Assembly (NCBI GenBank): GCA_030747395.1
Contig: JASLKT010000011.1
Span: forward strand, 1-34,720
Direction of reading: 5' to 3'
From: Candidatus Thalassarchaeaceae archaeon
Lineage (GTDB): Archaea > Thermoplasmatota > Poseidoniia > Poseidoniales > Thalassarchaeaceae
DNA length: 34,720 bases
Shown here: positions 1 through 34,720 of the stretch, piece by piece
Position numbering within the stretch: position 1 is the first letter of the stretch
How the letters are laid out: the number at the start of each line of letters is the position of its first letter
The notes under the pieces: model-generated
What the model was told of the DNA's origin: nothing
Databases searched by the model: none
What the model saw: only the letters and a program-made list of their open reading frames with translations
Made by a program: the position numbers and the translations under genes

Positions 1-432
1 AGAATCGGCAATACCTGAGATGAGGCCCAAACCAATCATGACGATTGGAAGGGATATGAGAATGGCCGGATTTGGTTTCTCTCCGAATAGTTTCCAAGAG
101 GCGAGTGTCACGATGATGACCTGCGAATTGCCAATCAGTGTAGCGATACCGATGCCAATAAAAATCATCGCACTGTGATATACGAGCATGTCGGGTGCCA
201 GTAGAAGACCGGCTCCAAATGCCATCCATCTTGTACGGGATGAACGAGTATCTGCATTGCGAACGAGGAATGCAAGCAGGGCCAGAGCTGGTAGAGCGTA
301 GAGCATTCGAAAGAAAGCCCCTGTAGATGGATTTGTATCGGAGTAAACGTATAGCACCGGAGAAAATGAGATGGCGGCTGCACCCGCAAGTGCAATCAGC
401 ATAGAACGACGGTCAGTTTCGACCGTCATCAT
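1..432 (-). CDS. EamA/DMT-type small-metabolite permease, 3' part outside the window
   Basis: Not in the ORF track because its stop lies beyond base 1. Translating the minus strand from ATG at 432 (a second ATG at 429) gives an uninterrupted 144-residue hydrophobic frame beginning MMTVETDRR. It contains at least four membrane segments: the ALAGAAAISFSPVLYV stretch, a leucine/alanine helix after FFRMLY, a helix around GAGLLLAPDML and one around FIGIGIATLIGN. The pattern, including the late SWKLFGEKPNP loop followed by another helix, is that of EamA (drug/metabolite transporter) repeats, of which full proteins carry two in about 290 residues. The substrate cannot be told. It follows the glutaredoxin stop by 7 nt, so it is the distal gene of the rpe-bolA-grx run. 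GGTGG sits 6 nt before the second ATG, which may be the true start. Confidence 0.75.
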   Translation of the reverse strand, partial: MMTVETDRRSMLIALAGAAAISFSPVLYVYSDTNPSTGAFFRMLYALPALALLAFLVRNADTRSSRTRWMAFGAGLLLAPDMLVYHSAMIFIGIGIATLIGNSQVIIVTLASWKLFGEKPNPAILISLPIVMIGLGLISGIADS

Positions 433-439
433 CGGCCAC

Positions 440-769
440 CTACTCGGAGTCGCCTTCAGCAAGCATCTCTTGCAGCTCGCCAGATTCATACATTTCTAGG
501 GCAATATCGGAACCGCCAATGAGTTCACCATGGACATAGACCTGAGGCATTGTTGGAAAATCAGCCCATTCACAAACATTCGGGATGGCGCGTGGATCGG
601 TCAAGATATTGACGCTTACAAACGGTTCATTCAGGGATCTGAGAACCTGGGCTGCCCGATTAGAGAATCCACATTGTGGCATTTCCGGTGTCCCTTTCAT
701 GAAGAGCACGAGGCGGTTGGTGTTCACAAGTTCTGCAAGTTCGTCGGGTGTCCAATTGAATTCACTCAT
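440..769 (-). CDS. Monothiol (CGFS-type) glutaredoxin
   Basis: The protein has 109 residues and one glutaredoxin fold. The signature KGTPEMPQCGFSNRA contains the CGFS active site of the Grx4/Grx5 class, which binds a [2Fe-2S] cluster with glutathione (or a substitute thiol) and serves in Fe-S trafficking rather than disulfide reduction. The later TMPQVYVHGELIGGSD segment holds the cis-proline loop and the GG-x-D glutathione-contact motif usual in this family. The start is supported by GGAGG about 7 nt upstream, inside the end of bolA. The gap to bolA is only 2 nt. CGFS glutaredoxins and BolA proteins form heterocomplexes in bacteria and eukaryotes, so the neighbourhood itself supports an Fe-S role. 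Cytoplasmic. Identification is firm; the thiol used in this organism is not visible from sequence. Confidence 0.95.
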   Translation of the reverse strand: MSEFNWTPDELAELVNTNRLVLFMKGTPEMPQCGFSNRAAQVLRSLNEPFVSVNILTDPRAIPNVCEWADFPTMPQVYVHGELIGGSDIALEMYESGELQEMLAEGDSE

Positions 770-771
770 AT

Positions 772-1107
772 TTATTCCTCCTTGGGTCGGATGTTGATGC
801 CTACAAATTCCGCACCAGTACGGCGATTCGGGTGTGGATGGAAAACTTCGCCATCATCCTTAGTTGCCTGTTCAGGTGTCAGGCATTTGAGATCTAGTGC
901 ATGTACTTCTGATGGGATGTATGGTTTGAAATGACCCAGCAATATTCGTTGACGAGGCAAGGGGCGCATGCCTTCAAAGGTAGGACTGACGATGCGAACG
1001 TGGAAGTGATCCTGCCCGCCTGTTAGGTCCACGACTGTAATCTCAATGGCATCGGGGACGGCCTTTCGAACCTCGTCCTCCATCCATTCTACGGTTGGCA
1101 TGTTCAT
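772..1107 (-). CDS. bolA: BolA-family protein
   Basis: The ORF track opens this frame at 1275, but that would overlap rpe by 140 bases. ATG codons at 1107 and 1101 (MNMPTVEWME...) give a normal BolA length of 109-111 residues and leave a 28 nt gap after rpe. Family hallmarks are the HFHVRIVSPTFEG strand-turn, the PLPRQRILLGHF helix and the VHALDLKCLTPEQ strand (compare VHALSIKTLTPEE in bacterial BolA). BolA proteins bind [2Fe-2S] clusters jointly with CGFS glutaredoxins, and the next gene, 2 nt away, is such a glutaredoxin. An extra C-terminal tail of about 25 residues, including HPHPNRRTG, follows the core. The role as partner in Fe-S delivery is inferred from family and operon, not proven here. 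Confidence 0.88.
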   Translation of the reverse strand: MNMPTVEWMEDEVRKAVPDAIEITVVDLTGGQDHFHVRIVSPTFEGMRPLPRQRILLGHFKPYIPSEVHALDLKCLTPEQATKDDGEVFHPHPNRRTGAEFVGINIRPKEE

Positions 1108-1135
1108 CCCTTCTTCCCGTTCTTCTTGAATCCTT

Positions 1136-1816
1136 TCAGGCATCAAGTGCCCGTTGAATCTCTGCAAGGTTCTCTGCGATGGTGCCCTTGTCATTGAGTA
1201 ATCCTGAACCCACAACTGCGACTTCCACGCCCCAATCAGCGACCTGTGCCACATTGTGCGCCTTGATTCCACCATCTATCATCAACTTCGTAAAGCGACC
1301 CCCCGATGCAATTTGAGCATCGATTGCCGCACGGAATTCTCTCGTTTTTTCTTCCATCTCGGACATGAAGGATTGGCCGCCTTTTCCTGGAACAACACTC
1401 ATGACAAGAACGAGATCCAAATCTGCAAGATGCGGGAGGATTGCCGATGCCGGTGTGGCCGGATTGAGGACGGCACCCGCTTGACATCCGCGTGCATGCA
1501 GCTTTTCGATGAGTGAAGGTACGTCTTGGACTGCTTCGACATGGAAGATGACCAGGTCAACCCCTGCATCGACATATTGCTCCCAATTTTCTTCGGCATT
1601 GGTAACCATCAAATGACAATCAACGAAGATGTCAGGGCCGACACGGTCCCGGATGTTTTTGATTAGAGCGGGGCCAAAAGTGATGGTTCGATTGATCACC
1701 CAATTGCCATCCATGACATCGAGGTGGATCCATTCGATTCCCGCATCAAGCGCCTCATCCATCGTCTTTCCGAGTTCGCAGAAATCCGCAGTGAGAATGC
1801 TTGGTGTGATAATCAC
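1136..1816 (-). CDS. rpe: Ribulose-phosphate 3-epimerase
   Basis: A TIM-barrel enzyme interconverting ribulose-5-P and xylulose-5-P in the non-oxidative pentose phosphate pathway. Motifs in order: ITPSILTADF at the N terminus, HLDVMDGNWV (metal and catalytic Asp), DCHLMV, MSVVPGKGGQSF (phosphate and flexible loop) and LMIDGGI (second catalytic Asp), ending in VVGSGLL for phosphate binding. The ORF track starts at ATG 1885, which adds 23 residues absent from the family. GTG at 1816 starts exactly where homologues do (VIITPSIL) and has AGGGG about 8 nt upstream, so I prefer it. About 226 residues, the normal length. First gene of the minus run rpe-bolA-grx-EamA; linkage of a sugar-phosphate enzyme to Fe-S genes has no obvious reason. 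Confidence 0.93.
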   Translation of the reverse strand: MIITPSILTADFCELGKTMDEALDAGIEWIHLDVMDGNWVINRTITFGPALIKNIRDRVGPDIFVDCHLMVTNAEENWEQYVDAGVDLVIFHVEAVQDVPSLIEKLHARGCQAGAVLNPATPASAILPHLADLDLVLVMSVVPGKGGQSFMSEMEEKTREFRAAIDAQIASGGRFTKLMIDGGIKAHNVAQVADWGVEVAVVGSGLLNDKGTIAENLAEIQRALDA

Positions 1817-1823
1817 GAGAGTG

Positions 1824-1909
1824 GCCCCTAGGTGCAGGGAGGGGGACTCGGTTCTCAAGTCTTGACCTGTGGAATTGAGGTGCATCAGGTTGATAGGACG
1901 TCAATAAAA
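1824..1909. promoter_or_regulatory. Divergent rpe/trx promoter region
   Basis: The spacer between rpe (GTG 1816) and thioredoxin (ATG 1929) holds an AT-rich TTTTATT on the minus strand at about 1903-1909. It is placed to give an rpe transcript starting near 1880. That position lies downstream of the ATG at 1885 and so also argues for the GTG start. A CCTAGGGGCC block on the minus strand (1823-1832) lies just before the rpe start and resembles the C-run/TAG/G-run elements seen at other unit boundaries. No clear TATA box was found for thioredoxin. Read by eye only. Confidence 0.35.
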
Positions 1910-1928
1910 CGCGATGGATGGTGACTAT

Positions 1929-2252
1929 ATGACAGGCAATCTCATTGAGGCAACAGATGCTGATTTTGAAGCGGTAACGACAGGAAATGAATGGGTTCTC
2001 GTTGATTTCTGGGCGCCTTGGTGTGGCCCTTGCAAGATGATTGCGCCAGTTCTGAGTCAAATCGCTGCCGAAAGAGAAAATCTCACGATTGCAAAGGTCA
2101 ACACCGATGTGAATCCGCTCACACCTGGTCGTTTTGGAGTCAGGGGTATTCCCTATCTGGTTCTCTTCCACAATGGACAACCTGTTGATCAAAAGACTGG
2201 AGCCATGCCAAAGGCAGGGTTCGATCAGTGGCTAAACTCGCACATGGCATAA
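1929..2252 (+). CDS. trxA: Thioredoxin
   Basis: Small cytoplasmic dithiol-disulfide oxidoreductase of about 107 residues. The active site is in FWAPWCGPCKMIAPVL, with the buried Asp in VLVDFWA. The cis-proline loop is RGIPYLVLF, and the C-terminal helix ends FDQWLNSHMA. The ORF track begins at ATG 1914, but ATG 1929 fits the family start (MTGNLIEATDADF) and has GGTGA 4 nt upstream. It diverges from rpe and converges on pyrE with about 20 nt between them. No reductase is in the window, so the electron donor is unknown. Confidence 0.95.
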   Translation: MTGNLIEATDADFEAVTTGNEWVLVDFWAPWCGPCKMIAPVLSQIAAERENLTIAKVNTDVNPLTPGRFGVRGIPYLVLFHNGQPVDQKTGAMPKAGFDQWLNSHMA

Positions 2253-2260
2253 TCTGTGAT

Positions 2261-2278
2261 GCAGAGGGTACCCTATGC
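2261..2278. terminator. Short inverted repeat between convergent trx and pyrE
   Basis: GCA-x-AGGG-TA-CCCT-x-TGC forms an 18-nt dyad with one mismatch per arm, lying in the 20-nt space between the two stops and overlapping the pyrE stop codon. Its symmetry would let it act on both transcripts. There is no T-run on either side, so calling it a terminator is only a guess from position. Confidence 0.35.
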
Positions 2279-2860
2279 GTAATCAGATAATGATGAAAGT
2301 GGAATAAGTGGAATGCCTGCTCCTTCAAATGCCTCTTTCCCGCCCTCTTCTCGATCAACGATACTGATGCAAGCCACAACTTCACATCCGATTGCGCGCA
2401 AACGCCCAGCCGCTTTCAGAGCTGAACCGCCAGTCGTCGTGACGTCCTCTAGAATGACAACGCGATCGCCTGACTGGATTGTGCTTCCCTCAATTCCTGG
2501 AGGGTTGCCTGTCTTGCGCCCCCCTCGACCCTTCGGTTCCTTGCGCATGATGAATCCGCGGAGGTGACTGCCTATGCCCGCCTTGGCGATGGCAATTCCT
2601 GTGAGTGGGACCGCGCCCAATTCAAGGCCACCAACAACATCCACGCCACCTTCAATCTCGGCGATTGTGTGGTGAATGAGAACTCCAAGCAAATGGGCAG
2701 ACTCTGGGTCACACATCACTGGTTTAGTATCAAAGAAATGTCGACTGGTGCGGCCCGATGCGAGTGTGAACTCTTCGGTGTCGGCGCATAGATAAGCAAG
2801 ATTTCGAATTTTCTCAATCAATCGTGCTCGGGCATCATCAATCCCAGTGCTCTCTGCCAT
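2273..2860 (-). CDS. pyrE: Orotate phosphoribosyltransferase
   Basis: Type I phosphoribosyltransferase making OMP from orotate and PRPP in pyrimidine synthesis. Key parts are the EFTLASGRTSRHFFDTK substrate segment, VVGGLELGAVPL (the hinge usually written G.e.GG.P), the FIMRKEPKGRGG flexible loop with catalytic Lys, and the PRPP loop VVILEDVTTTGGSAL with the acidic pair. The start is uncertain: ATG 2860 (MAESTG, GGGGAG a few bases upstream) gives about 195 residues, while ATG 2896 adds 12 basic residues. The shorter form matches the family better. It is divergent from polD DP2 across a spacer with a nested inverted repeat. Confidence 0.93.
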   Translation of the reverse strand: MAESTGIDDARARLIEKIRNLAYLCADTEEFTLASGRTSRHFFDTKPVMCDPESAHLLGVLIHHTIAEIEGGVDVVGGLELGAVPLTGIAIAKAGIGSHLRGFIMRKEPKGRGGRKTGNPPGIEGSTIQSGDRVVILEDVTTTGGSALKAAGRLRAIGCEVVACISIVDREEGGKEAFEGAGIPLIPLSSLSDYA

Positions 2861-2911
2861 CCTTCTCCCCGCTGTGCGTCGTTGCCGACCTTCCATGAAC
2901 CTTCGCCGAGT

Positions 2912-2948
2912 GTGAATACACTTCCTATGGAAGTGGATTGTATTCCAC
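2912..2948. promoter_or_regulatory. Nested inverted repeat in the pyrE/polC divergent spacer
   Basis: The core is a perfect 7-bp stem CACTTCC-TAT-GGAAGTG (2919-2935). Outside it, GTGAATA (2912-2918) faces TATTCCAC (2941-2948), giving a second, slightly imperfect pair of arms. It lies between the pyrE start and the polC Shine-Dalgarno. It could be an operator for a dimeric regulator acting on both genes, or a hairpin in a leader. Function is not shown by the sequence. Confidence 0.45.
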
Positions 2949-3003
2949 CCAATGCTTTAGAGCGGTCGTGAACCCTTGGGCGATGTTCGCACGGAGGGAT
3001 GAG

Positions 3004-6000
3004 ATGTCAGAGGGGGGAGTGAGCCGTTCTGTAGCCCCTCTCGATGTTTCGCGACTTGAAAGTGAAATGGCAAACTACCAAGCATATCTTGATGAAAAAT
3101 GCGAGGAAATTTACCAACTTGCAGGTGAAGCTCGTTCAAAGGGTTTTGATCTCAAAGGTGAGGTTGAAATTCCCCGGGCAATCGACCTTGCCGATCGAGC
3201 AGAAAAATTGCTGGAAGATTACCTCAGACCTTTTCCCAATGAGAAGCCAATCCCGATTCAAGATGATATTCGAAAAATGCTGGCCGAAAAGGAATCCCGA
3301 GAAGATGCTGCCATTGACATGGCGGTACATGTTGCATTACAGATGCATGATGCGACTGCTGATGTCAAGAAGAGTGTTGACACCGGTTTGCGAGTGGGTC
3401 TTGCGGTTTTGACCGAAGCCGTTCTCGTTGCACCACTCGAAGGGATCGGGCAGGTTCGAATCCTGAATAATTTGGATGGGACTCGATTTGTTTCCATCGA
3501 CTTTTGTGGCCCTATTCGGGCTGCTGGAGGTACCGCACAAGCACTTGCAGTCTTGATTGCCGATATGATTCGTCGTGCTCTAAAACTCGACAAATACGAA
3601 CCAACTGTTCCTGAAATCGAGCGAGTGAAGGAAGAGTTTGGCCTCTACAGGGGTGGATTGCAATACAAACCCCCTCCTGAAGAAATTGAGATGATTGTCA
3701 AAGCGTGCCCCATCATGATTAATGGTGAGGAAACTGAAAGTATCGAATGTGCAGGTTACCGTGAAGTTCGAAATATCGACGGTGGTCGTATTCGTGGCGG
3801 TGTAATGCTCGTTATCGGAGAAGGTTTGTGTCTGAAAGCAGCCAAGATTCAGAAACATACCGAGCGATTGGAAATACCGGGATGGGGGTTCATCTCTACC
3901 TTTGCTTCACGACAAAAAAAGGACACCGAATCAACCACTGCAAAGCGACGAAAGATCAAAACAGACAATCGGTTCATGGGCGATATTATCGCTGGTCGGC
4001 CGGTGTTTGGAGAACCCAATACGCCCGGAGGTTTCCGGTTGAGGTATGGACGTCCGCGAACTTCCGGCCTCGCAGCTGCTGGTGTTCACCCTGCATCGAT
4101 GCATGCGATGGGCGATTTTCTAGCAGTTGGAACTCAGATGAAAATAGAACGTCCAGGGAAAGCCTGTGCAGTGGTTCCTTGTGACGATTTGGACGGGCCG
4201 ACTGTCTTACTGAATAGTGGGCGGTACGGTCGCATCCAGTCAGCGGAAATGTGGCATCGAATCGAAAATGATGTGCTTTCAATATGGGACAACGGGGAAT
4301 TGATGATTGGTTATGGAGAGTTTGCCGAGAATAACAAACCACTTGTGCCATCTGGATATGTTTCAGATTGGTTTGCCAGTGATTTATTGGAAAAATTAAA
4401 CTCTGCTGAAAATGTGGAAAAATTTGCATCCGTTCTCGGTGTTTCGCGACGGCGTTTACCTGAAGGTTTGCCATCTACAGGTTCTATCGATGACTCGAAT
4501 GATGAACTTGAGAATCATCGACGTCAACGCACATGGCATCGCGAATTGCGGAAAATGATTCTAGATTGGGATACCATTGTTGAACTTTCTCGAACATTTT
4601 TGACGGCTATACCACCACCTTGGAATCTCTGGTGGAATGACTTACCTCTGGAATTTACTACCCCGCTCATCGATACTCTACTCGATGGGGAAATCGAACC
4701 TGCCAGCCATCCTCAAGATGGAATATCCACTCACCCTCATCCTGACCGGAATTGGATGCGATTATCAGGTGCTGTAGCACATTGGGAACCGATTGATCAC
4801 ACCCCTGAAAAACTACCAATGAGGGGGGGGAATCAAGCAACTCAAGCCGCAACTCGCAATACAATTCCTAAACAAATGCCGGGTCAAATCAAATCCATTG
4901 CAACATCAGTTCTTGGCGATTGGCCAAATGGTACACACCATCAAGAGCATGGCATTGTCAAATCGGCACTTATGATTCTAGGGGTGCCGCATATGCATGA
5001 TGGTTCCGACATTCTCATCATGCACGGATGGCAACCTCTGATTGAGGGCATGGGTCTCCAGATTTCTGCAAATGGAACAGGGGTAGAGATTCGTGTTGAT
5101 GCAAAAGCGCATTTGGAATCGCGCCTCAGTCGTTTGGTGGATGCCAATCAGACTTGCAACGCAGAGAAAGAAAGGGTTTCAGCCCTTGAAATGCGGCGTT
5201 CCACCCTTCGTATCGCAGCCGAAACCGCGGCTCGTCAACGTGGAGATACGATTGCTGAAACCGAAATTGAAGGACAAAAGGCCGCTGAGGAAATCATCGA
5301 TGATGGACCGAATGAACCAGACACTCTAGAATCTGCTGAATCTCTGCTCGATGAACATGGAGTCGATGGGGCGTTATGGTTGGTTCGAAAGTGCAGTGAT
5401 CTTCGTTGGGTGGCAGCCGCTCCGTGTCGAATTGGTTGCCGGATGGGGCGTCCCGAAAAGGCAGCACCTAGAGAGATGAAGGGGAAACCGCATTGCATTT
5501 TCCCAATCGGAAATGAGGGAGGACCACAGCGTTTGATTACCGAAGCAGCCAACAAAGGCACCATTCTCGTTACAATGGGAACTAGAGAGTGCACTAAGTG
5601 TGGTCAGCGATCACCTTACACAATTTGTCATCACCGAATGATACCTACCAATCCTACTGAATGTGGGGGCCAAACTAGACCGATTGATGATGGTAGGCCC
5701 AGTAATGGACGGCGAAAAGGAATCAATCAATCTGTGAACCTCCCGGCACTTCTTGAAACAAAACGAATCAAGATGGGTTTGGATAGGATCCCAAAGAAAT
5801 TCAAAGGGGTCAAGGGTTTAACTTCTGCAGAAAGATACCCGGAGCCACTGGAGAAAGGGATTCTACGAGCAATACATCAACTCCCAGCATTTAAGGCTGG
5901 AACCATTCGCTTCGATATGATTGATGTCCCTGTAACTCATTTCAAACCCAAGGACATTGGTACGGATGTTGACCGTTTGATTGAATTGGGATACACACAT

Positions 6001-7137
6001 GACATCGATGGTAGAGCCTTAACAAAGGCTGACCAAATCTTGGAATTGTATCCTCAGGACTTCATTCCGAGTCGCAAAGCTGAGGACTACCTCCTTCGCG
6101 CCTCGGCTTTTGTCGATGAATTACTTGTACGATTTTATGACATGGAACCATTCTACAAGGCTGAAACTGCAAATGATCTCGTCGGCCATCTTTGTGTCGG
6201 CCTTGCTCCTCACACGTCTGGAGGGGTGTTGACAAGACTCATTGGCTGGTCGAATGCGAGTGCTGGCTATGGCCATACATTGTATCATGCAGCCAAACGG
6301 CGCAACTGTGACGGTGATGAAGATGCGTTGATTCTGTTGTTGGATTGTCTTCTCAACTTCAGTCGAGAATTACTTCCCAGCAATCGAGGAGGGAGGATGG
6401 ATGCGCCACTCACCCTATCCACACGTCTCAATCCAGAAGAACTTGACAAGGAAGCGCTCAATGTCGACACGTCTTGGTGGTATCACCGAGGCTTCTACGA
6501 AGCCACACAAAATCAACCGAACCCTGCGGAAATTGCCAACCAAATGGACATTGTCGATCGACGAAAAGGTTCGGTGGGCGCTGTGCGAGGATATGGCTTC
6601 ACACATGATGCGCAATCCATTGATTCGGGACCTGAGAATTCATCCTACAAAACGTTGGACACCATGATTGACAAAATGAATGCACAACTCCTCTTGTGTC
6701 AACAATTGCGAGGCGTGGATGTTCGAAAAGTCGCTAGTCAGGTTGTCGAATCGCATTTCCTACCTGATCTTCGAGGCAATCTTCTCGCTTTCACTCGCCA
6801 AAAATTTCGATGTGTACGCTGTGGAGAATCATATCGGAGATTCCCATTGGCGGGAAATTGCATCAAAGACATCGAACAAAAACGAGGGAGGCAAGGTATG
6901 CGTTCCGGAATAGATTTCGCAAGAGGAGAAGCTCACCTTTGTGGTGGAAACCTCGCCCTTACAGTCAGTGAAGGCGCAGTTCGAAAATACATTCGAGTGA
7001 TGCAGCACGTCATCGAACACTACGAGGTTAACCTCTATACTCGACAACGTGTAGAGGGTTTGGTCAGCAGTGCAGATTCATTGTTCAAGAATGATCGTGT
7101 AACAGTGTTCACACTGGATGATTTCATCAGTGGATGA
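3004..7137 (+). CDS. polC: DNA polymerase II (PolD) large catalytic subunit DP2
   Basis: The catalytic subunit of the archaeal replicative D-family polymerase, about 1377 residues. I start it at ATG 3004, with GGAGG 6 nt upstream; the track start at 2938 adds 22 unlikely residues. The N-terminal region has FCGPIRAAGGTAQALAVL and the GRIRGGVMLVIGEG block typical of DP2. The double-psi beta-barrel active site is NCDGDED at about residues 1101-1107, with the catalytic Asp pair at 1103 and 1105, followed by LLLDCLLNFSRELLPSNRGG. A zinc ribbon starts at CTKCG (about 863-866) and another near the C terminus at CVRCG (about 1270). No intein interrupts the active site, a frequent intein position in DP2. 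The last residues TLDDFISG could be a weak PCNA-binding (PIP-like) motif. The partner subunit DP1 is not in the window. Confidence 0.97.
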   Translation: MSEGGVSRSVAPLDVSRLESEMANYQAYLDEKCEEIYQLAGEARSKGFDLKGEVEIPRAIDLADRAEKLLEDYLRPFPNEKPIPIQDDIRKMLAEKESREDAAIDMAVHVALQMHDATADVKKSVDTGLRVGLAVLTEAVLVAPLEGIGQVRILNNLDGTRFVSIDFCGPIRAAGGTAQALAVLIADMIRRALKLDKYEPTVPEIERVKEEFGLYRGGLQYKPPPEEIEMIVKACPIMINGEETESIECAGYREVRNIDGGRIRGGVMLVIGEGLCLKAAKIQKHTERLEIPGWGFISTFASRQKKDTESTTAKRRKIKTDNRFMGDIIAGRPVFGEPNTPGGFRLRYGRPRTSGLAAAGVHPASMHAMGDFLAVGTQMKIERPGKACAVVPCDDLDGPTVLLNSGRYGRIQSAEMWHRIENDVLSIWDNGELMIGYGEFAENNKPLVPSGYVSDWFASDLLEKLNSAENVEKFASVLGVSRRRLPEGLPSTGSIDDSNDELENHRRQRTWHRELRKMILDWDTIVELSRTFLTAIPPPWNLWWNDLPLEFTTPLIDTLLDGEIEPASHPQDGISTHPHPDRNWMRLSGAVAHWEPIDHTPEKLPMRGGNQATQAATRNTIPKQMPGQIKSIATSVLGDWPNGTHHQEHGIVKSALMILGVPHMHDGSDILIMHGWQPLIEGMGLQISANGTGVEIRVDAKAHLESRLSRLVDANQTCNAEKERVSALEMRRSTLRIAAETAARQRGDTIAETEIEGQKAAEEIIDDGPNEPDTLESAESLLDEHGVDGALWLVRKCSDLRWVAAAPCRIGCRMGRPEKAAPREMKGKPHCIFPIGNEGGPQRLITEAANKGTILVTMGTRECTKCGQRSPYTICHHRMIPTNPTECGGQTRPIDDGRPSNGRRKGINQSVNLPALLETKRIKMGLDRIPKKFKGVKGLTSAERYPEPLEKGILRAIHQLPAFKAGTIRFDMIDVPVTHFKPKDIGTDVDRLIELGYTHDIDGRALTKADQILELYPQDFIPSRKAEDYLLRASAFVDELLVRFYDMEPFYKAETANDLVGHLCVGLAPHTSGGVLTRLIGWSNASAGYGHTLYHAAKRRNCDGDEDALILLLDCLLNFSRELLPSNRGGRMDAPLTLSTRLNPEELDKEALNVDTSWWYHRGFYEATQNQPNPAEIANQMDIVDRRKGSVGAVRGYGFTHDAQSIDSGPENSSYKTLDTMIDKMNAQLLLCQQLRGVDVRKVASQVVESHFLPDLRGNLLAFTRQKFRCVRCGESYRRFPLAGNCIKDIEQKRGRQGMRSGIDFARGEAHLCGGNLALTVSEGAVRKYIRVMQHVIEHYEVNLYTRQRVEGLVSSADSLFKNDRVTVFTLDDFISG

Positions 7138-8115
7138 TTAGCGTTTTTTCTTCTTCTCTTTTTCACTGCCACTGAGTCTTCGCCATAAATCGCCAACAGT
7201 TCTAATATTGCGATCTTCCTCAACCTTTCCAGTCAATCCTTCGGTTGTTCCTGGGCCCAATTCGTCATCTTGATCAATGGCATCATCATCAACAAAGGCA
7301 TCCGTATCACCATCGGCTTCGGTAGTTTGTGCGGCAAACTGTTCCCTCATTCTTCGCCTTTGCATTTCCATGCTTTCATCCTCATCTTGTGGTTGGAAAC
7401 CCACTAAATCCTCAACATCAACCGCATCTCCTCCAGACATCGATTGAGCAATCTGCTCCCAGTCTTCCTTCTGCCGGCGTTTGTGTAATGGCATATTTCG
7501 GATCAATGCTTCCTGTCGTCTTCTAAGATATCGCCGTATGGCTCGATCTGCAATGCCCAAAAACAAGCCCAAGGCATTGGCGACAACAAATCCCTCGATT
7601 CGGAATGGTTCCCAAAGATGCATTCCAAGATCCATTTCGGCACTAAGATTTCTTGAAGGGTAAAGATCGGCACTTTCACCTTGAATTACCGTCGTGTAGA
7701 ATATGTGTTTACCAGCGATTAAAGACATTGAATAATCGGGACATTCGTCTGTGGAATTGCCCTCCCATATAGTCGATAATTCGCCGGACGGGGTTTCGTG
7801 TTGAATGCGAACCAATACAACCGGAACTGTGGAATTTTTGGGTTCGAAATCGCATGTCAAATCGACTGGAATCTCTCGATCTAATCTCATCATGTTGGGT
7901 ACGTCAAGGGTATATTTTCCATTGACATCGCGCCCATGTTTGTTGACTTCATTGACTGCGATGGCCTGAGATGCTTGCAGCCAAATGAGATTTAGAAGAA
8001 TCCAAGTGACAAGTGTGACCAAAAATCTTGTTCGCGCGTTTTTCTTTGCATCCTTCTTGGGCTTCTTGCCATTCGTAGTTGATTCGCGAGCCATTGCCTC
8101 ATGGACCAAATTCAC
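7138..8115 (-). CDS. Unknown two-TM protein with acidic cytoplasmic tail
   Basis: I do not recognise a family. A Lys-rich N terminus (KKPKKDAKKNARTR) precedes a membrane helix (LVTLVTWILLNLIWL). An extracytoplasmic section of about 140 residues follows, holding two NST sequons and two Cys (LTCDF, DECPD). A second helix (VVANALGLFLGIA) leads into an Arg-rich stretch and a cytoplasmic tail of about 125 residues, with acidic low-complexity sequence and a Lys/Arg end (EKEKKKKR). The start is debatable. GTG 8115 overlaps the mptE stop as GTGA and has GGTGG 4 nt upstream. ATG 8094 is the alternative, and the track start at 8154 overlaps mptE more deeply. It stops one base after polC, on the opposite strand. 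Co-transcription with mptE is likely; any functional link is unknown. Confidence 0.75.
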   Translation of the reverse strand: MNLVHEAMARESTTNGKKPKKDAKKNARTRFLVTLVTWILLNLIWLQASQAIAVNEVNKHGRDVNGKYTLDVPNMMRLDREIPVDLTCDFEPKNSTVPVVLVRIQHETPSGELSTIWEGNSTDECPDYSMSLIAGKHIFYTTVIQGESADLYPSRNLSAEMDLGMHLWEPFRIEGFVVANALGLFLGIADRAIRRYLRRRQEALIRNMPLHKRRQKEDWEQIAQSMSGGDAVDVEDLVGFQPQDEDESMEMQRRRMREQFAAQTTEADGDTDAFVDDDAIDQDDELGPGTTEGLTGKVEEDRNIRTVGDLWRRLSGSEKEKKKKR

Positions 8116-8849
8116 ATTTCCACCCCCGCGATTTGAAGGATGCGACTCATCCACTCTAATTTACGCATCTTTCGTTCTGGAACTGTGGCACCCGTCCATC
8201 GACCAATGATGTCGGTCCGGAATCCCCTCAATGTGATTTGATTGCAAGAGACATTCAAGGCCAAGGCAAAGCAAACTGCCCGATCCCCATCAGTGAATCC
8301 TCCTGGATTAATCATACCAGCCAATTGGCTTGGTGTTTGGTGTGTTAGAATTAGAGGAGTGTTGTACAAATGTAGAACATCGAGTAATTCCAACCATTCC
8401 GCTTGATTATCACCATGCGCGTGGAGTATGAATGGGATTTTTCGTTCTGCGGCCATTGCTAGGTGCGCCATATCTCCATCTGCATCTCCAACTACACAGA
8501 GCAATGAGTTCCAAGCTATTTCCGGATATTCTGCTTCAATGAGAACGCCCACTGAGCCATCAGCTACAATCAATCGGTGCCCTGCCAAGATTGCATCTCG
8601 CACATCTTCAGGTTCAGCTGCTGCTCCTAAAATTGAAATTGGGCCCGAAATTAATTGTTCTTGCAAATGTAGTTGAGTGTTCAAACGACCTTGATCATTC
8701 CATGTTTCCAATGACCAAGATTTTTCATTGCAGACCCAACGTAAGTTCTTTGCAGAATCTAAATCAGCAGCTAATTTCCATCCAAAATCATCTCTAATCT
8801 CATCCTGAATTTCAATCAGGTTGGAGTTTGGGGGTGCAGCCACAATCAC
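8112..8849 (-). CDS. mptE: Archaeal 6-hydroxymethyl-7,8-dihydropterin pyrophosphokinase (MptE type)
   Basis: MptE (COG1634, DUF115-related) transfers pyrophosphate from ATP to 6-hydroxymethyl-dihydropterin in archaeal folate or methanopterin synthesis, replacing bacterial FolK. The evidence is the ordered motif set ISILGAAAEP (G-rich first loop), HRLIVADGSVGVL, the VVGDADGDM acidic motif and IPFILHAHGDN, all characteristic of the family. A later LTHQTPSQL and GGFTDGDRAVCFAL complete the fold. Length of 245 residues is normal. The start is GTG at 8849 with no Shine-Dalgarno and no other in-frame start upstream, so it may be leaderless. It is divergent from priL and overlaps the next minus-strand gene by 4 nt. 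As a methanopterin-using pathway is unlikely in this group, a folate role is my inference. Confidence 0.85.
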   Translation of the reverse strand: MIVAAPPNSNLIEIQDEIRDDFGWKLAADLDSAKNLRWVCNEKSWSLETWNDQGRLNTQLHLQEQLISGPISILGAAAEPEDVRDAILAGHRLIVADGSVGVLIEAEYPEIAWNSLLCVVGDADGDMAHLAMAAERKIPFILHAHGDNQAEWLELLDVLHLYNTPLILTHQTPSQLAGMINPGGFTDGDRAVCFALALNVSCNQITLRGFRTDIIGRWTGATVPERKMRKLEWMSRILQIAGVEM

Positions 8850-8900
8850 CCGGAGGTATAGAGAGCCTTGAAGAACCCTCGTTCACCGGGTAGACACTCC

Positions 8901-10043
8901 ATGCCGATGCCATTGCAGCCTCCAGCCATCGAGGATTCCGTTGTTACAGCCCGGTATCCATTCCTCCCTCAGGCGAATCCTGCGATTATAGCGCATATGG
9001 AAGCCAATCAGGTAGATTTGGAGGCATTGGTGGACACTGAATGGCTTGAAGCCGTTCGCGTGCGGGCGCGCGTAAGGCTACTGGAATCGGTGAACTTCAA
9101 GGAAATCGATGCTACAACCTCTGTCGATATTCATACACCATACGGACAGATGGTTGAATGTCTATCATTCCTTTACGCAATGGTCACTGTGTGTGCATCC
9201 TTTGATGAACGATTGTTGGGGCGTTGGGCAGAAGGTGAAGCGAGTCGGGCTGATCATTTGTGGGGCAGTATCGAAACACCTGATTCATTTCAACGACTCG
9301 CAGAGACCTATCTAAGCGGCGTACGCAAAGGTGAAGATGGGAACTGGGAAGTGTCCATGATTGATTTTATCGAGATTTGCCCAAAAATTAGTGGCGCTTA
9401 CTGGCGCTTACCAAATCGTCCGGTTCTGAATGGTTGGGTGACTCTTTCTCCAGACTCTCGAGAGAACAGTCAACAACGTCTTTCTCGACTTCTAAAAGAG
9501 CGTATACGAACGCAACTGATTGATGAATGTCGAGAAAGAATGGAGCGAATGGATGAGGCCTTTGTCGGTCGAATGGCAGAGGAAGTGGGGCGAATTGTGG
9601 GCTTGTTGCAACATCGAGCGAGTACTGAGGTTTCATTCACTTCTGCTGATGAAGAAGATTGGCCACCTTGTATGCGAGAAATTACCACTCAACTAGCCCA
9701 ATCTGTCAACATCAACCATGTGGGGCGTGTATTCCTTGCCAGTATGTCACGTGTCATTGGCCTCACAGTCGATGAGGCGCAAGCGCTTTTCATGAATGCA
9801 CCTGATTATTCCGCTGATACAACGCGCTACCAATTAAATCATGTCTACGAACATGAATACACACCAGCAGGATGTCCGAAATTGCAAATTAACGCTTGTT
9901 GTCCAATCAGTCGTGGGGATGCAAAGTCGAATTTGTGTAGCAGGGAATGGATGGATCACCCCTTGAAATATCTCCGTGCGCGTCAACGTGCCAAACATCG
10001 TGAAGAACAAACGGCGGCGTCTGCATCTTCAGCAGACAAATAG
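8901..10043 (+). CDS. priL: DNA primase large subunit (Fe-S) PriL
   Basis: Regulatory subunit of the archaeal/eukaryal primase that makes RNA primers. The N-terminal helical part contains ARYPFLPQA and the TPYGQMVECLSFLYAM block. The C-terminal Fe-S domain has PPCMREITTQL (Cys 257), then LFMNAPDYSADTTRYQLNHVY, AGCPKLQINACC (Cys 325, 333, 334) and LCSREWMDHPLKYLRAR (Cys 346), matching the conserved cysteine pattern that binds a 4Fe-4S cluster. About 380 residues. The track start is TTG 8868; ATG 8901 (MPMPLQPP) is more natural. A TATAG at 8857-8861 sits about 40 nt upstream, consistent with a short leader. Convergent with the DUF373 gene, 3 nt between stops. PriS is not in the window. Confidence 0.93.
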   Translation: MPMPLQPPAIEDSVVTARYPFLPQANPAIIAHMEANQVDLEALVDTEWLEAVRVRARVRLLESVNFKEIDATTSVDIHTPYGQMVECLSFLYAMVTVCASFDERLLGRWAEGEASRADHLWGSIETPDSFQRLAETYLSGVRKGEDGNWEVSMIDFIEICPKISGAYWRLPNRPVLNGWVTLSPDSRENSQQRLSRLLKERIRTQLIDECRERMERMDEAFVGRMAEEVGRIVGLLQHRASTEVSFTSADEEDWPPCMREITTQLAQSVNINHVGRVFLASMSRVIGLTVDEAQALFMNAPDYSADTTRYQLNHVYEHEYTPAGCPKLQINACCPISRGDAKSNLCSREWMDHPLKYLRARQRAKHREEQTAASASSADK

Positions 10044-10046
10044 AAT

Positions 10047-11162
10047 TCAAACGCCCCAATAGCGGCCAGTGTCTTGCTTTGATTCCCAAGAACGCACGCC
10101 CGTTCGAACTGCCCAGAAGATAAACAAAGCAAGGAGAGTTTGCCCCCAATCGTTCATGATGGTGGTTACGTCATACTCGTATCCACCTCCGTCTGTAATT
10201 CGAATCGCTACTTCTAGAGCAGCCGTTGCCATCGTCCACAATACAGCACCAAATGCGATAATCAATACCGAACGGCTGCTGAAATGGCCTTTCTTCCAAC
10301 GCAAAACCATGAGTGATAAAGCGAAAGAAAGGGCTCCAAGAACAATCCAAGTTAGGGATTTCTGTAGCACTGTTAATCCCATCAAAATATTACCACCGCC
10401 ACCATCCACTTGGAATTCAGCATACGTGTCGTACCCCTCTACAACAGCGAGTAAAATCGCGACACCGGTCACAGCCCACAACAATGAGGACAGGATGGCT
10501 GCATCTGCGGATTCGCGCATATCGCGCATCAATCGGTCCAAGCGATCTTCAGCACCAAGGCCCTTGAATAAGAGATATACACCAACCAAAAGAGGCATTG
10601 AGCCAATGAGGGCGCTACCATTTGGTAGAATCATTCCAAGGCCCAGAATTATCATGAAGACTGCGATTGGCACGAGGAGTCTTGCTCGCCAGCGCGGGTC
10701 TTCGATCGCTTTTGCGATGTAGTAGTATGTCCCTTCGATACCTTTCGATTGACGCACAATAATTTTCTCAACATGATCGATTGAAAGTCGGCTAGAGAGG
10801 ATTGGCAACACCGATTCATCTTCCATTCCGTCGGTGACCAAAACACCACGATCGGGCTGGAATTCTGAAATGACATCCTCAAGTTGCTGTGCGATGTTTC
10901 GGTCGGACTTGATGCCAACTCGCTCATCTCCAGTTAGAATGGCAATCTCAACAGCATCATTGGGTTCAGCGCTCTCTGCCAAGAGGTCGTGCTGATGCAA
11001 TGCACCCAGAATGGCATTTGTATCACTCTCTTCTGGATCCGCAATGCCCAGGCGAAGGGCCGCAGTGAGTACTTGACGACGACCAACAACGCTTCCGCGT
11101 ATGCCTGCTTTGACCCCCAAATCGTTGTCACGATCAACGGTGATAACCAAAGTTCGAACCAT
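10047..11162 (-). CDS. DUF373-family membrane protein
   Basis: An archaeal membrane protein of unknown function (DUF373, COG2237). The soluble N-terminal half starts MVRTLVITVDRDNDLG, a diagnostic opening for this family. It continues with GIRGSVVGRRQVLTAALRLGIADPEESDTNAI and a second conserved block GVLVTDGMEDESVLPIL, then IIVRQSKGIEGTYYYI. About five or six membrane helices follow from roughly residue 160 (VPIAVFMIILGLGMIL, SMPLLVGVYLLF, AILSSLLWAVTGVAILL, LTWIVLGALSFALSLMVL, VLIIAFGAVLWTMATAAL, TLLALFIFWAV). 371 residues, normal length. The acidic VDRDND and VTDGMEDE motifs suggest metal or nucleotide binding, but that is speculation. A GC hairpin lies 13 nt before its start. Confidence 0.85.
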   Translation of the reverse strand: MVRTLVITVDRDNDLGVKAGIRGSVVGRRQVLTAALRLGIADPEESDTNAILGALHQHDLLAESAEPNDAVEIAILTGDERVGIKSDRNIAQQLEDVISEFQPDRGVLVTDGMEDESVLPILSSRLSIDHVEKIIVRQSKGIEGTYYYIAKAIEDPRWRARLLVPIAVFMIILGLGMILPNGSALIGSMPLLVGVYLLFKGLGAEDRLDRLMRDMRESADAAILSSLLWAVTGVAILLAVVEGYDTYAEFQVDGGGGNILMGLTVLQKSLTWIVLGALSFALSLMVLRWKKGHFSSRSVLIIAFGAVLWTMATAALEVAIRITDGGGYEYDVTTIMNDWGQTLLALFIFWAVRTGVRSWESKQDTGRYWGV

Positions 11163-11175
11163 CTAGTGTGCCTCC

Positions 11176-11196
11176 CGCACCCCTAAGGGGGGTGCG
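11176..11196. promoter_or_regulatory. GC hairpin upstream of the DUF373 gene
   Basis: CGCACCCC-TAAGG-GGGGTGCG, an 8-bp perfect stem with a 5-nt loop. On the minus strand it is 34 nt after the zinc-ribbon gene stop and 13 nt before the DUF373 start. Read on the minus strand the core is CCCCCCTTAGGGG, one of the recurrent C-run/TAG/G-run elements. There is no T-tract downstream on the minus strand, so it is not a standard terminator for the zinc-ribbon gene. Confidence 0.55.
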
Positions 11197-11230
11197 AGTG
11201 TGTTTTCAATTGTTGGATAAATTGCCACAA

Positions 11231-11623
11231 TTAAGACGTAAATGTGGATTCAGCCAAACAACTGGGGCATGTGACTTTGATTGGGCGGGTTGATGGGATG
11301 CCCAATGCGGAGTTGCACAAAGGGCACATGACAGCCTGTTCAATCTGTGATTGACGGGCTCTTCCTTCCCTACTTGGATCATATGTCGGGCGATATTTTG
11401 ATGCATCTTGAATGTAGTTTGCTGTTTGACCAGATGGGGCACTGGGGGCCGATTCTGGTGCTGAAAATGTAGAGGGGAGTGCCCCCCCACTCTTCCAAGC
11501 ATTAAATTGAGATTCAACTTCTGCGGCACTCATTCTGTGATCCCTTCCGATTCGATCGTATGCAAGCATTCGATCATAATCATCCATGGCGTCGAGTTTC
11601 GCCAATACGTCCGCTGGTAGCAT
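11231..11623 (-). CDS. Small zinc-ribbon protein of unknown function
   Basis: About 130 residues from ATG 11623 (MLPADVLAKL); the track uses TTG 11662, which adds 13 residues. The first 50 residues are helical and charged (KLDAMDDYDRMLAYDRIGRDHRMSAAEVESQFNAW). A Ser/Pro/Ala-rich linker and a basic stretch (YDPSREGRARQSQIEQ) follow. The C terminus is a compact zinc ribbon, CPLC...CPSC, with the two CxxC knuckles about 18 residues apart. I know no named family for it. The fold suggests nucleic-acid or protein binding. It precedes a GC hairpin and follows the GlmM-like gene by 78 nt, so it may end that operon or be separate. Confidence 0.7.
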   Translation of the reverse strand: MLPADVLAKLDAMDDYDRMLAYDRIGRDHRMSAAEVESQFNAWKSGGALPSTFSAPESAPSAPSGQTANYIQDASKYRPTYDPSREGRARQSQIEQAVMCPLCNSALGIPSTRPIKVTCPSCLAESTFTS

Positions 11624-11701
11624 GTCTCTCAGATGACTTCGATTGGTAATTCGTATTAGCAATTTTCACTGATTGCTCTCTGAATATCACTCAAAATGGA
11701 G

Positions 11702-13372
11702 TTATGGGATAAGGTGAGGAGTTAGAATATCGAGTAATTGACCCATCAACTGCTCTCCATCGACATCAATTCCTCTTGCAAATCGAATTGAGATTGATGT
11801 TTTGGCTTCAGTTCCCGAATTTCGGACCGCAATTGAGATTGGCAATTCATCAATTACTCCTTCCAGCAATAACAACGCTGGTTCTCCCGCGACGTTGATG
11901 CGAGAAAGTGAGGAATTACACCAATCCTCTGCTGTTGATTGAACCAATTGAGAAAGCTCATTCTCGCCGGTCCAACGCTCTCTGACGCTCGGACGAATTG
12001 AACTGCGCTTTTTCCAGCCACATTGGAAGGCGGGAGGGGTCCCTTCTTTGCAAAGTGCTGCTCTTGCGAGAAGGGCTGCGAGAAGGGTGGCGGCACCATC
12101 ACCAACCAGTGCCCATCTATCGTTGGCATTGGGTACGGGTGCCGGCATCACCAAATGGCCTGAATCTTCAGTTCCAATGACTTTGGGAACATCAGATGAT
12201 CCGAACCATCTCAACTCTGACTCTGGCCACAATGCAGCAGACAACCAGCGGTCACCGACTGCGGTAGTTATCGATTCATGTTCACCCAACCGCGATAAGT
12301 CTGCAGTTAACCCAAGATCGCTTTCTATACTGGCTGCCATTTTCCATGTCTCTGAATGTGTACGTATTGCTGCACGCATTATCTCATCACACATTCGATC
12401 GCCATCGACAATTTGCAATCCGTCTGAGGTTGATTCAATCAACAAACAACGATCACCGTCTCCATCCAGTGCGGCCCCAACAATTTGTCCAGGTGCCCAA
12501 GGAGGTGTGCCATCATTATCTTCCAACCGCTGTGTAATACTCCACAATAGACGGTGGGATGGTGGGTCCATGAGGAGTTGTTCAATCGACCATTGAGCTG
12601 TAGGTGAAAAATCGCCAGCCCCGCAATCTTGGTTAATTGGATCTAATCGACTGCTGACCTCAATCGTCTCTAATCCGCGACGTGTTAGGCCGTCTGCCAA
12701 CCATTCAGTTCCAGCACCACCTGAGCAATCTAGTAGCAAACCTTGCATTGGAACAACATCATTCCAATTCACGGTTGCAAATTCCACACCCATCAGTGTC
12801 TCTAATGATTGTAAACGATTTTTCAGGGCGCCACGATAAAGACTCAAGCCATCAATTTCATCCAGTGATACCACTGTTTCTTGTGGGGCGGCCAATCCAC
12901 CATCTGCCAATTGCCAAGCGAGTTCCGATATTCGATCTTCGACTTCTGGCATCGACTTGTAACCTTCCGAATCAAAGAGTTTCACTCCTGAATCGGTTGC
13001 AGGATTGTGACTAGCTGTCACCATCATTCCCGCATCTGCAGCACTTGAAAGAACTGCGTTGTGTAGTCCAGGGGTGGGTAGTTCCCCGACCCTGAGTGTG
13101 CGACATCCCGCTGCACCCAATCCGGATTCCAACGCATCGACGAGGGTCGCATTTCCATCACGCCGATCCCAGCCGAGAATGACCAAGGGGGATTCGCCAA
13201 CATCGTCCACCAGAAACAAACCGGTTGCTTCTCCGATAATCCGCATCGAACGATTGCTGAGAAGTCGTTGCCCAATCAACGCGTTGAGTACCGCTTCATC
13301 ATCTCCATCAATATTCAGATTATCTATTCGCCCGCGAATGCCGTCCGTACCGTGCAGTCGAGGTCGTGTCAT
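11702..13372 (-). CDS. Phosphohexomutase, GlmM / phosphomannomutase-like
   Basis: An alpha-D-phosphohexomutase moving phosphate between C6 and C1 of a sugar. Motifs: LHGTDGIRGRI at the N terminus, catalytic phosphoserine in MVTASHNPATDSG (Ser 121), the Mg loop AALDGDGDRCLL at about residue 300, the sugar-specificity loop GTEDSGHL and the phosphate-binding RNSGTEAKTSISIRF near the C terminus. The ALHGTDGIRG-type opening and the neighbouring GlmU-like gene (4 nt upstream) favour phosphoglucosamine mutase, but archaeal members also act on mannose or glucose phosphates. At 556 residues it is about 100 longer than typical GlmM. The extra length appears as hydrophilic insertions, for example after SVSRLDPINQDCGAGDFS-like sequence and around EDNDGTPPWAPGQ. 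Cytoplasmic. Confidence 0.85.
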   Translation of the reverse strand: MTRPRLHGTDGIRGRIDNLNIDGDDEAVLNALIGQRLLSNRSMRIIGEATGLFLVDDVGESPLVILGWDRRDGNATLVDALESGLGAAGCRTLRVGELPTPGLHNAVLSSAADAGMMVTASHNPATDSGVKLFDSEGYKSMPEVEDRISELAWQLADGGLAAPQETVVSLDEIDGLSLYRGALKNRLQSLETLMGVEFATVNWNDVVPMQGLLLDCSGGAGTEWLADGLTRRGLETIEVSSRLDPINQDCGAGDFSPTAQWSIEQLLMDPPSHRLLWSITQRLEDNDGTPPWAPGQIVGAALDGDGDRCLLIESTSDGLQIVDGDRMCDEIMRAAIRTHSETWKMAASIESDLGLTADLSRLGEHESITTAVGDRWLSAALWPESELRWFGSSDVPKVIGTEDSGHLVMPAPVPNANDRWALVGDGAATLLAALLARAALCKEGTPPAFQCGWKKRSSIRPSVRERWTGENELSQLVQSTAEDWCNSSLSRINVAGEPALLLLEGVIDELPISIAVRNSGTEAKTSISIRFARGIDVDGEQLMGQLLDILTPHLIP

Positions 13373-13376
13373 TGAA

Positions 13377-14054
13377 TCACTCTCGAATTACACTGCCAGT
13401 TGGGTGGCCACCACTCACCGTCACATTCGGCCATACATTGCTTTCGGGACCCAATACGGTCCCTGGATTACAGACCGCATTGCAACCGATTTGGACACCT
13501 TCTCCAAGAATTGCACCAAATTTTCGCAACCCGGTATCGATGCCAAGATTGTGAATTCGAATTTGCCTCCCATCATTTCGTAAATTGGATAATTTACAAC
13601 CAGCACCCAGATTGACGCCTCGACCTAAAATCGAATCCCCAACATAATTGAAATGAGGTGCTTTCGCCCCTGGAAGCAACAAACTGTGTTTGATTTCAGT
13701 AGCATGGCCAACCACCGCACCGCGGCAAATCCAAGAGTGGCTTCGAACATAGGCACCATGCCGAACTTCACCGGCAATGTAGGATGGCCCTTCGATGTGT
13801 GAACTCGGACCAATGAGCGAACCATTGATGATATGAACAGGACCTTTGGATTCATCAATGGTCACAGAAGGGTGCAATCCTCTACGGTTGGAACCCAACC
13901 CTTGGAGAAGAAATTCAAGTTGATTTGCCAACCCATTTGGATTTGATTTGTCAAGTAAAATCCAAACCGGTTCTTTCTCAGGCATCCTCAAGCCCGTCAC
14001 CTTTCCACCTGATTCGCTGAGGGATGGGAACAGCGCAGCCGCAGTGACGTCCAT
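13377..14054 (-). CDS. GlmU-like left-handed beta-helix acetyltransferase without pyrophosphorylase domain
   Basis: About 225 residues. From about residue 80 the protein is a hexapeptide-repeat beta-helix: GPVHIINGSLIGPSSHI, GPSYIAGEVRHGAYV, SWICRGAVVGHATEI. Then comes AKAPHFNYVGDSILGRGVNLGAG, which aligns with the GlmU acetyltransferase active site (catalytic His and the NxGAG loop), followed by KLSNLRND. The first 80 residues lack the nucleotidyltransferase G-x-G-x-R signature of full GlmU. By family, it would acetylate glucosamine-1-P or bind a sugar nucleotide. The GlmM-like gene 4 nt downstream supports a role in UDP-GlcNAc-type precursor synthesis. The track start is GTG 14066; ATG 14054 is preferred because the bases before it form a hairpin. 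The separate uridylyltransferase must lie elsewhere. Confidence 0.8.
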   Translation of the reverse strand: MDVTAAALFPSLSESGGKVTGLRMPEKEPVWILLDKSNPNGLANQLEFLLQGLGSNRRGLHPSVTIDESKGPVHIINGSLIGPSSHIEGPSYIAGEVRHGAYVRSHSWICRGAVVGHATEIKHSLLLPGAKAPHFNYVGDSILGRGVNLGAGCKLSNLRNDGRQIRIHNLGIDTGLRKFGAILGEGVQIGCNAVCNPGTVLGPESNVWPNVTVSGGHPTGSVIRE

Positions 14055-14057
14055 CAG

Positions 14058-14075
14058 AGGTCCCACTAGGGGCCT
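14058..14075. promoter_or_regulatory. GC hairpin before the GlmU-like gene
   Basis: AGGTCCC-ACTA-GGGGCCT, a 7-bp stem with one G-T pair and a 4-nt loop, 27 nt after the pckA stop and 3 nt before ATG 14054 on the minus strand. It would hide the region just before the start codon if transcribed. It shares the CCC...TAG...GGG core of the other boundary hairpins. Confidence 0.45.
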
Positions 14076-14102
14076 CGTCTAAGGTTTTCCAGCCATTGGG
14101 GC

Positions 14103-15731
14103 TCAAGAGAGCGGCTTCGGGGCCGCATCGAGGACTTCCTGACTGGTTCCTCTCTCAAATTGAACGAAATTTTCGCCAAACATTTCCGCAAGATGATCAG
14201 CGGCTGAATCGTAGTCTGCACCAACACCCCATGTATCACGTGGATTGAGTATTTCTTCTGGGACGTCTTCACAGGCTTGAGGGATTTCGAACCCAAAGCG
14301 GGGGTCGACAACAAATTCGGCATTATTCAAACTTCCATTTAAGGCTGCATTGAGTAAGGCCCTAGTCCACTTGATCCGAATCCTCTTACTCTTGCCATAT
14401 CCACCACTGACCCACCCTGTATTGAGAAGCCAGCAACGCGCACCATGTTTTGCCATTTTAGCAGCGAGCAAATCTGCGTAAACACTGGGGTGACGTGGCA
14501 TGAAAGGCGCTCCAAAACATGCTGAGAAGGTTGCCTGTGGCTCTTTGATACCCACTTCCGTCCCTGCGACCTTCGCCGTATATCCAGATATGAAGTGATA
14601 AGCGGCCTGAGCAGGATTCAATCGGCTGATTGGGGGTAACACACCGAATGCATCACATGTCAGGAACACCACATTTTGGGGGTGTCCGGCCATTGAATCC
14701 TCTGTTCGATTTTCAATGAATTCGATTGGGTAGGAACCCCGGGTGTTTGCGGTCAATGAATCATCTGCAAAATCGGGCACACCTTCACTATCGATCACGA
14801 TGTTTTCCAAGATGGAGCCAGGCATACGTGTCGTCGCGAAGATTGCTGGTTCTTCCTCTTCTGAAAGATCAATTAATTTGGCATAACAGCCGCCTTCAAA
14901 ATTGAAGATGCCTTTTGCAGACCACCCATGTTCGTCGTCACCAACCAGCGCTCGTTTTGGGTCCGCTGAAAGGGTTGTTTTTCCTGTTCCGGACAATCCA
15001 AAGAAAACAGCGGTATTGTCACCAGTGGTATTGGATGAACAATGCATAGGTAAGTGTCCTCTGCCCGGGAGAAGGTGGTTCATGATTGAGAAAATGGATT
15101 TCTTGATTTCACCGGCATAACGAGTCCCGCCGATGATGACTGTTTTTTCTTCAAAAGAAATCATCACGAAAACATGAGAATTGGTTCCATCAATTTCGGG
15201 GTCTGCATGGAAATGTGGAGCATGGAGAATTGTGAATTCAGGAACATGCGAATCAATTTCGTCAATGGAGGGGCGCAGGAACATATTGCGAGCGAAGGCT
15301 GAGTGCCATGCATTTTCGGTTACAACTCGTATTGCCAATCGCTCATCAGCATCAGCACCACAATGCAAATCTTGCACGAAAAGTTCAGTTCTAGACGAAA
15401 GATAATCTCGAACTTTAGCACTTAATTTCTGAAAAATTTCAGGCGTGGTTGGGACGTTTACATCGCCCCACCAAATATCGCCTGTCAGAGGATTGTTTTC
15501 ATCTCCAGCCTTTACCACGAATTTATCATTGGGTGAACGTCCAGTTCTCTCTCCAGTTTCGGCCATTAATACCCCATGTGCCGTAAGAGTCCCTTCCCCC
15601 CTTCGTAGAGCTGCATCGTACAATGCCTGCCACTCTAAATTCCAATGAACTTGACCGTTTGGGTTGAGTCCATGATAATCGATAGCATGGTCCCCTTGGC
15701 GGCCAGCGGTACCGATGACCGATAGGGCCAT
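14103..15731 (-). CDS. pckA: Phosphoenolpyruvate carboxykinase (ATP)
   Basis: Converts oxaloacetate and ATP to PEP, CO2 and ADP, the first committed step of gluconeogenesis. Signature segments: AETGERTGRSPNDKF, RYAGEIKKSIFSIMN (substrate-binding Arg and active-site Lys), the kinase-1a P-loop FGLSGTGKTTLSADP at about residue 245, the kinase-2 metal site LVGDDEHGW, and the downstream NTRGSYPIEF and TCDAFGVLPPI. It is ATP-dependent, as the GTP enzymes lack this motif set. The track start at 15815 adds 28 cysteine-rich residues. ATG 15731 (MALSVIGTAGRQ) gives 542 residues, the usual length, and has a TATA element at the right distance for a leaderless message. It diverges from the giant membrane protein gene. 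Confidence 0.96.
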   Translation of the reverse strand: MALSVIGTAGRQGDHAIDYHGLNPNGQVHWNLEWQALYDAALRRGEGTLTAHGVLMAETGERTGRSPNDKFVVKAGDENNPLTGDIWWGDVNVPTTPEIFQKLSAKVRDYLSSRTELFVQDLHCGADADERLAIRVVTENAWHSAFARNMFLRPSIDEIDSHVPEFTILHAPHFHADPEIDGTNSHVFVMISFEEKTVIIGGTRYAGEIKKSIFSIMNHLLPGRGHLPMHCSSNTTGDNTAVFFGLSGTGKTTLSADPKRALVGDDEHGWSAKGIFNFEGGCYAKLIDLSEEEEPAIFATTRMPGSILENIVIDSEGVPDFADDSLTANTRGSYPIEFIENRTEDSMAGHPQNVVFLTCDAFGVLPPISRLNPAQAAYHFISGYTAKVAGTEVGIKEPQATFSACFGAPFMPRHPSVYADLLAAKMAKHGARCWLLNTGWVSGGYGKSKRIRIKWTRALLNAALNGSLNNAEFVVDPRFGFEIPQACEDVPEEILNPRDTWGVGADYDSAADHLAEMFGENFVQFERGTSQEVLDAAPKPLS

Positions 15732-15754
15732 GCCGAGCGCGCCTCGCTGGACCC

Positions 15755-15762
15755 TTATAGTG
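15755..15762 (-). promoter_or_regulatory. TATA box of pckA
   Basis: CACTATAA on the minus strand, its centre about 26 nt before ATG 15731. Archaeal TATA boxes lie about 25-27 nt before the transcription start, so the message would begin at or next to the start codon (leaderless). Inferred by eye; no BRE was scored. Confidence 0.5.
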
Positions 15763-15787
15763 CATTTCGGCGAGCAACAACACCATT

Positions 15788-15804
15788 CGGCCCCCTTGGG
15801 GCCG
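15788..15804. promoter_or_regulatory. GC hairpin in the pckA / giant membrane gene divergent spacer
   Basis: CGGCCCC-CTT-GGGGCCG, a perfect 7-bp stem with a 3-nt loop, in the 142-nt spacer between divergent starts at 15731 and 15874. It lies upstream of the pckA TATA box, so it is not in the pckA transcript and cannot be a terminator of either neighbour. An operator or structural boundary is more likely. Confidence 0.5.
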
Positions 15805-15873
15805 TATTCAAACACAATAAATTCCGTTCCATAGCGGGGCGACGCTTATGCGACGAATGGGCTGCTTCGTTGT

Positions 15874-18800
15874 ATGGCGGAGGATGAGGAGGAGGAAACT
15901 GAGGCTTCCTCCGAAGACCGAATTCTCGATTCGAGGGCTTTCCAAATGGGGGGCGGAATCGACCTTGATGCATTCATGACGCCTGATGATTTGACTACTG
16001 CGAAACGCCCAGCATTGCCAGGGGGTTCGCCAACAGATGCCACTGCGGGAGAGGGGCCTGATGCCGGGCAGAGTAATGCAATTGAAATCGATGATGCTGT
16101 TGGCGAAATCTTTGAGGTGTTTGATCAAGATTCTGGCCCAAGACCAGGCGACATTCTCTCAGATGGGACTGTCTATGAAACACCCGAATTGGATACGATT
16201 ACAGAGATTGCTGTAGAGGGTGAACGACGATTGCATTGGGCCCTGATGGTCACAATGATCCTTGTTTACAGCCTGATTGGTTGGCTTGTAGCTACTGCTT
16301 TAGATCCTATGATGGCGACTGCCGGATTGATTGGATTGGCTACTTTGGGATTCATCCTTGGAGAACGCTGGGTTCCAGACAAGGGCATGCATATTCTTGG
16401 AGTCACATGGGTCATCATCTCAATGAAACTCCTCTATGGCCTTGCAATCGATGCTCATCACTGGGGTTGGATTGACACGCAGCAACTCGGTGGTTCTTTG
16501 ATTGCGCTTGTCGGAGTCAACATACTGGTCGGTTATCGTCACAAGCACGATGCGATTATGGCTCAAGCGACTTTGGTATCTCTCGCATTAGCATCAGCAG
16601 CAGGTTCCGTGGGTGGAGAACTTGGTGTCGCTGTGATGATTTTGTTCGCAACCATGCTCCTACACGGTTTGGCTTATCATCGTCAAAGCGGTAATTTGGC
16701 CTCACTAGGGATTGCCGCTAGTCATCTCTGGATTGGCCTTCATGCCATCCAATCAGAACCACTCTCGCTTGGGGCGTTGGAAATATTGCCACTGGCTGAT
16801 CCAATGCCTCTGTTCCTTCTCGCACTAGCTGTCACCTGCATCAACGGCTCAATGGCAGCTCGCTTCTCGCGAGCGGATAACTGGTTCAGCAAAGGAATTG
16901 CAATCAGTGGCCTGGGTAAACCCGGATTGTGGGGGGTCTCTGTTGGCCTCGGTATGATTGGAGGATTGCTTCTACTGGCCAGTGGCCGAGATGCGACGGG
17001 ATACTCACTAGGAATTCTGCTCTCTCTACTCGCTGTGTATGGTGGTTCCTATCTCGTTGTTCGAGGTGTCGATGCAATGGAGGTCCTGAAACCATTGCTC
17101 ACCTCATTGCCAATTCTGTTGATTGTTCTCATCGGTCTTGAATTGGATCTCGCCGGGAACTTGCCTGTATCTGGATATGAGGCCTTTGCGGTACTCTCTG
17201 CAATCGTCACAATTACAATGCTACTACAGCACCAATCCAATGTCACTGATCGTGTCCTTTGGCTCGGTAGTTTAGTCCTCATCCTATTACTGACAATTCT
17301 CATCCCTGCAGAATCTGCGACCGAAGGTGGCGACGAAGGATTGTATCTCCTCATCGGATTAACCGTGGTTCATTTGGCCACCGGTGCGTTGGCATTGAAG
17401 CGTGTATCCCCTAGCATCGCAGGTGCTACAGTGTTGGCTCCGTGGTTGTGGATGTTTGTTCACGCTTTGTGGACTTCTTCATTGGAGTCATTTTCCGAAG
17501 CCAGAGATATCGATGTCGATTTACTGATTGTTCTTGAGCCGAAATTTGTCGCCTTGTATCTTACAATCGCTGCGTTGATTCAATATCCCATCAATCTCAA
17601 ATTAGGAGATACTGGAGTTAATCTTGCAGGCAAGTTGATTGGAGCAACAGAATTGAGTTCGCGTTTGCGAGATTCTGGTTTGATGCGATTATGGAATCTT
17701 GGACTGCTCTCTGGCTTGGCTGTCTGGTTGATGTTCGTCGAAGGAAGGGACGATATTGGTTGGTATTCACTGCTTGGAATTACAGCGTTGGCTACCGTAC
17801 ATATTGTTGCTGAAGCACAAGGTAGACACCAAGGAAACCCACGAACTATTCTGCTCTGTCTCGCATTGACTTTCGCAGTATTGCAATGGAATTTCGGTGG
17901 GGATGCCTTCTGGATGATATTGCTGACGGGTGCTTCCGTTGCCATTTTATTGACAAGAGGAGAGGGTGGGCCGACCTCTCAAATGTTGAGTTTAACGATG
18001 GGGTTACTCACACTACAAATTGTGTTATTTGGATTGGATCATAGTCGTCCATTCCCACTACTTGATCCCGAACCATTGGACCGAATGCAAACCGGTTTCG
18101 TGATGCTCATTGCCGCAGGTAGTATCCTTGCAATCTATCTTCCAAGGGCTCGTAAATTGGAGAAATTATTGCCGCCAGCAATTGCTGTTGTTTGTTTGTT
18201 GAGTATCCAAATTTGGGCTGCCTCTGCAGAAGGTATGCACATTTCCCAGTCATTCCTAGCAATCGCTACATTCGTCGGGTCTGCACTCTATTTGGCAGCC
18301 ACTGGTGAACTGAGGATGGAACTCAAACAAGTTGGGAAGCGTGATGCGCGATTGGCCGAAATGCAACACAGACAAGCGTTGGCCGCTGCTCTCGAAAAAG
18401 GGCAACTATCGGGAATTACAGATTCCGAGCCTAAGCTACTGACTGATGGGGTTTCAGCAACATCTGCCATGACTGTTCTTGGAGATGAAGAGAAACCTCT
18501 CGATCTATCCCATGGAGGGAATTTGTTTCACTTTGCGGATGAAGATACTGCAGCTAAAGCAGCATCTGATAATACTGGTGTTCTCGCAAAATCACTTTCG
18601 CAAGCCATCTCACGAGGTGGTATGAAAATGGCTGATGCGGAATTGTATACTCTGATTGACAAGCAGCGCAAACGCCGCCGCAAATCAGGTTCACAATACA
18701 ATTCAGACGAGTTAGATCTCTTGATTGGTGATATTCACCATCGCCCAATCATTGTACTCTCATTCATCGCTGTGACAACCTTTGCAGCATGTTGGATTGC

Positions 18801-19932
18801 TTGGATGAATGGGCAACTGAATTCAGGATTGATGCTGATGGTTAGCCTATTCGCTTTGGCACTAACATGGGTCTCGCGCCAACGCGCCAAGGTTCACAAC
18901 CTCCGTTTACCCGATATCAATGGCATCGAAATGCCGTTTTTCGTCACCATGGGATCGTTATCATTGATCTATCTCGTTGGTCACTTCGGCCCTCTTGGAA
19001 GTCTGTACAACCAACTGGATTTACTGGTACTCACCTTCGGTCTTCTCGGTCTATCACTCATCTCGTTGTACGGGCGTGAAGATCTTCCTTGGAGGATTCC
19101 CAGTGCTGTCGAAGGCATCGTCATGATGCTGTTACTTTCTCGCCTTTGCGGTGCCTTGCTGTTCAATGCTGTTCCGTTCCCATTTACGGTCAATCTGCTC
19201 GATGGAACTCACGGTCTCATCGATTGGCAATTGCCATGGTTATTCCATGAATTCACACTGTTGGGTTTGGTGCTTGTTTGGGAGTGGATTGAAGCCTTCC
19301 GTCGTACCAATGGTATGCCTGACCATAGAGGGGCCGCTGGCCGAGGAAGTTTTGCACTCATGATTGTCATGGTGTCTGCTGGACCAGCGGGTGTATTGGC
19401 TGGGATTCTCTGCATGAAGCGCTCTTTCAATTGGAAACAACCCGCTGGAGTCGCCCTTTCTGTTTACGCAATCTTGGGTGGCTTGTTTGCATTCCTCGCT
19501 TGGACCGAGGGTGACGACTATCGAATCGCTCTACAATGGACAATCTTTGCCACTGGGGTTGTGATGTTAATGGCGCATGTTTACACGGTCTTTGCCGAAT
19601 TACCAAAATGGACAACTGCCTGGCTTTGGAATGCTCACATTATACTCCCAGTTGGTGTCTTTGCAATTGCCGGTTGGTCACCATGGTTGGTCGTCAGTGT
19701 GTTGGCATTGTCATTGGCGACATGGGTCGGTGGAATCTTACAACTTCGTCGAGGAATGCGTGTGATGGGGGCCTTGGATCTTGTCTTGGCATTATGTCTT
19801 GCGTTGTTGATTCTACAAGGCCAGATCCTTGAACCAAATATGTTGTTACTCATGCTCGTTGCACTTGGTATTGAGTTGGGAATTGTCGCTTGGCTTGGAA
19901 CCCGTCACGACATGCAATTGGCCCGAGATTGA
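15874..19932 (+). CDS. Giant polytopic membrane protein, about 35 or more TM segments, unknown function
   Basis: 1352 residues. An acidic, probably cytoplasmic N terminus of about 110 residues (EDEEEETEASSED...) precedes a long series of hydrophobic helices. By eye I count about 24 between residues 115 and 800 and about 13 from 950 to the end. Between them is a hydrophilic section of about 130 residues with a coiled-coil-like ARLAEMQHRQALAAALEKGQ and a basic KQRKRRRKSG run. The overall look recalls very large bacterial DUF2339-type membrane proteins, but I see no diagnostic motif and claim no homology. There are few charged residues in the helices, so a scaffold or lipid/polymer function is as plausible as transport. 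ATG 15874 lacks a Shine-Dalgarno. The FKBP-like gene follows after 62 nt and a hairpin. Confidence 0.85.
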   Translation: MAEDEEEETEASSEDRILDSRAFQMGGGIDLDAFMTPDDLTTAKRPALPGGSPTDATAGEGPDAGQSNAIEIDDAVGEIFEVFDQDSGPRPGDILSDGTVYETPELDTITEIAVEGERRLHWALMVTMILVYSLIGWLVATALDPMMATAGLIGLATLGFILGERWVPDKGMHILGVTWVIISMKLLYGLAIDAHHWGWIDTQQLGGSLIALVGVNILVGYRHKHDAIMAQATLVSLALASAAGSVGGELGVAVMILFATMLLHGLAYHRQSGNLASLGIAASHLWIGLHAIQSEPLSLGALEILPLADPMPLFLLALAVTCINGSMAARFSRADNWFSKGIAISGLGKPGLWGVSVGLGMIGGLLLLASGRDATGYSLGILLSLLAVYGGSYLVVRGVDAMEVLKPLLTSLPILLIVLIGLELDLAGNLPVSGYEAFAVLSAIVTITMLLQHQSNVTDRVLWLGSLVLILLLTILIPAESATEGGDEGLYLLIGLTVVHLATGALALKRVSPSIAGATVLAPWLWMFVHALWTSSLESFSEARDIDVDLLIVLEPKFVALYLTIAALIQYPINLKLGDTGVNLAGKLIGATELSSRLRDSGLMRLWNLGLLSGLAVWLMFVEGRDDIGWYSLLGITALATVHIVAEAQGRHQGNPRTILLCLALTFAVLQWNFGGDAFWMILLTGASVAILLTRGEGGPTSQMLSLTMGLLTLQIVLFGLDHSRPFPLLDPEPLDRMQTGFVMLIAAGSILAIYLPRARKLEKLLPPAIAVVCLLSIQIWAASAEGMHISQSFLAIATFVGSALYLAATGELRMELKQVGKRDARLAEMQHRQALAAALEKGQLSGITDSEPKLLTDGVSATSAMTVLGDEEKPLDLSHGGNLFHFADEDTAAKAASDNTGVLAKSLSQAISRGGMKMADAELYTLIDKQRKRRRKSGSQYNSDELDLLIGDIHHRPIIVLSFIAVTTFAACWIAWMNGQLNSGLMLMVSLFALALTWVSRQRAKVHNLRLPDINGIEMPFFVTMGSLSLIYLVGHFGPLGSLYNQLDLLVLTFGLLGLSLISLYGREDLPWRIPSAVEGIVMMLLLSRLCGALLFNAVPFPFTVNLLDGTHGLIDWQLPWLFHEFTLLGLVLVWEWIEAFRRTNGMPDHRGAAGRGSFALMIVMVSAGPAGVLAGILCMKRSFNWKQPAGVALSVYAILGGLFAFLAWTEGDDYRIALQWTIFATGVVMLMAHVYTVFAELPKWTTAWLWNAHIILPVGVFAIAGWSPWLVVSVLALSLATWVGGILQLRRGMRVMGALDLVLALCLALLILQGQILEPNMLLLMLVALGIELGIVAWLGTRHDMQLARD

Positions 19933-19937
19933 GAATT

Positions 19938-19956
19938 CGTCCCTCATAGAGGGACG
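19938..19956 (+). promoter_or_regulatory. GC hairpin after the giant membrane gene
   Basis: CGTCCCTC-ATA-GAGGGACG, a perfect 8-bp stem with a 3-nt loop, starting 5 nt after the stop of the giant gene and 38 nt before the next start. Placement fits a 3' end structure of the upstream message. However, no T-run follows (GGAGAATG), so it is not a classical terminator. Confidence 0.55.
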
Positions 19957-19994
19957 GGAGAATGTTCAAGCAGGTCGACTGAATAGACAGGTTC

Positions 19995-20966
19995 GTGAGC
20001 GGTACTTGGATATCGGATCGGCCTGAGGCGGAAGAACACCCTGTGGTGCCAATTGGCCTCAACGAGATGGCTGTTCCTCGAATTTCCATTCTAGCAAGTT
20101 TTGGCACCATCGCGATGTTACTATTATCTGCCATTTGGCTTGGTTTTGCCACCAGTTCGTTCCTCAACCAATTCGAAGATGCCTTTGCTGCCGTTGCCGA
20201 AGAAGACATTCAAGTCGATGGTCGATGGACGTGGGAGGCCACTCTCCTTTTCGATGGCTGTGATGCTCGAAATGGAGAATGGAATTGGCCCTCAAATTTA
20301 GCAGAACAAGATGATGTGTTCTGGTTCCCTGGTGAATTGGAGTGTTTCTGGGAACACCAAGGTGTGGGTGATTATGCGCATTTGGCCATTCACAATGTAG
20401 ATGAAGAACGTGAACTGCCGCTTTCAATTGAAATCAATCATGCCGCTATCTCGATTGATGGTGATGGTCAAAGTGCCGTGACTTCAATCGCTGCTGGTGA
20501 TGCGGTCATCATTCCTCTTCGGCTTGAAACTCTTGTTGAAGAGGCTCAATTCACGATTGAATTGGTTCATGTGTCCTTGCCTTCAGCCAAAGTCAATTTA
20601 GATGTCGACATGTTCTCTGATGGTTCTGATCGAGACCGACATGTTAGAAGTGAAAGAATGAATGTTGCCTATACCGTATGGAATGCAGATTCAAACGAAC
20701 AATTGGACTCCGGTACCCTTCCTGCAACGGCTGGTGAAGATCCGATGTGCAATACCGAACCACCAGTCCCATGGGTTTGCTACATCGAAGGATTTGGATG
20801 GGGTCTTGTTGGGTTGGATGCTGATCTTCAGGAATCGCTCACATTATCCGGAACAAATCATAGAATCCTTCTTCCTCCAGATTTAGCATATGGTAACAAT
20901 GATGGGCATGAGTTACAAGATGCTTGGCTTCTATTCGATTTGGAATTAGAGCAATTGTTCATCTGA
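19995..20966 (+). CDS. Membrane-anchored extracytoplasmic protein with divergent FKBP-type domain
   Basis: 323 residues from GTG 19995 (ATG 20067, MAVPRISIL, is a good alternative). One N-terminal membrane anchor (LASFGTIAMLLLSAIWLGF) is followed by an extracytoplasmic beta-rich region with Cys in DGCDARNG and ELECFWEH. The last 110 residues resemble an FKBP peptidyl-prolyl isomerase. VAYTVWNADSNEQLDSG matches the first strands (V.Y.....G..fDs), GFGWGLVGLDADLQESL matches the PGweeGL.gMk.G region, and HRILLPPDLAYGNND with AWLLFDLELEQL matches the usual r..iPpelAYG...p...l.FdveL. Several aromatic active-site positions seem changed, so isomerase activity is uncertain; it may be a chaperone or binding domain. 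It sits between the giant membrane gene and a methyltransferase. Confidence 0.72.
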   Translation: MSGTWISDRPEAEEHPVVPIGLNEMAVPRISILASFGTIAMLLLSAIWLGFATSSFLNQFEDAFAAVAEEDIQVDGRWTWEATLLFDGCDARNGEWNWPSNLAEQDDVFWFPGELECFWEHQGVGDYAHLAIHNVDEERELPLSIEINHAAISIDGDGQSAVTSIAAGDAVIIPLRLETLVEEAQFTIELVHVSLPSAKVNLDVDMFSDGSDRDRHVRSERMNVAYTVWNADSNEQLDSGTLPATAGEDPMCNTEPPVPWVCYIEGFGWGLVGLDADLQESLTLSGTNHRILLPPDLAYGNNDGHELQDAWLLFDLELEQLFI

Positions 20967-21011
20967 AGCCACTGGCGAAAGGAACTTGCCTACCGACCGC
21001 ATGCTCGCATC

Positions 21012-22265
21012 ATGGCGGACATCAAACCGGTAGTGATGGTACCGGACGACAATGCACGGGCTTATGCCGAATCTAGCGCGCCCGCGCGCGAGGAAGAGGG
21101 AGGGCCCGCTCTACACGCGACCGATGAAATGCGACGATTGGCCACACCATGGACTGTTGCAATTGCGCGGGCACATCTCCTTGAGTCGTGTGATATATCA
21201 CAAGGAGTAATCCTTGATCCTGCCTGCGGTAGTGCAACCCAACTTGCAGCTCTTTGTTCAACTCTAAATCGGCCAGGTTTAGGAGTTGAATTGTCTGGTG
21301 CTGCTGCTCCTCTAGCGGCAATAAATCTCGAACAATGCTCAGTTTGGTCCGGAGGTGATTGGGGGCATTCTAGTCGAATATTGTGGGGTGACGGGACAGT
21401 TGCAGAATCAATTTTGCAAACCTATCATCACAATATCGGGGTCACATCAGCAATTGCGTTACTACACATTGATCCAGCTAGACCACAAGATGCTCAAAAA
21501 CACACACTTGAGGAAATGCAACCAAGACTCGATCACCTTCTATCATCATGGGCTCCGTTTCTTCCGAGAGAGCCCGCACTGATTCTTGATTTATCGCCTC
21601 GATTATCTGATGAACAGAGATTGCAGGTTGAGAGCATCATTTCGTCAATATGGGGTGATGTGAAAACAACGTGGCAATGGATGACTCAAGGTAGAGGACG
21701 AATCGATCGGTTGTCTCTTTGGGTCGGGCCAGTTGCTGATCCACAATCCTATCGATTGGTGCGACTCACCAAATCAGGAAACATGAATATTCTGACTGGG
21801 CTACAAAAAGTGCCTGTAAATGAGGGGCGTTCTGTTGGAGTAGGACAGCACCTAACCATTGTAGACCCAAGTTTGGTAGCGAGTCAATTAACCGAATCTT
21901 GGAGAGAAAGGGCTGTGGCAGATGGAGATGGAAATTGGCTTAATCTCACTGGAAGACGACCGACTTTCATCAGCAGTGAGGCCATAATGGATAACGAAGC
22001 AGTGAAAGGATTTGTGCAGATTACTGGACAGATTGTTGGAACGGCATCAGAGGTGTCATTTGAATCGCTGAGTGAACTGGCAACGACTGCAAATCAATTG
22101 GGTCTTTCGAGTTTGAAATTACGTTGCCAAATCGAACCGGATATTCAGCCCAAATTACAATCGGCAATCGATCGTGAGATGAAGCAGTTTGGTTCTGAGG
22201 TGAATACATCTCAAGGCTTCATCACAGAAGCCGGAGAAGGTTACGCAATCTGTAATCAAGCGTAA
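21012..22265 (+). CDS. THUMP-like class I SAM-dependent methyltransferase
   Basis: 417 residues, cytoplasmic. The Rossmann SAM-binding motif I is VILDPACGSATQLAAL, at about residue 68. A later ALLHIDPARPQD is the motif of the THUMP-like/PG_1098 group, whose members read YIDPAR and are putative RNA or DNA methyltransferases. A RGRIDRLSLWVGP stretch and a C-terminal region of about 100 residues rich in alpha/beta alternation (FVQITGQIVG, SLKLRCQIEPD) would be the substrate-binding THUMP-like part. Target unknown. The family call rests on two short motifs and general layout, so it is moderate. It lies 45 nt after the FKBP-like gene and is followed by a hairpin and the ribosomal operon promoter. 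Confidence 0.72.
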   Translation: MADIKPVVMVPDDNARAYAESSAPAREEEGGPALHATDEMRRLATPWTVAIARAHLLESCDISQGVILDPACGSATQLAALCSTLNRPGLGVELSGAAAPLAAINLEQCSVWSGGDWGHSSRILWGDGTVAESILQTYHHNIGVTSAIALLHIDPARPQDAQKHTLEEMQPRLDHLLSSWAPFLPREPALILDLSPRLSDEQRLQVESIISSIWGDVKTTWQWMTQGRGRIDRLSLWVGPVADPQSYRLVRLTKSGNMNILTGLQKVPVNEGRSVGVGQHLTIVDPSLVASQLTESWRERAVADGDGNWLNLTGRRPTFISSEAIMDNEAVKGFVQITGQIVGTASEVSFESLSELATTANQLGLSSLKLRCQIEPDIQPKLQSAIDREMKQFGSEVNTSQGFITEAGEGYAICNQA

Positions 22266-22269
22266 ATCC

Positions 22270-22284
22270 TGCCCCGTAGGGGCA
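22270..22284 (+). promoter_or_regulatory. GC hairpin between the methyltransferase gene and rps13
   Basis: TGCCCC-GTA-GGGGCA, a perfect 6-bp stem with a 3-nt loop, 4 nt after the upstream stop and followed by TTTGG. It lies upstream of the rps13 TATA-like element. Position suits a 3' end structure of the upstream message; the short T-run makes termination possible but weak. Confidence 0.5.
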
Positions 22285-22303
22285 TTTGGTGTCCTGCGAG
22301 TCG

Positions 22304-22373
22304 TTCATATAGGGGGGGAGAGTCGCGAGGATGCCTCACATGAGGCCACTGGGCAACTGGTGAACAGGGGAGG
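22304..22373 (+). promoter_or_regulatory. Promoter, palindrome and Shine-Dalgarno of the rps13 operon
   Basis: A TATA-like TTCATATAG at 22304-22312 would start transcription near 22333. Exactly there is a near-perfect palindrome GCCTCA-CA-TGAGGC (22333-22346), followed by a 35-nt leader. The ribosome site GGGGAGG (22367-22373) lies 8 nt before ATG 22382. The palindrome could be an operator at the start site or a 5' hairpin. A G7 run follows the TATA element directly. Confidence 0.5.
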
Positions 22374-22381
22374 ACCCAAAA

Positions 22382-22849
22382 ATGGCAAAAATTGACGAAG
22401 CAGAACTCGGAGCAGATTTCAACTACATCATCCGACTTGCTGACAGTGACGTAGACGGACTATCTCGAATCGGGATGGGTTTGACAAGTGTGAAGGGAGT
22501 CGGTGCTCGTACCGCTCTCCAAATCTGCAAAATTGCAGGTATTGACAAGGATAAGTTGGGTGGTCACTTAACTGACGATGAACAAAATCAGATTCGCGAA
22601 GCCATTGATCAATATGCAGACAAAGTTCCTCTTTGGATGTTAAATCGCCAGCGAGATATCGAATCTGGTGAAGAGTTTCACTTATTCTCACAGGATGTCG
22701 GAATGACACAAGACGATGATATCGCACGTCTACGCTCCACCAAAGCATACCGTGGCCTTCGCCACGCAGCAAGAAAGCGTGTTCGCGGACAGCGAACTCG
22801 TTCAAATGGACGTACAGGCCTCACACTCGGTGTGCAGCGCAAGCAGTGA
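22382..22849 (+). CDS. rps13: Small ribosomal subunit protein uS13
   Basis: 155 residues, the longer archaeal form of S13, located in the 30S head and contacting 16S rRNA and 50S bridges. Motifs: FNYIIRLADSDVDG at the N terminus, the helix-two-turns-helix GLTSVKGVGARTAL, and the basic tail KAYRGLRHAARKRVRGQRTRSNGRTG. First gene of the rps13-rps4-rps11-rpoD operon, the order kept in most archaea. The start is fixed by the strong Shine-Dalgarno and by the family N terminus. Confidence 0.97.
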   Translation: MAKIDEAELGADFNYIIRLADSDVDGLSRIGMGLTSVKGVGARTALQICKIAGIDKDKLGGHLTDDEQNQIREAIDQYADKVPLWMLNRQRDIESGEEFHLFSQDVGMTQDDDIARLRSTKAYRGLRHAARKRVRGQRTRSNGRTGLTLGVQRKQ

Positions 22850-22866
22850 GATTGGAGGTGAAATGA

Positions 22867-23538
22867 ATGGGACATCCAAAATTTGCACGACCCAAGTATG
22901 ACACTCCGACCCACCCTTGGAAAAAAGGGCGGATCGAAGAAGAACATGCCCTCAAAGAACAATTCGGCCTCAAGAAAATCGGTGGCATGAAGGAAATCTG
23001 GAAGGCCAAGTCTAAACTGCGACGATGGCGACAGAATGCCATGAAGCTCATCGGGCGAGTCGATACATCAGAAGGTCATTTTTCGCGAGAAAAGAACGAC
23101 CTTGTTGAGTCAATGTATCGTCGTGGCCTATTGGGTGATGGTGCATCACTCGACGACATTCTGCAGATCAGTGTCGAACACGTTCTAAGTCGACGATTGC
23201 AGAGTCAGGTATACTACCGCGGACTTGCTTCATCCATGCGGCAAGCACGGCAGTTGGTTATTCACGGCCATATCGGCTTGGGCGAACAAAAAATGACGGT
23301 CCCCAGTTACATCATCACCCGTGATGATGAGAATACTTTGGCCTACCACCACACATCGCCACTGACAGATTCATCACATCCGATTCGGGTTGAGATTGAA
23401 GAAACTCGGGCCGCTGCTGAATATGGTGAAGGAGAAAATAGCGATGCACCTTCAGAAGAATTTGTGGCAGGCGTTGCTGAAGGAGCTGAAACCGCTCCAA
23501 CAGCAGAAGATACTGTGGTAGAAGGAGGCGATGAGTGA
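22867..23538 (+). CDS. rps4: Small ribosomal subunit protein uS4
   Basis: 223 residues. It begins [18 protein letters not shown] like archaeal S4. It contains the S4 RNA-binding core [32 protein letters not shown], followed by the [11 protein letters not shown] strand. Binds the 5' domain of 16S rRNA early in 30S assembly. The last 45 residues are an acidic Ala/Glu-rich extension ([15 protein letters not shown]... ending EGGDE), longer than usual. A full GGAGGTGA (22854-22861), matching the expected anti-Shine-Dalgarno, lies 5 nt before ATG 22867 and decides the start over the out-of-frame ATG at 22863. Confidence 0.97.
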
Positions 23539-23921
23539 TGTCACACAAAGCAGTTCTTCACATCTACAGTTCGTACAACAATGTACTCTTGACTGCTACC
23601 GACTTGACTGGCGCTGAAACTGTTGCAAAGGTCAGCGGTGGACAGGTGACCAAGAAGGGAAGCGATGCTGGTGGACAGTTCGCAGCAACAAGAGCTGCTG
23701 AACGAATTGCTGACATGCTTCGAGAGAAAGAATTCACACAGGTCATCGTCAAGTATCGGGGTGTTGGAGGTAACAAGTCACCAAACACCGGACCTGGTGC
23801 ACAAGCTGCAATCCGGGCTCTTACCCGAGCCGGTATGACAATCACAAGAATCGAGGATGTTACACCAATTCCTCATGATGGAACGAAGAAGAAGGGTGGC
23901 CGTCGTGGTCGCCGTGTATGA
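23538..23921 (+). CDS. rps11: Small ribosomal subunit protein uS11
   Basis: 127 residues. [25 protein letters not shown] is the archaeal S11 N terminus. [25 protein letters not shown] and [26 protein letters not shown] are its conserved rRNA-binding loops, and it ends with the [11 protein letters not shown] basic tail. Lies on the 30S platform. The track start is GTG 23535, but ATG 23538 matches the family. It shares one base with the rps4 stop (TGATG) and has GGAGG 9 nt upstream. Translationally coupled to rps4. Confidence 0.97.
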
Positions 23922-23938
23922 TACGGGAGGATGGAAAT

Positions 23939-24829
23939 ATGGTTAAAATCGAAATTGTTGATGAGCGCGATAATCACGTAACAGTTCTTCTCAAGGAGAC
24001 TGATCGAGCATTCGCGAATGCATTGCGTCGTACACTGATGAGTAATGTTCCCAAAATGGCAATTCACCGAGTTCGTTTTGAATTGGGGACGATTGAAGAT
24101 AGTGCAACAGGTGAGACCTACGAATCTATGGGTGCACTTCCAGATGAAGTCATTGCACATCGTTTGGCTATGATTCCCATCCCGACGTTCCACGATGAAT
24201 TTTGCTTCTTGGAAGATGATCCTGGCAATGAGGGCCTACCTCGTGAGGAGTGGGGGACACCCGCAAGTCAAATCATCTACCACTGTAGTGCAAGAGGAAC
24301 GCGAGAAGGGCACCTCGTGACAGCTGGTGACCTCAATGTTCTTGGAGAAGAGAAATTGCAGATTTCGGAATTGTATCGCGATATTCCAATCACAAAACTT
24401 TTCACGGGCCAATACATTGAATTCTATGCATACGCTGTTCTCGGTGTAGGCTCGGATCATTCCAAGTGGAATCCCGTCTCTGGAGTTTCTTTCAGTACAA
24501 GAAAAGTTGCAACAATTGCAAAACCCACTAAAGCAAAGGCACTTTGGGATTTGGATTTGTCCGTTGGAAAATCCGATTTCAAAAATAAGAAGCTTGAGGA
24601 CGTACAAAAAGTAGAAACTCTCATCCGAGATATGCATCATGTTGGAGATGGCACTGCTCGAATCGAAGATTTTGCTGATGCTATTTCTATTGAAGATGTT
24701 CCCGGAGAATATATCTTTAGCTTTGATACAGATGGTTCAATGACTGCTCGCAAAGCATTTGAAATGGGATGTAAGGCCCTTGCTTCGCGATTTTCAGGTC
24801 TTTCTGACCAATTAGCAGAGGAACTTTGA
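23939..24829 (+). CDS. rpoD: DNA-directed RNA polymerase subunit D (Rpo3)
   Basis: 296 residues. The archaeal counterpart of bacterial alpha N-terminal domain and eukaryal Rpb3; with subunit L it nucleates polymerase assembly. Motifs: DRAFANALRRTLMSNVPKMAIHRVRFE (alpha motif 1), then ALPDEVIAHRLAMIPIP. The insert domain has only scattered cysteines (CFLEDD, YHCSARG), so the 4Fe-4S ferredoxin-like site present in some archaeal D subunits is absent. An unusually long C-terminal part (residues about 195-296) includes YIFSFDTDGSMTARKAFEMG. The start at ATG 23939 has GGGAGG 8 nt upstream; the track start at 23918 overlaps rps11 and is less likely. Confidence 0.95.
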   Translation: MVKIEIVDERDNHVTVLLKETDRAFANALRRTLMSNVPKMAIHRVRFELGTIEDSATGETYESMGALPDEVIAHRLAMIPIPTFHDEFCFLEDDPGNEGLPREEWGTPASQIIYHCSARGTREGHLVTAGDLNVLGEEKLQISELYRDIPITKLFTGQYIEFYAYAVLGVGSDHSKWNPVSGVSFSTRKVATIAKPTKAKALWDLDLSVGKSDFKNKKLEDVQKVETLIRDMHHVGDGTARIEDFADAISIEDVPGEYIFSFDTDGSMTARKAFEMGCKALASRFSGLSDQLAEEL

Positions 24830-24847
24830 GTCGTTCGACTCAAGTGT

Positions 24848-24866
24848 AACCCCCCCTTAGAGGGTT
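24848..24866 (+). promoter_or_regulatory. Imperfect GC hairpin before the pantoate kinase gene
   Basis: AACCC...GGGTT arms around a C-run and TTAGA loop, 18 nt after the rpoD stop and 4 nt before the next ATG. A weaker member of the C-run/TAG/G-run series. The GAGGG arm could serve as the ribosome site for the following gene if unfolded. Confidence 0.4.
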
Positions 24867-24870
24867 TGTG

Positions 24871-25845
24871 ATGCGAGGTCAGGCCCGAGTAGGTGGACAT
24901 GTTACACTGATTTTCAGTATTCAAGATGAATCCACAAATTTACTTGAACAAGGAAGTCGAGGTGCAGGATTATCGTTAGATCGGGGAGTCATTATCGAAG
25001 CCCATGGTCAACCTGGTAATGGAATATTAACACTACAAGGGGATGCGCCGAGTTCAGAATTACATCATTTAGTGCTTGAAGAATTGACAAACTTGGAACC
25101 ATCATTCGGAGATTATGATTGGAACCTGACTCATGAAGGTGAACTGCCGGCATCACAGGGATTCGGACTTTCTGCAGCGGGAGCCGTCAGTTGTGCTCTA
25201 GCCATTCAACGCGCTCTGAATGTTGATGAAGAGTTGGCACGTTCTCGCTCCATACATATCGCGCATCGTGTCGAGCGACGACTGTCTGGTGGGCTTGGTG
25301 ATGTTGCTGCTTTGCACGCAGGTGGTGTTGAACTGCGATTGGAACCTGGTTGCCCCCAGTTACCCAACGGCCTTGGTGGCCCTGGCGCTGTCCTTTCATG
25401 GCATGCTGAAATTCCTCTCGTCGTTGTCTGGAGAACAACCTCAAGTCAACATACCTCCAACTACATTGATGATGCAGATTGGAAACTCTCTATTCGCGCT
25501 GCAGGTGAACATTGCTTGTTTGGACTACGTGAAGGGCAATGGAATGCCGATAGATGGTCTGAATTGCTATCAAAAAGTGCTGAATTTGCTGAACGATCGG
25601 GCTTGTTAGGTGACTCAAATCGGGTCGAACTTCTACACTTGATTGGTAGTGCACTTGCGGGCTCCGGTTTTGCGGATGGAACTCTCGTCGCACGACTTTG
25701 TATGTTGGGGGAAAGCGCAGTGATTGTTCCCAGTAAATTTCCAGTTGCAACCGAATGGCAGGATGTGGTTATCGAAAATTTGCAATTGCGAGGACTTGGG
25801 GCAACTTCGGCCTCTGTGGCAGCAGATGCACTCAATCTTCATTGA
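24871..25845 (+). CDS. Pantoate kinase (archaeal, GHMP family)
   Basis: Archaeal CoA synthesis phosphorylates pantoate (PoK, COG1829) before condensation with beta-alanine. Evidence: N-terminal GHVTLIFSI followed by GSRGAGLSLDRGV, which is typical of PoK and unlike other GHMP kinases. The GHMP ATP-binding motif is LPASQGFGLSAAGAVSCALA, with the usual SS changed to SAAGA as in PoK. Then RRLSGGLGDVAALHAGGVELR, the substrate and catalytic segment, and a C-terminal GSALAGSGFADG glycine loop. 324 residues. The track begins at GTG 24868; ATG 24871 (MRGQARVGG) is chosen. 41 nt after rpoD. Its 3' end overlaps the convergent nuclease gene by 14 nt. Confidence 0.83.
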   Translation: MRGQARVGGHVTLIFSIQDESTNLLEQGSRGAGLSLDRGVIIEAHGQPGNGILTLQGDAPSSELHHLVLEELTNLEPSFGDYDWNLTHEGELPASQGFGLSAAGAVSCALAIQRALNVDEELARSRSIHIAHRVERRLSGGLGDVAALHAGGVELRLEPGCPQLPNGLGGPGAVLSWHAEIPLVVVWRTTSSQHTSNYIDDADWKLSIRAAGEHCLFGLREGQWNADRWSELLSKSAEFAERSGLLGDSNRVELLHLIGSALAGSGFADGTLVARLCMLGESAVIVPSKFPVATEWQDVVIENLQLRGLGATSASVAADALNLH

Positions 25846-26974
25846 GGCGTTCATCGTTCAATCGCTTATTGTGTTCAATGAGTTCGGTCAAATCTATTGG
25901 ACTTGCATCCAACAAGATGGCGCCTTTCAACTTCAACCCATCACAAAATCCATGGCGATAAATGATGGCTCCATGCCCCCATTCTTCGACGTAACGATTA
26001 ACCTGTTTTTGCGTCTTCTTTCGTTGAAAAGAAAGACCTGCGCCATAGAAGTGTTTAGCATCAATCCATGCGATTGGAACACCATTAATTTCGACATGAT
26101 CGAGCATCAATAAATCTGGGGTTCGGATGGGGCGGCCTTCGGATTCAACTTGTTCTTTCAATAATTCAGTTTGTGTTCGATAACGAACTCCGTTTGCTGT
26201 AAAGTGATCACATAGAACCTTTTCAAACAAATCTGCAGCATGATGAGTTTCAGCTTGATTGACATGTGTCACCCGATCTTCAGCTTCAGCTTTTCTAAAT
26301 TCAACCAAATCGCGTTCTTTCAGTTTCTTTTCGGGTTCACGCAGAGTTTCTTTGATACGATTTTTTGACCAATTTCTAGCCGTAAGAATAGCCCGAAATA
26401 GATTTACTGGGGGGAAATCGTAACGTTTCGAAAGAGAAAGTACACTTTCTCCACCCTCATACTTTCGAAGCATTTCGCCCGCTCTGCGTTGCAGTCTTCC
26501 ATGACTGAAAACAGCCTTTTCTTGGTTGAGGGCTGCGCGAAGACTCAGCGCCTGCTCAAGTGAAATGGGTCTGTCACCGATGAGATCGGCAATCTCATCC
26601 ACTCGCTTATCATCGAGGAAGCCAAATTCACCTGGTCGACATACGATATCGTGTACTTCCCTCTCAACATTTCTCGGAACAGGCGACAATTTCCAAGTTA
26701 TCTTGACTTCTTTTGGGGGGGGGTCTTGACTTGCGGGTAAACCCATGGCGCGAGGGGTTCGATCAAATCTCTCTTTAGCTCGGAGAATTGTTTCATCATC
26801 AATTAAATCTGATTTCCCACCTCTATTCGCATTTTTCTTGGAGCCGCTTCGGCGTCTTTTCCGCTTTCGTGGCCCCGACGCACCTTTGTTTGACGCGTTG
26901 GAATGGGAGGTAGAGGAATCCTTCTTGGGATTCGAATTTGAACTCACATTCTCCTCCAACGAAAGGGGGTTCAT
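25832..26974 (-). CDS. TPD-motif (CDIN1/C15orf41-like) PD-(D/E)xK nuclease with HTH
   Basis: 380 residues. A basic, disordered N terminus (GPRKRKRRRSGSKKNANRGG) is followed by helices and a helix-turn-helix-like section around residues 176-202 (ESVLSLSKRYDFPPVNLFRAIL). The C-terminal 140 residues are a restriction-like fold. The family signature is RPIRTPDLLML (T285-P-D287), then VEINGVPIAWIDAKHFYG with the D-x-K core (D305, K307), and GHGAIIYRHGFCDGL followed by GAILLDA. This is the TPD domain found in human CDIN1 and archaeal relatives, for which nuclease action is predicted. It overlaps the DCC gene by ATGA. A G9 run (26715-26723) encodes PPP and is a possible slippage site, but the frame is intact. 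Substrate unknown. Confidence 0.85.
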   Translation of the reverse strand: MNPLSLEENVSSNSNPKKDSSTSHSNASNKGASGPRKRKRRRSGSKKNANRGGKSDLIDDETILRAKERFDRTPRAMGLPASQDPPPKEVKITWKLSPVPRNVEREVHDIVCRPGEFGFLDDKRVDEIADLIGDRPISLEQALSLRAALNQEKAVFSHGRLQRRAGEMLRKYEGGESVLSLSKRYDFPPVNLFRAILTARNWSKNRIKETLREPEKKLKERDLVEFRKAEAEDRVTHVNQAETHHAADLFEKVLCDHFTANGVRYRTQTELLKEQVESEGRPIRTPDLLMLDHVEINGVPIAWIDAKHFYGAGLSFQRKKTQKQVNRYVEEWGHGAIIYRHGFCDGLKLKGAILLDASPIDLTELIEHNKRLNDERLNED

Positions 26975-27330
26975 GAATCCGAGGGAAGCAATCCATGCCG
27001 TCGCTTGGCGAATTGATTGTATCCATAGTCACGCAGAGGTAGGGGAATCAGCCATAACAAAGTCCCAGCGATTTTCCAATGAAGTCTAAGTTCCCATAGC
27101 ATTCGGCAAATTGCACTTGAGCGAGCATACCATTGATGATTTTTGACAATGTACACAGAGTCTACATCTTTGAGTAATTCTGGACAAGATTCCATAACAG
27201 CATTACCTTCGGGTGAATCTTGAGGTAATAATTCAAACACTTTTTTTGGGTCTCTCTTGGAAATCCATTTCGCCCAACGATTGCAAGTCAAACAGAATCC
27301 ATCGAACAAAACAATGGGCAATGAAATCAT
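26971..27330 (-). CDS. DCC-family thiol-disulfide oxidoreductase-like protein (DUF393)
   Basis: 119 residues. The signature IVLFDGFCLTCNRWAKWI has the D-x-x-C-x-x-C of the DCC family (DUF393), named for that motif and thought to have a thioredoxin-like fold. SVYIVKNHQWYARSSAICRML and the basic LPLRDYGYNQFAKRRHGLLP end are also typical. The start at ATG 27330 overlaps the leuS stop as ATGA, and its own stop overlaps the nuclease start as ATGA, so three genes are coupled. It may be membrane-associated through LLWLIPLPL. Redox activity is inferred from CxxC only. Confidence 0.87.
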   Translation of the reverse strand: MISLPIVLFDGFCLTCNRWAKWISKRDPKKVFELLPQDSPEGNAVMESCPELLKDVDSVYIVKNHQWYARSSAICRMLWELRLHWKIAGTLLWLIPLPLRDYGYNQFAKRRHGLLPSDS

Positions 27331-30191
27331 CTCCAAGCGATACCTGGTTCCAATGGGATGCTTGATCGTGCTTTACCCGCAACATCTTCACCTGTTCCCG
27401 CCCGATACACTTCTACATCTTCTATTTCCAATGCAGCTACGATGAATTCAGCATTATCTAAGAGGAAATCAACTTCATTATATTCGCTTGAAACGAGAGC
27501 CCTTTCTTGTTCACCCCATGTGTGAATTCGACCCCTTCGTTTCTTCTGACCGACGACAATCGCACGCCAAAATTGCATCACGTCACCTTTTGTTTCTTCA
27601 TCTTGGAAGCATTGTTGAGTCTGCAAGAATTTATTTCCTCCTTCTTTGAAATCAAAGTTTTCATCGTGCATTTGAATCGCTTGTGATGCAAGTTTCACCT
27701 TCCAATGTTGTGCAGTTTGAATGATGACTGCTGAAAGATCTCCTTCGGTGTGACGCTCTGCCAATTCCCGGACACTTCGTGCCCGATCGATTACTCTCCG
27801 TAGATATTCTTCCTGACCTAGAACAATTACGTCGCGAGAAGATACTCCCTTTGAATTTTCTAAATCAAGAACTGTGAGGGCAAGCATGGTATCCATTCCC
27901 AAACCCTTCCACATCTCTTCTGCAAGATGTGGTGTAGCTGGATATAGCATGGGAATCCAACTGGTCAAATATTCACGACTGGCGCTGGCACTTACACCCC
28001 CTCGACGTTGGGCCCATTGCCAATCTGCAACCATTTCAAAATGGCTAATCATCACTCCATCTCTAAGGCCCACATTTGACATGCTGTCGATCCAACTACT
28101 GCGAGATTGGCGTGCGCGAGCAAGAAGCCATTCATCCATTGTCCCTAATTTTGAATCATTTTCAATACCTTGAACCAATGCAGAATGAATGGCCCTCATT
28201 TGGCGATAATTTGAATCGATGGCTGAATCTGACCAATCCATTCCAGCCTCTGGATTTGCACCAAAGAGGATGAACAAGCGGACTGTGTCAGCTCCGTATT
28301 TCTCAATCATTATTTCAGGACTGACTGTATTTCCTAGACTCTTACTCATTTTCGCGGATCTTGAACCCAATAGTCCGCCACAAGTCGGGCACTTTTGACC
28401 TTCTAAATCGACATGGTGTTCTACATTACAATCAGCACAGAAAGGAGTGGGGGCATTCACCATTCCTTGACAAACCAACTGAGAGAATGGCTCCGATACG
28501 TCATTGAGGCCAGCGTCTCGAAGGGCCTTGGTAAAGAATCGGGCATAGAGAAGATGCATGACAGCATGCTCGATTCCTCCAATGTAGAGATCTACGCCAT
28601 TCTCCAACCAATAATCAGCACTTTTCTTATCGAACGGAGCGGAGTCGTTGAGGGCATCTGCAAATCTCAAGAAATACCAAGATGAGTCATAAAATGTGTC
28701 CATTGTATCCGTTTCTCGTTTCGCTGCGGCGCCACAAGAGGGGCAATTTGTATTGACGAACCCGTCATGATTGGCCAAGGGATTCCCCGACTCGCCTTCT
28801 GTGAATACTACATCCAATGGTAATTCAACGGGCAAATTCGCCTCTGGAACTGGTATGACTCCGCAACTTCTGCAATGAATGAAAGGAATTGGTGTACCCC
28901 AAAAACGCTGACGACTCAACAACCAATCCTTCAGACGATATTGAACCGTACCTGTACCCATTCCTTCTCCTTCTAAGGCGTTGATGACTGCTGCTTTGGC
29001 GTCGTCACCATACAACCCATCAAAGCCGGGTTGACCTGAGTTTACCATCCACCCCAATCCCTCAAAGGCACGTCCCGTCACTTTCGGGTCCTTGCCTTCA
29101 TCTTCGGAAAGAACCTGAAGAATGGGTATTTCGTATTTCTTTGCAAATTCATGATCGCGTTGATCGTGGCCAGGTACTGCCATTACTGCACCGGTTCCAT
29201 ATGATGCAACAACGAAATTCCCAGCATAGATTGGAACCTTTTCTCCAGTCAATGGATTCGTTGCATAGCGCCCTAAGAATACTCCTTTCTTATCACGAAG
29301 CATATTGATGCGATCAAACTCTGATATTCTTGCGCATTCATCAGCAAGTTCACGGAAATCTGATTCGAATTCAGTGCCTGAAACAAGTGCGTTGCACAGG
29401 GGGTGTTCGGGTGCGAGAGTAACGAATGTTACACCAAAAATGGTATCTGGGCGTGTTGTGAATGCCTTGATGACATCATCACTATCAACGATTGGAAAGT
29501 GAATTTCGGCACCATGTGAGCGACCAATCCAGTTGCGTTGCATGGCCTTTACATTCTCAGGAAAGCTGATGTGTTCCAATTCGTCAAGTAATTCATCAGC
29601 ATATTCTGTCATTTTCAGAAACCACTGTGCCATGTCCTTCTGTCGGACTTCTCCGGCACATCTCCAGCAACGATTGTTCTTGACTTGCTCATTTGCCAGA
29701 ACAGTGTCACAGGGATCACACCAATTCACTGGGGCCGTTCGACGTTCTACCAAACCCATCTCATGGAATTTGAGGAAAATCCACTGGTTCCAACGGTAGT
29801 AGGTAGAATCACTTGTAGCCAATTCCCTGCGCCAATCATATGAGAATCCCATGCGATTCAAATCAGCACGAATACTCTCGATATTTGACCAAGTTACGTC
29901 ATGAGGGTGTCCGCCAATTTTCTTAGCAGCGTTTTCTGCTGGCATTCCAAAAGAATCGTAACCCATCGGATAGAGAACATTGTAACCTGCTAATCTGCGG
30001 AATCGGGCCATGCTGTCGCCAATACTGTAATTTCGAACGTGGCCCATGTGCATTTGACCACTTGGATATGGAAACATCTCCAAGCAGTAGAATTTCGGTC
30101 GGCTCGAATCCACTTCACTTTCGAACGCTTTGGCGTCGTTCCATGCGGATTGCCACTTGGCTTCAATTGTGGTAGGGTCGTAGTCCGTCAT
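27327..30191 (-). CDS. leuS: Leucyl-tRNA synthetase, bacterial type
   Basis: 954 residues, class I synthetase charging tRNA-Leu. The HIGH motif is in EMFPYPSGQMHMGHVRNYSIGD (HMGH at 48-51), KMSKS at about residue 615 in SAKMSKSLGNTVSP. Zinc knuckles are CDPC...CWRC and CRSC...CPSC. The CP1 editing domain shows TTRPDTIFGVTF and GTGAVMAVPGHDQRDHEFA, and the core has TDTMDTFYDSSWYF and GGIEHAVMHLLYARFF. All of these are the bacterial versions. Archaeal and eukaryal LeuRS carry a different HIGH region and place the editing insert differently, so this gene was probably acquired from bacteria. The C-terminal region is about 80 residues longer than in E. coli. GAGG lies before ATG 30191. Confidence 0.97.
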   Translation of the reverse strand: MTDYDPTTIEAKWQSAWNDAKAFESEVDSSRPKFYCLEMFPYPSGQMHMGHVRNYSIGDSMARFRRLAGYNVLYPMGYDSFGMPAENAAKKIGGHPHDVTWSNIESIRADLNRMGFSYDWRRELATSDSTYYRWNQWIFLKFHEMGLVERRTAPVNWCDPCDTVLANEQVKNNRCWRCAGEVRQKDMAQWFLKMTEYADELLDELEHISFPENVKAMQRNWIGRSHGAEIHFPIVDSDDVIKAFTTRPDTIFGVTFVTLAPEHPLCNALVSGTEFESDFRELADECARISEFDRINMLRDKKGVFLGRYATNPLTGEKVPIYAGNFVVASYGTGAVMAVPGHDQRDHEFAKKYEIPILQVLSEDEGKDPKVTGRAFEGLGWMVNSGQPGFDGLYGDDAKAAVINALEGEGMGTGTVQYRLKDWLLSRQRFWGTPIPFIHCRSCGVIPVPEANLPVELPLDVVFTEGESGNPLANHDGFVNTNCPSCGAAAKRETDTMDTFYDSSWYFLRFADALNDSAPFDKKSADYWLENGVDLYIGGIEHAVMHLLYARFFTKALRDAGLNDVSEPFSQLVCQGMVNAPTPFCADCNVEHHVDLEGQKCPTCGGLLGSRSAKMSKSLGNTVSPEIMIEKYGADTVRLFILFGANPEAGMDWSDSAIDSNYRQMRAIHSALVQGIENDSKLGTMDEWLLARARQSRSSWIDSMSNVGLRDGVMISHFEMVADWQWAQRRGGVSASASREYLTSWIPMLYPATPHLAEEMWKGLGMDTMLALTVLDLENSKGVSSRDVIVLGQEEYLRRVIDRARSVRELAERHTEGDLSAVIIQTAQHWKVKLASQAIQMHDENFDFKEGGNKFLQTQQCFQDEETKGDVMQFWRAIVVGQKKRRGRIHTWGEQERALVSSEYNEVDFLLDNAEFIVAALEIEDVEVYRAGTGEDVAGKARSSIPLEPGIAWR

Positions 30192-30209
30192 GACCGTTCC
30201 TCACGTGTG

Positions 30210-30228
30210 CGTGCACCGAAGGTGCACG
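30210..30228. promoter_or_regulatory. GC hairpin upstream of leuS
   Basis: CGTGCACC-GAA-GGTGCACG, a perfect 8-bp stem with a 3-nt loop. It is 18 nt before the leuS start and 46 nt after the regulator gene stop on the minus strand. No T-run follows. It does not carry the TAG core of the others, and with a TTC loop on the sense strand it would be very stable. It may be a leader structure of leuS. It is not a T-box by any sign I can see. Confidence 0.5.
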
Positions 30229-30274
30229 TTCGGCCAATTGAGGCATCCTATTGAAGGAACCGCTAATCACGACC

Positions 30275-32932
30275 TCATTCAGTGGAAACGTCGTAGTCAT
30301 TGCTGTTGACCAAGAAGATGGCTTCCCGAGTCAATTGATACCGATAACGCATGCCTACCTTTTCTCGCTCTACAAGGCCAAACTTCTCCAGTGTACGGAG
30401 GTGGTGACTGACCAATTGTTGACTAGCCTCAAGTCGCACCGACAATTCTTTCTGACTCAGATTCACGATGTCGTTTTCCGTGGCATCCAGAAGTCGCAGA
30501 ATCTTACCCTGCAAACTGTTAGGGTCGGGTGTAAGCAATGGAACTGGCAATTCATCCTCACCCAATGTCGATTGGATACTAGCTGGATAGAAGCGTACCA
30601 ATCGACCATCCTTACGCCTCCAAATTCTTTCGCCAGTCTGAAGGTGTTTGAGATGGTGTGTGAGTTGTCCGTTGCTCATCTCAAGGGCTCCCAGTAAGGC
30701 ACGGAAATGAACTCCGGGGTTTGCTGTTAGATAGCCCATAATGCGTCCGCGTTGATATTCACCATCGTGTTCACCTGATCGGCGGACCATTCCAACGAGG
30801 CCGAGGCCCACTTGCAATGCTGGAATCCGAATCCATTCTGTGTTGCCTAGGTAGAGCAATGTCATGAGGGAAAGTGATGTTGTTGCTACCACAGCAGCAG
30901 AGGTTGGGGCATAATTGATGATTTGGTCGACTGGGCTTGGAGGTGGAGATGAGGGGGTAACTGGAGCAACAATTTCAGGTGCGGTCTCGGTTTCATCCAA
31001 TGTCTGTAGAATTACGATGCCCGACCATGCAGCACAGTCATCTGGTGCTTGACCAGACTGTACCATGTAAGTGCCGCTTAGGCCAGGGGTGGGGGCCCAC
31101 TCATCATCTTGCACGTGTTCGATGAAACTGTATTCGACACCGACTGAATCGGTGAGGAGCCAACATCCCCGACTAGGTGTTGTGACATAATTCCACATTC
31201 CTGACAACCATACTTCTTCGATTGAATTGTCAGGGCTTTCTACAATATCTTCCTCGATTGTGTCGCTGCCAGAATTGTCTTCGACGACATCAGAAATGTG
31301 CGCCCCATCGTATGTGTGTGCAATTTGAGTAGTGAATGTCGGTAACGAAGTTGTTTGAATTGAGATATGCCAAGTACCCTGCGCCAATTCAATTCCATTT
31401 TCAACAAATGGCACTTCAATCGTAGGCCAAGTGTATCCCGATTGAGGTTCGATCAAACTCTCATGTCCTGCGAATTCGCCACAATCTTCGGCCCAAATTT
31501 GCGATGGGTTTTCTCCAACCATTGCTAGTTGTAATTCTAGAGTGCAATCAGTTGGCCAATAGAGATTGAATGCCTCGAATCCGATATTCTGAATCGTCAA
31601 ATCGAATGATACTCGTTCTTCAAGACTATCAGGTGAAAGAACTGCCAAATTATCTACTGTGAATCGAATGCTAGTCATATCTTGTTGTTCGGTTCCACAA
31701 CCTGGATTATCCCCACTATTGACGTGTAAAAACGACTGGGTTGCGACGATTCCGTGATCGGGTTGACTCAACACAAGTAGGTGGACGCCATCATCGATTT
31801 CGCAGCCGTTGGAACCCATGTAATCCCAACTGTCCGAAGCTAGAGTGTGGATGGTTTGCGGCGCAATTTTTTGCTCTATTCCCGAAGGGGGGCAAGGGCG
31901 GGTGTCGCGGGTGTCGTAGACGATTTCCCCACTAGGAGATATGATGTGCAATTCAACAATGCACGTGTTTTCATACAGTAACTTTGCAGGCACATCTGCG
32001 GGGTTCTGGAGCATGAAATACCAATTCAATTGATCTCCTGCATCAATGACTGCTTCTGGAATTATGTTAGCAACGGGGTTGGTTGGAATTCTTGTGTATG
32101 CTGTATCGACACTGCTCTCTGCCCCATTGACAGCTGTGAGTGCAAACGGAATTGTGTAATCGCCATCGGGAGCGTTGCCAAATGCCCACTCGGTCCAGCC
32201 GAGGTGCATCTTCTCTCCTGCAGCAATTGAACCACTGCCACATGGGATTGATGTGAGTATGTTTGTTTGCACCCGGCAATTCTCATCGAATGGGATATCG
32301 ATGGTGTTCTTTCCTGAATTGACCAAGGAGAGATGAATCATTGCAGGCATTGCAGAGGTATGGCCATATTGATCGCCGATGGTTTCTGAAAGGGTTGCTT
32401 CAAGGTGAAGATTTTCTGGCATCTCAACGGTACGGTGAAGAATCACTGATTCAGTTGCCGAAAGTTCGTGATACTGGACGGCCGCTTCCGTCCCCCCGTC
32501 CTGCGTGAATGCGAGTTCGATGTCACCACTAGGAGTATCACTCCAATCCCAAGTCCAAGTGGAGAGAATGCGTTCTTGACCCGCTTGAATTGTCATTGCT
32601 CGACTTTGAGTCGGACAAATTCGCTCGTCATCAATATCGAGTTTCCACTCATCATTTGTGATGATTAAATCAAATGGGCAAGCGGGATTGTAGGTCAACT
32701 CCTTTGCATCATCACCATGATTCTTGACCCGCAGGGTGACTTCTAGGTCAGATGCATCTGAAAAATACAAGCCATTCTCTGGTGTATCGATTTCGATTCG
32801 CAACTCAAGGCCGTTTTCAGCAGGTTCAGCGACAGCGAGTGGGGCCAAGACCATCAAAATCAGCAATGCCGCCAATGACGCCGGCCTGAAATTGACATCC
32901 CGTAGCATGCGCTCGCCCCATATCGTCAGCAT
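30275..32932 (-). CDS. Membrane-bound one-component regulator: BsuPI-like repeats, TM, tandem winged helix
   Basis: 885 residues from ATG 32932 (MLTIWGER, GGAGG just upstream); the track start at 32977 lies in a hairpin. A signal or anchor segment (ASLAALLILMVLAPLAVA) leads to an extracytoplasmic region. That region has four similar beta-sandwich repeats recalling BsuPI domains, each holding a Cys pair (NPACPFD/ICPTQ, ENCRVQ/IPCGSG, NTCIVE/RPCPPS, TDCTLE/EDCGEF). A fifth domain follows with two more Cys (GCWLL, DDCAAW), then an acidic linker, a TM helix (AAVVATTSLSLMTLLYLG) and two winged helices: RIMGYLTANPGVHFRALLGALEMSNGQLTHHLKHL and ILRLL...LSVRLEASQQLVSHHLRTLEKFGLVERE. All 12 cysteines lie outside the cell and none in the DNA-binding half. 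The likely role is signal sensing at the surface with direct gene control; ligand and targets unknown. Confidence 0.8.
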   Translation of the reverse strand: MLTIWGERMLRDVNFRPASLAALLILMVLAPLAVAEPAENGLELRIEIDTPENGLYFSDASDLEVTLRVKNHGDDAKELTYNPACPFDLIITNDEWKLDIDDERICPTQSRAMTIQAGQERILSTWTWDWSDTPSGDIELAFTQDGGTEAAVQYHELSATESVILHRTVEMPENLHLEATLSETIGDQYGHTSAMPAMIHLSLVNSGKNTIDIPFDENCRVQTNILTSIPCGSGSIAAGEKMHLGWTEWAFGNAPDGDYTIPFALTAVNGAESSVDTAYTRIPTNPVANIIPEAVIDAGDQLNWYFMLQNPADVPAKLLYENTCIVELHIISPSGEIVYDTRDTRPCPPSGIEQKIAPQTIHTLASDSWDYMGSNGCEIDDGVHLLVLSQPDHGIVATQSFLHVNSGDNPGCGTEQQDMTSIRFTVDNLAVLSPDSLEERVSFDLTIQNIGFEAFNLYWPTDCTLELQLAMVGENPSQIWAEDCGEFAGHESLIEPQSGYTWPTIEVPFVENGIELAQGTWHISIQTTSLPTFTTQIAHTYDGAHISDVVEDNSGSDTIEEDIVESPDNSIEEVWLSGMWNYVTTPSRGCWLLTDSVGVEYSFIEHVQDDEWAPTPGLSGTYMVQSGQAPDDCAAWSGIVILQTLDETETAPEIVAPVTPSSPPPSPVDQIINYAPTSAAVVATTSLSLMTLLYLGNTEWIRIPALQVGLGLVGMVRRSGEHDGEYQRGRIMGYLTANPGVHFRALLGALEMSNGQLTHHLKHLQTGERIWRRKDGRLVRFYPASIQSTLGEDELPVPLLTPDPNSLQGKILRLLDATENDIVNLSQKELSVRLEASQQLVSHHLRTLEKFGLVEREKVGMRYRYQLTREAIFLVNSNDYDVSTE

Positions 32933-32950
32933 TGTCCTCCCGTTTGAAAC

Positions 32951-32979
32951 CATTGGCGCCCCCTTAGGGGGGGCCAATG
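32951..32979. promoter_or_regulatory. Long GC hairpin between divergent regulator and MBL genes
   Basis: Outer arms CATTGGC / GCCAATG, one mismatch, then inner CCCCC-TTA-GGGGG, giving a 12-bp stem overall. It lies 18 nt before the regulator start and 41 nt before the MBL start. Both genes read away from it, so it is not a terminator. As the strongest of the boundary hairpins it is a good candidate operator, possibly for autoregulation by the adjacent regulator. Confidence 0.6.
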
Positions 32980-33020
32980 AGCCGCCGAACCATTGATTGC
33001 CTATCCCCTAATGGAGAATC

Positions 33021-33776
33021 ATGGCCCTAGCAAGCGGAGAATTCGACGTCTCCATAGGAGACGATGGAATTGAGGTATGGGTTACGCAAATGGGCACTAT
33101 GGCGAATATGAATACGGCATTTATCGACAGAGAAAACCGTATTGTGGCTGTCGTAGATCCATTTGATGGAAAAGGATGGCTCAAAGCCCTAAATGCTGAG
33201 AACTTAGAGCCGACTCACATTCTATTGACGCATACCCACAGAGATCATACTGCTGGAGTCAAAGCAATCCGTAAAGCACATCCCGAGATTGAAGTTTGGG
33301 GGCACGAAGAATCGGTTTCACCAAGCCTCTTTGGACGTATCATTTTCACGAAAACTGATTTTACACACATTTGGAAGCATGTTCCAAATGAAATAATCAC
33401 ATGGGAGTGTGGCAATATTCAACTTTCAGTTACTCATTCCCCGGGTCATTCTCCTGGTCACGTGACCTTCCATGGACACGACGTGTATGTTGCAGGGGAT
33501 TTGCTGTTTACCATGCGTTCAGGGCGAGTCGATTTACCGGGTTCGGATCCTGCTGCGCAATGGCGTAGTTTGGCCAAGGCAAAATCAATCTTACAAAACC
33601 TTCCAAGTGATTGGCGCCTCATCCCTGGCCACAGATATGATTGGATTGATGGAACCACTCCTGATTGGGTCACGATTGAACAAGCATTGAAGCACAATCT
33701 TTCACTGAATGCATTGGATATCGAAACATTCGACGCATTGCCATTCAATCGATTTGACGATGAATTATCAAATTAA
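33021..33776 (+). CDS. Metallo-beta-lactamase-fold hydrolase, glyoxalase II-like
   Basis: 251 residues, cytoplasmic. Metal ligands follow the MBL pattern: LLTHTHRDHTAGV (H71-x-H73-x-D75-H76), then HSPGHSPGHV, VAGDLLFTMRSGRVD (bridging Asp) and LIPGHRYDW near the C terminus. The F-x-G-R-x-D stretch and PGH site are seen in glyoxalase II and related thioesterases or persulfide dioxygenases. The exact substrate cannot be decided from sequence. ATG 33021 has GGAG 4 nt upstream. It is divergent from the membrane regulator and its stop overlaps the convergent surface-protein stop. Confidence 0.88.
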   Translation: MALASGEFDVSIGDDGIEVWVTQMGTMANMNTAFIDRENRIVAVVDPFDGKGWLKALNAENLEPTHILLTHTHRDHTAGVKAIRKAHPEIEVWGHEESVSPSLFGRIIFTKTDFTHIWKHVPNEIITWECGNIQLSVTHSPGHSPGHVTFHGHDVYVAGDLLFTMRSGRVDLPGSDPAAQWRSLAKAKSILQNLPSDWRLIPGHRYDWIDGTTPDWVTIEQALKHNLSLNALDIETFDALPFNRFDDELSN

Positions 33777-34720
33777 TCTAGAAGATCACCTAGACTGGGC
33801 AGAGATGCTTTTTCAGCTTCTTCTTGTTCCATGTGAACCTGCCATTCAGCCTTCTCAATATAACCGAGTTCCTTCGCTTTCTCAATATCACCGGTCGAAA
33901 GATAGTGGTCAATCCACTTCTGGCGTCGCTCTTGTTCTTCATCGTTGAAGGCCATTTCTTGTTGCTGCATTTCTCGGATTTCAGAGAGCCGCTTTCGAGC
34001 GCCCATCTGTTTGGCAACCAATGCAACGAAAATGAGTGAAAGAAGTAGTGTGATGAAACCACCCATGATGTACATCATTGCAGATGAGTCATCTTCTTCT
34101 CCTTGTGAATCTCCTATATCTGCCGATGTGATTTGGCATTTCTGACCGATCAAGTGGATGTCAGGATCATATGGACAGGCGTCCGCGGTATCCGACCAGC
34201 CGTCTTCGTCACTATCGGGGCAACCAAATTTGTCTTCCCAAGAGAATCCCATCACACTCTTGCAAAGGTCGGGTTGATAGTCCCCAATTGCGCTATTGTC
34301 TCCGAATCCATCACGGTCGGCATCTTTCGATTGTGTAAATCGCAATGGGAACGCGTCAGAGTTTCTAGCGTCCGCAACCAATTCTCCTGGCCAACATTCG
34401 AGTCTAACTGTGGAGTTGTCCTTGTAATTGTCACCAAATCCATCGCCATCAGTATCACTCCATTGTGTGGCTTCATCTGGGAAGGCATCTCCATTCTGCA
34501 CTCGAGAAAGAATCAATCCTGAATCGATATCACAATCCCACCGATAGGAATCATCACTCAGTTTCTCACCGGTTACATTGGTGTATGTGTAATTGTCACC
34601 GTAGCCATCGCCATCTGAATCAGCCCACTGCGTGGGGTCTTCGGGGAATGTGTCAATGGTATCTGCCCATCCATCACCATCTGAATCGGTGCAACCGTAG
34701 ACATTGCCTTCGGTAGATGA
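33773..34720 (-). CDS. Surface protein with Asp-rich Ca-binding repeats, N-terminal part outside the window
   Basis: The track shows 33773-34516 from a TTG, but the frame stays open to base 34720 (reading SSTEGNVYGCTDSDGDGW...), so this is the C-terminal 315 residues of a longer protein. It holds repeats of the form D-x-F-P-x-D-x-x-x-W-x-D-x-DGDG-x-GDN, similar to thrombospondin type 3 calcium-binding repeats, with Cys in several units. Then comes a single membrane helix (MMYIMGGFITLLLSLIFVALVA) and a charged cytoplasmic tail of about 85 residues with coiled-coil character (EIREMQQQEMAFNDEEQERRQKW) ending SLGDLLD. The topology is outside-repeat, TM, inside tail. It probably acts in adhesion or binding of polymers; this is inference. 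Convergent with the MBL gene. Confidence 0.85.
   Translation of the reverse strand, partial: SSTEGNVYGCTDSDGDGWADTIDTFPEDPTQWADSDGDGYGDNYTYTNVTGEKLSDDSYRWDCDIDSGLILSRVQNGDAFPDEATQWSDTDGDGFGDNYKDNSTVRLECWPGELVADARNSDAFPLRFTQSKDADRDGFGDNSAIGDYQPDLCKSVMGFSWEDKFGCPDSDEDGWSDTADACPYDPDIHLIGQKCQITSADIGDSQGEEDDSSAMMYIMGGFITLLLSLIFVALVAKQMGARKRLSEIREMQQQEMAFNDEEQERRQKWIDHYLSTGDIEKAKELGYIEKAEWQVHMEQEEAEKASLPSLGDLLD

Follow-up and report, generated by a model that had tools for sequence, protein, structure and literature searches.

A divergent, predicted extracytoplasmic FKBP-like domain on a membrane anchor in Thalassarchaeaceae (Marine Group IIb) archaea

Does a small membrane-anchored protein of an uncultured marine archaeon carry a genuine FKBP domain on the outside of the cell, and if so, what might that domain do there? 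The FKBP fold belongs to a familiar class of enzymes that assist protein folding, and a first-pass annotation of a 34,720-nucleotide stretch of DNA (the whole of which we call the window) had claimed a strongly divergent, extracytoplasmic version of it in the open reading frame at 19995–20966 (+), preceded by a beta-rich region that could not be named and perhaps forming a unit with a giant membrane protein encoded next to it. The host is a member of Candidatus Thalassarchaeaceae (Marine Group IIb), where named records also place the orthologs.

The gene encodes 323 amino acids arranged as a cytoplasmic tail, a signal-anchor helix, an Ig-like domain and an FKBP-like domain. Nearly all orthologs share a GTG start in the same place and a tail resembling SGSWISDxPxxxEHPxVPLGxNEMxxPR, which indicates that the start codon chosen in the first-pass annotation is right. 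This tail spans residues 1–29 (19995–20081, +; conserved among orthologs as SGxWISDxP...EHPxVPLGxNEMxxPR), and 11 of 30 columns in the tail region are invariant across 69 orthologs, whereas the membrane segment has 2 such columns of 30. The protein has one hydrophobic segment, peaking at residues 30–48 (Kyte-Doolittle 2.05), which together with an AF2 helix over residues 29–63 marks a single signal-anchor transmembrane helix (20079–20183, +). Arg29 stands before the helix and an acidic stretch behind it, a charge bias that suggests an N-in/C-out anchor and, by the positive-inside rule, would put the tail on the cytoplasmic side. Together with the paired cysteines described below, the single segment and the charge bias agree with the earlier placement of the C-terminal domain outside the cell, on one predicted anchor.

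The beta-rich region between the helix and the FKBP part is present as first described and can now be read as an Ig-like sandwich (residues 77–208; 20223–20618, +). AF2 places strands at about 80–208 with pLDDT mostly 82–95, and the top Foldseek matches of this region are mostly Ig-like sandwiches, including the VAP-A MSP domain, pilus chaperones and complement macroglobulin domains, so that the model puts the middle domain among the Ig-type beta-sandwiches; additionally, the homolog L247 has a weak match to HYDIN/VesB Ig (E 0.0086). Cys89 and Cys117 of this domain occur as a pair in all 69 orthologs. In the FKBP part, Cys252 and Cys262 (20748–20780, +) form a lineage-specific pair and probable disulfide, with both residues present in 23 orthologs, neither in 46 and one alone in none, and cysteines at 276 and 281/282 likewise occur together, in 7 orthologs, or are both missing, in 62, all these counts being of sequences and not of independent events. 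Gain and loss of cysteines in pairs is the pattern expected of disulfides in an oxidising compartment, and the pairs are thus probable disulfides that would fit an oxidising extracytoplasmic site.

Whether residues 209–323 (20619–20963, +) are an FKBP domain could not be read from the window copy by itself. Against FKBP_C (PF00254), whose curated Pfam cut-off is 21.1 bits, the window protein alone scores 13.9 bits (E=0.069; 16.4 bits for the domain) in a match of only 36 residues, phmmer against the PDB and an NCBIfam search of the window protein returned no match, and the family profile gives little signal against FKBP12 alone (probability 2%). The profile comparison that had been proposed earlier therefore falls short of the cut-off for the window copy and passes it for some of its relatives: at E<=1, FKBP_C recognises 62 of the 67 ortholog domains (best E 4.7e-6), the ortholog L087 exceeds the cut-off at 22.6 bits, and distant Thermoplasmatota proteins with the same anchor, Ig and FKBP layout score 28.6–41.7 bits in alignments that span the whole domain. 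Similarly, the profile-profile score of the family against a set of four FKBPs (FKBP12, Fpr1, FkpA and FklB, of which FKBP12 was confirmed to be identical to the PDB) is 29.4, whereas 100 column-shuffled controls average 11.6 and reach at most 20.2. In a joint alignment, where the distant proteins form a link between the window protein and the FKBPs, the sequences read YIEGFGWGLVGL (window), YIDGFYLGLLGM (L243) and VIRGWEEGVAQM (FKBP12).

Structure prediction gave a similar result. Ig-like sandwiches dominate the full-length Foldseek search and leave its FKBP part uninformative, so the domain was folded alone (residues 197–323, no templates), giving a model of moderate confidence (pLDDT 73.9). 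All 50 listed PDB matches of this model have the FKBP fold (best E 1.8e-4), with TM by query length of about 0.4–0.6 among the matches listed; these include FKBP12, 13, 14, 25, 35, 51, 52 and 53, SlyD, Mip and trigger factor, as well as two bacterial BAM-complex chains, 9hjm_I and 9his_I. For the last 110 residues, whose fold the first-pass annotation had named as decisive, the AF2 and Foldseek outcome thus favours FKBP, and the two motifs on which it relied are indeed kept, LPPDLAYG at residues 293–300 and FDLELEQL at 314–321. Collectively, the ortholog matches, shuffle controls, fold search and distant homologs of the same layout confirm, as far as sequence comparison and modelling reach, that the C-terminal domain is a divergent yet real FKBP whose resemblance to the class goes beyond chance.

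In Thalassarchaeaceae, 35 of 36 genomes hold an ortholog; the first search of 23 sister-family genomes gave none. Within Poseidoniaceae, genus g20 has an ortholog at 33–39% identity; most other members of the family have no detectable ortholog, which indicates that the protein is not universally needed, and a diverged FKBP copy sought between the Poseidoniaceae methyltransferase and PEPCK genes was not found. One metagenome-assembled genome holds two copies of the FKBP gene (G024:C11:2338-3279 and G024:C21:5505-6446), for which a strain mixture or a duplication is possible. When Thermoplasmatota were searched with the family profile, proteins of other families emerged that have a membrane or lipobox anchor, an Ig-like region and an FKBP domain, namely L243, L245, L247, L250 and L212 of Marine Group III, at 17–26% identity over the whole protein. 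In a wider profile search, the Ig and FKBP parts were covered in 8 of 8 matched genomes of the class-level sister family f3, which from its place in the class we infer to be Marine Group III. These proteins resemble the window protein in anchor, Ig-like region and C-terminal FKBP domain, but have clear FKBP_C matches and lack a tail of the WISD type, and two of them look lipid-anchored; L250 (2178-3062) has an N-terminal zinc-ribbon-like stretch ahead of its membrane helix. Elsewhere in the window's own genome, two proteins of archaeal types (L138 and L139, SlyD-like and long FKBPs) match FKBP_C above the cut-off. They belong to the FKBP superfamily as the window protein does, but are predicted to be cytoplasmic, their sequences showing no membrane segment, and have other accessory parts and higher Pfam scores.

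The pocket of the domain bears on what it may do. Aligned in register with FKBP12, the equivalents of the ligand and prolyl pocket (20670–20936, +) are Y226 (Y26), L237 (F36), D238 (D37), I264 (I56), F267 (W59), Y299 (Y82) and F314 (F99). Six of these (Y226, D238, I264, F267, Y299 and F314) do not vary across the 69 orthologs, while the F36 position is Leu in 66 and Ile in 3, and the invariant Phe267 at the W59 position is accompanied by an invariant Trp269 two residues on. The active-site aromatic residues that the earlier reading proposed to inspect are therefore mostly kept, with the counterparts of Y26, Y82 and F99 retained and those of F36 and W59 replaced. Such invariance implies strong constraint, and the predicted pocket speaks for an ability to bind Xaa-Pro segments and, probably, to isomerise them.

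We consider it reasonably probable that the protein is an extracytoplasmic, membrane-tethered FKBP and a putative prolyl isomerase or foldase, with activity, topology, disulfides and substrate class all predicted. The single signal-anchor helix (N-in/C-out) would tether the FKBP to the outer face of the cytoplasmic membrane, with the short conserved tail staying in the cytoplasm; outside, the disulfide-stabilised Ig-like domain would act as a spacer or client-binding module that presents the C-terminal FKBP domain. The latter would most likely bind Xaa-Pro segments in client proteins that are newly secreted or belong to the surface, and catalyse or chaperone the cis-trans isomerisation of these clients, comparable to the action of NmPin, FkpA and PrsA in other envelopes.

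A possible though rather unlikely alternative is that the FKBP fold has been kept as a binding or scaffold module with no meaningful isomerase activity, which might keep proline-rich stretches of an envelope complex in place or dock to the translocon or ribosome through the conserved cytoplasmic tail. The change of F36 to Leu or Ile, the change of W59 to Phe and a seemingly shortened 80s loop mean that activity could be weak or absent, and this alternative would also accommodate the divergence of the window copy to below the Pfam cut-off, the very conserved tail and the presence of the BAM-complex chains 9hjm_I and 9his_I among the fold matches. However, strict invariance of the Asp37, Tyr26, Ile56, Tyr82 and Phe99 equivalents goes beyond the needs of a bare scaffold. 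Moreover, Phe also occupies the W59 position in the canonical archaeal FKBP L138 of the same genome (MILGFEREVMG), so that this position is variable and not defining, and Phe there is no argument for loss of activity.

Much less credible is the proposal that the protein is a dedicated folding or assembly partner of the adjacent giant polytopic membrane protein (15874–19932, +; 1352 aa), which has no family match above cut-off. In all 80 Thalassarchaeaceae loci examined, the big membrane gene stands directly before the FKBP gene in the same orientation, and a methyltransferase-like gene containing DPACGS follows directly after it; where the contig reaches, PEPCK precedes and the rpsM-rpsD-rpsK-rpoD cluster follows. 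The methyltransferase-like protein of the window (21012-22265; ILDPACGS motif) has no Pfam or NCBIfam match and lies just before rpsM wherever the contig reaches. With the entire neighbourhood conserved, adjacency alone says little, and in each of the two Poseidoniales families homologs of the big protein adjoin PEPCK. The complete Poseidoniaceae genome G036 retains the big gene (36% identity) beside PEPCK and the methyltransferase-like gene before rpsM, but has no FKBP ortholog, by family profiles, between those genes or elsewhere. In g20 the FKBP gene is located elsewhere, about 8 kb from the big gene in G177, the sole stretch of this genus that spans both. In g20 loci (L162:10812-11324, L161:7237-7746, L163:7313-7840) it lies immediately upstream of a gene for a cyclophilin-type prolyl isomerase, an association that would favour the foldase reading, though it may be due to chance.

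The sequence between the two genes also argues against a joint unit. The FKBP start is preceded by a conserved element (19959–19975, +; family consensus SCYAACSTTGATGA at -37 to -25, local variant GAATGTTCAAGCAGG), which is a probable core promoter or operator. Allowing <=1 mismatch, CCAAC[CG]TTGATGA occurs 35–37 bases before this start at 46 loci, against just 3 further occurrences in ~1 Mb; as a candidate regulon signal it was tested and looks gene-specific. Its conservation is clearly above that of the upstream regions of the big, methyltransferase-like and GHMP kinase genes, and not above that of rpsM, where a strongly conserved stretch of the family (about 22360–22373; consensus GTGAACACGGGGG at -22, 12.2 bits) is perhaps a leader. 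The position of the element before the FKBP gene would be in keeping with a promoter that gives a leaderless transcript, with an operator also possible, and suggests that the gene is transcribed separately from the big gene. Between the two genes lies, in addition, a hairpin, CGTCCCTC-ATA-GAGGGACG (19938–19956, +; MFE -14.7 kcal/mol), which is kept in most loci of the window's genus. The earlier idea of a unit is weakened accordingly: its adjacency holds in 80 of 80 loci, but the absence of an FKBP ortholog from G036, the relocation in g20 and the separate promoter-like element make the big protein a syntenic neighbour and probably not an obligate partner.

That the domain is no FKBP at all, with an LPPxxAYG-like string arisen by convergence on an unrelated beta-rich domain, is suggested by the short window-only Pfam match and the empty phmmer search, and is in practice refuted by the shuffle controls, the fold search and the orthologs and distant homologs above the cut-off with whole-domain alignments.

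Two other genes of the window were noted. A leucyl-tRNA synthetase (27327-30191, -) matches the bacterial model above cut-off (882.9 bits) and failed the archaeal one, which suggests a LeuS of bacterial type in this archaeon, and a 900-aa protein (30275-32977, -) contains a BsuPI-like domain and two winged-helix regions.

Secreted and surface protein folding in single-membrane archaea is poorly known, and the family is a candidate foldase in an uncultured group that is among the most abundant archaea of the ocean, easily missed because the window copy falls under the standard Pfam threshold. A more doubtful extension is that Thermoplasmatota share an undescribed family of envelope foldases built from anchor, Ig-like and FKBP parts, of which the near-universal Thalassarchaeaceae version would have its tail coupled to translation or translocation and its own promoter element. 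In the literature searched, with most subscription journals outside its scope, there is no description of the anchor-Ig-FKBP layout, FKBPs go unmentioned in the two MGII papers covered, and for archaeal extracytoplasmic FKBPs NmPin was the sole close analogue.

Among known systems, FKBP12, FKBP13 and FKBP14 (PF00254) share with the window family the predicted fold, the LPPxLAYG motif and the equivalents of Y26, D37, I56, Y82 and F99, whereas the family differs in Leu or Ile for F36, Phe for W59, a shorter 80s loop, an extended insertion ahead of the LPP strand, lineage-specific cysteine pairs and a window copy under the Pfam cut-off. FkpA, Mip, PrsA and the BAM-complex chains 9hjm_I and 9his_I are similarly extracytoplasmic PPIase or FKBP-fold modules that serve envelope proteins, but have other anchors and accessory domains, and are not known to carry an Ig-like spacer on a signal-anchor helix. 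The closest analogue in the way it may work is NmPin of Nitrosopumilus maritimus, an outside-facing, membrane-associated parvulin prolyl isomerase of a marine thaumarchaeote and, in the literature searched, the one archaeal prolyl isomerase facing outward that has been characterised by experiment; unlike the window protein, it is a single domain of parvulin fold that attaches electrostatically instead of through a helix (PMC4922055). Taken together, these comparisons indicate that the window protein is best read as an FKBP by descent, with a new archaeal layout that widens an established class of enzymes; it does not amount to a new type of system.
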